From positions 1,550,001 to 1,614,000 of the forward strand of contig NZ_AP018722.1 of NCBI RefSeq assembly GCF_004001325.1: a DNA stretch of 64,000 bases, written 5' to 3'. Position 1 is the first letter of the stretch. Every line of letters starts with the position of its first letter. Below are positions 1 to 64,000 of this stretch, one piece after another. The stretch comes from Thiomicrorhabdus aquaedulcis. GTDB lineage: Bacteria; Pseudomonadota; Gammaproteobacteria; Thiomicrospirales; Thiomicrospiraceae. The notes below the pieces were generated by a model. That model did no database searches, was not told the DNA's origin, and was given only the letters and a program-made list of their open reading frames with translations. Position numbers and translations under genes: made by a program.

Positions 1-6
1 GGGATT

Positions 7-1338
7 TTAATAGAGTTTTAATTTCGGTTTGACGCGTTTTTCTATAAAGCTGCCAAGCAGTATCCAAAAAAGTTTCCAGCCGCCGTGTAAGGTCATTTGG
101 TGTTGGCGGTAGAGGCTGGCATAAGCCCATTGCGCGAATTTTCCTTCGACCATCCAATGTTTTTTAAACAACTCATCCAATAGGTTGCCAAGAGTTTGGA
201 AGCGGCTGAGGGAAATTAATGTGCCGTGATCATTGTATGCAAAAGGTTTAAGCGGTTGTCCATTAAGTTTGGCTTGCAGATTATAAGTGCATAAGGCAGC
301 CATTTGACTCGCTGCCTGCGCAGTGGGCGGTATTGGGCGCGCAGTTTTATCGTCGCCATTAAGCAAGCATGCACAGTCGCCAATCGCAAAAATGGCGTCT
401 TCGCCTTTTACGTTTAAACAAGAGTCAATTTCCAGCTGGTGGATGCGATTGGTGGGTAGACCAAGTTGGGATAAAAATTGAGGCGCTTTAACACCTGCCG
501 CCCAGACAATAAGATCCGCTTTGATTTCGCCATCGGCGGTAATCAGTTTTTGTGATTGAATGTCCTTTACCATCGTTTGGGTCAGAATGCGCACGCCCTG
601 TTGCTCTAAGGCTTTTTGTGCTTTGCTAGCCAGGGCTATGGGTAGAGCAGGCAAAATACGCTCAAATGCTTCAATCAATGTGACTTGAAGGCTTGTGTGA
701 TGAATTTGTTTAACACCAAATTGCTCTAAGCGATCCACTGCGTTGTAAAGTTCTGCCGCCAGTTCAACGCCAGTTGCGCCCGCACCAACAATCGCAATAT
801 GTACCGGTGGTAATTGCGGTGGAACGTTATATTCGCCGTGCTCGATTTCTTCGTTGGACTCTTCGGAATATTTAAGAAATTGATTTAGAAACGTAAGGTG
901 AAAGTCCTCTGCTTCGTTGGCGGAATCGAGCGTAGTGCAATGTTCGCGCACACCGGCCAAACCAAAATCGTTAGAGCGTGCACCCACCGCGATGACCAAA
1001 TAGTCATATTCGACCGTTCTTTGCGCTAATACCTGTTTATTGTGATGGTCAAACAATGGCGCAAGGGTAAGGTTTTTATTTTGTTTATCAAGGCCAATCA
1101 TCGAACCCATACGATAGTAATAACCGTTTTCGGAAGAGTGCGCTCGGTAGCTAAGTGCTTCCGCACCAGTGTCAAGCGAACCTGCTACCACTTCATGTAA
1201 CAGAGGTTTCCATAGATGCACTCGATTTTGATCAATCAATGTGATTTCAGCTAGGTTCTTTTTGCCAAGTCTTTTACCTAAACGCGTTGCCAACTGCAAT
1301 CCGCCTGCACCACCACCTACGATAACAATCTTTTTCAT
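7..1338 (-). CDS. ndh: Type II NADH dehydrogenase (NDH-2)
   Basis: A 443-residue single-subunit flavoprotein expected to pass electrons from NADH to quinone at the inner face of the cytoplasmic membrane without pumping protons. The N-terminus holds the FAD dinucleotide-binding motif (IVGGGAGG, residues 5-12). A second Rossmann motif (IVGAGATGVELAAE, near residue 183) binds NADH, and AIGDCA near residue 318 closes the FAD site. The C-terminus is hydrophobic and basic (WKLFWILLGSFIEKR), as expected of the amphipathic anchor. The start has a GAGA-like ribosome site about 8 nt upstream. The gene stands alone, downstream of ssrA on the same strand. Confidence in family is high; quinone specificity cannot be read. 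Confidence 0.93.
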   Translation of the reverse strand: MKKIVIVGGGAGGLQLATRLGKRLGKKNLAEITLIDQNRVHLWKPLLHEVVAGSLDTGAEALSYRAHSSENGYYYRMGSMIGLDKQNKNLTLAPLFDHHNKQVLAQRTVEYDYLVIAVGARSNDFGLAGVREHCTTLDSANEAEDFHLTFLNQFLKYSEESNEEIEHGEYNVPPQLPPVHIAIVGAGATGVELAAELYNAVDRLEQFGVKQIHHTSLQVTLIEAFERILPALPIALASKAQKALEQQGVRILTQTMVKDIQSQKLITADGEIKADLIVWAAGVKAPQFLSQLGLPTNRIHQLEIDSCLNVKGEDAIFAIGDCACLLNGDDKTARPIPPTAQAASQMAALCTYNLQAKLNGQPLKPFAYNDHGTLISLSRFQTLGNLLDELFKKHWMVEGKFAQWAYASLYRQHQMTLHGGWKLFWILLGSFIEKRVKPKLKLY

Positions 1339-1515
1339 CTATGCGTTCTCTATACAATCAAATTTATAAAGGTGATTAATTATTGTAGTCACATTAAAAC
1401 TACTAACGTAATAACTTCGCGGGGATACTAATTAAAGCGCCTTAGTTAGATTACAGCAACGAAAAAATAAAGGTAAAAATTTGGATGTTTAAAAAAGTTG
1501 AGCTGACATATCAGG

Positions 1516-1553
1516 CAAAAAAAAACCCGCTTTTCAGTTATAAAAAGCGGGTT
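1516..1553 (-). terminator. Rho-independent terminator of ssrA
   Basis: An 11-bp stem (AACCCGCTTTT at 1524-1534 with its complement at 1543-1553) is bordered on its low-coordinate side by a run of A, which is a U-tract on the minus strand. It lies 13 nt beyond the CCA end of tmRNA. Confidence 0.85.
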
Positions 1554-1565
1554 AATACGTCAATT

Positions 1566-1919
1566 TGGTGGAGATGGGCGGAGTCGAACCGCCGTCCAGA
1601 AAGCTTCCATTTAAAAATCTACATGCTTATTTGGTCTACTAATTTAACTTGAATGTTGCCCGGCCATCAGGGATCACACCAAGCGAGCTTGTAAAGTTTA
1701 GTAAACATTATCCAAACACATAATGAGTACGATTCCGTATAAGTCGATACAGACTAGGGGCTACGAACAACGGGTCTAGTCTGCACCAGCGGGATTAAGC
1801 CGCTAGAGCGTAGTTATCGTCGTTTGCAACTATAACATTTGAACTGAGATTTACGTGCGTAGTTCGTGCACGGCATGCATCTTAAACTTCCGTCTCCCTG
1901 TCGAAACCAAAACACCCCC
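1566..1919 (-). ncRNA. ssrA: Transfer-messenger RNA (tmRNA), tag ANDDNYALAA
   Basis: Rescues stalled ribosomes with SmpB and tags nascent chains for proteolysis. The tRNA-like domain is visible: the minus-strand 5' end GGGGGTG pairs with CATCTCC before ACCA at the 3' end, and the T-arm GGTTCGACTCC is intact. The tag frame runs from 1827 down to 1795: GCA AAC GAC GAT AAC TAC GCT CTA GCG GCT TAA, giving A-N-D-D-N-Y-A-L-A-A. Length is 354 nt, typical of the one-piece form. It lies directly downstream of smpB on the same strand. The Lon protease encoded at 13.3 kb can degrade tagged chains in some bacteria. Confidence 0.96.
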
Positions 1920-1972
1920 ATAATAGAAGAACATTTTAAGCATGTAACAATAAGACTTTGTGTTCAAACCTG

Positions 1973-2000
1973 TTTATAAGGTTTTAAATACTATTTTCAA
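1973..2000 (-). promoter_or_regulatory. Candidate sigma70 promoter for ssrA
   Basis: On the minus strand TTGAAA (1995-2000) and TATAAA (1973-1978) are separated by 16 nt. The start would fall near 1966, giving a leader of about 47 nt to be removed from the tmRNA 5' end. The TATTAT beside the mature 5' end is too close to serve. Confidence 0.5.
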
Positions 2001-2043
2001 GGCCAAAACATTAAAAATAATAAGTTGAATAGTATAACGATTT

Positions 2044-2526
2044 TTAACGGGTGAGTTTCATTATTCTTTGTTTATCGCGATTCCATTCGCGGTCTTTTTC
2101 TGTGGCGCGTTTATCGTAGAGTTTTTTACCCTTTGCCAAACCGATGTCTATTTTAACCTTGCCACTTTTGCCCCAATGCATGTCTAAGGGCACTAAGGTA
2201 TAACCGTCTTTTTCAACCTGACCAATAAGTCGATCAATTTCACGGCGATGCAATAACAATTTACGCAAGCGCAACGGATCGTGAACCGTGTGGCTTGAGG
2301 CGGTAATTAAAGGTTGAATTTGCGCGCCAAACAAAAAGGCTTCGTGATTTTTAAGTAAAATATAGCTCTCTTTTATATTCACTTTACCATCACGAATACT
2401 TTTAATTTCCCAGCCTTCTAGCGCCAAGCCAGCTTCATGCACTTGTTCAATAAAGTAGTCATGCCGTGCTTTTTTGTTTTGTGCAATGGTATTGGAGTGG
2501 TCTTTTTTTTTGGGTTTTTGTGCCAT
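2044..2526 (-). CDS. smpB: SsrA-binding protein SmpB
   Basis: A 160-residue partner of tmRNA that binds its tRNA-like domain and delivers it to stalled ribosomes. The OB-fold core is recognisable from residue 15: [11 protein letters not shown], then [20 protein letters not shown]. The basic C-terminal tail ([22 protein letters not shown]) is the part that enters the mRNA channel. The start has no upstream alternative because poly-Lys codons follow the ATG at once. It is co-directional with ssrA 124 nt downstream and divergent from ratA. Confidence 0.96.
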
Positions 2527-2764
2527 AGATTATTGCCGTAGGTTAAAAAGTGGGCGTTTACACAACACTCAGCGCGATGAAAAGGCCTAAAATACAATAA
2601 ATATACAATAAATATACAATAGCTGATTATTATAACAGTCGACTTGAACAACATTTTCTTATTTAAATATTAAGTAAGGGCTAAAAACTTTAATTCAAGC
2701 AAGGCTCAACCAAATCGACTTAATAAGCGTGCGCGGTTTTAAGAACGCTTGGCGCTGGCTTTGT

Positions 2765-2770
2765 TATAAT
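2765..2770 (+). promoter_or_regulatory. Extended -10 element upstream of ratA
   Basis: TGTTATAAT is an extended -10 (TG-N-TATAAT) 75 nt before the ratA start, with no good -35 at the usual distance. The 318-nt smpB/ratA gap otherwise holds only AT-rich sequence with a repeated ACAATAAATAT segment near 2592-2620. No other gene is seen in it. Confidence 0.5.
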
Positions 2771-2844
2771 GCGTTGCTTAATCGGCCTATTATCCGACTG
2801 ACATGCTGGTTAACAAGAGTTTTAGACTGGGTTAAATATCTACT

Positions 2845-3273
2845 ATGAAAAAAATTACACGCTCTGCTCTTTTGCCCTATTCGGCAACTCAAATTTATAA
2901 TTTGGTTAATGACGTTAACGCCTACCCCGCTTTTTTACCCTGGTGTGGGGGTGCGCGCGTGGTATCCCAAAACGGTCTAGAAATGATTGCTGAAGTGACC
3001 ATCGCTAAAGCCGGCATTAAGCAAACGTTTCGCACTCGTAATCACTTGGTCCCTCCAGAGCGCATTGGCATGCAACTAGAACAAGGGCCTTTTAAAGCTT
3101 TAACCGGTGAATGGACGTTTAAAGCACTGGATGTAGACGCGTGCAAAATTTTTTTTGAAGTCGAATTTGAAGTAAACAGTTTATTAGGCCTGGCTCTTGG
3201 CCCCATTTTTGAACACATCGCCAGTACCATGGTCGACTCATTTTGCGAACGCGCCAAACACGTTTACGGTTAA
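2845..3273 (+). CDS. ratA: RatA/COQ10 family START-domain protein
   Basis: A 142-residue protein of the polyketide cyclase/START (COQ10) family. Members bind ubiquinone-like lipids. The E. coli homologue was also described as a ribosome-association inhibitor. The family signature is clear: a Y-S-A-x-Q-IYNLVNDV segment near residue 15, YPAFLPWC near residue 28, and a WTFKAL strand near residue 90. It precedes the rnfH homologue by 19 nt, and this pair is conserved next to smpB across gammaproteobacteria. Family is certain; whether its job is quinone chaperoning or ribosome binding cannot be decided from sequence. Confidence 0.88.
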   Translation: MKKITRSALLPYSATQIYNLVNDVNAYPAFLPWCGGARVVSQNGLEMIAEVTIAKAGIKQTFRTRNHLVPPERIGMQLEQGPFKALTGEWTFKALDVDACKIFFEVEFEVNSLLGLALGPIFEHIASTMVDSFCERAKHVYG

Positions 3274-3292
3274 CCCTGCAAGGTCAAGCAAC

Positions 3293-3592
3293 ATGTCCAA
3301 CACCATTCAAATTGAAATAGCCTACGCACCTTCTATGGAGGAGCAGTTTTTGTACACCCAAACGGTCGAGCAAGGCCGTACCGTCGGCCAGGCGTTATCT
3401 CAATCTACTCTACTAACGCGCTTTCCAAACCTAAACACAGAGCACGTTGGCATATTTGGCCGCCCAACCCCCTCTGACACAGTATTGCAAGCCGGCGATC
3501 GCATAGAAGTCTATCGACCACTAAAAATTGATCCGCGCGACCGCCGCCGCCAACAGGTTGAAGAAGAACGTAAACAAGATCGAAAAGCCTAA
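3293..3592 (+). CDS. rnfH: RnfH family ubiquitin-like protein
   Basis: A 99-residue beta-grasp protein of the RnfH/UPF0125 family, partner gene of ratA. The chosen ATG at 3293 follows AAGG at a good distance. An upstream in-frame start would overlap ratA by 77 nt and add unrelated residues. Family landmarks are IEIAYA near the N-terminus, VGIFGR near residue 46, and the closing D-R-I-E-V-Y-R-P-L-K-I-D-P-R-D-R-R-R block. Biochemical role is unknown. No rnf complex genes lie in the window. Confidence 0.9.
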   Translation: MSNTIQIEIAYAPSMEEQFLYTQTVEQGRTVGQALSQSTLLTRFPNLNTEHVGIFGRPTPSDTVLQAGDRIEVYRPLKIDPRDRRRQQVEEERKQDRKA

Positions 3593-3711
3593 AACTTAAG
3601 GTATCTGCCTGCTCTAAAGGATAATTAAGAAATCTAATATATCGCCTTCTTGCGTATAAATGACACTTTTGAGGTTAACCCACGATTTAAAATAACAAGC
3701 ATCCTAAAAAC

Positions 3712-3750
3712 AAAAAGCCGCTCAATTTAGATAATTGAGCGGCTTTTTTT
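3712..3750. terminator. Bidirectional terminator between rnfH and bamE
   Basis: A 13-bp perfect stem (AAGCCGCTCAATT at 3715-3727, complement 3733-3745) is flanked by A-run on the left and T-run on the right. It can stop both rnfH and the convergent bamE. Confidence 0.88.
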
Positions 3751-3797
3751 CAGCTTAGTATTAAAATAGTGTTTAAAGCAATCCTCTTACAACACCT

Positions 3798-4250
3798 TTA
3801 AAACCATCCAAGCCCTAACCAACTGTCGTCTTTATTAAGTTCAACTTTAGAATCACTCACCTGCCAGTCTTTAAGCATTTGATCTTGATCAAACTTTAGC
3901 ACGATGTGCTTGGCCGAGTCTTGATGTAAACGTTCATTCGTACTGTAAAAAGCGTATTCCCAGTGATTAGGCTGAAATGGATTTTTACCTAACGGTGGCC
4001 CTAATAATTCACGCACCTGCTGCTTCGTTAAGCCCGCCTGCAAATACTGAACCGCTTCGGGCTTCATCACATTGCCTTGCGTAAGCGTAGGTTTATAGGG
4101 CTCTAAATAAGAGCACCCAGGTAAAGTAGCCACGCCCAACACCATAAAAAGTGGAATTAATCGGCGAAAAAACGGCTTTAAAAATTCACCCATAACGGTA
4201 TAGTTTAAAAGAGACTTTAAGCGGGTAAACTGAGGATTATTCATAGTCAT
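3798..4250 (-). CDS. bamE: Outer membrane assembly lipoprotein BamE
   Basis: A small lipoprotein (SmpA/OmlA) of the BAM complex that inserts beta-barrels into the outer membrane. A signal peptide ends in lipobox L-P-G-C. The mature part shows QGNVMKPEAVQYLQAGLTK and VRELLGPPLGKNPF, the usual BamE repeat, then W-E-Y-A-F-Y. From the first ATG the signal region is unusually long (46 residues before Cys). The internal ATG at 4193 (MGEFLKPFFRR) gives a more normal 131-residue precursor and may be the true start. It is divergent from fur, an arrangement common in gammaproteobacteria. Confidence 0.9.
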   Translation of the reverse strand: MTMNNPQFTRLKSLLNYTVMGEFLKPFFRRLIPLFMVLGVATLPGCSYLEPYKPTLTQGNVMKPEAVQYLQAGLTKQQVRELLGPPLGKNPFQPNHWEYAFYSTNERLHQDSAKHIVLKFDQDQMLKDWQVSDSKVELNKDDSWLGLGWF

Positions 4251-4361
4251 TTAAATTTAAGTTGCCAATAAATTGAGTTATTATACACGCTAATTTATAT
4301 TTAACGACAACAACGTTGCTTAACGTTAATTAATACAAAAAGTTAGAAATACGAGGTTTAA

Positions 4362-4775
4362 ATGAGCGGAGCGGAGCTAAAAAAGGTCGGTTTAAAAGTC
4401 ACCTTGCCACGACTAAAAATTTTAGAGATTCTTGAAACAGCCGGCGAAGACCATCATCTTACTGCCGAAGACGTCTATAAACTGCTGTTAGAACAACAAG
4501 AAGACGTGGGTTTGGCAACCGTATATCGCGTATTAACTCAATTTGAGCAAGCGGGCATTGTTCGCCGCTTAAACTTTGAAAATAACATCTCTATTTTTGA
4601 ACTCGACACTGGCGACAATCACGATCATTTAGTGTGTCTAAAGACCGGCAAGGTCAAAGAATTTGTTGATCCCGTGATTGAAGAGCGCATTAAAGTTATC
4701 GCCAAAGAAAACGGTTACGACCTATCTTGGCACAGCTTGGTGATTTACGGGGCGCTGGTAAAACAACCAGATTAA
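4362..4775 (+). CDS. fur: Ferric uptake regulator Fur
   Basis: A 137-residue iron-responsive repressor. The winged helix covers residues 1-80 (TLPRLKILEIL, then LATVYRVLTQFEQAGIV recognition helix). The metal-binding and dimer region follows with H-D-H and a C-terminal Asp-Leu-Ser-Trp-His. The motif that is C-x-x-C in E. coli reads V-C-L-K-T-G here, so the second cysteine of that structural zinc site is absent, as in pseudomonad Fur proteins. A GAGG ribosome site lies 5 nt before the ATG. No Fur box is obvious in the short bamE/fur gap. Confidence 0.95.
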   Translation: MSGAELKKVGLKVTLPRLKILEILETAGEDHHLTAEDVYKLLLEQQEDVGLATVYRVLTQFEQAGIVRRLNFENNISIFELDTGDNHDHLVCLKTGKVKEFVDPVIEERIKVIAKENGYDLSWHSLVIYGALVKQPD

Positions 4776-4803
4776 CCTTAAAATTCAGCACATTACACCC
4801 CAT

Positions 4804-4832
4804 AAAAAAGCAGCCCATTTGGCTGTTTTTTT
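4804..4832 (+). terminator. Terminator of fur
   Basis: Short stem CAGCC/GGCTG (4811-4815 with 4821-4825) followed by a T-run, 29 nt after the fur stop. Confidence 0.75.
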
Positions 4833-4865
4833 ATTTTTATCATAATTTAAAAACGTTTGCCACTA

Positions 4866-4877
4866 ACCAGGCCTGGT
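4866..4877. repeat. Palindrome ACCAGGCCTGGT, copy 1
   Basis: Intergenic copy, a perfect 16-bp palindrome when extended to TAACCAGGCCTGGTTA (4864-4879). It lies 27 nt before the small lipoprotein start. Confidence 0.95.
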
Positions 4878-4903
4878 TAAAATAAACAAAGTAAAGAGAA
4901 AGC

Positions 4904-5023
4904 ATGAAAAAACCAATTGCACTCACTGCAAAGCTAATATTAAATGCCCTATTACTCGCAAACCTAACCGCCTGTTCAATCATTCCCGATTTACCTGGGC
5001 CGATTGGCATTCCGGGGATTTGA
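4904..5023 (+). CDS. Small orphan lipoprotein (39 aa)
   Basis: A 39-residue reading frame beginning MKKPIALTAKL with a hydrophobic core and a lipobox L-T-A-C at residues 24-27. The predicted mature lipopeptide is only about 13 residues (C-S-I-I-P-D-L-P-G-P-I-G-I-P-G-I). A purine-rich GAGAAA stretch precedes the ATG at a suitable distance. The Pro/Gly-rich tail does not match a family I can name, although very short lipoproteins ending in GIPG-like tails are a recurring bacterial theme. Expressed-gene status rests on the signal peptide, lipobox and ribosome site together. Confidence 0.6.
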   Translation: MKKPIALTAKLILNALLLANLTACSIIPDLPGPIGIPGI

Positions 5024-5137
5024 TGCAATCAATTAGGTTACTTATCCTAATTAATCTTTTTTACTCATAATCATCCAGTATCACCGTCATCAAAAATCGA
5101 TAAAGTTTGTTTTATAATTCTTTAAAACTCAAAAATC

Positions 5138-5380
5138 TCAAAACCTCTTCAACGTGGCAATATATGTAATACCCGAAATAGGATCAAAGCCTAATTTTTG
5201 GCAGTACCATATAAACTCGACCACATCCAACCTTCTTTGTCCAACCTCAATTTTTCCAATAAACGAATGCGGCTTATCAATCAACTCCGCCGCTTGTCGC
5301 ATAGTTAAGCCCTTAGCTTCGCGCTGCTGGCGAAGCCACTTGGATAAACACTGCGATTCGGGTGTGTATATAGATTTCAT
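5138..5380 (-). CDS. XRE family HTH regulator (80 aa)
   Basis: A single-domain helix-turn-helix protein. The HTH runs from about residue 13 (LSKWLRQQREAKGLTMRQAAELI) through HSFIGKIEVGQRRLDV, the standard Cro/C1-type pattern, leaving no room for an effector domain. It resembles stand-alone repressors that control themselves or a neighbour. Divergent from a small membrane protein, with two related inverted repeats in between (5407-5427 and 5462-5482) that are natural candidates for its operators. No restriction-modification or phage genes lie near. Confidence 0.82.
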   Translation of the reverse strand: MKSIYTPESQCLSKWLRQQREAKGLTMRQAAELIDKPHSFIGKIEVGQRRLDVVEFIWYCQKLGFDPISGITYIATLKRF

Positions 5381-5406
5381 GAGTTGCCATTATGGGAACA
5401 AATGCC

Positions 5407-5427
5407 TTGTACCCAAATCAGGAACTA
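5407..5427. promoter_or_regulatory. Candidate XRE operator O1
   Basis: TTGTACC-N7-GGAACTA, an imperfect inverted repeat with the same half-site sequence, spacer length and spacing as the copy at 5462. It sits 27 nt upstream of the XRE start codon. Confidence 0.5.
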
Positions 5428-5461
5428 ATTATTGCTATTTACGTAAAGTACTTATAAAATC

Positions 5462-5482
5462 CTGTACCCAATAAAGGTACAG
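5462..5482. promoter_or_regulatory. Candidate XRE operator O2
   Basis: CTGTACC-N7-GGTACAG, a perfect 7-bp inverted repeat. It follows a TATAAA hexamer (5453-5458) and so would cover the transcription start of the plus-strand gene at 5492. Confidence 0.6.
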
Positions 5483-5491
5483 ACAATAAAT

Positions 5492-5668
5492 ATGCCGCTA
5501 AATTTAAACGAAAAATTAACACTCTATTCAATAAACGTATTACTGGTTGGATTCTTCATTACTGTGTTTTATCCCAGCATATTAATAATTAAAAAAATTA
5601 AGGTATTTTTAATCCTCAGCATTTTTCAGCTGATTTTACTAGCAGGTGTTTTCTTTACCCAACCGTGA
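5492..5668 (+). CDS. Small two-helix membrane protein (58 aa)
   Basis: A 58-residue frame with a short polar start (MPLNLNEKLTLYS) and two hydrophobic helices (VLLVGFFITVF and VFLILSIFQLILLAGVFF) joined by a basic turn (I-I-K-K-I-K). It starts 10 nt after the perfect inverted repeat at 5462-5482, and its weak ribosome site is AGACAATAA. I recognise no family. The position opposite a minimal XRE regulator suggests that regulator controls it. The downstream wzz follows after 61 nt and may share the transcript. Confidence 0.5.
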   Translation: MPLNLNEKLTLYSINVLLVGFFITVFYPSILIIKKIKVFLILSIFQLILLAGVFFTQP

Positions 5669-5729
5669 GTATTGGACTGCATTTAATGCTTTTAACTACT
5701 CTTAGCTTATACACATTAAAGAAAAAACT

Positions 5730-7079
5730 ATGACCCATCAAACAACAAACACAAACTACACCTCGCAACCAAACCCCATTAACAATTTTCATTTAGATAC
5801 AAAAGAAGATGAAATTGATCTGTTTGAACTGTGGCAAACTATTTGGAATCAAAAAATACTTATTGCTGGCATTACTGTATTGGTAAGTCTTGGAGCCGCA
5901 CTCTATGCGATAAGCCTGCCAAAAACGTATGAAACAAATGCTGTTATCATGCCGCCAAGCCCATCTCAAATTGAAGCGATTTCACTTGCCTCGCTAAAAG
6001 ACTTTGATATTGAACAACCCCAAATTTCAACGGTTTATGAAAACTACCTTGAACAACTTAATCAGACTGAAAGCTTGTTAAGTGTTTTACAGAATCCCGC
6101 CGTTAAAGATTACTTTCAGCAAAAGGAGTTGTCCGATACTAAAAGATTTGAAGTTCTCAGCGAGAGCTTAAACGTATCATTACCAACAGAATCCAAAGAA
6201 AAACTGGTATTCAAAACACTTGAAACAAGTCTTAAATTTGAGGCTCACGACCCTCAAATTACGCTTGATGTAATCAACACACTGTTACAAACGACCGCCA
6301 ATCTTACACAGGCGAGTATTAAGCAAAATTTACTCACGGCTGTTCAAGAAAGAATTAATACTACACAACTTCAACTTAACTTAGAAAATGAGCGTGTTAA
6401 TAGAGAAATTATTGCCGAAATCAGCCGACTTCAAGACCAAGACAATCTTTCGTTAGCGTCGATAAATCAACAAATTGACTTATTAAGAGACAAATCTAAG
6501 CAAGAGCGCCAGTATCGAATTGAACGTTTGAAAATAGACTTTGACATTGCTAAAACCCTTAAAATTGAAGTTCCTGTCAACCCACAAGATTACAATCGCC
6601 AAGCCTCTTCAATCACTAAAGTTGACTTTTCAAACAAAGACCCCTCACGTTATTGGCTTGGTACAAAAATACTGGCGTTAGAAATTAAGTCATTAGAAAA
6701 TCGTCTAAACGAAGATGCTTTTATTGACGAGTTGGCTGAACTTCTCAAGAAAAAAGAAGCCCTAAAACTCAATGTAACCATTGAAAATCTTAAAGCGCGT
6801 AAAGACAACTTTCCTTTTTCGGATAGTTTGCGTAATTTAAAAACCAAACTCGATAGATTGGATCAGATATTTAAACAAGTAACACTAGCTGAATTTACAG
6901 CTTATCGCTTAGTAAAGCCGGCGTATTTGCCGGAAGAGCCCATTAAGCCCAAAAAATCACTCATTGTTGCAGTGGCTTTTATTTTGGGTGGAATGTTAGG
7001 ATTATTGACCGCCCTAATTCGCGGTGCCATATTAAAACGCCGCGCTGAAAATAACATACAAAAACAGCCGACTCTTTAA
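5730..7079 (+). CDS. Wzz/chain-length determinant family protein
   Basis: A 449-residue polysaccharide co-polymerase of the Wzz type. It has a cytosolic N-terminus (EIDLFELWQTIW, the family start), TM1 around residues 44-62, a long helical periplasmic part with coiled-coil stretches (about 150-390), and TM2 near 412-435 preceded by the proline motif PAYLPEEPIKPKKSL. Such proteins set the length of O-antigen or exopolysaccharide chains. No tyrosine-kinase domain follows TM2. Unusually, no glycan polymerase or glycosyltransferase genes are adjacent, so the polymer it serves lies elsewhere. Confidence 0.85.
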   Translation: MTHQTTNTNYTSQPNPINNFHLDTKEDEIDLFELWQTIWNQKILIAGITVLVSLGAALYAISLPKTYETNAVIMPPSPSQIEAISLASLKDFDIEQPQISTVYENYLEQLNQTESLLSVLQNPAVKDYFQQKELSDTKRFEVLSESLNVSLPTESKEKLVFKTLETSLKFEAHDPQITLDVINTLLQTTANLTQASIKQNLLTAVQERINTTQLQLNLENERVNREIIAEISRLQDQDNLSLASINQQIDLLRDKSKQERQYRIERLKIDFDIAKTLKIEVPVNPQDYNRQASSITKVDFSNKDPSRYWLGTKILALEIKSLENRLNEDAFIDELAELLKKKEALKLNVTIENLKARKDNFPFSDSLRNLKTKLDRLDQIFKQVTLAEFTAYRLVKPAYLPEEPIKPKKSLIVAVAFILGGMLGLLTALIRGAILKRRAENNIQKQPTL

Positions 7080-7237
7080 ACCAGAGCACCTTTACAGCCA
7101 GAAAACTAAATTTAACGCCTTTTTATAAGGCGTTAAACACATCTAACATTTCGGCTTAAATTAAAACGCCATCTGCACTACAAAGACCTATAATCGCCTT
7201 AATTTTTCACTGCGCCTAAATCTTAAAAACACTCCGT

Positions 7238-7269
7238 AAAGTGTTTGACCAGGCCTGGTTAAACACTTT
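7238..7269. terminator. Palindrome-cored hairpin before hrpB (contains ACCAGGCCTGGT copy 2)
   Basis: AAAGTGTTT and AAACACTTT arms extend the palindrome at 7248-7259 into a 32-nt near-perfect stem with one G/T mismatch, followed by a T-rich stretch. It is likely to terminate transcription from wzz. Confidence 0.65.
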
Positions 7270-7295
7270 ATTTTGATTCTTCTAGGCTCACTACC

Positions 7296-9911
7296 ATGCC
7301 CATCAATATGCATTCCCTGCCCATTACCCCCTACTTACCCGATATTTTGCACACCATGGCGTGCAACGCGTGTGGCATTTTACAGGCCGAGCCGGGTGCG
7401 GGAAAGTCTACGCAAGTGCCTTTGGCTTTTTTGCGGGCGTCCGACTTTAAAGACAAAAAGATTATTTTATTAGAGCCGCGTCGTTTGGCGGTGCGTGCGT
7501 TGGCCGAGTATTTGGCCAAACAGTTGGGCGAAGCGGTTGGGCAAACCGTGGGCTATCAAGTGCGTAACGACCGAAAAACGTCAGCCAACACTCGGTTAGA
7601 AATCATGACCGAAGGACTGTTAATTAGGCGTTTGCAACAAGACCCGTCGCTGGCCGATACCGCCTTAATTTTATTTGATGAATTTCACGAACGCTCGCTG
7701 GACGCGGACTTGGCGTTGGCGATGTGCTTGGACGCACAAAGTGGCTTGCGCGACGATTTAAAAATTTTAGTGATGTCGGCTACGTTAGAAAGCCAAGAGT
7801 TAAGCGTATTTTTACACAATGCGCCCATTATAAAATGCCCAGGGCGCTGTTTTCCGGTCACCATTACCCACGTTAAAATGCCTGTTGCACCCAGCAACTA
7901 CCCTAATTATCACTCTTTTTATCAACACCTTAACCAGACCCTAACCTTAGCGTTACAAAACCATACGGGTAATTTTTTAGTGTTTTTGCCGGGTAAAAAA
8001 GAGATTTTTAACGCCATGCAAGCCGCTCACGCCGTCATTAACCCGCAAAATGTGGGGCTCATCGCGTTGCACGGCGGGTTATCACCCAGCGCGCAAAGCC
8101 AGGCGTTGCAACCCGATGCCAAAGGGCGTCGTAAAGTCATTTTTGCCACCAACATTGCTCAAACCAGTTTAACCATTGACGGCATTACCTGCGTGATTGA
8201 CAGCGGCTTGGCGCGAGCCAATGTGTACGACGTAAGCAGTGGCATGACGCGGATGATAACCCAACCCATTGCACAAGCCAGCGCCATTCAACGTGCTGGG
8301 CGTGCTGGGCGCACCACACCGGGACACGCTTACCGACTGTGGAGTGAAAGCGACCATTTAGCACGTCCGGCGTTTGAAAACCAAGCCATCTTAAGTTCAG
8401 ACCTAACCGATTTAGCCCTTGAGCTGGCCATATGGGGTGTCAGTACACCCGACGCCTTGCGCTGGCTTACCGCCCCGCCGCCCGTGCATTATCAAGTGGC
8501 CAAAGACCTGCTCATGCAACTGGGGTTTTTAACCGCCAAAGCCACACCCACTTTGCTAGGCGAGCTTGCCATCACCCTGGGAATGTCGGCACGCTTGGCC
8601 AAAATGTGTTTGGCGGCCAGTCAGTTTGGCTCAGCAACATTAGAAGTTGCGTGCGATTTGGCGGCCATTTTAAGCGCCGGTGACCTGTTTAAAAACAATC
8701 AACAAAGCATCGACATCGAGGTTCGTTTGCAGGCCTTACAAGCCTATCGAGCGGCACCCAGCAATGCCTTAAAGCGCATTCCATTAATGGCCGCCGTGGT
8801 CAATGAAGCCAACACCAACAGCTTAAAATGGCAACAACGCTTAAGCAAATTAACGCATAACAATAACTCACATAACTCACCAGGCCTGGTGGTTAAAGAT
8901 CTCGCGCTATCCACCTTAGCCACATTGTCCATAGGTCAGCTGTTAGCTTTGGCCTATCCTGATCGCATTGCCAAACGCCGTACGCAGACACTTGATGGCG
9001 ACGGGCGCTATCAACTAAGCAATGGCAAAGGTGCGTTTTTACCGGCCTATGATGCGCTTAACACCCAGGCCTGGTTAGTGGCTGCGCACTTAGACGGTCA
9101 ACGAACCGAAGGCAAACTGTTTATGGCTGCCGCCATTCGTTTGGAAGAGATTACGGCACTGTTTTCTGAGCAATTAAGTACGCATTCTGCCGTTAAGTTT
9201 AATCCCGACAAACAGCGGATTGAAGGCACACAAACTGTGCGATTGGGTGCACTGGTTTTAAAGAGTCAACCCATTAAAAACCTGCCCGCCGTGGAGTTTT
9301 TACGTTGCTTAATAAGCACTCTCACCGCACGCAACTTAAGCGATTTGCCGTGGCATCAGGCACAAGACTGGCTTAACCGAGTGCGTTGGTTGGGCGAACA
9401 CCAACCCGAGTTTGACTGTTTTTTACCAGAACAATTACTGGCCGAGTTTGACGACTGGTGCGCGCCCTATTTAAGCCACATAACCGCGTGGGCACAGCTT
9501 AAACAGCTTGATCTACTGAGTTTGCTCAAAGCCCGCCTAAGTTACGCGCAACTGCAAACCCTAGAACGAAACGCCCCCACCCATTTTGTCGCCCCATCGC
9601 AAAAACGCGCGCGCATTCACTACGCTGCGGGGCAAACCCCACGGGTGCGCATGCCGCTGCAAGAGTTATTTGGGCAAGTCACCACGCCCACCTTAGCCAA
9701 TGGCAAGGTGGCCATTACCTTTGAATTGCTGTCGCCGGCGCAAAGACCCATTCAAATTACCGCCGATTTAGGTCGGTTTTGGCTTGATTCATACCATGAA
9801 GTGGCCAAAGAGATGCGAGGGCAATACCCCAAGCACCGTTGGCCCGAAAAACCTTTAGAAGAAAAGGCCGGAAAATCTCTGCAAAGAGCCTTTAAAAAAG
9901 ACTCACCTTAA
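7296..9911 (+). CDS. hrpB: ATP-dependent RNA helicase HrpB
   Basis: An 871-residue DEAH-box family helicase. Walker A is AEPGAGKST at residues 31-39, and the DEAH-equivalent box reads DEFHER near residue 129. SATLES (motif III) and Q-R-A-G-R-A-G-R (motif VI) follow, with TNIAQTSLTIDG between. The C-terminal half is the HrpB-specific region. The physiological role of HrpB is unresolved in most bacteria. The start is weakly supported: MPINMHS, with a second Met four codons on. Two copies of the 12-bp palindrome, one perfect (8879) and one with a single mismatch (9064), are embedded in the coding sequence. Confidence 0.93.
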   Translation: MPINMHSLPITPYLPDILHTMACNACGILQAEPGAGKSTQVPLAFLRASDFKDKKIILLEPRRLAVRALAEYLAKQLGEAVGQTVGYQVRNDRKTSANTRLEIMTEGLLIRRLQQDPSLADTALILFDEFHERSLDADLALAMCLDAQSGLRDDLKILVMSATLESQELSVFLHNAPIIKCPGRCFPVTITHVKMPVAPSNYPNYHSFYQHLNQTLTLALQNHTGNFLVFLPGKKEIFNAMQAAHAVINPQNVGLIALHGGLSPSAQSQALQPDAKGRRKVIFATNIAQTSLTIDGITCVIDSGLARANVYDVSSGMTRMITQPIAQASAIQRAGRAGRTTPGHAYRLWSESDHLARPAFENQAILSSDLTDLALELAIWGVSTPDALRWLTAPPPVHYQVAKDLLMQLGFLTAKATPTLLGELAITLGMSARLAKMCLAASQFGSATLEVACDLAAILSAGDLFKNNQQSIDIEVRLQALQAYRAAPSNALKRIPLMAAVVNEANTNSLKWQQRLSKLTHNNNSHNSPGLVVKDLALSTLATLSIGQLLALAYPDRIAKRRTQTLDGDGRYQLSNGKGAFLPAYDALNTQAWLVAAHLDGQRTEGKLFMAAAIRLEEITALFSEQLSTHSAVKFNPDKQRIEGTQTVRLGALVLKSQPIKNLPAVEFLRCLISTLTARNLSDLPWHQAQDWLNRVRWLGEHQPEFDCFLPEQLLAEFDDWCAPYLSHITAWAQLKQLDLLSLLKARLSYAQLQTLERNAPTHFVAPSQKRARIHYAAGQTPRVRMPLQELFGQVTTPTLANGKVAITFELLSPAQRPIQITADLGRFWLDSYHEVAKEMRGQYPKHRWPEKPLEEKAGKSLQRAFKKDSP
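8879..8890. repeat. Palindrome ACCAGGCCTGGT, copy 3 (in hrpB)
   Basis: Inside hrpB, read as S-P-G-L-V. A one-mismatch relative (CCCAGGCCTGGT) lies at 9064-9075, read T-Q-A-W-L. Confidence 0.95.
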
Positions 9912-9927
9912 TCAAAAACCACAATTG

Positions 9928-9939
9928 ACCAGGCCTGGT
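9928..9939. repeat. Palindrome ACCAGGCCTGGT, copy 4
   Basis: In the 46-nt gap between the convergent ends of hrpB and the 91-residue hypothetical gene, with TTG/TTAA flanks extending the symmetry. Confidence 0.95.
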
Positions 9940-9957
9940 TAAACACAGTAAGACCGC

Positions 9958-10233
9958 TTACATTGTGGTTATTTTGCCATCTAATAAATCGCGCACAATT
10001 CGATCAAGCGCTTCTTCAAACGCACAATCCGAACTGGTAAAGCTAAATACATCGTGCGATGAAATAACCTTATAGGTCTTAAATTGTGACTTTTTACAAT
10101 GCATCATCTGACTGCCTAACGCATTTAAATACCGCTCGTCAGTGGCAATGGCTTTAAACGTGGGATGCCCGTGATGCCCTAAAGCAATTAAAACATGATC
10201 AGAGGGTAAAATAACGCGTGTTGGAAATAACAT
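9958..10233 (-). CDS. Hypothetical protein (91 aa)
   Basis: A 91-residue frame, soluble and without a signal peptide, with several His and Cys residues (ALGHHGHP near residue 19, MMHCKK near 43, S-S-D-C-A near 67). The C-terminus (EEALDRIVRDLLDGKI) looks helical. An AAAGG stretch 11 nt upstream could be its ribosome site. I recognise no family. It is convergent with hrpB and its upstream side abuts a diverged MITE copy. Real-gene status rests on length and start context. Confidence 0.5.
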   Translation of the reverse strand: MLFPTRVILPSDHVLIALGHHGHPTFKAIATDERYLNALGSQMMHCKKSQFKTYKVISSHDVFSFTSSDCAFEEALDRIVRDLLDGKITTM

Positions 10234-10268
10234 AAAAACTAACCTTTATCTTCTACTATCTACATTAA

Positions 10269-10424
10269 GAGACCCTGGCATGCGTAGAGATACCGCCAAA
10301 AATGGTTAAAACCTGCCTAACTTCTTGTTAAAAATGATGAATAGCCAGCCATTCACACTATTTTCACCTCAATTTGGTAAGTTCTGTTCATTTTTTGCAG
10401 GAATTACACTCGTGCAAAGGTCTC
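10269..10424. mobile_element. Diverged MITE copy (156 bp)
   Basis: Begins GAGACCCTGGCATGCG and ends CGTGCAAAGGTCTC. The interior keeps the family landmarks CCAAAAATGGTTAAAA, the central GAATAGCCAGCCATTCAC palindrome and CTCAATTTGGTAA. More diverged than the four 159-bp copies, and no target duplication is left. It occupies the gap between the hypothetical gene and the alpha-carbonic anhydrase homologue. Confidence 0.8.
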
Positions 10425-10433
10425 ACAAACAAA

Positions 10434-11474
10434 TTAATAAAACTCGTACGGTTGCAGCTCTTGCGTGCCGCTTGCCCAAGACTTTAGCAAGCTACGTGCA
10501 TACCTGGCTTGCACAGGCCGCGCATTATTGCCCATTAACGCCCGCAATGCTTGTATTTGTTGCGTCGAAGCCTCAACGGGCTGTTTAAAAACCTGCCATC
10601 TTACGCCTTCTGTGCAAGGCGGGGTAGTCAACGACCCACTGTACTGATAAAACTGCATATCTGCCGGTAAAAAATACCCCGGATTCAAGTTAATGTCACC
10701 TAATGATTTCATTTTTGTGCCTTTTTTAGGCACATTAGCCAATACCGCACTTAACCATTCATTTTCAGCGCCTTCCTGAAACAGCACACTTAAAATTAGC
10801 GCCTGTCCATCTCCGTCTTTATGAACAATTTGCATCTCCATAGGATAGCTAAAGCCTTCTAAGGTGTGCTCGCTTGGGGTGTGAAAACCAACGTGGCTTA
10901 GGGCATAACGACGGCCTTCACTTAAAATAAAATGACCCATTGGATACTTTATTTGCACACTTTGGTCGACCCATCCCAATTGCACCGACACATCACGATA
11001 AGCAAATTGAACCCCGTTCATACCCACGGTACCCTGCGCCAAAGACTCTCTAATATCAATGGGGGACTGATTTTTGCCCGTTTTACACACGCTAAATTTA
11101 CTGGACAATCCACCCCAATACGCAGGACCTGCTTTGCCGCTGTAACCCCAAGGCAATGCAGGTTTTGCAACAGGTTTGGCAACCGCTTTTTGTTCTGGGC
11201 TTGCCGGCGGTTTAGCCGCTGTATTGGCGTTTTCCTGATTGGATTTTTTATCGTCGGTTTTTACAACTTCGGGCTTGGCGGCCGGCTCAACCGGGGGCAA
11301 CTGTTTTTCAAGCTCTGCACCTAGGTCAATTAAAGGTTCGTCGGCCACGACGGCTGGTTTAGCGTTATTGGCATTAGTGACGTTATTGGTGTTATTAGAC
11401 GGTTTTTCTTCTGACCAGGCCTGGTTAACGCTAAAAAAAACCAACGCCAACGACATTAAAAATTTAACTTTCAT
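10434..11474 (-). CDS. Alpha-carbonic anhydrase homologue, predicted acatalytic
   Basis: A 346-residue exported protein: signal peptide (residues 1-21, ending N-Q-A-W-S), a 90-residue Ala/Pro/Lys/Asn-rich linker, then an alpha-CA domain from about residue 108. Family features present are WGYSG, N-Q-S-P-I-D-I, TPSEHTLEG, and SLTTPPCTEGV with the active-site Thr. However, the zinc triad is broken. The usual H-F-H reads G-F-H (S-H-V-G-F-H-T), and the third ligand in E-x-H-x-V-H reads E-M-Q-I-V-H. Only one of three histidine ligands remains, so CO2 hydration is unlikely. It may act as a structural or binding protein like the vertebrate CA-related proteins. A good AAGGA site precedes the start. 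Confidence 0.88.
   Translation of the reverse strand: MKVKFLMSLALVFFSVNQAWSEEKPSNNTNNVTNANNAKPAVVADEPLIDLGAELEKQLPPVEPAAKPEVVKTDDKKSNQENANTAAKPPASPEQKAVAKPVAKPALPWGYSGKAGPAYWGGLSSKFSVCKTGKNQSPIDIRESLAQGTVGMNGVQFAYRDVSVQLGWVDQSVQIKYPMGHFILSEGRRYALSHVGFHTPSEHTLEGFSYPMEMQIVHKDGDGQALILSVLFQEGAENEWLSAVLANVPKKGTKMKSLGDINLNPGYFLPADMQFYQYSGSLTTPPCTEGVRWQVFKQPVEASTQQIQALRALMGNNARPVQARYARSLLKSWASGTQELQPYEFY
11414..11425. repeat. Palindrome ACCAGGCCTGGT, copy 5 (in alpha-CA signal peptide)
   Basis: Encodes N-Q-A-W-S at the end of the alpha-CA homologue's signal peptide on the minus strand. Confidence 0.95.
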
Positions 11475-11549
11475 GTGTGTTCCTTAACTCTAAACCCTGA
11501 ATCAAACCTAAGCTAAATCTAAGCCAACTTGCAAACATACCCAAACTTT

Positions 11550-12479
11550 TTACCCAGCGCGTGCGTCTAACAAATCTTGAAACACCGCCAATTCCGATTT
11601 TTGAATGGCAAACACACCCTCACCGCCGTGGTCGAACTCAAACCAATAAAACGGCAGTTCGGGATACGCTTCTTCTAAATAATATTGCGACACACCCACC
11701 TCAACAATCAATACGCCGTCTTCTTTTAAATGCGCAGCGGCTTGGGCTAAAATTTTACGCACCAAATCCAGTCCGTCTTCGCCTGCTTCTAAGCCCAAAC
11801 GCGGCTCTTGCAAAAACTCTGCAGGCAATGCGTCCATTTCAATGGCGTCGACATAGGGCGGATTAGACACAATTAAATCGTACTGTTTACCGTCTAACGC
11901 ACTAAATAGATCCGATTCAATGGCGTAGACAAAATCGTTTAACTCATACAAATCAATATTTTGCTGTGCCACTGCCAGCGCATCCGCTGAAATATCCACT
12001 AAATCAATTTCGGCATTTGGAAACGCGTCTAACGAGGCAATGCCAATGCAACCACTGCCGGTGCATAAGTCCAGCATATCAGTAACTTCATCAGGATTTA
12101 CCCATGGCTCATAACGCTGAGCAATTAATTCGGCAATGGGTGAGCGCGGCACTAAAGTGGATTCATTCACCAAAAACCGTACGCCTGCAAACCATGCCTC
12201 GCCCGTTAAATAGGCGGCGGGTTTGCGGTTTTCAATGCGACGTTTAAACAAGTCGGTAACCGCTTGCTTTTCGGGTTGGGTTAAGCGTGCTTGCCAATAT
12301 TTAGCCGGCACTTTAACCGGTAATTTTAAGGCAAAAAACACCAGCACTTTTGACTCATCAAAGGCATTATCCGTACCATGTCCAAAGAACAACTGGGCGG
12401 TTGAAAATAATGTGCCACCCCAGCGTACAAAATCGGCCACGGTTTCTAGACCCTCGTATTGATAATTAATGTTCGTCAT
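11550..12479 (-). CDS. prmB: Ribosomal protein L3 N5-glutamine methyltransferase PrmB
   Basis: A 309-residue SAM-dependent methylase of the HemK family that modifies a glutamine of ribosomal protein L3. Residues 120-150 carry the substrate-side motif (VPRSPIAELI), then the SAM motif DLCTGSGCIGIAS near 138, and the catalytic NPPY (IVSNPPYVD) near 206. VPRSPIAE is the PrmB-type version, as opposed to the PrmC form. GGAG precedes the ATG. It is downstream of mog on the same strand, with a nine-base G tract (12529-12537) in the gap. Confidence 0.92.
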   Translation of the reverse strand: MTNINYQYEGLETVADFVRWGGTLFSTAQLFFGHGTDNAFDESKVLVFFALKLPVKVPAKYWQARLTQPEKQAVTDLFKRRIENRKPAAYLTGEAWFAGVRFLVNESTLVPRSPIAELIAQRYEPWVNPDEVTDMLDLCTGSGCIGIASLDAFPNAEIDLVDISADALAVAQQNIDLYELNDFVYAIESDLFSALDGKQYDLIVSNPPYVDAIEMDALPAEFLQEPRLGLEAGEDGLDLVRKILAQAAAHLKEDGVLIVEVGVSQYYLEEAYPELPFYWFEFDHGGEGVFAIQKSELAVFQDLLDARAG

Positions 12480-12553
12480 GTGTGCTCCTTACAATGAGTC
12501 GGCGGCGGCAAATAAACCGCCTAAATATGGGGGGGGGATTTAGCGTGTGCGGT

Positions 12554-13108
12554 TTAGGGTGCGATTTTTAAGGCGTGTTTAGGTCTAAACGCCTTTACAA
12601 ACTCGTCATTGGTTTCTAAATACGCCCCATCAATTAAATCAATGCAATACGGCACGGCCGGAAACACCGCTGCCAAACACTCGCCTATGGCCGACGGCTT
12701 GCCCGGTAAGTTTATAATAAGACTTGCCCCACGCGTGCCGGCAATTTGCCGTGACAAAATCGCGGTAGGAACGTATTTTAACGATTGCGCACGCATTTGC
12801 TCGGCAAAGCCATCTAAAATTTTATCGCACACAGCGGCGGTAGCCTCGGGCGTTACATCGCGTTTAGCCGGGCCTGTGCCACCGGTGGTTAAAATTAAAC
12901 TGCAACCGTGCACGTCGGCTAACTCGATTAAGGTCGCTTCAATTAAGGACTGCTCATCCGCAATCACTCGACTGTGCGCTTGCCAAGACCCTTTTAAGGC
13001 TTGCGACACCCAATCGAGCATGGCCGGACCACCCAAATCTTGATATTCACCGCGACTGGCGCGGTCTGAAATGGTGACAAAACCGATGTTAATTTGGTTG
13101 TTTTGCAT
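12554..13108 (-). CDS. mog: Molybdopterin adenylyltransferase Mog
   Basis: A 184-residue enzyme that adenylylates molybdopterin before molybdate insertion. The MoaB/Mog fold is shown by FVTISDRASRGEYQDLGGP at the N-terminus, LTTGGTGPAKRDVTPE near residue 88, and NLPGKPSAI near 147. Mog rather than MoaB is favoured by the length and the D-L-G-G-P loop. No other molybdenum cofactor genes are in the window. Confidence 0.9.
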   Translation of the reverse strand: MQNNQINIGFVTISDRASRGEYQDLGGPAMLDWVSQALKGSWQAHSRVIADEQSLIEATLIELADVHGCSLILTTGGTGPAKRDVTPEATAAVCDKILDGFAEQMRAQSLKYVPTAILSRQIAGTRGASLIINLPGKPSAIGECLAAVFPAVPYCIDLIDGAYLETNDEFVKAFRPKHALKIAP

Positions 13109-13316
13109 GACTAACCCTTGAAATCAAATTTTTAAACCCACATATAATAACGCATTGTAAAAAGAAGGTTTACGGACTTTATGCCCCGTTTGCGCCAATA
13201 CTCGTGGTTTACCAACGCATATTCGCTACATTAACCCATATTTGCCCTTAATGGCCTGTAATTACCCTATAATTTGCGCCCTTAAAATACGCCATTCACA
13301 CCCAAAAGATGCCAAC

Positions 13317-16063
13317 ATGACCGACTCAAACCCTTTGCTTGACCCCAATACTCTCATCATGCACACCGATGCAGACGACCAATCGCCGACGGATTTACGG
13401 CTAGATAACGTGGACGAAGAGGACGAGTTAGACGATTTTGACCATCTGGACGACAACGACATTCAATTTGACATAGACGACCAAGTTCAAAACGAAGCTG
13501 ATGGCGATATGGACAACGACGATTTCACCAGTGCGTCTTTAGAAGACCGTATGGCAGCTCAAAACGACTTAAACAGTCCAGCTACGCACTCCAAAAAACC
13601 AGTTTTTGGGCAATTGGCCAAACCTGACATTATCCTACCCAATGAAATTTATTTACTGCCGGTTAAAGAACGGCCGTTTTTTCCGGGTCAACAACTGCCC
13701 GTACTGCTTAATAAAGTCAATTGGAACGACACGTTTAACGCCGTTAAAGCGGCCAAATGCAAATACATCGGCTTGGTGTATGTTGACCAAGAGCATCACG
13801 AAAAAGCCCTGCCCGAAGACTTTTCGGCCATTGGCACCTTGGTGCGCATCCACGACCCTAAAGTTAAAAAGACTTTATTCAACTGATTGCCGAAGGCATT
13901 AAACGCTTTCAAATTGACCATTGGATTTCTGAAAAATCGCCGTATCGCGCCCAGGTAAGCTACCCGGCCGACATCAAAAACGGCACCGACACCGAATTTA
14001 AAGCCTACGGCTTGGCGATTATGAACGCCTTTAGAGAGTTGTTGCCGCTTAATCCGCTGTACAGCGAAGAACTTAAATACTTTTTAAACCGCTACAGCGC
14101 CAGCGAGCCGGCTCAATTGGCCGACTTTGCTGCAGGACTTACCACCGCAGACAATAACGAACTGCAAGATGTGTTAGAAACCATGGACTTGGTGGAGCGC
14201 ATGGAAAAAGTCCTGGCGCTGTTTAAGCAAGAAATTGAATTTACCAAACTGCAATTTAACATTCGTGAGCGCGTTGAAGAGAGCATAAACGATCATCAAC
14301 GTGAGTTTTTCTTGCGTCAACAACTCACCGAAATTCAACGCGAACTGGGCATGGTTAAAGACGATCAAACCTTGGACGGCGATCGCTTTCGCGAACGCAT
14401 TGCCAAACTGGCTTTAAGCGACGAAGCGCTTAAAAAAGCCGAAGAAGAGCTTGAAAAAATCAACCTCCTCGACCCCCAATCGCCCGAATACAACGTAACG
14501 CGCAATTGGCTTGATTGGCTTACTCAACTGCCTTGGGGCGTGCACAGTGCCGACAAACTCGATTTAAAACGCGCTAAAAAAATCCTTGATAAGGGTCACG
14601 ATGGCCTAGAAGACGTTAAAGACCGCATTTTAGAGTTTTTGGCGGTGGGGGTTTTAAAAGGCGAAATTGCCGGCTCGATTATTTGTTTGGTAGGCCCTCC
14701 AGGGGTAGGAAAAACCTCGATTGGCCGCTCAATTGCCAATGCATTAGGCCGTAAGTTTTACCGCTTTTCGGTGGGCGGCATGCGCGATGAGGCTGAAATT
14801 AAAGGCCATCGTCGTACCTACATAGGGGCGATGCCCGGCAAGTTTATTCAGGCACTTAAAGATTGCGAAACCGCTAATCCAGTGATTATGCTCGACGAAG
14901 TGGACAAAATTGGTGCATCGTTTCACGGCGACCCGGCCTCGGCGTTGTTAGAGGTGTTAGACCCCGAACAAAACAGCGGTTTTATGGATCACTTTTTAGA
15001 CGTGCGTTTTGATCTTTCTAAAGCGGTATTTGTCTGCACCGCCAATACGTTGGACACCATTCCCGCGCCTTTGTTAGACCGGATGGAAGTGATTCGGTTG
15101 TCGGGGTACATTACCGAAGAAAAAATGAAAATTGCTCAACACCACCTTTGGCCGGCACTGCTTAATGAAAGCGGTCTGACCAAAGAACAAGTGCAAATAA
15201 CGCCGGCGGCCGTTCGCCAGGTCATTGAAGGCTATGCGCGCGAATCGGGTGTGCGTAATCTTAAAAAACAGTTGGCCAAACTGGTGCGCAAGTTGGCGTT
15301 TAAATTTGTCACCACCGACTTACAAACCATGCGCATTCACGTCAATGAACTGGAAGCGATGCTGGGACAACCCCGTTTTACGCCCGAAAAAATTAACCAG
15401 CAAATTGGCACCATTACCGGGCTGGCGTGGACATCCATGGGGGGCGCGACCCTTACCATTGAAGCCAGTCGAGTACACACGTTAAATCGCGGGTTTAAAT
15501 TATCAGGGCAGTTGGGCGAAGTAATGCAAGAATCGGCGGGCATTGCGTACAGTTTTATCTCATCCAATCTTGACAAATACAAAGCCGACCCCGAGTTTTT
15601 TGACAAAGCCTTTGTGCACTTGCACGTGCCCGACGGCGCCACACCCAAAGACGGCCCTAGTGCAGGGGTAACCATGGCCACGGCTTTATTGTCGTTAGCG
15701 CGTAACGAAGCGATTAAAACCCCGCTGGCCATGACCGGTGAGTTAAGTTTGACCGGCCTGGTATTGCCCGTGGGCGGCATTCGTGAAAAAGTCATTGCCG
15801 CCAAACGCATCGGCCTTAAAGAACTTATTTTACCAGATGAAAACCGCAAGGATTTCTTAGAGTTACCCGACTATTTAAAAGAAGGAATGACCATTCACTT
15901 TGCCAAACACTTTGACGATGTAGCGCGATTAACCTTTAACATTCGCGCTAAATCGGTGGCGTTAAAAGCGCATACAGCGCGCAAAACGCTAACACAGGTC
16001 ATTGCGCCAGCAGGTTCCGGTTCCATAGCCGCCGCCGAAGCGATAAATACAGTACACATTTAA
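13317..16063 (+). CDS. lon: ATP-dependent protease Lon (frameshifted in this sequence)
   Basis: An AAA+ serine protease. The frame opened at ATG 13317 stops at 13886; the next frame carries the rest to 16063. Adding one A to the A5 run at 13866-13870 rejoins them (V-K-K-D-F-I-Q-L-I) into a 915-residue Lon. Landmarks: substrate-binding N-domain, Walker A GPPGVGKT, Walker B VIMLDEVDKIG, catalytic Ser in DGPSAGVT and Lys in VIAAKRIGL. The protein starts with about 90 extra residues very rich in Asp and Glu (D-E-E-D-E-L-D-D-F), absent from typical Lon. A TATAAT (13268-13273) lies 43 nt upstream of the start. The frameshift is probably a sequence error. Confidence 0.9.
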
Positions 16064-16144
16064 GTAAGAATGCATCAGCATAAATCCAACTGCATTACTG
16101 TATGAACCGACAACGCTAAAAGAGTCTTGTTGATTTATTACAAT

Positions 16145-16182
16145 AAAAAAGCATTGACCAGGCCTGGTCAATGCCTTTTTTA
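16145..16182. terminator. Bidirectional terminator built on ACCAGGCCTGGT copy 6
   Basis: GCATTG-ACCAGGCCTGGT-CAATGC is a perfect 24-bp palindrome (16151-16174) with A-run on the left and T-run on the right. It lies between convergent lon and the HDOD gene and can stop both. Confidence 0.85.
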
Positions 16183-16244
16183 TTGCCTATAACGTTGTCT
16201 AAAATACGTTGTCTAAAATTTTACGCCTTAACAACGCTTAATTC

Positions 16245-17078
16245 TTAATTCTTAAACGTATAGGTCATTAACGCTGTTCTAATTTCTTTTATTACCCCAG
16301 CACTAATCATTAACTCTTTTAAACCGTCCAGTTCGTATTCTCGCATTTCATTACCGCGGTACGCACCCAACGATACCTCAGAAACAATCGCATTGGCCAC
16401 TTTTAGCATGGCGACCATGGCACGAACACGGTCGTTTTGAATTCGTTCACATTTGTCATTATGGTGCAGCATAATGGCGTTAATCATGTCGACCGGCAAA
16501 TGCCATTTTTTGGCGATAAGCACGCCCACCATCGCGTGATTAGATTGATACACCGCCTCTTCTTTTTGCAAAATAGACGTAGGCAATGACATAGAGTTTC
16601 TAAACAGCGATTCGTATTGCGCCTCAGACTTGGCCGCCAACATTAACGCGCCGGCGTTATGAAACAATCCCAGCATATAAGCCTGATCACGCGTCACATC
16701 TTGCACCCAATCCGAAATGTCCGCCATGCAAAACGCCACGTCCACACTGTGATCCATAATGTCTTTAAACAACCCTTTGGTGCCAAATAAGTTTTTAAGT
16801 GCAGCCGACACCACCAAGTTGTACAAATTGTCTAACCCAATCACATTCACTGCATCTCTAATAGAATGACACGGTACTTTAAGCTTAAGAATGGGCGAAT
16901 TAACAATACGCATAACCTCACCAGAGAGCGTGGTGTTTTGTTCAATAATTTGTGCCACGCTTACGGTATTTGAAAACTTGCTTTTAATTTCACGCTCCAA
17001 CAGCAACACTTCATCGGGCAGTTCTGGAATAGATTGGCCATGAATGGCGTGCATGGCATTGCGTAACTTTTCGTGCAT
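16245..17078 (-). CDS. HDOD domain protein
   Basis: A 277-residue protein with one HDOD domain (about residues 12-215), the output-like module related to HD phosphohydrolases but without the metal site. Visible landmarks are LLEREIKSKFSN, NTTLSGEVMRIVNSP, A-Y-M-L-G-L-F-H-N-A-G and H-A-M-V-G-V-L-I-A-K-K-W-H-L-P. Such proteins take part in signalling, often tied to motility or nucleotide second messengers, but the ligand is unknown. No receiver or GGDEF domain is attached. It stands alone between lon and the DUF4136 lipoprotein. Confidence 0.85.
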   Translation of the reverse strand: MHEKLRNAMHAIHGQSIPELPDEVLLLEREIKSKFSNTVSVAQIIEQNTTLSGEVMRIVNSPILKLKVPCHSIRDAVNVIGLDNLYNLVVSAALKNLFGTKGLFKDIMDHSVDVAFCMADISDWVQDVTRDQAYMLGLFHNAGALMLAAKSEAQYESLFRNSMSLPTSILQKEEAVYQSNHAMVGVLIAKKWHLPVDMINAIMLHHNDKCERIQNDRVRAMVAMLKVANAIVSEVSLGAYRGNEMREYELDGLKELMISAGVIKEIRTALMTYTFKN

Positions 17079-17142
17079 AAAACGTCCTAATAAGGCCTAA
17101 CTTAAAGCGGTTAAACTGATCAAATTGACATTAATGTGTCAC

Positions 17143-17688
17143 TTATCTTGGTGGATATTGACTCAAAATAGCGTCTACATTTCGTTGGGTAATGATATCT
17201 GAATCTTTTGGATTAGCAGGTCGCTCAACTCCGGTATGAGCTTCTCCTCGCCAAATTAATTGACCTTGAGCATTGTGCACATCAATCACCCATTTAGCCT
17301 CTTCAACCACTTCGGTTACATAATCACGAGGAAACGCAGTGCCAAAACCTACATTACGACTCATCATACCAAACCCTAAGGTATTTGAAGGCACCAAGGC
17401 TTTGGTTTGACTGAGGGTGTAGTGGTACGAAATATAAGCCTGCGGTGCCGATTGCACAAACTGTGCGCCGCGTTGGGTTAAATGATTTTGAATGGCTTTT
17501 TCAATGCGTGTGGCCAAAAAGGGATCACTCTTTTTTAAGGATTCTGCCGTAGGTTCAGTTTGCTGAGGGGCGGGCAACCACTGAAAGGTTGAGGCCATTT
17601 GAATTCGCGTGCTCGAATCGTAATCTTGTTTAACCGGAATACCTCCGCACCCGCTCAGGCCAATTAGTATCAGCATTAAAGCTAACAT
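17143..17688 (-). CDS. DUF4136 family lipoprotein
   Basis: A roughly 181-residue predicted lipoprotein: short hydrophobic leader ending in lipobox L-S-G-C, then the DUF4136 fold (D-Y-D-S-S-T-R near residue 27, tyrosine-rich Y-I-S-Y-H-Y-T-L, and W-V-I-D-V-H-N-A-Q-G-Q-L-I-W-R-G). The open frame can begin six bases earlier at a TTG, but ATG 17688 is preferred. No good ribosome site is seen at either. Cellular role is unknown for the family; an envelope location is the safest inference. Confidence 0.8.
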   Translation of the reverse strand: MLALMLILIGLSGCGGIPVKQDYDSSTRIQMASTFQWLPAPQQTEPTAESLKKSDPFLATRIEKAIQNHLTQRGAQFVQSAPQAYISYHYTLSQTKALVPSNTLGFGMMSRNVGFGTAFPRDYVTEVVEEAKWVIDVHNAQGQLIWRGEAHTGVERPANPKDSDIITQRNVDAILSQYPPR

Positions 17689-17775
17689 TAACAATGAATT
17701 ATAAAAACCATTTACATTATTTTTAACTTAATAGTAACACTATTTAAACGCATAACACTCTCCAAAATAAATATA

Positions 17776-17787
17776 ACCAGGCCTGGT
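17776..17787. repeat. Palindrome ACCAGGCCTGGT, copy 7
   Basis: In the gap between tesA (minus strand) and the DUF4136 gene, 25 nt beyond the tesA stop, flanked ATA/CAAAT. No T-run follows closely enough to call a terminator. Confidence 0.95.
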
Positions 17788-17812
17788 CAAATGATTTTAT
17801 TAAACAACAATA

Positions 17813-18559
17813 CTAACGGGGCACAGCCTTAAATGCCGCGTGCAAGGCGTGTTCTATTAATGGCCACACCCGCGCCAAAATAATGGGTTGTGCCGCGGCA
17901 TTAGGGTGTAACCCATCGGCTTGCATTAACGTCGGATCAAGTGCAACGGGTTCTAAAAAAAATGCATCAAATCGCTCACCAACCGGCAACTTAAATGTTT
18001 GCGCCAAACGAGCGTACATATTTTTAAACTCATTATCGTAGGCCGGTCCATAATTAGTGGGTAATTTAACGCCTAATAATACCACTTGGCAGTTAAATCG
18101 TGTAGGCGCACACAATGCCATCATACTGTGCAAGTTTTGCTCTGTGGCCGCCAAAGACTGGCCGCGCAACGCATCATTAGCGCCCAATTCAAGCACCAGT
18201 ACACTGGGTTTATGAGCCTGCATTAGCGCCTCTAAACGTGCTTTGCCGCCCGAAGTGGTTTCACCGCTGATGCTGGCATTGACCACGTTTACAGATTTTT
18301 TATTAGTGGCCGACGCACTAAGCAATTTTTGTTGCAATAAATTGCCCCAACCTTGCGCCACATCCAACCCATAGGCCGCACTTAAACTGTCGCCCATTAA
18401 CAACACCGTTGGGGCACGATGCGTTACACTACTGGCCGACACCGCTTGCAGTTGCGCGAAGGATACACTAGGATAAAACGCTTGCCCTATGCCCATCACC
18501 CCCATTACGCTCAAAAACCAAAGTAGTCCAATATTATGCCAAACCCTCTTCAACGCCAT
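17813..18559 (-). CDS. tesA: Arylesterase/acyl-CoA thioesterase I (SGNH hydrolase) TesA
   Basis: A 248-residue periplasmic SGNH/GDSL lipase-family enzyme with an N-terminal signal region of about 35 residues. Catalytic blocks: block I LLMGDSLSAAYGL (Ser) near residue 57, the Gly block with ISGETTSGGK, block III GANDALRG (Asn), and block V DGLHPN (Asp and His) near 220. It is divergent from ybbA, and the two coding starts overlap by 24 nt. This tesA/ybbA/ybbP grouping is known from E. coli. Confidence 0.9.
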   Translation of the reverse strand: MALKRVWHNIGLLWFLSVMGVMGIGQAFYPSVSFAQLQAVSASSVTHRAPTVLLMGDSLSAAYGLDVAQGWGNLLQQKLLSASATNKKSVNVVNASISGETTSGGKARLEALMQAHKPSVLVLELGANDALRGQSLAATEQNLHSMMALCAPTRFNCQVVLLGVKLPTNYGPAYDNEFKNMYARLAQTFKLPVGERFDAFFLEPVALDPTLMQADGLHPNAAAQPIILARVWPLIEHALHAAFKAVPR

Positions 18560-19234
18560 GACACTTCTCCTATTTTAGAACTGCAAAACGTGCATTATGC
18601 ACTTAAATCAGACCAAGATACTCTGAACATTATAAACGCCTGCAACCTTAGCGTGGCGACCAATGAAAGCGTGGCCATCATTGGCCGCTCTGGCTCGGGA
18701 AAATCGACCCTTTTGGCGTTAATGGCTGGACTGCAAAGCCCAACCAGCGGCGATATTACTTTGTTAGGCAAAGCCTTAACGACACTGTCTGAAGACCAGC
18801 GCGCCCAAGTTCGCGCGCAGCAAGTGGGCTTTATTTTTCAAAATTTTCAACTCATGCCCAGCATGAGTGCACTTGAAAATATATTAATGCCGCTGGAGCT
18901 TTTTCAAGTAGACGACGCCAAAACCAAAGCCTTACATGCGTTAGAACAAGTTGGATTAGCGCATCGCGCATCGCATCGCCCCGCCGAGTTATCAGGTGGA
19001 GAGCAACAGCGTGTGGCCATTGCGCGTGCGTTTGTCACACACCCAAAAATTTTATTTGCCGATGAACCTACTGGCAACCTAGACGAAGAAACGGCTCAGC
19101 AAATTCAAGCGTTGTTGTTTGAGTTAAATCGCACCTTAAATACAACGCTTATTTTAGTGACGCACGATGTGCAGTTTGCCCAAAAATGCGATCGCGTATT
19201 GCGCCTTACTCAAGGGCACCTTAGCCAAGATTAA
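18536..19234 (+). CDS. ybbA: ABC transporter ATP-binding protein (YbbA/LolD-like)
   Basis: A 232-residue ABC ATPase with Walker A GRSGSGKS near residue 51, Q-loop [12 protein letters not shown], signature [14 protein letters not shown], and Walker [15 protein letters not shown]. The MacB/LolD/FtsE subfamily is indicated by the DEPTGNLD sequence. It pairs with the large FtsX-type permease starting 75 nt downstream, and the two form a YbbA-YbbP type transporter of unknown substrate. The start overlaps the divergent tesA start. Confidence 0.9.
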
Positions 19235-19309
19235 TGTGCAAGGGGTCTTGCATCTACGCGTGCAACAGCCTCAAATACTATAACGCTCACAAAAACAGGA
19301 AAACACACA

Positions 19310-21805
19310 ATGCAGGCATTTTGGTTAGACAGTATTACCGCCGCTAAATGGTTTTTTCGCAGTGCTAAAAAAGGCGATTGGCTTTGGTTGATGTTGGCGG
19401 TGACGATTGCCAGTTTAAGCGTAACCCTGGTAAAACAACTGGGCGAAACAGTACAGCAAAGCATGTTACTCAAAGCCGCCGAATCGCTGGGCGCCGACTT
19501 GGTGCTTAAAAGCTCTCGACCCATTGACCCTGTTTGGCAGCAACGCGCCCAAGACTTAGGCTTGCAAAGCGCCGTAAGCACCGAGCTTATTACCATGGCT
19601 CTGGCCGGCACGCAGTTTCAGCTAGTGCAACTTAAAGGGGTGTCTAACAATTACCCGTTGCGTGGTTCAGTTATTAATAAAACACCCGGTGACGGCTGGT
19701 GGATTGAGCCCAAAGTAGCCGATTTACTGCCGCTAACAGAACATCCTAACATTACGATGGGTCAAATTACCTTGCCGGTTAAAGGCTTATTTGACCGTGC
19801 GCAAAATTTCAGTCCTATGAGTGGCTTTGCCCCGCAAATTTGGACCGATTTAGAAACCCTGTCGCGCACTCAATTAATAGGGCCTGGCAGTCGTGTTAAT
19901 TACGAGATGAGCTTTGCTGGCAAACCCGCGCAAATTACTGCGTTATCTAAGCAACTTAAAGTGCAAAATCAAGCGCATTGGCAAATTATTTCGGCGCAAG
20001 CGCCCAACGAAGATTTAGAAAAGTCGCTCAACACCGCTTGGCTATTTTTAGATTTATCGGCTTTATCGGCGGTCTTGGTAGCGGGTATGGCCATTTTAAT
20101 TGCCAGCCGATTTTATTTAACCCGCTGGCAAAACAGCATGGCATTAATGCGTGCGTTTGGTGCTAACAACATCAAAATGCGCCGCCTGTTTGCCTTGCAA
20201 TTGACTTTTATAGCATTTTTTAGCAGCTTAATAGGCATGGGATTAGGCATAGGATTGTGGTGGTTATTAACCCCACTATTAGGTGAATATTTTACCCCAT
20301 TGGTATTGCCCAACCCCAGGAACGCCATGGCGATTGGCTTAATCAGCGGCATTTTGGTGTTGTGGAGTTTTGCGTGGCAAGCCTTTCAAAGTGCGCTGCA
20401 AACCTCGCCGATGGCCGTGCTAAAAAGCGTGCCTAAATCACCCAGTGGGGCGCACTGGTTTATTAGCTTTGGTTTGTTACTGGCGTTAATTAGCTTAATG
20501 CTGGGCACCGTTGCCGTGCTGTGGGTAGTATTGGGATTATTGGTCATGAGCTTGGTGCTGTACGGCTTTGCCATTGGGTTGCTTAAGGTCATGAGTGCCC
20601 TGCAAACCAACAGTGTGGGCTGGTTTAGAATTGCATTGTCTAATTTATTAAAAGAACCAGGCCTGGTTAAAGTGCAATTAATTTCGGTGGGCTTAGTGCT
20701 GTTTGTTTTAATGCTAATGACATTTGTACGCCAAGATTTATTGCAAAATTGGCAGGCCAGCTTACCCGCCACCGCGCCTAATACCTTTGTAATGAACATA
20801 CAGCCAGACCAATTAGACACGACTCAACGCATTTTAAACGATCACAATATAACGCCCCCACTGGTGCCTATGGCGCGTGGTCGGTTAACGGCGTTAAACG
20901 ACCAGCCCTTACTGGCCTCGCAACAATTAGAAGACCGTGCACGACGTTTACTAGAACGCGAAGCCAACATTGCTATTTTAGACACGTTGCCTGAACACAA
21001 TGTAGTGGTTAAACAAACTACACCGTCCAATGCGCAGACCAGCGCATTGCCCAATACCCTGCCGAACGTTTCGGTCGAAATGGGCATGGCCGAACTGTTT
21101 AACATTAAACTGGGCGACCGCCTTACCTTTGACTTTGCTGGGCAGGCTTACGATTACCAAGTCGCCAGTCTACGTGAAGTAGAATGGCAAAGTTTTCAGC
21201 TTAACTTTTTCTTTATTTTAGAACCGGTAGCCGAGCGCATTTTACCCATTTCATATATTGGTAACTTTTACATACACGATGAGGCAACACCTCAAAACCA
21301 ACCAGGCCTGGTCAATCAACTCACCCAATCGTTAGCGCAACACGCGCCCGGAGTGCTGTTAATTGATGTAAAAAAAATAATGCAACAAATTAAAGACATC
21401 ATGAGCCAAGCCAGCGTAGCGGTATCGGCACTGTATGGTTTTACTTTATTGGCCAGTTTAGGGGTTTTGTTTACCGCCACCTTAGCCAGTCAGCAAGCGC
21501 GGGTGCAAAGTTGGTTATTACTGCGCACTTTGGGTGCAAGCAACCGAACTATTTTTAAAATAGGCCTAACCGAATTTGCCTTACTGGGCGGACTGGCCGG
21601 TGTTTTAGCGGCTACATTTGCACAAATAACCAGTGTATTGGTCAGCGTCTTTTTACTTGACACCTCTCCCACTCTCAACTTAGGTTTATGGGTGGTCAGC
21701 CTTTTAAGCGGAACCGCGTTATTGCTCACCATAGGTCTCATTACCCAAGCTCGTTTTTTACGCCATAGCCCACAGCAACTAAAACGCTACTTGGATCAGC
21801 ACTGA
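19310..21805 (+). CDS. ybbP: FtsX-family ABC permease YbbP
   Basis: An 831-residue integral membrane permease with two FtsX modules. TM1 lies near residues 24-45, there is a large periplasmic domain, clusters of helices around 245-430 and 455-475, a second extracytoplasmic domain, and closing helices from about 700. This matches YbbP, the partner of the ATPase encoded just upstream. Two perfect palindromes (20656 and 21301) lie within the gene, both read as P-G-L-V. The gene ends just before the 13-bp tandem repeat. Confidence 0.88.
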   Translation: MQAFWLDSITAAKWFFRSAKKGDWLWLMLAVTIASLSVTLVKQLGETVQQSMLLKAAESLGADLVLKSSRPIDPVWQQRAQDLGLQSAVSTELITMALAGTQFQLVQLKGVSNNYPLRGSVINKTPGDGWWIEPKVADLLPLTEHPNITMGQITLPVKGLFDRAQNFSPMSGFAPQIWTDLETLSRTQLIGPGSRVNYEMSFAGKPAQITALSKQLKVQNQAHWQIISAQAPNEDLEKSLNTAWLFLDLSALSAVLVAGMAILIASRFYLTRWQNSMALMRAFGANNIKMRRLFALQLTFIAFFSSLIGMGLGIGLWWLLTPLLGEYFTPLVLPNPRNAMAIGLISGILVLWSFAWQAFQSALQTSPMAVLKSVPKSPSGAHWFISFGLLLALISLMLGTVAVLWVVLGLLVMSLVLYGFAIGLLKVMSALQTNSVGWFRIALSNLLKEPGLVKVQLISVGLVLFVLMLMTFVRQDLLQNWQASLPATAPNTFVMNIQPDQLDTTQRILNDHNITPPLVPMARGRLTALNDQPLLASQQLEDRARRLLEREANIAILDTLPEHNVVVKQTTPSNAQTSALPNTLPNVSVEMGMAELFNIKLGDRLTFDFAGQAYDYQVASLREVEWQSFQLNFFFILEPVAERILPISYIGNFYIHDEATPQNQPGLVNQLTQSLAQHAPGVLLIDVKKIMQQIKDIMSQASVAVSALYGFTLLASLGVLFTATLASQQARVQSWLLLRTLGASNRTIFKIGLTEFALLGGLAGVLAATFAQITSVLVSVFLLDTSPTLNLGLWVVSLLSGTALLLTIGLITQARFLRHSPQQLKRYLDQH
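20656..20667. repeat. Palindrome ACCAGGCCTGGT, copy 8 (in ybbP)
   Basis: Read E-P-G-L-V-K in the permease. Confidence 0.95.
21301..21312. repeat. Palindrome ACCAGGCCTGGT, copy 9 (in ybbP)
   Basis: Read Q-P-G-L-V-N in the second extracytoplasmic domain of the permease. Confidence 0.95.
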
Positions 21806-21831
21806 TCCAATAATCCGCTAACAATTGGGTA

Positions 21832-22034
21832 ACACATTTGCACCCACATTTTGCACCCACATTTTGCACCCACATTTTGCACCCATTGCACCACATTTTG
21901 CACCCACATTTTGCACCCACATTTTGCACCCACATTTTGCACCCACATTTTGCACCCACATTTTGCACCCACATTTTGCACCCACATTTTGCACCCACAT
22001 TTTGCACCCACATTTGCACCCACATTTTGCACCC
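21832..22034. repeat. 13-bp tandem repeat array (about 15 units)
   Basis: Unit CACCCACATTTTG repeated head to tail. There are three perfect units from 21841, two shortened ones (9 and 12 bp), eight perfect from 21901, one 12-bp, one perfect, and a broken end at 22034. Because 13 is not a multiple of three and the unit has no stop, all three minus-strand frames stay open and create artefactual Cys/Lys/Trp-rich frames. There is no spacer variation, so it is not a CRISPR array. It lies between the convergent ybbP and a hypothetical gene. Confidence 0.95.
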
Positions 22035-22045
22035 GTGGACATTGG

Positions 22046-22528
22046 CTACCAAGACTCGCCTCTAAGCATGTCCAAGTAGGCCATAAACCCATCCGACCAG
22101 GCCTGTTTAAGCTGAACATTAAACTGGACTTGTTGTTCATCAAGCAAATCGCTCACAAGCGGTTGTACTTGATATGGGTTGTTTTGATTGCGAATAGCAA
22201 TGCCGTTTTCCAGCAGTGCTTCTGCTGAGGCCTGTCCGGCAAATTGCCGTCCGGCTTCGCACGCTTGAGCAATTTGGTGCTCGTCATACCCGGTGTCGGC
22301 CAAACGGCTGAGCGGCTGATGTTTAAACTGCAAAGCAAACAATGTATGCTCTACTTTAAACCACACTGCCACTTCGCTAGGCTGAGCTTGCAATAAAATA
22401 TCGCGCAAACAACTGGGCACATCGTACCCAAACAAATGGGCTAATTGCGCGCGTAAGCGGCGGCTGATTAAATAATCGGCCTGCAAAAATGCCCAATCTT
22501 GCGGGGTTAATTCGTTGGTGGACTGCAT
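22046..22528 (-). CDS. Hypothetical protein (160 aa)
   Basis: A soluble, acidic, helix-rich protein of 160 residues starting MQSTNELTPQDWAFLQADYL. It has no signal peptide or membrane segment. A strong AGGAGA ribosome site sits 6 nt before the ATG, which supports real expression. A one-mismatch palindrome (22096-22107) encodes L-K-Q-A-W-S-D near the C-terminus. I recognise no family. It lies downstream of the photolyase cluster on the same strand, 117 nt after the photolyase stop. Confidence 0.65.
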   Translation of the reverse strand: MQSTNELTPQDWAFLQADYLISRRLRAQLAHLFGYDVPSCLRDILLQAQPSEVAVWFKVEHTLFALQFKHQPLSRLADTGYDEHQIAQACEAGRQFAGQASAEALLENGIAIRNQNNPYQVQPLVSDLLDEQQVQFNVQLKQAWSDGFMAYLDMLRGESW

Positions 22529-22644
22529 GCATTCTCCTAAGGGGCTCTAAGCTAATAGGCGGGGATTTTTAACCTAAAATCCAGCCAGTGATATCGCCGT
22601 GTAACAATTGTATAAAGACCTGAAGTGCATTTTACACATTCTTA

Positions 22645-24219
22645 TTACACACTCTCAATATGTTCAAACAACCATTGTGCACGTTCGCCAATATCGTGTT
22701 GCTGACTGGGTGTTTTTTGCTGCCAATTTTTAACCTGCATACCCAAACGCGGATGACCGGCCAATAACGATTCGTGCCGACGCACAAAATCCCAATACAA
22801 CGTGGTAAATGGACAGGCCTGCTCGCCACTGGCTAAGGTGGGTTTATACGGGCACTGTTTACAGTAATTAGACATTCTATTAATGTATGCGCCACTGGCA
22901 ATGTAAGGCTTTGAACCCACAATGCCACCGTCGGCAAACTGGCTCATGCCCAGCGTATTGGGCACTTCAACCCACGCCACCGCATCCACAAACATGGCTA
23001 AATACCATTCGTGCACTTGCTGGGGTTTTGCTCCCCACAACAACGCAAACAACCCAGTGACCATTAAACGCTGAATATGATGCCCATAACCGTGCGTCAG
23101 CACCTGCTCAATACTGTGATGCAAACACACCATTTTGGTTTGACCGTGCCAATACAGACTGGGCAACGCACGGTGTGCATCTAAGGCATTAAACTCCAGC
23201 CAATCGTGGCGATAATGCCAATACAACCCACGAACGTACTCGCGCCATCCTAGCACCTGCCTAATAAACCCTTCTACCGCATTTAAACTCGCTTGCTGTT
23301 GCACATACGCATGTTGTACAGACTGCAACACCTCATGCGGATTAAGCAGCTTAAGATTAAGCATGGCCGAGATGTGCGAATGAAACAACCACGGCTCACT
23401 TGTCCACATAGCGTCTTGATGATCGCCAAAGTAGCGCAAACGGTGCTCAATAAAATGCGCCAACACGTTTAAAGCCTGCACGCGGGTCACTGGCCAGTCA
23501 AACGAATTTAAGTAGCCTGGTAAATTAGGCAAATAGGTCTGCACATCGTGCATGACCGCGAGCGTGAGCGCGTCGGCGCTAAAACGTAACGGTGGGGTTA
23601 AGTTTTGCGGACCGGCTTTAGCAAACGCTTGACGATTGTCGGCGTCAAAGTTCCAACGCTCGCCTTCGGGCTGGCCATTGGCTTGCATTAAGATGCCGGT
23701 ACGTTTACGCAATTGACGATACCAATACTCAAGCCGCGGTTGTTTGCGTCCAGTCATCCACTGTTCAAACTCGCCGGGCAAGCTTACAAAATGTGTGTCA
23801 ACCACCCATTCCAGCGCCACATTGTGCGCGGCACAAACGCTTTTAAAACTCGCCACCAAACGATAGTCGCCCGGCACCACGCAGCATACGCGTTGCACGT
23901 TATGGGCGTGCAAAGTAGCGTGTAGTGCCTCTGCAAAACTGGCCACCTTTTGGTTTAAAGACACATAAATTAAGGGTCTTTGCTGTGCGCTTTGTTGTTG
24001 GGCAAAATGGCGCATGGCACTTAAAAACAGCACCGTACGTTGCTTGCTTGAAACAATGTCCAGCGATTCGTCCAATACCTCGGCCATCCAAACCGCATCG
24101 GTATTGCCATTAAAATGCGCCCAAAGCGCACTTTGATCATCGAGCTGATCGCCCAACACCAAACACAAACGGTCTATGGCGTGTGCGGGTGCAATACACT
24201 CAATATGTGCGTTATCCAT
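22645..24219 (-). CDS. Cryptochrome/photolyase-related protein with Fe-S site (bacterial (6-4) photolyase type)
   Basis: A 524-residue member of the FeS-BCP/CryB group, which repairs (6-4) photoproducts with FAD, a lumazine antenna and a [4Fe-4S] cluster. The N-terminal Rossmann part begins RLCLVLGDQLDD. The C-terminal FAD-binding part has GYGHHIQRLMV and W-Y-L-A-M-F-V-D-A. The cluster cysteines are visible as Y-C-K-Q-C-P-Y followed by Q-A-C-P-F. The fourth cysteine should lie upstream and is not certain by eye. It is last of three genes (photolyase, DUF2256, this) that read as one light-repair operon. Confidence 0.88.
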   Translation of the reverse strand: MDNAHIECIAPAHAIDRLCLVLGDQLDDQSALWAHFNGNTDAVWMAEVLDESLDIVSSKQRTVLFLSAMRHFAQQQSAQQRPLIYVSLNQKVASFAEALHATLHAHNVQRVCCVVPGDYRLVASFKSVCAAHNVALEWVVDTHFVSLPGEFEQWMTGRKQPRLEYWYRQLRKRTGILMQANGQPEGERWNFDADNRQAFAKAGPQNLTPPLRFSADALTLAVMHDVQTYLPNLPGYLNSFDWPVTRVQALNVLAHFIEHRLRYFGDHQDAMWTSEPWLFHSHISAMLNLKLLNPHEVLQSVQHAYVQQQASLNAVEGFIRQVLGWREYVRGLYWHYRHDWLEFNALDAHRALPSLYWHGQTKMVCLHHSIEQVLTHGYGHHIQRLMVTGLFALLWGAKPQQVHEWYLAMFVDAVAWVEVPNTLGMSQFADGGIVGSKPYIASGAYINRMSNYCKQCPYKPTLASGEQACPFTTLYWDFVRRHESLLAGHPRLGMQVKNWQQKTPSQQHDIGERAQWLFEHIESV

Positions 24220-24222
24220 AAT

Positions 24223-24402
24223 TTACCTGCGGGTAGTTGATTTAGATTGAGGCTCATTGGCGATGGGTTTGGCATTGCGCCGACAGCGTTCTGAGCAATA
24301 CAGCACGTGTTCCCAATTGTTGTGCCATTTTTTTCGCCATGCAAATGGCCGTAAACAAATTGGACAGATTTTTTGCGGTAAATTAACTTTTTTATGCGCC
24401 AT
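24223..24402 (-). CDS. DUF2256 zinc-ribbon protein (59 aa)
   Basis: A 59-residue protein starting [13 protein letters not shown], with two cysteine pairs C-P-I-C and C-S-E-R-C spaced for one zinc site, and the tryptophan-rich [10 protein letters not shown] between them. This is the DUF2256 pattern, commonly found beside cryptochrome and photolyase genes. It lies 2 nt downstream of the photolyase stop and 3 nt before the FeS photolyase start, so it is translationally embedded in the operon. Role unknown; a helper function in light-dependent repair is inference from context. Confidence 0.85.
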
Positions 24403-24404
24403 GG

Positions 24405-25964
24405 CTAAAACAACGCCATTTGCGCGGCATTTACCGCACGTTTTTTGCTTTGACCAGGCCTGGTCAAACTTTTTCGCGTTCGCAATCGACTGCCGTGTTT
24501 AACAAACACCGCTTGGCTTATGGTTTTGGACGATTGGGTTTTGCGTACCTTTGAAAGCGTCTGCTTGGCCAACTGCGCGCTGGCGATTAAGTCGACAATG
24601 GGCGCTGGATACGCCAACCCATCGTTGTCAAACAAGCCATTGTGTGCGCTGTGCAACCAAGGTTGGTGAATCAGCACATCGTCTAACGCCGCCAGCTCTG
24701 GGCACCATTGGCGAATAAAATCACCTTTAGGGTCGTGGTCTTGCGACTGTTTAACCGGGTTGTAAACGCGCATTTGATTTATGCCCGTTACCCCCGACTG
24801 CATTTGCACTTGCGAATAATGAATGCCTGGCTCGTAATCGGTAAACAAACTGGCTAAAAAAGGCGCGGTTTTTTGCCAAGGCAACCACAACTGATAACTG
24901 GCAAACGCCATAAGCATGGCGCGCATTCTAAAAGGCAACCAACCGGTATGACGCAAACAACGCATGTTGGCATCAATAAACGGCACACCCGTTTGCCCTG
25001 TTTGCCAAGCGCTCAAACGCTGTTGCGCAGCGGCATCCCACGGCCGTAAATCGTCAAACAACGGGTGCATGGCGCTAAACTCGATACTGGGTTGCGTTTC
25101 TAACTTTTGCACAAAGTGACTCGCCCAAAAACAGCGTGACATAAACGCATTTAAATTTCTCTGCTGACTCGACACGCTTAACTGCACATCAATCGCCTGC
25201 ATAACCTCACGAATCGACACGGTTCCCCACGCCAAATGCGGGCTTAAACGCGAAGAAAACCGATTGGCCAGGCCTGGTTTGGCGATGGTTTGCAAATAGC
25301 GAGCGACCCGATCGGTTAAAAATCGAGAGAGCAAGCTCAACCCCAAGCTTCGACCACCACGCTGCGTGTGCTCATTGGGTTCAATGGGGCATAAACACAA
25401 TTTAAAGCGTTGCCATTTAAGCCCATCGCAACCCATCGCGTTGACCAGGCCTGGTAAGGTGTGCGGTTCGGGATAGATGGGCTGTTTAAAAAAAGCCTTA
25501 GAAATCGCTTGATAGTGGTCGCGATGAAACCGGCCGCGCTGCACTGCCTGCTGGGTAAATTGATGCCATTCAATGCCATGCGCCTTGCACCAGTTGGCCA
25601 CCGCCCTGTCGCGCTTAAAACTCCAAGCGTTACCGGTTTCTTGATGACTCCACAAACCAAGCAGCGTATGGTGTTTGGCTAAATAGTCCAATACCTTCAA
25701 AACATCGCCCTGTCCCACGCTTAACGGCTGACCTAGCTCAGCCAAACGCGTGTCCAATTCGTGCAGGCTGTCGAGCACAAATTGCCATTGACGCAACGAC
25801 GCGTCGGGCTGGGTCCAAGCCTCGGTTTCAAACACATACAACGGCAAAACCGCCGCCCCACTTTGCAACGCCGCTGCCACCGCCAGAACCAAAGGCGCAT
25901 GATCAAGCGTGCGTAAATCGCGTTTAAACCACACTACATGAATTTTGGGCAAAGGGGCTGACAT
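24405..25964 (-). CDS. phrB: Deoxyribodipyrimidine photolyase/cryptochrome
   Basis: A 519-residue photolyase-family flavoprotein, expected to repair cyclobutane pyrimidine dimers with blue light. The antenna-binding N-domain begins [16 protein letters not shown]. The FAD domain shows [15 protein letters not shown] near residue 232 and [13 protein letters not shown] near 310, with N-Q-M-R-V-Y-N-P-V near 395. The C-terminus has a basic tail ([15 protein letters not shown]). Two perfect palindromes lie inside (24453, 25444) plus a one-mismatch copy (25267). First gene of the light-repair operon. Confidence 0.9.
24453..24464. repeat. Palindrome ACCAGGCCTGGT, copy 10 (in phrB)
   Basis: Read T-R-P-G-Q, the rare third reading frame, in the basic tail of the photolyase. 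Confidence 0.95.
25444..25455. repeat. Palindrome ACCAGGCCTGGT, copy 11 (in phrB)
   Basis: Read L-P-G-L-V. A one-mismatch relative GCCAGGCCTGGT lies at 25267-25278. Confidence 0.95.
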
Positions 25965-26111
25965 AACAATGCGCTCTACTTAACTTAAAAGTGATGCAAG
26001 ATTGTACACTCTTTGCATAACTTAACCACTTCTTGCGGCGTTCTACAGCCCTCTTTTACGCACCAAGGTATTTCAACCCTGCAGATACGTACAAGCACAA
26101 CATAATAAAAC

Positions 26112-26134
26112 TTTGTTATGCAATACATAACAAA
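26112..26134. promoter_or_regulatory. LysR-like inverted repeat upstream of delta-CA
   Basis: TTTGTTATG-N5-CATAACAAA, a perfect 9-bp inverted repeat containing a T-N11-A core. Its centre is about 64 nt before the start predicted from the promoter at 26152-26180, the usual site of a LysR-type activator. The rest of the 317-nt phrB/delta-CA gap shows no gene. Confidence 0.55.
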
Positions 26135-26151
26135 CACTAATCCACAAATCC

Positions 26152-26180
26152 TTGTTGCGCAGGCCTTAAACCTGTAATAT
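26152..26180 (+). promoter_or_regulatory. Candidate promoter of delta-CA gene
   Basis: TTGTTG (26152-26157) and TAATAT (26175-26180) spaced 17 nt, about 95 nt of leader before the ATG. The weak hexamers suit an activated promoter. Confidence 0.5.
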
Positions 26181-26281
26181 TTGCCTCAGTTTAAAACACA
26201 TTTATTTTATGGTTTTTAGCGGCATTGTGGGTGCAACATCGCAACCCAAACTAACTCATACGTTTAACTAAGGATGAAAAC

Positions 26282-27148
26282 ATGAAAAAAAGAATGATTA
26301 CTCTGGCTATTTCAGTGATTGCACTACAAGGTTTTGCCATCACAGCCTCTGCTGACGGACACGCTCACAGCTCTGTAGCAGATTCTGTGATTGAAAAACA
26401 AAATGCCACTTTGGCCAACAACACCAACGGCAAAGGCTATGGCCCACAAGCACCTAGAGATTTAGACGCCAAAGCGGGCAACAACGCGCGCATTTTTAAC
26501 GAAGCGCCAGCGTACACGCAAATGAACTTATGTGACATTCATTTTCATGAAAACGCCGAGCACAAAGGTGGCGAATTTACAACGTACGCCGGCAATGGCG
26601 ATGGAAACGGCTATAACAGTGGCTTTAAATACAACGGCACTTTAACAACTGCTGAAAGCAAGCCTTTGAGTGCCGAAGTGTGCAAAGGCAAACACGGCGG
26701 ATTGCAAGTAGGTGACACCATCGAGATTCATTACGTACACTCGACCGCACTGGCCAAGCCTGCACCTACATTAGGTTCGTGCTTAAGCGAAACCGACATT
26801 AACCCGCAGCTGCGTGTAGAAGGCCAAGTGTTTGTATTGGTTAACGACAGCAAAGCCCTCGACTTTATGAAATTAACCGAAATCGGCATGAAAAACGGCT
26901 ACCACCAAGCCCTTAACATCCCTAACGACATGGGCACGCCTATCCGTTACGCAGGTTCAACCACCGGCCCTACTTACAATGAAAAAGGCTCACTCATGCA
27001 GGTTTCTTGGAGTGTGCGCCCTAAAGTGGCTAAGGTAAACATTAACACAGTGGGTGAATGGTGTAAGAGCAACGTGTTTAACGAAGACCACGCACACGGC
27101 GTTAGAAATTTAGTCGTAAACCCAGATTTACTCTCAGAAATGAAATAA
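26282..27148 (+). CDS. Delta-class carbonic anhydrase
   Basis: A 288-residue exported protein: signal peptide of about 24 residues ending A-S-A-D-G, then a domain whose motifs match the delta class first known from diatoms and later found in proteobacteria. C-D-I-H-F-H-E-N-A-E-H-K-G near residue 83 offers two histidine ligands, and I-E-I-H-Y-V-H near 146 the third, a layout parallel to alpha-CA. Four or more cysteines could form periplasmic disulfides. It would interconvert CO2 and bicarbonate outside the cytoplasm and supports an autotrophic lifestyle. It stands alone, with its own promoter, LysR-like box and terminator. Unlike the alpha-CA homologue, the triad is intact. Confidence 0.8.
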   Translation: MKKRMITLAISVIALQGFAITASADGHAHSSVADSVIEKQNATLANNTNGKGYGPQAPRDLDAKAGNNARIFNEAPAYTQMNLCDIHFHENAEHKGGEFTTYAGNGDGNGYNSGFKYNGTLTTAESKPLSAEVCKGKHGGLQVGDTIEIHYVHSTALAKPAPTLGSCLSETDINPQLRVEGQVFVLVNDSKALDFMKLTEIGMKNGYHQALNIPNDMGTPIRYAGSTTGPTYNEKGSLMQVSWSVRPKVAKVNINTVGEWCKSNVFNEDHAHGVRNLVVNPDLLSEMK

Positions 27149-27199
27149 TTATTGCCATTAATTTTTTTACGAGTTTGTAGAAATTTATTAAACACCCCC

Positions 27200-27237
27200 C
27201 GTTAAACACTTTTTAGTAAAGGTTTAACGAGTTTTTT
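27200..27237 (+). terminator. Terminator of delta-CA gene
   Basis: Stem CGTTAAAC/GTTTAACG (27200-27207 with 27222-27229) followed by T6, 52 nt after the stop. Confidence 0.75.
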
Positions 27238-27313
27238 ATGCTCACAATTTAAAAAATGAAAGGTCAATAACATGGCCTTTTTACACACCACTCTTAAGAA
27301 GACTTAAAAAGAG

Positions 27314-28174
27314 TTAAAGCTTACACTCCAAGTGATACGCTACTTTTAAGGTGTTTTGCAATAAGGTCGCAATGGTCATAGGCCCTACTCCGCCTGGCAC
27401 GGGGGTAATCCAACCTGCGCGCTCTTTAGCGCTGTCGTATTCCACATCACCACACAATGTACCGTCGTCTAAACGGTTAATGCCCACATCAATCACAATC
27501 GCGCCGGGTTTGATCCATTCGCCTTTTACCATATTAGGAATTCCCACGCCCACCACGACCAAGTCGGCCTCGGCTACTTTTTGCGCCAAGTCTTTGGTGG
27601 CACTGTGACAAATGGTCACGGTCGCACGTTCGTTTAATAACTCAAGCGCCATAGGCACGCCCACAATATTAGACGCGCCCACTACCACAGCATTTAAACC
27701 ACGCAAAGGAATACCGGTTTTGGCCAACATGGTCATTACGCCATGCGGAGTACACGGCGCTAACTGAATCATGCGCGTGGCCAATCGCCCTACGTTATAA
27801 GGGTGAAACCCATCCACATCCTTGCAAGGGTGAATGCGCTCAATAATGGTTTCGGGGTTAATGTGTTTGGGTACGGGCAACTGCACAATAATGCCGTGCA
27901 CCGTGTCGTCGGCATTAAGTTTATCAATTAAGGCCAAAACCGCTTCTTGTGTGGTATCAGCCGGCAACACTTCAGACACATCTTTAAAACCGGCTTTGTG
28001 ACAAGCCAATTTTTTATTGCGCACGTACACTTGTGAGGCCGGGTCTTCACCCACCATAATCACCGCTAAACCCGGCGGATTTTTGCCCAACGCAACTTGC
28101 GCATCAACTTCTTGTTTAATGGTTTCACGTAACTCTTCTGCAATGGCTTTGCCGTCAAGAATCTTAGCTGACAT
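27314..28174 (-). CDS. folD: Bifunctional methylenetetrahydrofolate dehydrogenase/cyclohydrolase FolD
   Basis: A 286-residue enzyme converting 5,10-methylene-THF to 10-formyl-THF. Starting from ATG 28174, which has GGGGA upstream, it reads [15 protein letters not shown]. The active-site block [13 protein letters not shown] near residue 50 includes the conserved Lys. VQLPVPKHI near 98 and [15 protein letters not shown] near 141 are standard. The NADP site GASNIVGVP lies near 166, and [13 protein letters not shown] near 260 closes the fold. Confidence 0.96.
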
Positions 28175-28458
28175 AACTATCCCCAATATTAGGTTTTGTA
28201 GGTTTTAAATAGGTTTTTAAAGCGTGTATTTATAGCCAATAAAAACGTCCATCATACTCGATTTAAGCCAACTCGCCCACTTAGAGCAAGCCATAGAATC
28301 CAATTTTGCTTAGATTATTAATCCCCATTCTAAAAATTAATTACAAGTCGCAAACATTTTCAACCAATCAATCATCGACTAATCAATAAGTTACCAATAA
28401 TCGCGCCAAAGTCTTTTAAAAGACATTGGCCATTTTAAAAAATATTTAATATCGGGTG

Positions 28459-28487
28459 TTGACAGCTATAAGCCTCGTCTATACAAT
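28459..28487 (+). promoter_or_regulatory. Promoter of the tRNA cluster
   Basis: TTGACA (28459-28464), a 17-nt spacer and TACAAT (28482-28487), a near-consensus sigma70 promoter ending 12 nt before tRNA-Pro. Confidence 0.75.
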
Positions 28488-28499
28488 ACGCCACATCTT

Positions 28500-28576
28500 C
28501 GGAGTGTAGCGCAGCCTGGTAGCGCACCTGTTTTGGGTACAGGTGGTCGGGGGTTCAATTCCCTCCACTCCGACCA
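28500..28576 (+). tRNA. tRNA-Pro (anticodon TGG)
   Basis: A 77-nt cloverleaf: acceptor CGGAGTG/CACTCCG, anticodon loop TTTGGGT with TGG, T-arm GGGGGTTCAATTCCC, genomically encoded CCA. Confidence 0.97.
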
Positions 28577-28632
28577 TATTCTTATTGGCTTGAAAAATAT
28601 GTTTCAGGCTAATAGTTACAAAGTTCGATAGA

Positions 28633-28709
28633 GCGCCCATAGCTCAATTGGATAGAGCATCGCCCTTCTAAGGCGAGGGTTTCAGGTTCGAATCCTGATG
28701 GGCGCACCA
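28633..28709 (+). tRNA. tRNA-Arg (anticodon TCT)
   Basis: A 77-nt cloverleaf: acceptor GCGCCCA/TGGGCGC, anticodon loop CTTCTAA with TCT reading AGA, T-loop TTCGAAT, encoded CCA. Confidence 0.97.
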
Positions 28710-28738
28710 TTTAGGTGGGTCAATCAAACACTACTATG

Positions 28739-28814
28739 GTGGATGTAGCTCAGTTGGTAGAGCCCAGGATTGTGATTCCTGTTGTCGCGGGTTCGATCCC
28801 CGTCATTCACCCCA
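28739..28814 (+). tRNA. tRNA-His (anticodon GTG)
   Basis: Acceptor GTGGATG/CATTCAC, anticodon loop TTGTGAT with GTG, C73 and CCA. A genomic G at 28738 can supply the G-1 that pairs with C73. One G-T pair lies in the acceptor stem. Confidence 0.96.
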
Positions 28815-29047
28815 TTTTTATTTGTTTTACGTAACATCCTTTCTTCTTTTCTATCTATTATTTACATGCTCAGCCATGCAATAGATTTAGAATTCAATCT
28901 AAAAATCTTATATCTATAATCTCAAAAAATACCCCAGTAGATGCTGACTTATAAAACACATCGTTATTTTTTGTCTTTTTTATACCTCTAAAAACCTCAT
29001 TAACGGGCTCTATACCCGCTAACTTAATTTTTCTCTTTAGCCATTGG

Positions 29048-29590
29048 CTACAAAAACTTTAAAACCAAGACAATCAGGACAACCTGCAGCAAAACAATGG
29101 CCCAATAACTTAACTGAAACGACGTTTTAATGGTTTTATGTCTAAAAAAGGTTTGTGCAAACAATGCCGCTGGAGAACCACCTATCATGGCCAAACCATG
29201 CAATACTTTTTCAGGCACTCTAACTCTATTAGAACCGGCAATCGCCTTGTCATAACCGTACATTAAAACGGTAACCGCATTAATGCCCAGCAAATAGGCC
29301 AGCACAAAGTGGAATACTTGGCTTAAATAAACGCTTAGCAACACAACCAATATCAAGGACACTAGCGCAAACAATCCAAATGGCGATAAGTGTTTCCCCC
29401 CAACCTTTACCGAAAACGCGGCCTTGCCTTTTGATGTGTTTTTTATCTCAAACTCAACCTCTTGACCCGGCTCAAGCACCTTGGCATTAACAACATTACT
29501 AATATGAACAAACACATTTTTTTCATATTCGGCCGAGCGAATAAACCCAAAGCCTTTGGCTGCATCAAACTTAATAACCACTCCTTTCAT
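29048..29590 (-). CDS. Cold-shock domain plus DUF1294 membrane protein
   Basis: A 180-residue fusion: an N-terminal cold-shock/OB domain (residues 1-65) with the nucleic-acid motifs K-G-F-G-F-I and N-V-F-V-H-I-S, then four hydrophobic segments with the DUF1294 signature (YGYDKAIAGSNRVRVPEKVLHGLAMIGGSPAA). The start at 29590 is chosen because GGGGAG precedes it and the protein begins MKGVVIKFD. The upstream frame continuation is unrelated. The fusion is common in proteobacteria, with function unproven. Confidence 0.85.
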   Translation of the reverse strand: MKGVVIKFDAAKGFGFIRSAEYEKNVFVHISNVVNAKVLEPGQEVEFEIKNTSKGKAAFSVKVGGKHLSPFGLFALVSLILVVLLSVYLSQVFHFVLAYLLGINAVTVLMYGYDKAIAGSNRVRVPEKVLHGLAMIGGSPAALFAQTFFRHKTIKTSFQLSYWAIVLLQVVLIVLVLKFL

Positions 29591-29623
29591 ACACTCCCCT
29601 TTTTTATAGTTATATTTCAATTT

Positions 29624-29782
29624 GAGACCTTTGCACGAGAGGGGCACGAGAAAAAAATGAGGAAAAATTTACCTGATTGAGGCGGGAAACGCAGTGAATA
29701 GCTAGCTATTCACAAGTTTTCCAACGAAAAGCAGAAAAATTTTAACCATTTTTGGCCGTGCATCCACTCGTGCAAAGGTCTC
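29624..29782. mobile_element. MITE-like element, 159 bp, copy with ATTT target duplication
   Basis: Starts GAGACCTTTGCACGAG and ends CTCGTGCAAAGGTCTC, with an internal 20-bp perfect palindrome GTGAATAGCTAGCTATTCAC-like core. It is flanked by ATTT on both sides (29620-29623 and 29783-29786). It has no coding capacity. It sits between the cold-shock gene and umuD. Confidence 0.9.
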
Positions 29783-29810
29783 ATTTGTAACACCCACTCT
29801 TTAGCACTGA

Positions 29811-30464
29811 TTAAAACTGGCGAATGGTGGATGTAACCACTCCCCAAATCACAATATCCGAACCCTCTTTAACTGGAATGGGCGGATATTGATCGTTTTC
29901 GGGTACCAACCAGGTACCCGTTGATTTAAGCGACAACCGCTTAACGGTTAACTCGCCGTCTAATGCAGCAATGACAATTTTTCCATCGGTGGGCTTTAGG
30001 CTTTTATCGACTACCAAAATATCACCATCAAATATGCCAATTTTTTTCATGGAGTCGCCCTGCACCTTAAGCAAAAATGTTGCGTCTTTATTCTTAATTA
30101 ACTTGTCATTTAAATTAAGGTGCGCCTCTACGTAGTCGTCGGCTGGACTGGGAAAACCCGCCACAACCTTATGACTGTACAGCGGCACAGTTTGACCTTG
30201 ATAAGCACTTAACGTACTTGGGGCTAAAAAAACCTGGGCATTTGCTTTAGCCAAGTCTTGCCACTCGCCTTGCTGATGCGTTAAAGACGCATTTAAATCA
30301 GATTGCAAGGTCACCCCCAACGCTGGCGTTTGTGCAGCCAACCACGATTTTATTATCGCCACTTTAGATTCGGGAACACGCACCACTTTAGTCGCCTCAC
30401 CAAATCGACCACTGCCTTTTTTTCGCCCAGCCCCACTTCGAGAACCACCGTGTGATTGAACCAT
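29811..30464 (-). CDS. umuD: Extended UmuD-like S24 autoprotease/regulator
   Basis: A 217-residue protein: the C-terminal S24 peptidase domain has nucleophile Ser in Q-G-D-S-M near residue 135 and general-base Lys in T-V-K-R-L near 174, and the A-G-F-P-S-P cleavage region near 98. E. coli UmuD has about 139 residues. Here about 75 extra N-terminal residues are basic (GSRSGAGRKKGSGRF) and followed by a ribbon-helix-like V-V-R-V-P-E-S segment. This resembles Acinetobacter UmuDAb, which also acts as an SOS repressor. It is divergent from umuC, suggesting self-regulation. Confidence 0.85.
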   Translation of the reverse strand: MVQSHGGSRSGAGRKKGSGRFGEATKVVRVPESKVAIIKSWLAAQTPALGVTLQSDLNASLTHQQGEWQDLAKANAQVFLAPSTLSAYQGQTVPLYSHKVVAGFPSPADDYVEAHLNLNDKLIKNKDATFLLKVQGDSMKKIGIFDGDILVVDKSLKPTDGKIVIAALDGELTVKRLSLKSTGTWLVPENDQYPPIPVKEGSDIVIWGVVTSTIRQF

Positions 30465-30500
30465 ACTTACCTCTTGAAATAGGTTACTTACCTTGAAAAT

Positions 30501-30545
30501 TGTTACAAAAAATCAAAAAACACCGTACAATAAAAAACTGTAACA
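30501..30545. promoter_or_regulatory. Inverted TGTTACA pair between umuD and umuC
   Basis: TGTTACA at 30501-30507 and its complement TGTAACA at 30539-30545 flank a TACAAT hexamer (30526-30531). No classic CTGT-N8-ACAG LexA box is present in the 99-nt gap, so this pair is the best operator candidate. Confidence 0.45.
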
Positions 30546-30563
30546 TAATTCAAGACTAAAAAC

Positions 30564-31895
30564 ATGCCCCTTAATTTAAATCCCCCTCATCCATCCATTC
30601 ATATACCGGCTCAGCGGCCTATTTTTGCACTTATTGACGGAAACTCATTTTACGCTTCGTGCGAAATTGTTTTTCAGCCTCACCTAGAGCATCGCCCCGT
30701 GGTGGTATTGTCTAACAACGACGGCTGCATTGTAGCGGCAAATCAAGTCGCTAAAAACTTAAACAGCGCGCTTTTACAGCAGGTCAACAATCTAGGTACA
30801 GGCGGCTATCGGGCGGCACGCCCAACCAGCATGATGTTTCAACCTTACTTTAAAATAAAGCCGTTTTTAGATGCACACAATACCGCCGTATTTAGCTCTA
30901 ACTATGAACTCTACGCCGACATGTCTAACCGCATGCATCGCATCGTAAGTACCTTTGCTCCGCGACAAGAAATTTACTCTATTGATGAAAGTTTTTTAGA
31001 CTTAACCGGCATGGCGCAGCAAAATTTAACCGACCTAGCACGTTTAATTAAAAACACAGTCAAACAACACATTGGCATCCCCGTCGCGGTTGGCATTGGC
31101 TTTAGCAAAACACAAGCTAAACTGGCCAATCACTTAGCCAAAGCCCAGCATACTCACCAAGGTGTACTGGACTTAACGGCACTAAACAATAATCAATTAA
31201 ATACACTATTAAAAGACGTAAGCGTGGGCAAGGTTTGGGGCGTGGGCAAACGGCTTGAACAACGCCTAAACGATTACGGAATCAATACCGTGCTGGCACT
31301 AAAACAAGCCAACATCGCCAGCATTCGCAAATGCTTTGGCGTGGTAATGGAGCGCACCGTACGAGAATTAAACGGCGAATCGTGCTTACAAATAGAAGAA
31401 ATTATTGCCCCTAAACAACAAATAATGACTTCACGCTCATTTGGTGTGGCCATAACTGACTACCCGCAAATGGAACACGCTGTGGTGACTTACACAGCGC
31501 GCGCCGCCGAAAAACTGCGCCAACAAGGCTCCGTATGCCAAACCCTTTCGGTGATGATTACCAGTAATCCGTTTAAACAACAGTCATTTTATCGTAATCA
31601 GCAGACTCAGGCGTTAATTTACCCTAGCGACAACAGCATTTTACTGGCTAAATTAGCAAAACGCGCTTTAAAATCCATCTGGCGGCCAGGGTTTGAATAC
31701 CATAAAGCAGGGATCAATTTATCGGACATTTCATTAAAAGGCTCGTTGCAAACTGACCTGTTTGAGCCCAGCCCCGAGTATTCAGACAAACAAGCTTCGC
31801 TTATGACCACCATGGACACACTTAACACATTGTGCGGGCGCAATACCTTATTTTTAGCCTCGGCCGGTCTACCCCAACAAAAACCTGGTCAATGA
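30564..31895 (+). CDS. umuC: DNA polymerase V catalytic subunit UmuC
   Basis: A 443-residue Y-family translesion polymerase. Motifs: F-A-L-I-D-G-N-S-F-Y-A-S-C near residue 20 (first catalytic Asp), V-V-V-L-S-N-N-D-G-C-I-V-A, and Y-S-I-D-E-S-F-L-D near residue 140 (catalytic Asp-Glu). The helix-hairpin-helix is in VGKVWGVGKRL, and the little-finger domain follows. The C-terminus ends with A-S-A-G-L-P-Q-Q-K-P, as in other UmuC proteins. Expected to work with cleaved UmuD from the divergent gene in damage-induced mutagenesis. Confidence 0.93.
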   Translation: MPLNLNPPHPSIHIPAQRPIFALIDGNSFYASCEIVFQPHLEHRPVVVLSNNDGCIVAANQVAKNLNSALLQQVNNLGTGGYRAARPTSMMFQPYFKIKPFLDAHNTAVFSSNYELYADMSNRMHRIVSTFAPRQEIYSIDESFLDLTGMAQQNLTDLARLIKNTVKQHIGIPVAVGIGFSKTQAKLANHLAKAQHTHQGVLDLTALNNNQLNTLLKDVSVGKVWGVGKRLEQRLNDYGINTVLALKQANIASIRKCFGVVMERTVRELNGESCLQIEEIIAPKQQIMTSRSFGVAITDYPQMEHAVVTYTARAAEKLRQQGSVCQTLSVMITSNPFKQQSFYRNQQTQALIYPSDNSILLAKLAKRALKSIWRPGFEYHKAGINLSDISLKGSLQTDLFEPSPEYSDKQASLMTTMDTLNTLCGRNTLFLASAGLPQQKPGQ

Positions 31896-31986
31896 AACGC
31901 AACCTTATGTCGCCACGCTACACCACACGATGGCTTGAATTGCTATCGGTGTCTTAATCACAGCAAAACAGCCAAATAATGATTTG

Positions 31987-31998
31987 ACCAGGCCTGGT
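31987..31998. repeat. Palindrome ACCAGGCCTGGT, copy 12
   Basis: Intergenic after umuC, extended to a perfect 20-bp palindrome TTTGACCAGGCCTGGTCAAA (31983-32002). No long T-run follows. Confidence 0.95.
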
Positions 31999-32040
31999 CA
32001 AACGCTTTAAACACTTTAAAACAACAAAAACAATCATTTA

Positions 32041-32184
32041 CAAATATTTGCACAAGTGGAGTACCAAAAAAATGCACCTCACCAGCCAAATAACATTAGG
32101 GCACCTCTATTAAGTTAAATTCTGTGAGCCGTAAAGGCCATTAACGCTTATTTTTACTTCGTTTTGTACTTGCGCAAATATCTC
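32041..32184. mobile_element. Eroded MITE relic upstream of mreB
   Basis: Ends CAAATATTTGCACAAGT and ACTTGCGCAAATATCTC are inverted repeats of each other and match the MITE termini. The 144-bp interior has lost the family core. It fills most of the 391-nt umuC/mreB gap, which also holds palindrome copy 12 and, between 32185 and 32286, whatever promoter mreB uses. Confidence 0.5.
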
Positions 32185-32286
32185 TAATGCTAATTTTGTT
32201 TTTTAATGGTTTTGTCTTCTCCGAACTGCTGAACTACGTTAGAATAGGCGAATTATTTTTTGGTCTACCTTTAAGGACAACACGCA

Positions 32287-33331
32287 ATGTTTCGCAAATT
32301 CATGGGGCTTTTTTCCAACGATTTATCCATTGACCTTGGCACGGCTAATACTTTAATTTATGCGCGCGGCAAAGGCTTGGTATTAAACGAACCATCGGTA
32401 GTATCCATTCGCACCAATAAAAGGGGCAACAACAGTCGCACCATTGTGGCCGTAGGCGAAAACGCTAAGCTCATGCTAGGCAAAGAAAACCAAGATATTC
32501 AAACCATTCGCCCCTTAAAAGACGGCGTAATTGCCGACTTTGAAGTCACTGAAAAATGTTACAAGCGTTTATTCGCAAAGTGCATGAAGCCAAATTTTTT
32601 CAGCCCAGCCCACGCGTATTAATTTGCGTACCTTGCGGCTCTACTCAAGTAGAGCGTCGTGCCATTCGTGAATCGGCGGCCGGAGCAGGCGCACGTGAAG
32701 TGTATTTAATTGAAGAACCCATGGCGGCGGCGATTGGTGCGGGCATGCCCGTAAGCGAACCCACGGGTTCCATGGTGGTTGACATTGGTGGCGGAACCAC
32801 CGAAGTCGCCACTTTATCGCTTAACGGCATTGTCTGGGCGGCCTCGGTTAAAGTTGGCGGCGACCGTTTTGACGAAGCCATTATTAAATATGTGCGTCGC
32901 AATTACGGCATGATTATTGGCGAAACCACCGCAGAAAAAATTAAAAAAACCATCGGCACAGCCTACCACGAAGTAAACCCTGCCACCATGGAAGTGCACG
33001 GCAGTAACATTGCCGAAGCGGTGCCACGTCGTTTTACGCTTAACAGCAATGAAGTGTTAGAAGCCTTGCAAGAGCCTTTGTCGGCCATTGTGAGTGCGGT
33101 ACGTACTGCACTGGAAAACACCCCGCCTGAGCTGGGTGCTGACATTGCCGAGCACGGAATTGTACTTACCGGTGGTGGAGCCTTGTTGCGTAACCTAAGC
33201 ACCCTGCTCTCTGAAGAAACCGGAATCCCCGTTATTATTGCCGACGACCCACTTACCTGTGTGGCACGTGGCGGCGGACGTGCGTTAGAACTTATGGATG
33301 AAAAGGTCTTGATCTGTTTTCATTTGATTAA
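32287..33331 (+). CDS. mreB: Rod-shape actin homologue MreB (two frameshifts in this sequence)
   Basis: Actin-like cytoskeletal protein that guides lateral wall synthesis. It begins [24 protein letters not shown] (phosphate 1). After the shift it carries [10 protein letters not shown] and L-T-G-G-G-A-L-L. Frame is lost at the A5 run 32552-32556 and again at the A4 run 33301-33304. Restoring one A at each gives a 348-residue protein ending [12 protein letters not shown] at stop 33329-33331, the normal MreB length and tail. As printed, the second frame runs on into MITE sequence to 33419. First gene of the mreBCD-mrdA-rodA elongasome cluster. Confidence 0.9.
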
Positions 33332-33348
33332 AAAACATTTACACGAAG

Positions 33349-33431
33349 GAGCTTTTGTACGAGCAAAGTGCAACAAAATTCAGGTGAATTTTAACCATTT
33401 TTACTCGTGCATACCTTAGTGCAAAGGTTTT
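33349..33431. mobile_element. Internally deleted MITE relic (83 bp)
   Basis: Left end GAGCTTTTGTACGAGCAAAGTGC and right portion CAGGTGAATTTTAACCATTT...GTGCAAAGGTTTT match the two ends of the 159-bp family with the middle missing. It lies between mreB and mreC. The rest of this 348-nt gap shows no gene. Confidence 0.65.
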
Positions 33432-33679
33432 ATTGCAAAAGTCTTATTGAGTAAAGCGCCTACGCATTACACATGCTTAGTCAGAACGACCGGTCGCTTT
33501 TAAAAAATAGTTCTCTAATACCGCCATAAACGTCTAAATTGCCACTATGTTGCTTACGAACCTAACGGCCAGCAGCCAATGGCAATTTTACTGCACGATG
33601 GTACAAACTGTATTTTTATCACCCTGCTTGGCCGGAGTTCGCCATTAACACGAAAAATACCACTACCCAGCAAGAAGGC

Positions 33680-34594
33680 ATGCATTTAATTATAGCCTTC
33701 ATTCTGGCTATTTTGCTGATGATAGCAGATCATTATGGCAATCTAACAAGCAGCTTTCGCAGCATTCTGCTTACCACGCTTAACCCCATTGAACGCCTGG
33801 CGGCGACTCCTAACACCTTCTACACCTGGGTGACGACAGACTTTTCTTCACTGGACTCTCTCGAGATTGAAAATCAAAAACTACTAACCGAAAACCTTCT
33901 ATTAAAAGCCAAACTGCAACAATTTAATAATTTAGAACTTGAAGTCGCTCGTCTAGAATCGTTGCTAGGCACCACGGGAAAAATGAACAATCAAGCCGTG
34001 CAAATTGCAACCGTAACGTATTACAGCAATAACCCACTATCGCAATTTTTAAGCGTAAATAAAGGCCAACTCGATAACATCACATCTCAGCAAACCGTGA
34101 TTGATGCAGAAGGCATTTTAGGGCAAATAGTAGCCACCACCCCGACCAGCTCTAGAGTATTGTTGATTACCGACCCAGACCATCAAATCCCTGTGCGAAT
34201 TCAGCGTACCGGTCAAAGAGGTATCTTGGCGGGTACTGGGCATGATTTAGCGCAATTAAACTTTATCCCCAAAAGCAGTGAAATTAAAGTAGGTGACTTA
34301 ATTGAAAGCTCTGGATTAGGCGGTCTGTTTCCGGCAGGTTATCCCGTAGCTAAAATTATTAACATTGAGATGTTTGGCGACAACCCTTATTACAGCATTA
34401 CGGCCAAACCACTTGCACAAATGCACCAAACACGTAAAGTGCTTATTTTGACCGAATCCGTCACTAAAAATAACTATAAAGAACCACTCACCAAAGAATC
34501 TACATCAAAAGACAACTCTAAAGCGGCCACAAACGAATCACTGCAGCTAAAACCCAACGCCATGCCCAATCAAGTAGAAAACCATGTCCGATAA
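33680..34594 (+). CDS. mreC: Rod-shape protein MreC
   Basis: A 304-residue bitopic protein of the elongasome: TM helix near residues 3-16 (IIAFILAILLMIADH), coiled coil about 55-90, then the paired beta-barrels with V-I-D-A-E-G-I-L-G-Q-I-V, S-S-R-V-L-L-I-T-D-P-D-H and S-G-L-G-G-L-F-P-A-G-Y-P. The start ATG has a crowded GAAGG site and no cytosolic N-tail before the TM, so the true start could be upstream and hidden by another frame loss. The C-terminal 50 residues are low complexity. Overlaps mreD by 11 nt. Confidence 0.88.
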   Translation: MHLIIAFILAILLMIADHYGNLTSSFRSILLTTLNPIERLAATPNTFYTWVTTDFSSLDSLEIENQKLLTENLLLKAKLQQFNNLELEVARLESLLGTTGKMNNQAVQIATVTYYSNNPLSQFLSVNKGQLDNITSQQTVIDAEGILGQIVATTPTSSRVLLITDPDHQIPVRIQRTGQRGILAGTGHDLAQLNFIPKSSEIKVGDLIESSGLGGLFPAGYPVAKIINIEMFGDNPYYSITAKPLAQMHQTRKVLILTESVTKNNYKEPLTKESTSKDNSKAATNESLQLKPNAMPNQVENHVR

Positions 34595-35087
34595 AATACT
34601 CGATGTAAACATTAGACAACTGCGCTGGTTAATTATTCTGTCCTACTTTTTTGGGCTGATGTTTGACACTATGTTATTACTCAATAAAGCCACGTTATTT
34701 ATTCCGCCCGTCACCCTATTTTTAACCTTGTTTTGGTGCGCTCAATTTACCAACCGTACGCATATTTTAAGTGCTTTTGTATTGGGACTGCTTGCCGACA
34801 CACTGTACCAAACCACATTAGGCTCGCACGCACTCCTATTTGTAGTGATTACATTTATGATGATTAGACACCGCTTACGCTTTAGAGCCTACCCAGTCTG
34901 GCAACAAGCCTTTTTTATTAGTGGGTATATGATGGTATACCAGCTGCTTAATTTTATTTTCTTTTCGCCGGTCTTAAGCAGTCAAGAAATGGTTACTTAT
35001 TGGGTAATGCCCGCAGCGGCCATTCTGCTGTGGCCTGTTGTCTCAACCATTTTGCGCGTAACCATGCAAAAACTGGTTAGTCCGTAA
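34584..35087 (+). CDS. mreD: Rod-shape protein MreD
   Basis: A 167-residue inner-membrane protein with about five hydrophobic segments (LRWLIILSYFFGLMF, then LFIPPVTLFLTLFW, and onward). FVLGLLADTLYQTTLGSHALLF in the middle matches the conserved G-x-x-x-D-x-x-x-x-x-x-x-G region of MreD. The start overlaps the mreC end, indicating translational coupling. Works with MreC, PBP2 and RodA in cylindrical wall growth. Confidence 0.9.
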   Translation: MSDKILDVNIRQLRWLIILSYFFGLMFDTMLLLNKATLFIPPVTLFLTLFWCAQFTNRTHILSAFVLGLLADTLYQTTLGSHALLFVVITFMMIRHRLRFRAYPVWQQAFFISGYMMVYQLLNFIFFSPVLSSQEMVTYWVMPAAAILLWPVVSTILRVTMQKLVSP

Positions 35088-35095
35088 CCCAATTT

Positions 35096-37005
35096 ATGTC
35101 TAATCACCTCGCCTTTAATACGGATACAGAAACTTTTTTACAAAAAAGGCTGTTTCGTAATCGCCTGCTGTTTGCTCTGCTTTTTGTGCTGTTTTATTTG
35201 CGTTACTGATTATTCGTATGGGCTATTTACAGTGGTTTAACTACGAGCGTTACCACGGTCTGGCCGAAGGCAATCGTATTTCAATTGAAACCTTGCCGCC
35301 AACTCGGGGAAAAATTTACGACCGCAATCACATTTTGCTGGCTGACAATCGGCCGGTCTACACCCTAACCATGATTCGTGAAAAAATGGAAGACATTGAT
35401 GCCTTGCATCACGCCTTGTTTCCTATTTTAGGGCATGTATCGCCTGAAAAATTAGCCGATTTTTTTGCTCAATTTAAACAATCTAATCGCTTTAAAAGCC
35501 AAGATTTACCGTTTAGTTTGTCTGAAGAACAAGCCGCGCAATTTGCCGTAGTGGGTCACAATCACCCAGGCGTGACTTTAGAAGCACGGTTAAAAAGAAC
35601 CTATCCGCAAGCGTCTGCTGGAGTACATGCACTGGGTTACGTAGGGCGTATTAACACCAAAGAACTGGCTAAAATAGATGAAAAAGCCTATCGCGGCACT
35701 CAAATTATTGGTAAGGCCGGAATTGAAAAATATTACGAAGACTTACTACACGGCTCTCCGGGTATTCAGCAAATTGAAACCAATGCCCGTGGGCGGGTTT
35801 TAAGAAAACTAGAAACTTTACCGTCTGTCCCAGGTGAAGACATTCACTTAACCTTAGACATTGAACTGCAAAAATTTGCCGAATCCATGTTTGTAAACAC
35901 GCGCGGCAGTTTAATAGCAATTGACCCACAAAATGGTGAAATACTGGCGTTTGTAAGCATGCCTACCTTTGACCCCAATCTGTTTGTGGATGGCATTGAT
36001 CAGGCCTCCTATTCAGAACTAACCAGCAACCCCAGTCGGCCGTTTTTAAATCGAGCCATTAATGGCCAATACCCACCAGGTTCAACCATTAAACCTTTTA
36101 TAGCCCTAGGAGCCATCGAAAACAACTTTATCACGCCCGAAAAACAAATTTTCGACCCCGGCTACTTTTTGTATAAAGATCATCGCTATCGTGACTGGAA
36201 ACGTACTGGTCATGGTTTGGTCAATATGGACAAAGCCATTACTCAATCGTGTGACACCTATTTTTATGAACTCAGCTTAGAAATGGGCATTGATTCCATT
36301 AATCGTGTGTTAGATCCATTTGGGTTTGGCAAGGTTACCGATGTGGATATTTTTGGTGAATCCAAAGGCATTTCACCCTCACAGGCCTGGAAACGTGAAG
36401 CTAAAGGTTTACCGTGGTATCGGGGTGAAACCATTATTTCGGCGATTGGCCAAGGTTACAACTTAACCACCCCATTGCAATTGGCTAAAGCCACCGCCAT
36501 TTTGGCTAATCGTGGGCGCATCATTCAACCCCACTTACTCAAAAACACCCTTGACGATAACGACCCCCTTGAACAGGTTGAAATCAAAAAAATCGCTCAC
36601 TGGGATAAAGTTATTAAATCAATGGAAAACGTCATGCACGCGTCCAATGGCACCGCACGTCGACACGGTACAGACCTGCCGTTCACAATGGCAGGAAAAA
36701 CTGGAACCGCTCAAGTGTTTGGCCTAAACGCCGGAGATTACATTGAAGCCAATGTGGCATTAAAATTACGCGACCATGCCTTATTTATTGGCTTTGCACC
36801 TACCAGCAACCCTAAAATTGCAGTAAGTGTCATTGTCGAAAACGCCGGCAGTGGCAGTGCGGTAGCCGCTCCTATGGCCGTAGCGGTTATGAAAAAATAT
36901 TTAGAGCCCGACTACCCAACACTTATAGCAGAACCTGTGGTGCCTGACATTCCACCGCCTACCTTAAAAGTCGGTGAAGCGCAGGCCTCTGAACGCCTTG
37001 AATAG
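35096..37005 (+). CDS. mrdA: Penicillin-binding protein 2 (frameshifted near its N-terminus)
   Basis: Transpeptidase of the elongasome. A frame from ATG 35096 (MSNHLAFNTDTETFLQKR) enters its TM helix then stops at 35209. The rest opens in the next frame from 35218. One T added in the T4 run at 35192-35195 joins them through a hydrophobic L-L-F-A-L-L-F-V-L-F-L-F-A-L-L-I-I-R anchor, giving about 636 residues. Catalytic motifs: P-G-S-T-I-K (Ser and Lys), S-C-D, and K-T-G-T-A. Pedestal starts with P-P-T-R-G-K-I-Y-D-R-N. The lost base is probably a sequence error. Confidence 0.9.
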
Positions 37006-37028
37006 CGCCATACAAATAGGGTCAATCA

Positions 37029-38156
37029 ATGAAAATAAACGACACTAAATCGGCTCGGGTTTACCGACGCAATAAAGGATTTTTAGAGGCTTTGCACTTA
37101 GATGGCCTGCTTTTATTAGGCATTGTCTTATTGCTAAGTGTTAGCTTGGCCATAGTTTACAGTGCCTCTGGTGGTGACCAAGATGTTATTGCTCGTCACA
37201 TTCTGCGCATCAGTATAGGGCTTGGGCTGATGATTTTATTTGCGCAAATCCCTCCCAACATTTTATACATTTTTACGCCCTGGGTGTTTTTGGCCGGACT
37301 TGCCATGCTCATAGGCGTGCTGTTGTTTGGGGAGATTGGCAAGGGCGCACAACGCTGGTTAGAGTTTGGCAGCATTCGTTTTCAACCTTCAGAACTTATG
37401 AAATTGGCCTTGCCAATGGCCGTGGCTTGGCTGTTTGCCCACAGTCAATTTCCGCCCAGCCCGCAACGCTTATTGCTAGGCTTATTTATTATTGCGCTAA
37501 CCGGCGGTTTAATTGTGGTGCAACCCGACTTAGGCACCTCTATATTAATTGGCATGAGCGGTTTATTTGTATTATTTTTTGCCGGCCTTCCCTGGAAAAT
37601 TATTTTGGGCTCTGGTGCTACCTTACTCTTAAGCTTACCCATTGCTTGGCAATTTATGTACGACTACCAAAAACAACGCGTCTTAACATTTTTAGACCCC
37701 GAGACCGACCCACTGGGTACGGGCTATCATATTATTCAGTCTAAAATTGCGATTGGCTCGGGGGGAATTGAAGGCAAAGGTTACATGGGAAGTACTCAAG
37801 CGCATTTAGATTTTTTACCCGAAAGCACCACCGACTTTATTTTTTCTGTTCTCTCTGAAGAATTTGGGCTAATTGGCGTAGTTCTTTTGTTAGTACTTTA
37901 TAGCTTGGTCATTGCTCGCGGTCTGTACATCGCGACACAAGCACAAGACAACTTTACCCGCCTGATTGCCGCAAGCTTTATGATGACATTGTTTATTTAC
38001 GTATTTGTCAACATTGGCATGGTCAGCGGCATGCTCCCAGTCGTTGGGCTACCGCTTCCTTTGATTAGCTATGGCGGTACATCAATGATGAGTCTAATGA
38101 TAAGTTTTGGAATTTTAATGTCGATTCACACGCACAAAAAAATGCTTATTGATTAA
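37029..38156 (+). CDS. rodA: Peptidoglycan glycosyltransferase RodA
   Basis: A 375-residue SEDS-family polytopic membrane enzyme (about ten helices) that polymerises glycan strands with PBP2. Signature regions: F-Q-P-S-E-L-M-K-L-A near residue 118, V-Q-P-D-L-G-T-S near 163, and F-I-F-S-V-L-S-E-E-F-G (catalytic Asp-containing loop T-T-D-F just before) near 272, ending G-M-L-P-V-V-G-L-P-L-P-L-I-S-Y-G-G-T-S. Follows mrdA by 23 nt. Confidence 0.95.
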   Translation: MKINDTKSARVYRRNKGFLEALHLDGLLLLGIVLLLSVSLAIVYSASGGDQDVIARHILRISIGLGLMILFAQIPPNILYIFTPWVFLAGLAMLIGVLLFGEIGKGAQRWLEFGSIRFQPSELMKLALPMAVAWLFAHSQFPPSPQRLLLGLFIIALTGGLIVVQPDLGTSILIGMSGLFVLFFAGLPWKIILGSGATLLLSLPIAWQFMYDYQKQRVLTFLDPETDPLGTGYHIIQSKIAIGSGGIEGKGYMGSTQAHLDFLPESTTDFIFSVLSEEFGLIGVVLLLVLYSLVIARGLYIATQAQDNFTRLIAASFMMTLFIYVFVNIGMVSGMLPVVGLPLPLISYGGTSMMSLMISFGILMSIHTHKKMLID

Positions 38157-38292
38157 GATAGCCTTTATCCAAACACTCTTTTACAGAATATCGTCAGGGT
38201 TTTCAGGGTTTAGGTTTTGCTCAAAATGTGTTAAATTACCATTCCAATTTTAAAGTCCTTTTAAACCGTTTTTCACCCACAAATCAATATGG

Positions 38293-39456
38293 ATGACCAT
38301 GACCCTTCTTAAACAGTCCTTAAGTCTAGTGCTGATATTATTCAGTTCTCTCAGTCTTGCCAACACTCAACCCACTCCTGATTTAAGCAATATTGCCATG
38401 CCTGCAGTGGTGCCCACGGCACCTAGCATCGCTGGAAGCGCTTATTTACTAATGGATTTTAACAGTGGCAATACCCTAGCCGAAAGCAATGTAGATGCGC
38501 GCGTTGAGCCTGCAAGTTTAACTAAAATCATGACGGGATTTGTTGTGATAAACGAGTTAAAAAACGGCAAAATGAGCATGGACGATCTGGTTAACATCAG
38601 TGAAAAAGCCTGGAAAACGCCAGGGTCTAAAATGTTTATCGAAGTAGGCAAACAAGTCCCAGTTCGCGATTTAATTAAGGGCATGGTTATTCAATCTGGC
38701 AACGATGCTTCGGTCGCCCTGGCCGAGCACATTGCCGGCAGCGAAGACACCTTTGCGCAACTCATGAACAAATACGCTAAAACCATGGGCATGAACAACA
38801 CCAACTTTGTTAACGCCACTGGCTTACCGCATCCAGAGCATTACACCACCGCTCGCGACTTGGGTATTTTAACCAAAACGTTGATTACCAAACATCCAGA
38901 AGAATACAAATGGTACTCAGAGCGTTCGTTTACCTTTAACGGCATAACCCAGCACAATCGTAATCGCATGCTATGGCAAGACCCATCGGTTGACGGCCTT
39001 AAGACAGGTCATACTGACAGCGCAGGTTATTGCTTAGTTACCTCGGCTAAGCGCGAAAACACGCGTTTAATTACCGTTGTACTGGGCACCAGCAGCTCTG
39101 AACAGCGTGTAGAAGAGTCACAAAAATTGCTTAATTACGGCTTTCGTTTTTTTGAAACCCATAAACTGTACAGCGCAAACCAACGTCTAAATGAGGCCAA
39201 GGTGTGGGAAGGCGCCACCGGTTTAGTCGGGCTGGGTCTTTTAGAAGATCTTTTCGTAACCGTACCCACAGGTCAATATAAAAATCTTAAAATTGAAACT
39301 TCAGTTGATGCCAATATTAGTGCACCCGTGATGTTGCACCAACCCTTAGGCAAGCTGTTTATTTCAATCAACGACAAGCCTTTAATGGAACGCCCTTTAG
39401 TGGCACTCGAAGCGGTAGAAGAAGGCTCTTTCTTTAAAAATTATTTGATCAGTTAG
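38293..39456 (+). CDS. dacA: D-alanyl-D-alanine carboxypeptidase (PBP5/DacA type)
   Basis: A 387-residue penicillin-binding carboxypeptidase that trims pentapeptide stems. Signal peptide of about 23 residues, then S-L-T-K (nucleophile Ser) near residue 77, S-G-N near 135 and K-T-G near 238, with the PBP5 C-terminal beta domain from 300. The tail (E-E-G-S-F-F-K-N-Y-L) fits a short amphipathic membrane anchor. Lies in the usual place between rodA and the lipoate genes. A second Met two codons in is an alternative start. Confidence 0.94.
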   Translation: MTMTLLKQSLSLVLILFSSLSLANTQPTPDLSNIAMPAVVPTAPSIAGSAYLLMDFNSGNTLAESNVDARVEPASLTKIMTGFVVINELKNGKMSMDDLVNISEKAWKTPGSKMFIEVGKQVPVRDLIKGMVIQSGNDASVALAEHIAGSEDTFAQLMNKYAKTMGMNNTNFVNATGLPHPEHYTTARDLGILTKTLITKHPEEYKWYSERSFTFNGITQHNRNRMLWQDPSVDGLKTGHTDSAGYCLVTSAKRENTRLITVVLGTSSSEQRVEESQKLLNYGFRFFETHKLYSANQRLNEAKVWEGATGLVGLGLLEDLFVTVPTGQYKNLKIETSVDANISAPVMLHQPLGKLFISINDKPLMERPLVALEAVEEGSFFKNYLIS

Positions 39457-39604
39457 CGCGTTTTTTTAGCTCTATTTTTAGTTTTTTAAACTAAAGCCAA
39501 ACAGTTAACCTATTTAAGTCCTTTGTACCGCTAAGGCAATTACTTTTCACCAGGCCTGTCCAACCCACGTTGACCAGGCTTTTTTAATGTTAAAAAGGAA
39601 CACC

Positions 39605-40522
39605 ATGTTGTCGCAAACCGTCACCGAACAAATTGTCTATTTAAACGGTCTGTACCTACCCATGTGCGAATCACAGATTTCTACTCAAGACCGTGGGTTT
39701 TTATTTGGTGATGGCGTATACGAAGTTATTCCGGTATACGAACGCACAGTGTTTAGTTTTGATGAGCACTTAGCACGACTTAAAAACAGCTTAAAAGCCA
39801 CCAGCATTCCTAATCCACTCACCGACGCAGAATGGCTTAACCTATTAAACACCTTAGTGGCCAAGCACTCATGGGACAACCAATTCATTTATTTACAAGT
39901 GACCCGTGGCATTCAAATGCAACGCGACCACATGCCCGCCGACTGTTTAACCCCAACGCTGTACGCTTACAGCAATCCGCTTAAAGCGGTCAGTGACGAC
40001 ATTATTAAAAATGGCATTAAAGCCATTACCCTAGACGATATTCGCTGGTTAAACTGCGACATTAAAGCCATTACCTTATTGCCCAATGTCATGCTTAAAT
40101 TAGCCTGTAAACACCGCAATGCCGACGACGCCATTTTAATTGCCCCCAATGGCAATATCACTGAAGGCACTGCCAGCAATGTGTTTATTGTTAAAAACAA
40201 TACCTTACTTACGCCGCCCAATAGTTCGGCTATTTTGCCCGGTATTACCCGTTTATTAATCAATCGCATTGCCAAAGCGCACGGCATTACGGTACTTGAA
40301 CAAAACTTAACCCTTGATGACTTAACCAGCGCCGACGAAATTTGGCTGGCCAGTTCAACCAAAGAAGCCTTGCCCATTACCCAATTAAACGACCTGCCCG
40401 TTGGATCTGGAAAACCCGGTGCACTGTGGCAATTAATGCGTCAACATTATCAAACGTATAAACATGACTTTGTCGCGCAATACTTGGCTCAGCAAGTTCA
40501 ACAGCAGCAACAGCAACAATAA
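39605..40522 (+). CDS. dat: D-amino-acid aminotransferase
   Basis: A 305-residue class IV PLP aminotransferase expected to interconvert D-alanine and D-glutamate with keto acids, supplying wall precursors. Starts at ATG 39605, which follows AAAGGA (the frame reaches six codons further). Landmarks: Q-D-R-G-F-L-F-G-D-G-V-Y-E-V, W-L-N-C-D-I-K-A-I-T-L-L (PLP lysine) and E-G-T-A-S-N-V-F. The protein ends with a run of seven glutamines. Between dacA and ybeD, this position fits cell-wall supply. Substrate assigned by family. Confidence 0.88.
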   Translation: MLSQTVTEQIVYLNGLYLPMCESQISTQDRGFLFGDGVYEVIPVYERTVFSFDEHLARLKNSLKATSIPNPLTDAEWLNLLNTLVAKHSWDNQFIYLQVTRGIQMQRDHMPADCLTPTLYAYSNPLKAVSDDIIKNGIKAITLDDIRWLNCDIKAITLLPNVMLKLACKHRNADDAILIAPNGNITEGTASNVFIVKNNTLLTPPNSSAILPGITRLLINRIAKAHGITVLEQNLTLDDLTSADEIWLASSTKEALPITQLNDLPVGSGKPGALWQLMRQHYQTYKHDFVAQYLAQQVQQQQQQQ

Positions 40523-40554
40523 TAAGATTCAAAAAAGAATAAAGAGCGCCCACT

Positions 40555-40839
40555 ATGACCCAGGATTTACACACCCCAGATACGGAAAGTTTAATTGAGT
40601 TTCCTTGTGACTTTAAGTTAAAAGCCATGGGACACAATTGTGAAACCTTTATTGATTTAGTCTACCAAATCACACTTAATTACGCGCCTAACACCCCACG
40701 CGACAACATTGAAATTACTCCATCCAAAGGGCAAAAATTTATTTCGGTTAACATTACGTTTTATGCCACCTGCATAGAACAAGTGCACGGCATTTATGGC
40801 GATCTTAAAAAACACCCTGAAGTGTTAATGACACTTTGA
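40555..40839 (+). CDS. ybeD: YbeD/DUF493 family protein
   Basis: A 94-residue ferredoxin-like fold protein of the UPF0250/DUF493 family. Recognised by LIEFPCDFKLKAMGHN near the N-terminus and P-S-K-G-Q-K-F-I-S-V-N-I-T-F-Y-A-T near residue 62. It is routinely found between dacA and lipB, as here. An ACT-like regulatory role has been suggested from structure, without proof. Confidence 0.9.
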   Translation: MTQDLHTPDTESLIEFPCDFKLKAMGHNCETFIDLVYQITLNYAPNTPRDNIEITPSKGQKFISVNITFYATCIEQVHGIYGDLKKHPEVLMTL

Positions 40840-40867
40840 GCTTTAACTTTTTTACAGTGCATTAACC

Positions 40868-41505
40868 ATGTCAATCGTCATTAAATCGCTGGGACTGCAA
40901 CCTTACCAGGCCTGCTGGCAAGCCATGCGCGACTTTACCGATGCGCGCCAACCCAATCAGGCCGATGAGTTGTGGATTGTACAACACCCTGCCGTGTTTA
41001 CCCAAGGGCTTAACGGCCAAACCGAGCACATTTTGCAACACGCACCCCACATCCCAATCATTCAGACCGACCGTGGCGGGCAAGTGACCTACCACGCGCC
41101 TGGGCAACTCATTGTCTATGTGTTGGTCGATTTAAAACGCGCCCACCTTGGGGTACGCGCCTTGGTCACCCATCTAGAACAGAGCATTATTGAACTGTTA
41201 GCGCAGTTTAATATTGCAGCAACCGCGCGGTTTGATGCACCCGGCGTGTACGTTAATGGCCAAAAAATTGCCTCATTAGGGCTAAAAATTCGTAAACAAA
41301 AAGTTATCACGGCTTGGCGCTTAACGTCAACATGGACTTAACCCCATTTAACTACATTAACCCCTGCGGCTTGTTGGGCATGCAAATGACTCAACTAAGT
41401 GACCTCATCGCTTCGCCCTGTCCGAGCATGGACGCTTTAGGCGTGCAATTAACCGCGTTACTTAAACAGCGCTTGCTTAATTCGCAAAGCTTAGAAGACC
41501 TATAA
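40868..41505 (+). CDS. lipB: Octanoyltransferase LipB (frameshifted near residue 145)
   Basis: Transfers octanoyl from acyl carrier protein to lipoyl domains. The first frame (from ATG 40868) includes [18 protein letters not shown] and A-S-L-G-L-K-I-R. It should continue S-Y-H-G-L-A-L-N-V but shifts at the A5 run 41298-41302. One added A restores it, with N-P-C-G-L carrying the catalytic Cys and the closing region to 41505 (212 residues). Likely a sequence error. Feeds its product to LipA next door. Confidence 0.9.
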
Positions 41506-41535
41506 CTGAGCACCTCTATTAACATTAAAACGCAT

Positions 41536-41564
41536 TCACGCCCTAAGTGTATATCTCGTATAAT
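41536..41564 (+). promoter_or_regulatory. Candidate promoter of lipA
   Basis: TATAAT at 41559-41564 with a weak TTCACG-type -35 about 18 nt upstream, roughly 45 nt before the lipA start. GCACCTCTATTAA just upstream also occurs near 32100 in the relic before mreB. Confidence 0.45.
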
Positions 41565-41614
41565 AATGACCCTTTTATTCTCGTTTGGCGCAGCAAGAGG
41601 CAGTAAGCAGCACT

Positions 41615-42682
41615 ATGGCAAGTTCACCGCAGTATCAAGAAATCAGCATCGATTCTATTGGCAACTCTTCACGCTCGACCGATGGTTTATTGAGCTTAAA
41701 AAGTCAAAACCAAGCCATGCCCAAAGGGCAATACAAAACCAAGTCGCTTAAAAATCGCCCCGACCCAGAAGCCGAAAAGCTTAAAAAACCCCGTTGGATT
41801 AAAGCCAAGCTGCCCAAAGCCCGCGACATGCATCGTGTAGCCGAGTTAAAAGCCATTTTACGCGAGCAAGGTTTGCACAGCGTGTGCGAAGAAGCCTCAT
41901 GCCCAAACCTGGGCGAGTGCTTTGGTCACGGCACCGCCACTTTTATGATTATGGGCGATATTTGCACCCGAAAATGCCCCTTTTGCGATGTCACCCATGG
42001 CCGACCCAAACCGCTTAACACAGCCGAGCCCGCGCATTTAGCGGCCACGGTAAACGCCATGCAACTGCAATACGTGGTGGTCACCTCGGTAGACCGTGAC
42101 GATTTACGCGATGGCGGAGCAGGCCACTTTAACGCCTGCATCAGCGCCCTCCGCGAAACAGCACCCACCACCAAAATTGAAACCCTCGTGCCCGACTTTA
42201 GAGGTCGTTTAAGCATCGCCCTTAACACCTTAGTAGAGTGCCCACCCGATGTGTTAAATCACAACCTAGAAACCGTGCCACGGCTTTACGAAGAAGCACG
42301 TCCGGGTGCAGACTACCAGGCCTCGTTAGATTTGTTACAGCGCTTTAAAACCCTTAGCCCACAGACCACCACTAAATCGGGTTTAATGGTGGGCTTGGGC
42401 GAAACCTTAGACGAATTATTGGCGGTGATGCGCGACTTACGCCGCCACGAGGTAGACATGCTTACAGTAGGGCAATACTTGCAGCCCAGTGAGTTTCACT
42501 TAGCGGTTAAAAAATATTGGACACCCGACGAGTTTAAACAAATCGAAACCGCCGGCTACGCCATGGGCTTTAGCAATGTGGCCGCCGGCCCCATGGTGCG
42601 CTCGTCGTATCACGCCGATTTGCAAGCGCAAGGCATCCAAGACGACACCAATGCACTTAATTTAACGCCTTTAACCGCTTAA
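41615..42682 (+). CDS. lipA: Lipoyl synthase LipA
   Basis: A 355-residue radical SAM enzyme inserting two sulfurs into octanoyl groups. Auxiliary cluster cysteines in [12 protein letters not shown] near residue 90, SAM-cluster motif C-T-R-K-C-P-F-C near 118, and the closing R-S-S-Y-H-A-D serine ligand region. About 50 extra N-terminal residues precede the core. ATG 41615 is preferred over a TTG ten codons earlier. Confidence 0.95.
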
Positions 42683-42718
42683 CGCTGTTTACGGCACTTA
42701 CCAAAGAACTCAAAGCCT

Positions 42719-43582
42719 ATGACCGACATTGACACTAACCACATTCAAAACTTTTTATTTAAAACCTTAGCCATTCGTGGAAAAACTTTACAGCTTCACC
42801 AGGCCTGGCAAGCCATGATTCAAGACCGTCATTACCCAGCCCCCATCATCACCCTGCTGGGCGAACTTACCGCAGCGAGTGTATTAATGGCCAGCGGTTT
42901 AAAGCATCAAGGAAAGATTACTTTGCAAGTTCAAGGCTCTGGACCGGTGACACTGCTGGTGGTTGAAGTCACGCACGACTTAAATATTAGAGGCGTCGCC
43001 AAAACCAACCAAGCCATCACCGAACAAACAACCTTAGATGAATTACTCGGCGATGGCCAAATTTTAGTCACCTTAGAAAACACCCAAACTCGCTCGCATT
43101 TTCAGTCGTATGTTGAACGACAAGGCGACAGCATAGCTCAAGCGTTTGAAGGCTTTTTTAGTCAGTCCGAGCAGCTGCCGTCTAAACTATGGTTAGCGGC
43201 CAGCGAACACGCTATTGGAGGGGTGTTAATTCAAAAAATGCCTGAAACCGATCAACACGATGCCGACGGTTGGGCGCGAATTTTAAGCCTAACAACCACA
43301 CTCACCCCTAATGAATTAACCGATTTAGACACGTCCACGCTGTTACATCGCTTATTTCACGAAGAAACCTTAGAGTTGTTTACCGCCAAACCAGTGCAAT
43401 ACAATTGCCCACAAGACAAAGCCCGCGTAGACGTCATGTTGCAAGGCATGGGAGAAGAAGACGTTCGTCAATTACTAGCCGAACAAGGCGAGATTGTGAT
43501 TCACAATGAAATTTGCAACTATCACATTCGTTACAACGAAGACGATGTAAACCAGCTGTTTGCAGAAAACTCAATTCAATAA
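42719..43582 (+). CDS. hslO: Hsp33-family chaperone with incomplete zinc site
   Basis: A 287-residue homologue of the redox-activated chaperone Hsp33. The N-terminal core (residues 1-220) is standard. The C-terminal switch region normally holds C-x-C then C-x-x-C binding zinc. Here it reads N-C-P-Q-D and H-N-E-I-C-N, so the second and third cysteines are replaced by Gln and Asn, leaving only two cysteines. The zinc-dependent switch as known in E. coli is therefore unlikely. A single disulfide or redox-independent activity is possible. It follows lipA by 36 nt, and ACCAGGCCTGGC (one mismatch) is at 42798. Confidence 0.9.
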   Translation: MTDIDTNHIQNFLFKTLAIRGKTLQLHQAWQAMIQDRHYPAPIITLLGELTAASVLMASGLKHQGKITLQVQGSGPVTLLVVEVTHDLNIRGVAKTNQAITEQTTLDELLGDGQILVTLENTQTRSHFQSYVERQGDSIAQAFEGFFSQSEQLPSKLWLAASEHAIGGVLIQKMPETDQHDADGWARILSLTTTLTPNELTDLDTSTLLHRLFHEETLELFTAKPVQYNCPQDKARVDVMLQGMGEEDVRQLLAEQGEIVIHNEICNYHIRYNEDDVNQLFAENSIQ

Positions 43583-43602
43583 TGACGCTTAATAATGGTT
43601 TG

Positions 43603-43614
43603 ACCAGGCCTGGT
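43603..43614. repeat. Palindrome ACCAGGCCTGGT, copy 13
   Basis: Between convergent hslO and yaaA, flanked GGTTTG/TTAATG, in a 38-nt gap, placed like a shared transcription stop. Confidence 0.95.
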
Positions 43615-43620
43615 TAATGT

Positions 43621-44388
43621 TTAAACACTTCGCGTAAACACCCAATCCACGGCACTTGAGCTTTCTGGTGAAAACCGATAGCCTTCGACGTCAAAATGCT
43701 TTAACTCTTCGGCCTGTTCAATACCATTATCAGCCGCGTAACGAGCCATTAAACCGCGTGCGCGTTTGGCGTAAAAGCTAATAATTTTATACTGTCCATT
43801 TTTAAAATCTTTAAAAATGGGCGTAATCACCTGCCCCGTTAACTGTTTGGGTTTTATAGCTTTAAAATACTCATTAGACGCTAAATTAATCACTGTTTTA
43901 CTGCCCTGCTCATCCAGTTGTTCGTTTAATGCCTGGGTAAGTTGCTCGCCCCAAAAAGCATACAAATCTTTGCCCCTAGGGTTTACCAAAGCCGTTCCCA
44001 TCTCTAGGCGATACGGCAACATTTCATCGCACGGCTTAAGCAAGCCATACAATCCCGACAAAATACGCAAATGATTTTGAACATAATCCACCCCCACATC
44101 GTCTAACGTGTAAGCGTCTAACCCCTGATATACATCGCCCTTAAACAACCACGCGGCTTGTTTAGCCGGCGTATTAAAAGGCCATGACCAAGCCTGGTAA
44201 CGCTCATAATTTAACGCGCTTAAGTTCTCGCTAATGTGCATTAATTTGCCTATTTCAATAGGGTCAAGAGTCTGCAACTTCGAAACCAACTGAGCCGATT
44301 GCTCTAAAAACTGCGCCTGAGTTTTGCAATCGGTGGGTACTTTAGATGTCTCATCCAACGATTTAGCAGGGGAAACCAACATTAACAT
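43621..44388 (-). CDS. yaaA: Peroxide stress protein YaaA
   Basis: A 255-residue DUF328/YaaA protein which in E. coli lowers free iron under hydrogen peroxide stress. Start at ATG 44388, preceded by AAGGA. An upstream frame extension lacks family similarity. Landmarks: L-V-S-P-A-K-S-L-D near residue 4, [16 protein letters not shown] near 113, and the C-terminal [13 protein letters not shown]. The Q-A-W-S stretch is encoded by a one-mismatch palindrome (44187-44198). Confidence 0.93.
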
Positions 44389-44762
44389 AACATCATCCTT
44401 AACCATTGCGTGCGTTCGACGCATAAAAAAGTGAACTGCTTTTTAGAAACTTTTTAAAAACTTTTTAAAGGTCTCTTTTATATTTCCCAAACCTATTTAC
44501 CCTAAAATTAATAGGGAAAAGATCGATTTTCATGATGCAAAGTAATAATATTGTCATCAAAGAACATTATAGTAAATAATGCAACTTTTGCACGAGTCGG
44601 AGTCAACCTAAAAAATAGGCGCAGTACCCGAAAGCCCCCTTGAGGATAAAACTTTGTGAATTAACATACTCGCTAAAAGCGCAAAAAAATTACCAAGTTT
44701 TAACCATTTTAGTCGACAATTAGCACAACCAAACAGCTTCATTAATCTAAAAAGGAACGACC
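44389..44762. other. 374-nt gap between yaaA and ahpD-like gene
   Basis: No gene seen. CAACTTTTGCACGAGTCGG at 44582-44600 resembles the left MITE end, and TTTTAACCATTTTAG at 44698-44712 a MITE interior motif, so an eroded copy probably covers about 44581-44730. AAAGGTCTC at 44466-44474 may be another solitary end. An AAAGGA ribosome site for the next gene is at 44751-44756. Confidence 0.4.
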
Positions 44763-45089
44763 ATGGAAAGACTACAAGAAACCGGTGCAATGATGGGCCG
44801 CTTAATGCAAGACATGCCTGCACAACTTAAAAGTTTTGCCGCCTTTGTTAAAGGTGCCGAAGCCAGTGGCGCGCTAGAAGAAAAAACCAAACACCTTATG
44901 TTGCTTTCATTGGGCGTCGCTTTTCAATGCAGTTGGTGTATTGCCGTGCATGTTAAAGGCTCGGTAGACGCAGGTTCAAGCAAAGCTGAAATTTTAGAAG
45001 CCGCTATGATGGCCGTGGTTATGGGCGGCGGTCCTAAACTGATGTACATTGAAGTGGTGTATGAAGAGTTAGATAAATACTTTAAATAA
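44763..45089 (+). CDS. AhpD-like carboxymuconolactone decarboxylase family protein
   Basis: A 108-residue all-helical protein of the CMD/AhpD superfamily. The signature cysteine pair and histidine are present: C-S-W-C-I-A-V-H near residue 59, with the preceding E-K-T-K-H-L-M-L-L-S-L-G-V-A helix. Such proteins act as thiol peroxidase helpers or as general disulfide reductases; true decarboxylase activity is unlikely with C-x-x-C. AAAGGA lies 7 nt upstream. Function not assignable beyond family. Confidence 0.85.
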   Translation: MERLQETGAMMGRLMQDMPAQLKSFAAFVKGAEASGALEEKTKHLMLLSLGVAFQCSWCIAVHVKGSVDAGSSKAEILEAAMMAVVMGGGPKLMYIEVVYEELDKYFK

Positions 45090-45133
45090 GTGTAAATAAG
45101 TTTAAATAATTAATCTTTAAATACTCAGTGATT

Positions 45134-45161
45134 AAAAAACCCAGATTCTTCTGGGTTTTTT
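45134..45161 (+). terminator. Terminator after AhpD-like gene
   Basis: ACCCAG/CTGGGT stem (45139-45144 with 45151-45156) extended by A/T runs on both sides. The 187 nt from here to the MITE at 45349 show no gene. Confidence 0.8.
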
Positions 45162-45348
45162 AAATCCGCCAACCCATTTTTTACACTCTCAAACGCTATC
45201 TTGGCCTTAAGTTTGCGCGAGCCAAAACCTCTTAAATGTGACCTTAAATGCGACTTTAGGCATCTCTATTTTCCATCGCATTACTACCGCATTTACCACC
45301 TTATTTATCACCGCAAAATACAACCTGGGTTAATAGAATTACCCTTTA

Positions 45349-45507
45349 GAGACCTTTGCACGAGTGGATGCACGGCCAAAAATGGTTAAAATTTTCCTGC
45401 TTTTCGTTGGAAAACTTGTGAATAGCTAGCTATTCACTGCGTTTCCCGCCTCAATCAGGTAAATTTTTCCTCATTTTTTTCTCGTGCCCCACTCGTGCAA
45501 AGGTCTC
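45349..45507. mobile_element. MITE-like element, 159 bp, copy with TTTA target duplication
   Basis: Opposite orientation to the 29624 copy and almost identical to its complement, including the central palindrome GTGAATAGCTAGCTATTCAC. Flanked by TTTA on both sides (45345-45348 and 45508-45511). Ends 84 nt before the BASS transporter start. Confidence 0.92.
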
Positions 45508-45590
45508 TTTAGTTTCTATTCGTTAGCAAGTCTACTACAATTCCAATCTTTGGCGCACCACGCGCATTTATAAACGGCATAGGAATCACC

Positions 45591-46463
45591 ATGACCCCGG
45601 ATATTTTAACCAGCGTTATTTTGCCTTTGGCACTTTTTATTATTATGTTTGGCCTTGGACTGTCATTACGACCAATCAATTTTTACCAGGTTGTACAAGC
45701 CCCAAAGGCGGTATTTATTGGCCTAACTGGACAAATGCTGCTATTGCCCATGACGGCGTTTGCAATTGCAAATGCACTTAATTTGCCACCCGAAATGGCG
45801 GTAGGACTGATGATTATCGCCCTTGCCCCAGGAGGAGCGACCTCTAATCTATTTACTTATTTTGCCAAAGGGGACGTGTCGCTGTCTATTACCTTAACCG
45901 CGCTTACCAGTGTGATGGTACCGTTTAGCTTACCGCTCATAACTGCGTTAAGCATGACCTACTTTATGGACGCGCACAGTGCCTTTAGCTTGCCATTAAT
46001 GCAAACGATGATTCAACTGCTGCTCATTACCCTGCTGCCAGTTAGTTTAGGCATGATTGTATTGGCGTACTTTCCTAACATAGCGCAAAAATTAGAACGG
46101 GTGCTAAAGGTGTTTTCAATCGCTTTTTTGGTGCTTATTATTGCGTTAATTGTGCTTAAAAACCGTGCCGACATGCTAAACTTTTTTGCACAAGCGGGCT
46201 TAGCTACCTTAATTTTGAATGTGGCTGTGCTTTTTTTAGGCTATCAACTAGCCCTTAAGTCACATTTATCAAAAGCACAAGCGGTGACCATTGGGTTTGA
46301 GGTAGGCATTCAAAATGGTACCTTGGCACTGGTGGTGGCCGGAACTTTAATTGGCAATGAGCTGATGATGATTCCCGCTGTAACCTACGCCATTATTATG
46401 TTTGCCAGTGGCGGGCTGTTTGCCTGGTGGCTAGGTCGATATCGTTCAAAACGCACACTATAA
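45591..46463 (+). CDS. Bile acid:sodium symporter family (BASS) transporter
   Basis: A 290-residue membrane protein with about nine or ten helices. Family landmarks: F-G-L-G-L-S-L-R near residue 20, P-G-G-A-T-S-N-L-F-T-Y near residue 81 (crossover region, sodium-binding), and E-V-G-I-Q-N-G-T-L-A near 237. Bacterial members move organic anions such as keto acids or bicarbonate-like substrates with sodium; the actual substrate cannot be told. AGGA precedes the ATG. The RDD gene follows after 26 nt. Confidence 0.88.
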   Translation: MTPDILTSVILPLALFIIMFGLGLSLRPINFYQVVQAPKAVFIGLTGQMLLLPMTAFAIANALNLPPEMAVGLMIIALAPGGATSNLFTYFAKGDVSLSITLTALTSVMVPFSLPLITALSMTYFMDAHSAFSLPLMQTMIQLLLITLLPVSLGMIVLAYFPNIAQKLERVLKVFSIAFLVLIIALIVLKNRADMLNFFAQAGLATLILNVAVLFLGYQLALKSHLSKAQAVTIGFEVGIQNGTLALVVAGTLIGNELMMIPAVTYAIIMFASGGLFAWWLGRYRSKRTL

Positions 46464-46489
46464 CAGCCCTTTTAAACTCAGAGAATCTT

Positions 46490-46975
46490 ATGCTTTTAAC
46501 ACCCGAACACATAGAACAACACCCCACTCAACCCCTTGAAACGCCTCATTACGCTGGGTTTTGGGTGCGCCTTAAAGCGGCCTTAATTGACAGCGTGCTT
46601 ATTTTATTGGTAATTGGCCCCATATTAACCGTGTTGTACGGCGCTCAGTATTGGGATAGAGGCACTCCGCTGGTTCAAGGAGCGTGGGACATTATTTTAA
46701 ATTATATTTTTCCGGCCATTGCCGTGGTGGTTTTTTGGCTTTACAAGTCGGCCACGCCCGGCAAAATTTTTATGCACTTAAGCATTGTGGATGCAAAAAC
46801 CGGACAAAAACCCACTACTAAACAATTTATTGGCCGCTACGCGGCTTATTACGTGTCTATCTTGCCACTGGGTGCGGGCTTAATATGGGTGGCCTTTGAC
46901 CCCAAAAAGCAAGCCTGGCACGACAAGCTGGCCGGCACGCTGGTTTTATTTACACCCATTAATCAAGAAAAATAG
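46490..46975 (+). CDS. RDD family membrane protein
   Basis: A 161-residue protein with the RDD domain: Y-A-G-F-W-V-R-L-K-A-A-L-I-D-S near residue 22 (R and D of the name), then three hydrophobic helices, A-T-P-G-K between the second and third, and a closing K-K-Q-A-W-H-D-K-L-A-G-T. The start is placed at ATG 46490; the frame extends upstream into the transporter gene without similarity. Function of the family is open, with ion transport proposed for some members. Confidence 0.85.
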   Translation: MLLTPEHIEQHPTQPLETPHYAGFWVRLKAALIDSVLILLVIGPILTVLYGAQYWDRGTPLVQGAWDIILNYIFPAIAVVVFWLYKSATPGKIFMHLSIVDAKTGQKPTTKQFIGRYAAYYVSILPLGAGLIWVAFDPKKQAWHDKLAGTLVLFTPINQEK

Positions 46976-46989
46976 CCGAAAATTCAAAT

Positions 46990-47028
46990 AAAAAAACCAA
47001 GTAAATAAAATTTACTTGGTTTTTTTTA
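46990..47028. terminator. Bidirectional terminator between RDD gene and HicA-like gene
   Basis: AACCAAGTAAA/TTTACTTGGTT (46995-47005 with 47011-47021), A-run to the left and T8 to the right. Confidence 0.88.
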
Positions 47029-47074
47029 TTACCAAAATGTAAAAACTTTTAACCGCGCGATTAAATTATCGCTG

Positions 47075-47347
47075 TTAAGCGTTTAACGTATCGGGTGTTA
47101 ACTTAACTAATTCTAAAAAATGGCGAAGCTGAGTAATATCCGCTTTATCGGCCAATTCGTGTCCGTGATGCGGCAAGCCCAAGACAATTTCTTCCCCACG
47201 TAAAACGACCTTAGCCTTATTACTGCTCGAAATATCAATTTGAGCACCAAAATGCTCTAAGGCGTGTTGCAGTTTTTTCCAGTCAATACTGGTAGAAATA
47301 GGGTGAGAAAAAACCTTTTCAATAATGGCTTGGTGTTTATGGCTCAT
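47075..47347 (-). CDS. Orphan HicA-like small protein (90 aa)
   Basis: A 90-residue protein starting MSHKHQAIIEKVFSHP, with A-AGGA at a good distance from ATG 47347. The layout, D-W-K-K-L-Q-H-A-L-E-H-F-G-A-Q followed by a strand and L-P-H-H-G-H-E, resembles stand-alone HicA-type double-stranded RNA binding folds, including the catalytic-like His. No HicB antitoxin gene is adjacent, so a toxin role is not supported. Last gene of the amgK-murU-rluF strand. Confidence 0.55.
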   Translation of the reverse strand: MSHKHQAIIEKVFSHPISTSIDWKKLQHALEHFGAQIDISSSNKAKVVLRGEEIVLGLPHHGHELADKADITQLRHFLELVKLTPDTLNA

Positions 47348-47372
47348 ACAATACTTTCCTTCTATATTATTA

Positions 47373-47406
47373 AGAAACTTTCGCACCTCGCTTGTGCAAA
47401 GGTCTC
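47373..47406. mobile_element. Collapsed MITE: two terminal repeats with no interior
   Basis: GAAACTTTCGCACCTCG next to CTTGTGCAAAGGTCTC, the left and right ends of the MITE family with the middle removed, 26 nt upstream of the HicA-like start. Confidence 0.5.
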
Positions 47407-47487
47407 TGTGCTTTAAATACTTCATCTTTCATTTTAAATACAAAACCGCTGTTTCAAACAGACTTTAACGGGCAAATCCGCCAAAAG

Positions 47488-48183
47488 CTATTTTAAATCA
47501 AGAATCAATCGTTCTTGCTCATATGGCGTAGCGTATCGCCATGCGCCAGGCGCTAAATCACTTAAATGCAGATTCATAATAGACACACGTTGTAAACGCA
47601 CCACGTTATACCCTAAGGCTTTACACATGCGTCTAATTTGCAAATTTAAGCCTTGCACCAAAACAATTTTAAACGCAGTCGCCCCCAATCTTTCTACCAA
47701 ACACTGTAACGTAACGGTGTTTAAAATGGAGACGCCGCTCGCCATGGCGTGCAAAAACTCATCGCTAAACGGGGCGCTTAGCGTAACGTGATAGGTTTTA
47801 GAATGACCATTTTGCGCGGTTAAAATGCGATTTACGGCCATACCATCGTTGGTTAACAGCATTAAACCTTCAGAACACTTATCTAGCCGCCCCACCGCAA
47901 ACAGTTGTTGAGCCAACCCCACGGCTTGTACCCAATTATTAGCCACAGCCGGATCGTGAGTGCAAACCACGCCTACAGGTTTGTGGTAAAGCACATACAC
48001 ATTTAAAGGCCTACACGGCAAGGGTTGATTATGCACACTCAGTACATCATCCTCACCCACCCACATACCTACTTGCGCGGGTTTGCCATTAACCAAAACT
48101 TGGCCGGCTTTGATTAAGCCATCGGCTTGGCGACGCGAGCACAGTCCGGCTTGGCTAATTTTTTGATTAATACGGGTTTTCAA
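47488..48183 (-). CDS. rluF: 23S rRNA pseudouridine synthase RluF
   Basis: A 231-residue RsuA-family pseudouridine synthase; RluF modifies U2604 of 23S rRNA in E. coli. An S4 domain (residues 1-60, INQKISQAGLCSRRQAD) precedes the catalytic domain, where Asp lies in V-G-R-L-D-K-C-S-E-G-L. V-S-I-L-N-T-V-T and L-V-Q-G-L-N-L-Q-I-R-R-M-C-K follow the RluF pattern. The start is a TTG, 21 nt after the murU stop; no better start is seen. Confidence 0.85.
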   Translation of the reverse strand: MKTRINQKISQAGLCSRRQADGLIKAGQVLVNGKPAQVGMWVGEDDVLSVHNQPLPCRPLNVYVLYHKPVGVVCTHDPAVANNWVQAVGLAQQLFAVGRLDKCSEGLMLLTNDGMAVNRILTAQNGHSKTYHVTLSAPFSDEFLHAMASGVSILNTVTLQCLVERLGATAFKIVLVQGLNLQIRRMCKALGYNVVRLQRVSIMNLHLSDLAPGAWRYATPYEQERLILDLK

Positions 48184-48204
48184 GGCAACGCCAAACTACG
48201 CCTA

Positions 48205-49982
<1,778 letters not shown>

Positions 49983-50105
49983 GGATTCAATACTCGGTTA
50001 AAATAAGCAATTCACGAATAATTAATGATTCTTTGCTTGATGTCAAATACCGCTTTAAAAAAAAACAACCTAACGACATCGCTTTGGCCTTTTAACGTGG
50101 GCAAT

Positions 50106-52448
50106 ATGCGCTTATTTACGCGTTTTTTATTGCGCTTATTTATGACCTTAGCGGCCTTGTTTTTAAGCCCTTCTCTGCTCATGTTAGCGCACGCTCAGCC
50201 CAGCGCCCTAAAAGTGCCGGCGTTGTCTACGTTAGAAGCCTGTTTGCCCGATTACATTTTGCCCCTGCAAACTCTGCCGCCACAAACCCCGCATATTGCT
50301 AAAGACAAAACGTTGCAAACGCTAGAAGCCGATCGTTTAGAAAAAACCGGTGCAGGACAATACCACGCGTTTGGTGATGTTATTTTAAAACAACCAGGCC
50401 TGGTCGCTTTAGGTGACGAGTTGCATTACAACCAAACCCAGCAAACCGCCGACTTACTGGGGCACGTACAACTGCATCAAACGCAAATTTTAATTCAAGG
50501 CCAAGACGCGCACCTTAACGAAGTCCAGCAAACCGGCTTAATAAACCAAGCGCGTTATCAAGTTTTACCCTCTCGGGTACACGGATTGGCGCAGACTATT
50601 TCTATAGACCAACTCAAAGATTACGCACGCCTAGATTCGGCCAGCGTGACCGCGTGTAAAATAAAGCCCAATCAAAAAGTCGATTGGAACCTTACGTTTG
50701 ACACCCTAGAAATTGACAACCAAAAACGCCGCATGATTGGCAAACACACCACTGTATATTTTAAAGACCTGCCGGTTTTTTACACACCCTACTTTGATTT
50801 TCCGCTGGACGACCGCGCCTCAGGATTGCTGTTCCCCGAGTTTGGCAGTTACAAATCGTTTACTGAAGAAGAAACCCAGCACTTTATAAAGTTGCCCTAC
50901 TACTTTAACATCGCCCCTAATTTAGACGACACCTTAACCCTTATTCCCATGAGTGATCGTGGCTTGGCGCTCGACAACGAATTTAGATATTTGGCCAAAA
51001 ATCAAGGTGTTGTGCACGGTGCCGAACTGGACATCACCCTGCTTCAAGACCAAGAAACAGCGCAAAATGGTTTGGCATCGGCCAACCGAACCACGGGTGA
51101 CATTACCTTTGGCAAAAAAATAGAGGATCGTTGGAGAGCTTCTCTTAAAGCCCAACAGGCCTGGGGCAGCGGCGTAAGCAGCGACATACTGTGGCACGAA
51201 GTGTCGGATGAAAACTTTTTTGCCGACATACCCGTCGAATCGACTTACAAAAACCTAACCCAAACCGAACGCCATGCCACCGTAAACTATGCCCAAGGCA
51301 ACTTTAACGCCTACGCGCAAATATTAAGTTATTTGCGCTTGCGCGACGCCCCCCTTAACTACGAAAAACGCCCCGAAATAGCCGCCAGTTATTTTAAGCA
51401 AATTGACAATCTAAACCTTAGCGTTCTAACTCAAGCCACCGAATTTGTAAAACCTTTAGCCAGTACCGCCAAACCTGAAGCACTGCGTGCGCACCTAGAA
51501 CCGGCGCTTGAATACCGTTTAAGCCAACCTTTTGGAGAGCTTAAAACTACGGTAGTAGCCAACCAAACCCAATACCAAATGAAAGACAACGGCTTTAACC
51601 CCAACAACCAACAAACCTTAAACCGCTTTGTACCGCAAAGTGCGGTAAAAGGTGGCTTAATTTTTGAGCGTGAACTCAATATCAGCGATCACACGTTTAT
51701 ACAAACGCTTGAACCCGAAGTGCAATATTTATATGTGCCTTACGTTAATCAAAGCCAACTCACTTTGTTTGACACAGCACGGCGCAGTTTAGACTTTTCA
51801 AACCTGTTTGCACTCAATCGTTTTACCGGTGTTGATCGCATTGGCGACACCAACCAACTGTCCATGGCCTTAACGACCCAATTTTTGCAAGAAACGGGCA
51901 AACCGCTGGCCGAAGCCGGAATAGGTCAAATTGTTTATTTTGACGATCGCAAAGTCACCCTTACCAACACCGCACCGCAAACCGAAGCGGTATCGGATAT
52001 TTTTGTAAAATTAGGCCTTACACTCGACCAATTTAATTTTGCCTCCACCACGCAATTCGATCAAGCCACCCATGAGCTTACCAATGCCACCAATCGCCTT
52101 AAATGGCAACCCAGTGAACGTAATCTATTTTTAGTAAGCCACACACTCACTAACAGTGAACTGCCGACAGAACAATCGGTTTTGGCATTAGGCGCGTATT
52201 CGCAACTTACCCAACAATGGGAAACCGGTTTATACGCCGATTACGACATTGATACACAGCGGATTAATGAAACCAACTTAGGTTTAAGGTACGATAGCTG
52301 CTGTTGGGCCACCGAGTTGGTCGCACAACGTGCCGAACTTGAAAACGGTTTATACAACTACACCGTAATGGTGTTGTTTGAACTCAAAGGCCTAAGCACC
52401 TCGGGCACGCCTTTTAGAGACGATTTAACCAAACGACTTAATTTTTAA
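50106..52448 (+). CDS. lptD: LPS-assembly protein LptD
   Basis: A 780-residue outer-membrane barrel that inserts lipopolysaccharide with LptE. Start placed at ATG 50106, giving the basic leader M-R-L-F-T-R-F-L-L-R and a signal peptide ending A-H-A-Q. The jelly-roll N-domain reaches about residue 200. The disulfide pattern of E. coli is conserved: one Cys near the mature N-terminus (E-A-C-L-P), one before the barrel (T-A-C-K-I) and a C-C pair near the end (S-C-C-W). A perfect palindrome (50393) is read Q-P-G-L-V. Upstream of surA, as in E. coli. Confidence 0.93.
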   Translation: MRLFTRFLLRLFMTLAALFLSPSLLMLAHAQPSALKVPALSTLEACLPDYILPLQTLPPQTPHIAKDKTLQTLEADRLEKTGAGQYHAFGDVILKQPGLVALGDELHYNQTQQTADLLGHVQLHQTQILIQGQDAHLNEVQQTGLINQARYQVLPSRVHGLAQTISIDQLKDYARLDSASVTACKIKPNQKVDWNLTFDTLEIDNQKRRMIGKHTTVYFKDLPVFYTPYFDFPLDDRASGLLFPEFGSYKSFTEEETQHFIKLPYYFNIAPNLDDTLTLIPMSDRGLALDNEFRYLAKNQGVVHGAELDITLLQDQETAQNGLASANRTTGDITFGKKIEDRWRASLKAQQAWGSGVSSDILWHEVSDENFFADIPVESTYKNLTQTERHATVNYAQGNFNAYAQILSYLRLRDAPLNYEKRPEIAASYFKQIDNLNLSVLTQATEFVKPLASTAKPEALRAHLEPALEYRLSQPFGELKTTVVANQTQYQMKDNGFNPNNQQTLNRFVPQSAVKGGLIFERELNISDHTFIQTLEPEVQYLYVPYVNQSQLTLFDTARRSLDFSNLFALNRFTGVDRIGDTNQLSMALTTQFLQETGKPLAEAGIGQIVYFDDRKVTLTNTAPQTEAVSDIFVKLGLTLDQFNFASTTQFDQATHELTNATNRLKWQPSERNLFLVSHTLTNSELPTEQSVLALGAYSQLTQQWETGLYADYDIDTQRINETNLGLRYDSCCWATELVAQRAELENGLYNYTVMVLFELKGLSTSGTPFRDDLTKRLNF
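50393..50404. repeat. Palindrome ACCAGGCCTGGT, copy 15 (in lptD)
   Basis: Read Q-P-G-L-V-A in the periplasmic N-domain of LptD. Confidence 0.95.
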
Positions 52449-52480
52449 CCGATTTATTTGCAACTTTTAATGGCGAACAC

Positions 52481-53776
52481 ATGAACACAACCCTAAAACG
52501 TCTAGCACGCTCTTTGTTTATTCCCACTTTAGCCTTAGCCTTAAGTGCCCCGGTTCACGCCGACGTGTTATTGGATAAAATTGTCGCGGTGGTCAATGAC
52601 CGAGTCATACTCAGCAGCGAACTCAACGAGCGCATGGCCGAAAAAGCCCAGGAGCTGCAAGGGCAAAACATCACCGTAGACGACCGCATGGCGTTGCAAG
52701 AAAAAGTATTAGAGTCACTTATTTTTGAAACCCTGCAACTCGAACGAGCCAAACAAGTGGGTTTAAACACAACGGACGAAGAAGTCAACACGCAAATGCA
52801 ACAAATTGCCGAACAAAATAAATTAACGCTCATGGAGCTTAGAAACCGCCTAAACGCGCAAATGCCCGATGGGTTTGCCCAAGTACGTCAAAAAGTTCAA
52901 CATAAAATACTGATTCAAAAACTGCGTGAAGCCGAAGTCATTAGCCAAACGCAAGTGACCGAAAGCGAAATTCAAAATTATCTGCAACGTCAAAGCCTAG
53001 CGCTAAGCGACTTAGAACTGCAGTTAAGTCACATTTTAATTGCCCTGCCCGAATCAGCTACACCGCAACAACGCAGTGAAGCCTTAACCACCATCGAAGC
53101 ATTACGCAACCGTATTGTGGCCGGTGAAGACTTTAGTCAAATTGCAGTGCGCCATTCTAATGGCAGCAAAGCCTTAGAGGGGGGGAATTTAGGATGGTTA
53201 AAACAAGAACAAATCCCCACCTTTTTTGCCGACGCCATTCAAAACTTAAACGTAGGGCAAATCAGCCAAGTTATTCAAAGCCCCAGTGGGTTTCACTTAA
53301 TTAAACTGGCGGATAAACGCGATTTAAACGCCCAATTGGTTAAAGAGTACCGCCTGCACCGCTTTATTATTTTAAGCGACAACGCGTCCATGGACAAAGT
53401 GCCCGCTCAATTACTCGAACTGTCCAAATCGCTTAACAGCGTTAAAGCCTTTAATGAGCTTAATACCTTATTTGCCGACATTCCTAAAGAGGTTAACGCC
53501 GGCAGCGATTTGGGTTGGCGAACGCTTGAGCAAATCCCCAGCGGCATTCGCGACATGGTGAGCAGTCTAGCGCCCAATACAGCTTTGCCACCCCTAGCCA
53601 CCGAAGAAGGTTGGATGATTTTATTTTTAGAAGACGCGCGTGAAATCAATCAGCAAGACGTTGATAAAACTCAACAGGCCATTCAAGCCATTCGTATTCG
53701 TAAAGCCAACGAAACCTTTGACTTATGGTTGCGCCGCTTAAAAGACGAAGCGTACATTAAAACGTTTTTAAACTGA
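52481..53776 (+). CDS. surA: Periplasmic chaperone/peptidyl-prolyl isomerase SurA
   Basis: A 431-residue chaperone escorting outer-membrane proteins. Signal peptide of about 27 residues ending P-V-H-A-D, SurA N-domain (L-L-D-K-I-V-A-V-V-N-D-R-V-I-L), then two parvulin domains: the first ends G-G-N-L-G-W and S-G-F-H-L-I-K near residue 230-270, the second has G-S-D-L-G-W-R and E-G-W-M-I-L-F near 335-385. It lies 32 nt after lptD, the order seen in E. coli. Confidence 0.94.
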   Translation: MNTTLKRLARSLFIPTLALALSAPVHADVLLDKIVAVVNDRVILSSELNERMAEKAQELQGQNITVDDRMALQEKVLESLIFETLQLERAKQVGLNTTDEEVNTQMQQIAEQNKLTLMELRNRLNAQMPDGFAQVRQKVQHKILIQKLREAEVISQTQVTESEIQNYLQRQSLALSDLELQLSHILIALPESATPQQRSEALTTIEALRNRIVAGEDFSQIAVRHSNGSKALEGGNLGWLKQEQIPTFFADAIQNLNVGQISQVIQSPSGFHLIKLADKRDLNAQLVKEYRLHRFIILSDNASMDKVPAQLLELSKSLNSVKAFNELNTLFADIPKEVNAGSDLGWRTLEQIPSGIRDMVSSLAPNTALPPLATEEGWMILFLEDAREINQQDVDKTQQAIQAIRIRKANETFDLWLRRLKDEAYIKTFLN

Positions 53777-53796
53777 TTTACAGCCTTAAAACATCC

Positions 53797-53833
53797 AAAA
53801 AGCATTTAACCAGGCCTGGTCAAATGCTTTTTT
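53797..53833 (+). terminator. Terminator built on ACCAGGCCTGGT copy 16
   Basis: AAAAGCATTT and AAATGCTTTT arms enclose the palindrome at 53809-53820, with a single A/C mismatch, then a T-run. Located 20 nt after the surA stop. Confidence 0.82.
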
Positions 53834-53885
53834 GCTTTTATTTTTTGCTTTCATTGAAACGCTAATCACTCTAATTTAACGCTTT

Positions 53886-54044
53886 GAGACCTTTGCACGA
53901 GTCAGGTGCGAAAGAAAAATGAGGAAAAATTTGCCTGATTGAGGCGAAAAACGCAGTGAATAGCTGGCTATTCGCAAGGTTTTCAACAAAGATCAGGTAA
54001 ATTTTAACCTTTTTTATTCGTGCATTTACTCGTGCAAAGGTCTC
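53886..54044. mobile_element. MITE-like element, 159 bp, upstream of pdxA
   Basis: Termini GAGACCTTTGCACGAG and CTCGTGCAAAGGTCTC, with central GAATAGCTGGCTATTC. The flanks share TTT, a probable 3-bp duplication. Its right end is 29 nt from the pdxA start, so any pdxA promoter must lie in or before it. Confidence 0.9.
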
Positions 54045-54073
54045 TTTATAGAATAAAAATAATAGGACCCAAC

Positions 54074-55072
54074 ATGATCCAAAAACTGGTGATTACCTCG
54101 GGCGAACCTGCGGGCATTGGACCCGACTTGGTGTTAACGCTGGCGCAACACGATTGGCCCATTCAACTGGTGGTACTGGCCGATCCGGAGTGTTTACGCG
54201 CTCGCGCCCAACAGCTTAATTTGCCCATTGAATTAATCCCTTACAACGCCCAGCAAGCGGCTGCTCCAAGTCGAGCGGGTCAGTTGTGCATAGAACCCAT
54301 CACCACCGCGCAACCGGTGGTGGCCGGTAAGCTCAATGAAGCCAATGCAGACTACGTTATTAACATGCTTAAACGCGCCATTGTTGGCTGCATGAGCAAA
54401 GAGTTTGCAGGCATGGTTACCGGTCCGGTTCACAAAGGCATTATTAACCAAGCCGGATTACCCTTTAGTGGCCACACCGAGCTGTTGGCGCAAGAAAGCG
54501 GCACTCCGTTGGTGGTGATGATGTTGGCCACACCGGGTTTACGCGTGGCACTGGCCACCACACACCTGCCCTTAGCAGGCGTGTCCAAAGCCATTACTCA
54601 GCCATTGCTAACCGATATTTTAACCATTACCGAACACGCTTTACGCACCCAGTTTGGCATTAAAAAACCACACATTTTAGTGGCCGGTCTAAACCCGCAC
54701 GCTGGCGAAGGCGGTCATATGGGGCGAGAAGAAATTGACGTAATAGAACCGGTGCTTGAACGCTTACGCGAGCACATGCACTTAACCGGACCGCTGCCGG
54801 CCGACACGTTATTTACCCCAAAATATCTTAAAACCGCCGACGCTGTACTGGCGATGTATCACGACCAAGGTTTACCGGTTCTTAAACACATTGGCTTTGG
54901 TAATGCCGTTAACATTACTTTAGGATTGCCCTTTATTCGCACCTCGGTCGACCACGGCACCGCCCTTGATTTAGCCGGCACAGGACACGCCGACGCCGGC
55001 AGTTTTAACTACGCCATTAAAGTGGCGTTAGAGATGATTAACGCAGCGCACTCAAGTAAAGACTTAACTTAA
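54074..55072 (+). CDS. pdxA: 4-hydroxythreonine-4-phosphate dehydrogenase PdxA
   Basis: A 332-residue NAD-dependent enzyme of vitamin B6 synthesis. Start at ATG 54074 with AGGA upstream, reading [16 protein letters not shown]. Metal-binding histidines are in F-S-G-H-T-E-L-L near residue 136, H-A-G-E-G-G-H-M-G near 212 and A-M-Y-H-D-Q-G near 265. Continues the surA-pdxA-ksgA order but is separated from surA by a terminator and a MITE. Confidence 0.95.
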
Positions 55073-55081
55073 ACTCATCTG

Positions 55082-55093
55082 ACCAGGCCTGGT
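55082..55093. repeat. Palindrome ACCAGGCCTGGT, copy 17
   Basis: First of two perfect copies in the 116-nt pdxA/ksgA gap, followed by TTAAACCC. Confidence 0.95.
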
Positions 55094-55113
55094 TAAACCC
55101 ATTAAACCGTTTA

Positions 55114-55125
55114 ACCAGGCCTGGT
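55114..55125. repeat. Palindrome ACCAGGCCTGGT, copy 18
   Basis: Second copy, 32 nt after the first. The segment between them (TTAAAC-CCATTAAACC-GTTTAA) is itself partly an inverted repeat, so the pair forms a nested symmetrical unit. Confidence 0.95.
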
Positions 55126-55188
55126 CATAATTTTTAATAATCTTTACACAATTAACCACTCACCACGATTAACAACAATGAGATCCAG

Positions 55189-56061
55189 ATGGCCGTTAAG
55201 CAATCACGTTCTAAACAATCGAATTCAAACTCAAAAAGCGCGGCAAAAGCGCGCTCGGCCGCAAGCTCTGGGCATCAGCACAAAAAAGAGTTTGGACAAA
55301 ACTTTTTAAACAATGGTCGCATTATTGATCAAATAGTCGCCGCTATTCGCCCTAAAGCCACCGACCATATAGTTGAAATTGGGCCGGGTGAAGCCGCGCT
55401 TACCGCCCCTTTATTAGACGTGGTACACAAACTCGACATCATCGAAATTGACAACGATTTAATTGGCCCGCTCACCCAGCGTTTTAGCCAAAAACCGGCG
55501 TTTTGTTTACACCATGCCGACGCCTTGCGCTTTGATTACGCCAGCCTACTTGCCCCAGACGAACCTTATATAAGAGTAGTAGGCAACCTGCCCTACAACA
55601 TTTCAAGCCCACTCATGTTTCACCTCTTACACTTTGCGCCACGCATTTTAGACATGCACTTTATGTTGCAAAAAGAAGTGGTAGAGCGTATTTGCGCCAC
55701 ACCCGGCGGCAAAACCTACGGTCGTTTAAGCGTGATGTTGCAATACGCCTGCCAAACCGAATACCTGTTTAGCGTGGGCCCCGAAAACTTTACGCCGCCC
55801 CCTAAAGTAGAATCGGCCATTGTGCGCTTAATACCGCATGTGCAAAAACCCGTGGTGGCTCACCACGAACAACGCTTTGCCGAACTGGTTAAGCAAGCCT
55901 TTAGCCAAAAGCGTAAAACTCTGCGCAACACCTTAAAAGGCTGGCTTGACGCCGAGCAAATTCAAGCGTGTGGCATTGATCCTACTGCTCGCGCCGAAAC
56001 GTTGTCGGTGAGCCAGTTTGTCACCTTGGCAAATTTGTACCACCAATTGCAAACGGCCTAA
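55189..56061 (+). CDS. rsmA: 16S rRNA dimethyladenosine transferase KsgA/RsmA
   Basis: A 290-residue methyltransferase dimethylating two adjacent adenosines of helix 45. SAM motif V-E-I-G-P-G-E-A-A-L-T near residue 63 and catalytic N-L-P-Y-N-I-S-S-P near 132. An N-terminal extension of about 30 Ser/Lys/Ala residues precedes K-K-E-F-G-Q-N-F. It is followed 3 nt later by apaH. Confidence 0.94.
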   Translation: MAVKQSRSKQSNSNSKSAAKARSAASSGHQHKKEFGQNFLNNGRIIDQIVAAIRPKATDHIVEIGPGEAALTAPLLDVVHKLDIIEIDNDLIGPLTQRFSQKPAFCLHHADALRFDYASLLAPDEPYIRVVGNLPYNISSPLMFHLLHFAPRILDMHFMLQKEVVERICATPGGKTYGRLSVMLQYACQTEYLFSVGPENFTPPPKVESAIVRLIPHVQKPVVAHHEQRFAELVKQAFSQKRKTLRNTLKGWLDAEQIQACGIDPTARAETLSVSQFVTLANLYHQLQTA

Positions 56062-56064
56062 CCT

Positions 56065-57042
56065 ATGACTACCTACGTTATTGGCGATTTACAAGGCTGT
56101 TTTGATGAGCTTCAAGCGTTGCTTAAGCACATTCAGTATCAACCCGAAGCGGACGTGTTGTGGTTTGTGGGCGACATTGTCAATCGAGGCCCACAATCGT
56201 TGGCGTGTTTACGCTTTGTAAAAACCTTACAACAGCAAGGCAAAGCCGCCATGGTGCTAGGCAATCACGACTTTCACCTGCTGGCCACCTACGCCGGTTT
56301 AACCAAGTTTGCCAACGCCTCAGACACCCTAGACGACATTTTAAACGCCCCTGATGTTCAAGAACTGATGGATTGGTTAAGACAACAACCCCTTCTCATT
56401 CGCCACCCCGTATTTAACGCGGTCATGGTGCACGCTGGCATTGCACCGCAATGGAGCGTAGAGCAAGCACAACAACACGCCAAAAGCGTAGAGGCGTGTT
56501 TGCGCGCACCCAATTGGCAAGAATTTTTAACCAACGAACTGTTTTCGGGTAACACTAAATTACCCAATCAATGGCACGACGCGCTCAGCCACACCGATAA
56601 AATGCGTTATATTGTCAATGTGTTTGCCCGCATGCGTTACTGTGATGCACAAGGTAAACTCGACTATGAGTTAAAAGCCGCCCCAAAAGCACGCATCAAT
56701 TTACCGGACGCAACCCAACCCAGTTCAGAAGATAACGCAATGGTGCCGTGGTTTGTATTGCCCGGGCGTAAAAATAAAACCGTTGAGATATTTTTTGGTC
56801 ACTGGTCCACGCTGGGCGCACTGGACGCCTATCACGTACACTCAACCGACACCGGCTGTTTGTGGGGCGGCCAGCTCACCGCCTACGCCATTGACACTAA
56901 GACACGCCACACCCTAAACTGTCAGCAGCGGCTTAAACCTAAACTGCCTAAAGCCAGTAAGGTGCCCAAACTGAAAGCTAAAAATACTTTAAAATCAAAT
57001 GCAAAACTCAACGCAAAAAAAGACAGCCGCTATGGAAAATGA
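56065..57042 (+). CDS. apaH: Symmetrical bis(5'-nucleosyl)-tetraphosphatase ApaH
   Basis: A 325-residue metallophosphatase that splits Ap4A to two ADP. Motifs G-D-L-Q-G-C-F-D (metal site, residue 7), G-D-I-V-N-R-G-P-Q near 37 and G-N-H-D near 67. E. coli ApaH has about 280 residues. Here a lysine-rich tail of roughly 45 residues (K-P-K-L-P-K-A-S-K) follows the domain. The gene overlaps the next by 11 nt. No apaG lies between ksgA and apaH, unlike E. coli. Confidence 0.93.
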   Translation: MTTYVIGDLQGCFDELQALLKHIQYQPEADVLWFVGDIVNRGPQSLACLRFVKTLQQQGKAAMVLGNHDFHLLATYAGLTKFANASDTLDDILNAPDVQELMDWLRQQPLLIRHPVFNAVMVHAGIAPQWSVEQAQQHAKSVEACLRAPNWQEFLTNELFSGNTKLPNQWHDALSHTDKMRYIVNVFARMRYCDAQGKLDYELKAAPKARINLPDATQPSSEDNAMVPWFVLPGRKNKTVEIFFGHWSTLGALDAYHVHSTDTGCLWGGQLTAYAIDTKTRHTLNCQQRLKPKLPKASKVPKLKAKNTLKSNAKLNAKKDSRYGK

Positions 57043-57628
57043 CGCTTATTCAAACCCCAACGTAAACCTTAACAGTGTAAACCTAAGCGAAGACGACACA
57101 TTTGAACTGATTCCCAGTGCCGAAGAGATGTTACAGCGTTTGCATGCGGTGGATGCGACGACACTCGACATCAGCCGTGTGGCGCAACAGCTAAAAGGCG
57201 ATAAAATTTGGATTTCTATTTTTACCATTCCTATTAGTGCCATTGTGCTTGTGTTACTCACTTTATTGGGCACCTTTATGTTTGATCAGTTTGTCGCCAG
57301 CTTTTTAATTTCGGCGGCCTTGCTGTTTTGGATTGCTAAAATGCTCGATCAATACGACAAGCAGTTTAGCGTCAAAGCCCGCCAAGTTGTGATTGAGCGC
57401 ATTGCTCAAATTGAGGGTGAGTTTGGCTTGATTCCGCATTTTAAACACTTTTTACCCGCAAAATACCGCCACTTATGGCAATCGGTGCGCAAAGGAAACT
57501 ACGTATACATCGACCAATACATTCAAGCACTGGTGCTGTTGCAGCACAAATTAGACCCCAAAAAATTTACCAAAATTTGGTATTTAACTTACCCCGACAT
57601 TGCACCAGAAGAGTTAGATAACTCATAA
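57032..57628 (+). CDS. Hypothetical two-helix membrane protein (198 aa)
   Basis: Starts at ATG 57032 inside the apaH tail (MENDAYSNPN). About 60 polar, acidic residues are followed by two hydrophobic helices near residues 62-80 and 85-100, and a C-terminal cytosolic part with F-G-L-I-P-H-F-K-H-F-L-P and a closing T-Y-P-D-I-A-P-E-E-L. No family recognised. The tight coupling to apaH suggests co-expression but not necessarily joint function. Confidence 0.7.
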   Translation: MENDAYSNPNVNLNSVNLSEDDTFELIPSAEEMLQRLHAVDATTLDISRVAQQLKGDKIWISIFTIPISAIVLVLLTLLGTFMFDQFVASFLISAALLFWIAKMLDQYDKQFSVKARQVVIERIAQIEGEFGLIPHFKHFLPAKYRHLWQSVRKGNYVYIDQYIQALVLLQHKLDPKKFTKIWYLTYPDIAPEELDNS

Positions 57629-57648
57629 AAACCAATCAAATACAATCG

Positions 57649-57660
57649 ACCAGGCCTGGT
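57649..57660. repeat. Palindrome ACCAGGCCTGGT, copy 19
   Basis: In the 39-nt gap between convergent stops of the membrane protein and the deacetylase, flanked ATCG/CAATT. Confidence 0.95.
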
Positions 57661-57667
57661 CAATTGT

Positions 57668-58591
57668 CTAATCCAGCTCAAACAACGCTTTAACATGCTC
57701 ACGCGCGCTCATGCTCAACGCGCCCAAATCGTAGCCGCCCTCTAACACCGACAAAACCTTAGCATCACCGCATTGAACAGCCACTTTTATCAATTGCTGG
57801 GTCAGCCAAAAATAATCATTCTCATGCAAACGTCCATACGCCATAGGATCTAAAGCGTGACCATCAAACCCCGCCGAAATTAAAATAAGCTGTGGATTAA
57901 ATTGCGCCAACTGAGGCAATGCCTGCTCTGACCAGGCCTGGCGAAAAGCCGTACCGTCAAACCCTTTGGGCAAGGGCATTTTAACCATGTTGTCTAAATC
58001 CGATTGTGGCGTACTAAAAGGGTAAATATCGGCTTCAAAACTTGAAGCAAACCACACCTGTGGTTGACGGCGCACAAAGTCTTCTGTGCCGTCACCATGG
58101 TGCACATCAAAATCCACAATGGCCACGCGCTCAATCCCATACTGTTTAACGGCGTACATCGCCCCAATAGCGACATTGTTAAACAGACAAAACCCACTCG
58201 ACTTGGCGTAATGGGCGTGATGGCCTGGCGGGCGCACATTGCAAAAAACCCGTCGATACTTGCCGTCTATTAGTGCATCAATGCCGTCCAACACCGCGCC
58301 TACTGCGTGTCGCGCAGCCAATAAACTCCCCGGACTTAATTGAATATCGTCCCCTAAACTGACCACGCCTTCTTTTGGCACATGGCGCTTAATGCGCTCA
58401 AGTACTTTTGGGTCGTGCGCCAAGCACAATTCAGCGTCACTGGCGGCACGCGATTGGGCATGGCTAAACCAGTCAAACAGCTGATTACTAATGAGCTGGT
58501 CTTGAATTCGGCTTATACGTTGCGCTATTTCAGGATGTTCGTCGCCATTGTCGTGCAAATGACACAATGAATGAGTAATATATAGGTTCAT
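57668..58591 (-). CDS. Histone deacetylase-family protein (class II/AcuC-like)
   Basis: A 307-residue zinc amidohydrolase of the arginase/deacetylase fold. Catalytic and metal motifs: R-P-P-G-H-H-A (His pair) near residue 124, D-F-D-V-H-H-G-D-G-T near 166, and S-A-G-F-D-G-H near 248. It could remove acetyl from protein lysines or act on acetylpolyamines. Divergent from a protein acetyltransferase with about 20 nt between the starts, which favours a protein deacetylase role. GGAG precedes the ATG. Confidence 0.88.
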   Translation of the reverse strand: MNLYITHSLCHLHDNGDEHPEIAQRISRIQDQLISNQLFDWFSHAQSRAASDAELCLAHDPKVLERIKRHVPKEGVVSLGDDIQLSPGSLLAARHAVGAVLDGIDALIDGKYRRVFCNVRPPGHHAHYAKSSGFCLFNNVAIGAMYAVKQYGIERVAIVDFDVHHGDGTEDFVRRQPQVWFASSFEADIYPFSTPQSDLDNMVKMPLPKGFDGTAFRQAWSEQALPQLAQFNPQLILISAGFDGHALDPMAYGRLHENDYFWLTQQLIKVAVQCGDAKVLSVLEGGYDLGALSMSAREHVKALFELD

Positions 58592-58613
58592 TTTTTTCTC
58601 CAGGATGTCATCA

Positions 58614-61307
58614 ATGGGACCACATTATTTATCTAAGCTGTTTAAACCCAATAGCGTTGCTATTTTTGGTGCCAGCGACCGTCCAGAATCGGTTGGCGCA
58701 AATGCCTTGCAAAATATGCTTAAAGCAGGCTTTAAAGGGGCTATTTACCCTATTAATCCTAAACACGCTACGGTACAAAATCAAGTTTGCTACGCCTCTA
58801 TTGCCGACGTACCCCAAGTACCTGAGTTAGTCGTCATTGCCACGCCAGCGCACAGCATTGCCTCAATTATTCAAGCCTGCGGCGAACAAGGCGTTGCCAA
58901 TGCGGTTATTTTATCAGCCGGCTTTGAAGACGAAGCAGGAAAAAAACTCCAAAAACAAATTACCGCTACCGCGCACGCATACAAAATGCGCTTATTGGGT
59001 CCAAATTGTTTGGGTATTTTACGCCCAGAAATTGGCCTAAACGCCACCTTTAGTAAAAACCAAGCCAAACCTGGACATTTAGCGCTCATTTCTCAGTCGG
59101 GCGCGTTATGCACAGCGGTTTTAGACTGGGCAGAAGCCAATGAAGTGGGCTTTTCACAAGTGGTGTCTACTGGCGATGCCGCCGACATCGACTTTGGCGA
59201 AATTTTAGACTTTTTAGCCGTTGACCCACAAACCCACAGTATTTTGCTTTACATAGAAGGCATTGCCGACGCACGCCGTTTTATGAGTGGCTTAAAAGCC
59301 GCTGCCCGCATGAAGCCGGTTATTTTACTCAAGTCGGGACGCATGCCAGAAGGCACGCGCGCGGCCGTATCGCATACCGGTGCATTAGTGGGTGCAGACG
59401 ACGTATTTACCGCCGCCATTGAACGCGCAGGCGCTATTCGAGCTCAGTCCATTTCGCAACTGTTTGCCGCCGCTAAAACCCTTTCGCACAACATGAACTT
59501 TAAGCACAGCCGCTTGGCCATTTTAACCAATGGTGGCGGGCCTGGCGTTATGGCCACCGACCGTGCAGCCGAACTGGGCATTGCCTTGCCTCAACCCAGC
59601 GAACAAAGCCTTGAGGCCTTAAACGCCTTTTTACCCCAGCATTGGTCACACGCCAACCCCATTGATATTTTAGGCGACGCTACCGGCGCCCGCTACACCC
59701 AATCATTGGCGGTGTGCCAAGCCGACGAACGCTACGATGCTATTTTAGTGCTGCTTACCCCACAAGCCATGACCGAGCCAACCGAAATTGCCCAAGCCAT
59801 TTGTGAGTTTATTGACAATACACCACACTGCAAACCCATTTTTACAGCCTGGCTAGGCGAACGTTTGGTCAGTGAAGCGCGCAGTTATTTTAGTCAACAC
59901 AGCGTGCCCACTTTCCGCACCCCCGAAGCGTCGGTAGAAGCCTTAGCCTTTTTAGCCAACTACCACCAAAACCAAGCGTTGCTTATGCAAGCGCCCGCCA
60001 CAGGTGCGCACAATGGCAACTTGGTTGACGCCAGTGGCGCGCGTTTAATTATTAACGCCGCCCTGTCCGAACACCGTGACATTTTAACCAGCACCGAAAC
60101 TCGTGCCATTATGCATGCCTTTGGCGTGCCCATAACGCCTGCAATTGAAGCCGCCAATGCCAACCAAGCGATGATTGCTGCTGAATCACTCGGATTTCCA
60201 GTAGGCATTAAAATTAACTCTCCCGATCTGACCCATAAATCGGATGTTGGGGGCGTAAAACTCAATTTGCACAGCGCCCTAGAAGTTAAACACGCGTTTA
60301 CCAGCATGGTCGAACGCATTCGCCTAGCGCAACCAAATGCAAATGTGCTTGGGGTAACGGTCGAACCTATGAGCGTGCGCCCACACGCCCGTGAACTGCT
60401 GGTAGGCGTAATGCGTGACCCAGTGTTTGGACCTGCCATTACTTTTGGCAGCGGCGGTACCGCGGTTGAGGTGTTAAAGGACAGCGCGATTGGTCTACCG
60501 CCGCTTAATACCTTTATGGCTAAGAAGATGATTAACAGCACCAAAATTGCCAAAATGCTTGGCGAGTTTAGAGGCCTGCCTGCGGTTAATTGCGATGCGG
60601 TGGTTGATGTGCTATTACGCATATCGGACATGGTGGCGCAACTGCCCGAAATTATTGAACTGGACATTAACCCGTTGTTTGCCGATGAACACGGCGCAAT
60701 TGCGGTCGATGCACGCATTCGTATTCAACACCCCACCAATCACAAACGCGCTTACGCACACATGGCAATTCACCCGTATCCAGCCGAACTGATTGTCCAC
60801 ACCCAAACCAAAACTGGGCTGGAAGTGACGTTGCGCCCTATTCAACCCGAAGATGCGTCGATGGAGCTGGAATTTGTTAAAAACTTGTCCGAACGCAGTC
60901 GTTATTTACGTTTTATGAATCAACTGCAAACTCTAAGCCCCGAAATGTTGTCGCGCTTTACCCAAATTGATTACGATCGCGAAATGGCGTTTATAATGAC
61001 AACCACTAACTCAGCTGGACAAGAAGTTGAAATTGGCGTAACACGCTACACCACTAATCCGGACGGACTGTCGTGTGAAATGGCCATTGTAGTGCGCGAT
61101 GATTATCATCACCAAGGCGTTGCGGGATTACTGCTAGAAAACTTAATTGACCATGCAAAACTAAAAGGCTTGCATAAAATGGAAGGTGAAGTGCTTAGTG
61201 AAAACTACGGTATGCTGCAACTGGCACAACAATTTGGCTTTAAACTGCACACCCTAGAAGACGATCCAGAAGTGACTGCGATTGAGCTGGATTTAACCAA
61301 ACCGTAA
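58614..61307 (+). CDS. Protein lysine acetyltransferase Pat (NDP-forming acyl-CoA synthetase-like/GNAT fusion)
   Basis: About 897 residues: CoA-binding domain (S-V-A-I-F-G-A-S-D-R-P), flavodoxin-like CoA-ligase domains (S-Q-S-G-A-L-C), ATP-grasp domain near 480-710, and a C-terminal GNAT acetyltransferase from about 735 (R-P-I-Q-P-E-D, then V-V-R-D-D-Y-H-H-Q-G-V-A-G-L-L). This matches the YfiQ/PatZ family that acetylates acetyl-CoA synthetase and other enzymes. AGGA sits 8 nt before ATG 58614, preferred over an ATG at 58605. The catalytic His of the acid-thiokinase part cannot be confirmed by eye. Confidence 0.9.
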   Translation: MGPHYLSKLFKPNSVAIFGASDRPESVGANALQNMLKAGFKGAIYPINPKHATVQNQVCYASIADVPQVPELVVIATPAHSIASIIQACGEQGVANAVILSAGFEDEAGKKLQKQITATAHAYKMRLLGPNCLGILRPEIGLNATFSKNQAKPGHLALISQSGALCTAVLDWAEANEVGFSQVVSTGDAADIDFGEILDFLAVDPQTHSILLYIEGIADARRFMSGLKAAARMKPVILLKSGRMPEGTRAAVSHTGALVGADDVFTAAIERAGAIRAQSISQLFAAAKTLSHNMNFKHSRLAILTNGGGPGVMATDRAAELGIALPQPSEQSLEALNAFLPQHWSHANPIDILGDATGARYTQSLAVCQADERYDAILVLLTPQAMTEPTEIAQAICEFIDNTPHCKPIFTAWLGERLVSEARSYFSQHSVPTFRTPEASVEALAFLANYHQNQALLMQAPATGAHNGNLVDASGARLIINAALSEHRDILTSTETRAIMHAFGVPITPAIEAANANQAMIAAESLGFPVGIKINSPDLTHKSDVGGVKLNLHSALEVKHAFTSMVERIRLAQPNANVLGVTVEPMSVRPHARELLVGVMRDPVFGPAITFGSGGTAVEVLKDSAIGLPPLNTFMAKKMINSTKIAKMLGEFRGLPAVNCDAVVDVLLRISDMVAQLPEIIELDINPLFADEHGAIAVDARIRIQHPTNHKRAYAHMAIHPYPAELIVHTQTKTGLEVTLRPIQPEDASMELEFVKNLSERSRYLRFMNQLQTLSPEMLSRFTQIDYDREMAFIMTTTNSAGQEVEIGVTRYTTNPDGLSCEMAIVVRDDYHHQGVAGLLLENLIDHAKLKGLHKMEGEVLSENYGMLQLAQQFGFKLHTLEDDPEVTAIELDLTKP

Positions 61308-61322
61308 TTGACTCTTTTTGAT

Positions 61323-61366
61323 TAACCAGGTCTGCTAGCCAGGCCTGGTTAACAGGCCTGTTCACT
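61323..61366. repeat. Cluster of degenerate ACCAGGCCTGGT copies
   Basis: Three imperfect copies in 44 nt: ACCAGGTCTGCT, GCCAGGCCTGGT (61338-61349, one mismatch) and AACAGGCCTGTT, just after the acetyltransferase stop. They look like a decaying or rearranged cluster. Confidence 0.7.
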
Positions 61367-61384
61367 TTTTTTGTTGTTTATTTA

Positions 61385-61543
61385 GAGGCCTTTGCACGTG
61401 TGAGGTGCGAGGAAAAAATGAGATAAAATTTGCCTGATTGCGGCGAAAAACGCAGTGAATAGCGGGCTATTCGCAAGATTTTCAACAAAAATCAGGTAAA
61501 TTTTAGCCATTTTTTACCGTGCCTTGACTCGTGCAAAGGTCTC
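61385..61543. mobile_element. MITE-like element, 159 bp, after the acetyltransferase gene
   Basis: GAGGCCTTTGCACGTG start, CTCGTGCAAAGGTCTC end, with central GAATAGCGGGCTATTC. TTA is present on both flanks, a probable 3-bp target duplication. Its right end is 10 nt from the stop of the ABC ATPase gene. Confidence 0.9.
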
Positions 61544-61553
61544 TTAGAGACTT

Positions 61554-62423
61554 TTATAAACCAGGCAATACCCAAGGCTTTTGGGTTATAGGGTCTTTTT
61601 CTATCCGAAGAACAGCGTCTAATGCCTCGTTTAACAACGGTAACTTAAACGTTTCGGCCAGCGTTCCTGCCTGTAAAACTTCGCCTTTTTTTAACAGCAC
61701 ACACGTGTGCGCCAACTGTGCGGCGTAATTTAAATCGTGCAAACTCATTACAATCCCCAAGCCTTTTTTGACCCAACCTTGCATTTGCGTGCCCAAACAC
61801 AACTGATGCTTTAGGTCTAATCCGGCCGTCCACTCGTCTAAAAACAGCCACTTGCCAGCAAAAGCATTAGGCTGCTGATCATTTTCTGGCCAAATTTGTG
61901 CCAACACGCGCGCCAATTGCGTGCGCTTTTGCTCACCGCCCGACAGCGTTAACACATCACGCTGGCGCAAATACTGCAAATCGCAGGCGGTTAATGCCGC
62001 TTCTACGCGGGCAACCAAACGTGCTTTTGTGTCAACGTGCAAAGCAAAATTAGCGCCTACGTCAGCGCCCACTTCCGCACCCAAGCTAACCACTTGCTCA
62101 ACGGTTAATGAAAATGCCACATCGACCGTTTGCTCTAGCACGCCGCGATCTAACGCTAACGAGCTTAAACTATGATGGGTCAAGTCGCGACCTGCCCACA
62201 TAATGCGCCCATCACTTGGAAGTATTTCTTTCGCCAATAAGCGTAAAAGAGTGGTTTTTCCCGCGCCGTTCTGTCCCAAAATAACGCTAATCTGACCGGG
62301 CAAAAATCGCACATTAACGCCCCTCAGCAAGGCATGAGAGGCCACACAAAAACCCACTGCATTTAACTCAATGGCCTGGGCATCCGTGGACAATGAGTCG
62401 GCTGTATCTAAAAACACGGCCAT
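61554..62423 (-). CDS. ABC transporter ATP-binding protein, haem/B12/siderophore importer type (HmuV-like)
   Basis: A 289-residue importer ATPase. Walker A G-Q-N-G-A-G-K-T-T near residue 51, signature L-S-G-G-E-Q-K-R-T-Q-L-A-R-V-L-A near 153, Walker B W-L-F-L-D-E-W-T-A-G-L-D, where Pro of the usual DEPT is Trp. H-loop M-S-L-H-D-L-N. Starts 1 nt after the permease stop, so translationally coupled. HmuV-like features favour haem, but iron chelates or cobalamin cannot be excluded. Confidence 0.85.
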   Translation of the reverse strand: MAVFLDTADSLSTDAQAIELNAVGFCVASHALLRGVNVRFLPGQISVILGQNGAGKTTLLRLLAKEILPSDGRIMWAGRDLTHHSLSSLALDRGVLEQTVDVAFSLTVEQVVSLGAEVGADVGANFALHVDTKARLVARVEAALTACDLQYLRQRDVLTLSGGEQKRTQLARVLAQIWPENDQQPNAFAGKWLFLDEWTAGLDLKHQLCLGTQMQGWVKKGLGIVMSLHDLNYAAQLAHTCVLLKKGEVLQAGTLAETFKLPLLNEALDAVLRIEKDPITQKPWVLPGL

Positions 62424-62424
62424 G

Positions 62425-63414
62425 CTAAAACCCTCGCCGTTTGGCTAAAAGCATCATTAAAAAAAACGGCCCGCCTAACAGCGCCATCAACAAGCCAATG
62501 GGCAGCTCGCCCGGACTGATTAAGATACGCGCAAACAAGTCGGCGTACACCAGTAAGCTGGCTCCGGCTAGGGCACTTAAGGGCAATAAGGTGCGATGAT
62601 CGGCTCCGCAACACAGTCGGATAATGTGCGGCACAATCAAGCCAACAAAGCCAATCACCCCCACCACTGAGACCGAACTGCTGACCAATAACGCGCTAAG
62701 CAACATAACTTGCCATTTAAAACGACGTGGATTAAAACCCATGTGCAACGCGGTGCGTTCGCCCAACAAAAATGCATTCATGGGGCGCTTTAACCACCAT
62801 AATCCTATGAGTGATACACCCATAGCCGCACCTACAAAATAGGTGGTATTCCAAGATAAGTTTGCAAACGAGCCCATCATCCAAAACGTGAGTGAGCGTA
62901 GCTGAATGTCGTCTGCTATAAACACCAGTACACCAATAAGTGCGCCGGTTAAGGCGTTTAACGCCACACCGGCAAGTAACATCAGCGCCACGTCGGTGTA
63001 GCCTTGTCGAGTTGCAATTAGATAAATAAAGCCAATAGACGCTATCCCAAATGCAAATGCCATTAAGGACATGTGCCAGGCCTCTACACTGCCCCACCAC
63101 ATTGCGCCCAACACAATGATCAGCACCGCACCTAGGGCGGCACTGCTGGACACACCAATGAGGCCAGGTTCGGCCAATGGATTTCTAAACAGCGATTGCA
63201 AGGCCACACCCGCCACAGCCAAACCAGCCCCCACCATGGCCGCCATGACCACCCTAGGCAACCTAATGTGCCACAACACAAGACTTTGTTGCGCCGACAA
63301 ACCTTGAGCCCATACCGTGTTTAAGTCTAATGCCATGGTGCCAAACAGCATGCTAAATGCAATGCCCGCCATTAACACAACCACCAACGACCATTTAACA
63401 ATTATTACGCGCAT
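62425..63414 (-). CDS. FecCD-family ABC permease (HmuU-like)
   Basis: A 329-residue permease with about ten helices. Conserved blocks: L-R-L-P-R-V-V-M-A-A-M-V-G-A-G-L-A near residue 50, N-P-L-A-E-P-G-L-I-G-V-S-S-S-A near 78, and G-F-V-G-L-I-V-P-H-I-I-R near 254. Partner of the ATPase downstream. No periplasmic binding protein or TonB receptor is adjacent in the window. The start overlaps the yihY stop by 10 nt. Confidence 0.9.
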   Translation of the reverse strand: MRVIIVKWSLVVVLMAGIAFSMLFGTMALDLNTVWAQGLSAQQSLVLWHIRLPRVVMAAMVGAGLAVAGVALQSLFRNPLAEPGLIGVSSSAALGAVLIIVLGAMWWGSVEAWHMSLMAFAFGIASIGFIYLIATRQGYTDVALMLLAGVALNALTGALIGVLVFIADDIQLRSLTFWMMGSFANLSWNTTYFVGAAMGVSLIGLWWLKRPMNAFLLGERTALHMGFNPRRFKWQVMLLSALLVSSSVSVVGVIGFVGLIVPHIIRLCCGADHRTLLPLSALAGASLLVYADLFARILISPGELPIGLLMALLGGPFFLMMLLAKRRGF

Positions 63415-64000
63415 GAGGGGTCATTAGGGTTAGAAGAGTTAGCAGAGTTAGCAGAGTTAGAAGGATTAGAAAGGTCTGCGAGTTTAAGGGTATCAGGCGG
63501 TGTATGCGTTAAGGTATACACCACCGCAGCGTTCCACATGACAATAAACCACACCAAATACAGCCACATTAAAAACAGCGGCACACTGGCAAACGCGCCA
63601 TATATTAAATCGTAGGTAGGAAACCAACCTATGTATAACGCAAAACCAGTTTTTAATAGTTCAAGTTGCACCGTGGCCAACAGAGCGCCTATAAAAGCGG
63701 CTTTGGCGCTTACAAAGACCACTGGCACAAACTTATACAACACCATAAAACCCAACAAACTAAATATAAACGGCAACAGTTGCATGCCAAAGGTAAACTT
63801 TTCAAGCATGGGCATAGTGTCTACAAGCCAAGGCAACGCTAAAATAGTTGAGCTGGTAAGCAAGCTCAACCCCAACAGCAAGGGGCCTAAAATGCTCACT
63901 CCTAAATAATTCAACAACCCAACCCACCATTTGCGTTTAACGGGACTGTCCCATAAGCCATTCAGTTTTTGGTCTATTTTCCACAACAACATTAAGGTGG
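63405..64000 (-). CDS. YihY/UPF0761 family membrane protein, partial (N-terminus outside window)
   Basis: C-terminal 198 residues or so of a polytopic protein of the YihY (formerly ribonuclease BN) family. The frame stays open to the window edge (T-L before the first visible Met), so the start lies beyond 64000. Recognised from W-K-I-D-Q-K-L-N-G-L-W, W-P-x-Y-like W-F-P-T-Y-D-L-I-Y-G-A-F-A-S-V-P near residue 120 and W-L-Y-L-V-W. The tail is a low-complexity Ser/Asn/Ala repeat encoded by imperfect GAGTTAGCA units (63430-63475). Confidence 0.85.
   Translation of the reverse strand, partial: TLMLLWKIDQKLNGLWDSPVKRKWWVGLLNYLGVSILGPLLLGLSLLTSSTILALPWLVDTMPMLEKFTFGMQLLPFIFSLLGFMVLYKFVPVVFVSAKAAFIGALLATVQLELLKTGFALYIGWFPTYDLIYGAFASVPLFLMWLYLVWFIVMWNAAVVYTLTHTPPDTLKLADLSNPSNSANSANSSNPNDPSCA

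Follow-up and report, generated by a model that had tools for sequence, protein, structure and literature searches.

A putative bacterial counterpart of the carbonic anhydrase-related proteins at a conserved locus of Thiomicrorhabdus aquaedulcis and its relatives

Carbonic anhydrase (CA)-related proteins were known, as of 2017, from vertebrates, insects, nematodes and viruses (PMC5437132). Those of cnidarians often read R-H-Q at the three positions that are His in the zinc site of the alpha-CA enzymes, secreted forms have arisen repeatedly (PMC4981384), and CA10 binds neurexin (PMC8024894). What role a CA can have apart from catalysis is a question that has long been open for the animal CA-related proteins. 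Bacterial alpha-CA genes are counted in gene surveys as part of the inorganic-carbon toolkit; at the locus described here, approximately one third of them are probably non-enzymes. A search of the open-access literature, with most subscription papers lying outside it, returned no report of bacterial CA-related proteins.

The protein and its remodelled zinc site

The focal gene is the coding sequence at 10434..11474 on the minus strand of the window, that is, the whole stretch of 64,000 nt that was analysed (Thiomicrorhabdus aquaedulcis, NZ_AP018722.1, positions 1,550,001-1,614,000, GCF_004001325.1). G codes denote hereafter the genomes of the comparison set (G000 being the focal genome) and L codes denote loci. 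The annotation as an exported alpha-CA-like protein is based on the list of open reading frames, on the match to PF00194 (residues 116-323, E 1.2e-34, 120.5 bits against a cut-off of 27) and on the syntenic orthologues. From the ATG at 11474 down to 10434 the frame is uninterrupted (346 codons, 346 aa) and the purine-rich stretch TTAAGGAACACAC precedes the start, in agreement with the open gene and ribosome site described in an earlier note on this DNA. A scan for promoters and terminators gave nothing beyond chance level.

All the features that follow lie on the minus strand. The protein opens with a probable signal peptide (residues 1-21, 11412..11474), MKVKFLMSLALVFFSVNQAWS, cut after A-W-S; on this by-eye reading the export signal proposed earlier is plausible, and a similar hydrophobic segment opens the N-terminus of every orthologue. 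Then come the motif PLIDLGAE (residues 47-54, 11313..11336; kept in 53/53 orthologues), a linker rich in Ala, Pro and Lys (residues 57-108, 11151..11306; mostly of low model confidence), the alpha-CA domain (residues 109-334, 10473..11150; delimited by PF00194 and by the AlphaFold model against 4xz5) and the aromatic C-terminus YEFY (10437..10448), an aromatic tail being present in 53/53 orthologues. The Ala/Pro/Lys linker noted earlier thus exists as a low-complexity segment, but the region is not low-complexity throughout, since it contains the conserved motif. In its extended form, PLIDLGAEL (residues 47-55), this post-signal motif is found in the 36 orthologues with an intact zinc site and in the 17 that lack ligands, with L51 and E54 invariant in all 53. 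Among seven shorter alpha-CA paralogues, one fits a loose version of the N-terminal pattern and none has the aromatic tail. With the patterns used, the N-terminal motif and a YEFY or YEYY before a stop each occur once in the focal genome, and the idea that these end motifs are a genome-wide sorting tag was discarded for lack of other copies.

By sequence and modelled fold, the protein is a member of the alpha-CA homology family (PF00194). The core of its AlphaFold model has a pLDDT above 90. Among proteins of solved structure, its best match is the Thiomicrospira crunogena alpha-CA (4xz5, E 5.5e-77), on which the model superimposes with a Z of 32.1 and an rmsd of 2.0 over 228 residues; the model of a catalytic orthologue (pLDDT 64) was too low in confidence for a comparison of the N-terminal motif.

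The zinc triad His94/His96/His119 reads Gly/His/Gln (G-H-Q). As read from the DNA, the codons are GGT for Gly196 in place of His94 (10887..10889), CAC for His198, equivalent to His96 and the sole retained ligand (10881..10883), and CAA for Gln215 in place of His119 (10830..10832), and hence the earlier statement that two of three ligands are missing holds. The pocket is, however, more altered than it described, since three further residues are replaced: in the site table, V169-D170-Q171 stand where N62-G63-H64 would be (10962..10970), so that Asn62 has become Val169 and the proton shuttle His64 is gone (Gln171), and the second-shell Gln92 has become His194. The motifs NQSPIDI, SEH and SLTTPPC, listed in the same note as retained, are all found, and both residues of the gatekeeper pair Glu106-Thr199 are present. 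The protein therefore has neither the three zinc His and the His64 of an alpha-CA enzyme nor the His-His-Gln of an eta-CA (its first ligand being Gly), and it agrees with the CA-related class, in which at least one zinc His is replaced in a conserved, intact gene. As far as the sequence tells, the site appears unable to hold zinc in the usual manner and, with the zinc site lost, the focal protein has likely lost CO2 hydration activity, which should be absent or negligible.

The focal genome (2.54 Mb in two contigs) has this gene as its only PF00194 gene; searches for alpha-CA, beta-CA, CsoSCA and the DabA pump found no second alpha-CA and none of the other three. The only other CA candidate found is one match to the iota-like PF08332 (C1:2246225-2246578, locus L253), in an open frame of 245 residues whose N-terminus is unlike those of the iota-like proteins of relatives. 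The latter have cytoplasmic-looking N-termini with no signal peptide and so are not obvious periplasmic replacements. Across genomes, beta-CA, CsoSCA and DabA showed no consistent association with ligand loss. An iota-CA (PF08332) is present in 13/16 ligand-less against 9/36 intact cases family-wide, and the trend has the same direction in one to four of six independent pairs and never the opposite one, these pairs being too few for a statistical test. Compensation by the other CAs searched for was set aside, with no beta-CA, CsoSCA or DabA match in the focal genome and with the iota proteins of the relatives looking cytoplasmic.

Ligand loss among orthologues at a fixed locus

A match was found in 58 of the 63 genomes of the family (shorter paralogues counted), with G035 and G058 being near-complete genomes with none. 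In about 50 of these genomes the gene occupies a fixed locus, lon / mogA-prmB-CA, and counted by loci the upstream neighbours are prmB (52), mogA (50) and lon (49) regardless of the state of the zinc site, with contig ends accounting for most gaps in synteny. Since the neighbours are the same whether the site is intact or not, these CA genes are true orthologues. In the window, the gene directly upstream (11550..12479, minus strand) is one that we take, from its reading frame, to be prmB-like, and the next one (12554..13108, minus strand) is presumably mogA/moaB-like. Beyond them, lon (13242-16063, plus strand) is split across two frames, with the change near 13860-13890, where the first part ends ...KVKKTLFN and the other frame continues ...KDFIQLIAEGIKRF; either the A-rich run there was misassembled or this housekeeping gene is truly frameshifted. 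No partner gene was evident at the locus: its upstream side is an unchanging set of housekeeping genes and its downstream side is variable. A genome scan with the single protein as query returned one distant locus only. At L084, genome G074 has a tandem pair of alpha-CAs at this same locus, both His-His-His; a second copy of this kind could free one copy to lose catalysis.

The 53 orthologues considered are those with the long architecture, the focal one included. The triad is His-His-His in 36, and the other 17 lack one to three ligands: G-H-Q in the focal protein only, A-H-Q in G011 and G031, S-H-Q in G014, E-H-Q in G007, G071, G065, G062 and G036, T-H-H in G081, T-H-Q in G079, R-R-Q in G082, G078 and G077, V-R-Q in G080, and Q-K-Q in G076 and G083. 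Intact triads in all other orthologues, the outcome that the earlier note had named against itself, are thus the opposite of what was found, and orthologues with the identical Gly and Gln pair, which it proposed to search for, were not found among the 53, where Gln119 recurs and residue 94 varies (G, A, E, S, T, R, V or Q). With 16 further orthologues at the same locus having lost ligands too, the focal state is not a matter of chance or of one mutation. His96 is retained in most lineages, and the close sisters G081 (T-H-H) and G079 (T-H-Q) suggest that His94 is lost first and His119 afterwards. All eight gene-bearing genomes of a Thiomicrospira-like genus are ligand-less. For Thiomicrospira pelophila, the alpha-CA transcript is listed with no significant change when inorganic carbon is limiting (PMC12628692); judging from those eight genomes, the alpha-CA of this species may be ligand-less as well.

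Wherever His119 is replaced, in seven lineages of the family and about six more outside it, the replacement is Gln, with CAA or CAG at this codon in 16/17 ligand-less forms and His in the remaining one. In a sample of the class, 85 alpha-CAs are His-His-His and the rest read A-H-Q, D-H-Q, R-L-Q, R-I-Q and Q-R-Q (the last from a gene of G126 that appears interrupted); in a sample of the phylum, 58 are His-His-His and the rest read K-H-Q, Q-H-Q, R-H-Q, E-R-Q, E-H-H and N-H-H, plus two partial ones, the loci being no random draw of all bacteria, so that no general rate is to be read from them. Ligand-less alpha-CAs with Gln119 occur in other families of Pseudomonadota (L162, L168, L176, L177, L220, L223, L225 and L228), and that of L228 reads R-H-Q, identical to the cnidarian CA-related signature. 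Two of the eight amino-acid-changing single-base changes of a His codon give Gln, and seven lineages would all arrive at it by chance with a probability of ~6e-5, by our own arithmetic, in which all base changes are taken as equally likely and the lineages as independent. At position 94, by contrast, the residues are diverse and most of the codons seen are at least two base changes away. As Glu117 is kept in 17/17 ligand-less forms, Gln119 is probably favoured for a hydrogen bond to this core residue once zinc is gone.

Loss of ligands leaves much of the protein untouched: E106, H107, E117, H122, W209 and both Cys are present in 17/17 ligand-less forms and Thr199 in 16/17. Gln92, on the other hand, is found in 36/36 intact and 0/17 ligand-less forms, and His64 is kept in all 36 intact orthologues. 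Repeated loss of the zinc site with the rest kept suggests that the protein is retained for something besides bicarbonate production. Since the beta-sheet core, the Cys pair, the hydrogen-bond residues E106, T199 and E117 and both flanking motifs are kept, the focal protein most likely has no catalytic role and acts in the periplasm by binding or as a scaffold, which would make it a bacterial counterpart, by convergence, of the CA-related proteins. An alternative, unlikely while still carrying some weight, is an altered metal centre, in which E-H-Q, T-H-H and perhaps G-H-Q with an outside ligand would bind zinc or another metal, giving a weak hydratase or a new hydrolytic activity. It would fit the persistence of E106, T199 and E117 in nearly all ligand-less forms and of His96 in the focal protein and most lineages; in some lineages, a metal could still be bound through Glu94 or Gln119. 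Besides, the H-H-Q enzyme of Plasmodium has activity and the H94N mutant of human CAII retains some (both cited in PMC5437132). However, the focal protein keeps one ligand His and has also lost His64, Asn62 and Gln92, the R-R-Q, V-R-Q and Q-K-Q forms of the Thiomicrospira-like genus have no ligand His whatsoever, and the F-H-Q protein of Toxoplasma is inactive (PMC5437132).

Repeated loss, later constraint and a possible older role

How many times were the ligands lost? The AU test rejects a single clade, and with it one origin, for all 17 forms without the full ligand set (p 3.3e-5). The CA gene tree requires at least three losses, and the tree of lon, mogA and prmB gives seven changes, at least six of them on well-supported branches, corresponding to the focal lineage, G007, G014+G031, G011, G062+G036, G071+G065 and the Thiomicrospira-like genus. 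G007 (E-H-Q), sister to G027 (H-H-H) with support 100/100, shows a recent ligand loss directly. Three is a floor and seven the best count, since the trees differ and long branches draw the ligand-less forms together, although seven is uncertain because the CA tree needs only three and the CA data reject the full linked-gene topology. An origin of the ligand-less form only once or twice, with homologous recombination at the locus then spreading it and convergence being overstated, is an improbable reading that would account for this significant discordance between the CA and linked-gene trees and for the weak grouping of 12/17 ligand-less forms (support 60) on the former. Nevertheless, the long branches themselves predict such a cluster, residue 94 differs between lineages, the 17 do not form one clade, and monophyly of the focal genus with the focal gene included is not rejected by the CA data (p 0.21).

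Relative to the linked genes, the CA domain evolves ~2.3x faster on ligand-less branches, with most of the excess on the stems where the loss occurred; the rate ratio is 4.7 on the focal branch, a long one on the CA tree (1.58 changes per column), and 1-2.5 on most later ligand-less branches. Ligand loss was, i.e., a burst of change followed by renewed constraint. Between ligand-less sister pairs dN/dS is 0.022, 0.025, 0.041, 0.067, 0.078 and 0.151, and between intact pairs, where measurable, 0.005-0.044 (Nei-Gojobori counts, NG86, several of the ligand-less pairs showing high or saturated synonymous divergence); the post-loss constraint of the focal lineage is inferred from these other pairs, as the set holds no close relative of it. 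The faster ligand-less branches and the near-complete G035 and G058 genomes with no match might be taken for relaxed constraint, with periplasmic CA activity no longer needed and the gene slowly eroding toward loss. This is quite improbable given that post-loss dN/dS stays at 0.02-0.15 (the ground on which the earlier claim of a gene that is not decaying stands), that none of the 17 ligand-less frames has a stop, and that the end motifs are invariant, synteny is stable and a replaced residue 119 is always Gln. Sequencing or assembly error at both codons has next to no chance of being the cause, for although the lon frameshift about 2.4 kb away indicates that small assembly errors are possible, His94 to GGT takes two base changes, the pocket has other substitutions besides, and the same kind of loss is seen in 16 more genomes.

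The reading that, as a whole, we consider the best and would favour with some reserve is that of an exported, folded alpha-CA pseudoenzyme serving in the periplasm as a module for binding or scaffolding, in a role older than the losses. In it, the PLIDLGAEL motif and the aromatic tail might dock the protein, either on a partner or at a site in the envelope, and contact could be made through the domain surface or the remodelled pocket. Enzymes and non-enzymes alike share the fold, the export, both end motifs and the position in the genome, and the simplest account would be a second, binding function that predates the losses. Because the catalytic orthologues carry identical end motifs, a non-catalytic role was probably already present in them; this would explain how catalysis could be dropped in one lineage after another with the protein being kept. 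A more specific version, with somewhat less than an even chance of being right, places an old, catalysis-independent job in the end motifs and has enzymes converted repeatedly into pure binders by way of a varied residue 94 and always Gln119; if true, bacterial CA-related proteins would be a widespread and overlooked class. Sister species that share the locus but differ in whether the zinc site is present are a natural experiment on the non-catalytic roles of CAs, and the recurrent Gln119 provides a simple sequence test for more bacterial CA-related proteins.

Comparison with known systems

The closest described system is the alpha-CA of Thiomicrospira (Hydrogenovibrio) crunogena (4xz5), which has a homologous domain (49% identity) and, in the genes of its group, the same locus, signal, motif, linker and YEFY tail, but differs in being a catalytic enzyme with an intact His-His-His site. 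The CA-like domain of PTPRZ (3jxf), a non-enzymatic binding domain, has the same fold (Z 25.7 to the focal model), although as a domain of an animal receptor. Outside the animals, a eukaryotic CA-related protein has also reached the X-His-Gln pattern: TgCA_RP of Toxoplasma gondii has lost two ligands (F-H-Q) and the proton shuttle and is exported, while, unlike the focal protein, it belongs to an eta-like CA lineage of a eukaryote and is GPI-anchored; its inactivity was shown by assay (PMC5437132). The eta-CA of Plasmodium (PfCA) shares Gln at the third ligand position, but it has His at the other two and is an active enzyme (PMC5437132). The animal CA-related proteins VIII, X and XI are alike in the alpha-CA fold, the replaced zinc ligands, the conservation and the presumed binding role, whereas the focal protein is bacterial and periplasmic, has a separate origin and belongs to a set in which residue 94 varies. 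No common descent with them was found, the focal gene being syntenic with bacterial alpha-CAs and its best matches being bacterial. The likeness to the CA-related proteins claimed in the earlier note is therefore real as regards the lost zinc ligands, but, since the gene falls within the bacterial alpha-CAs and its locus is syntenic, it is a likeness by convergence.
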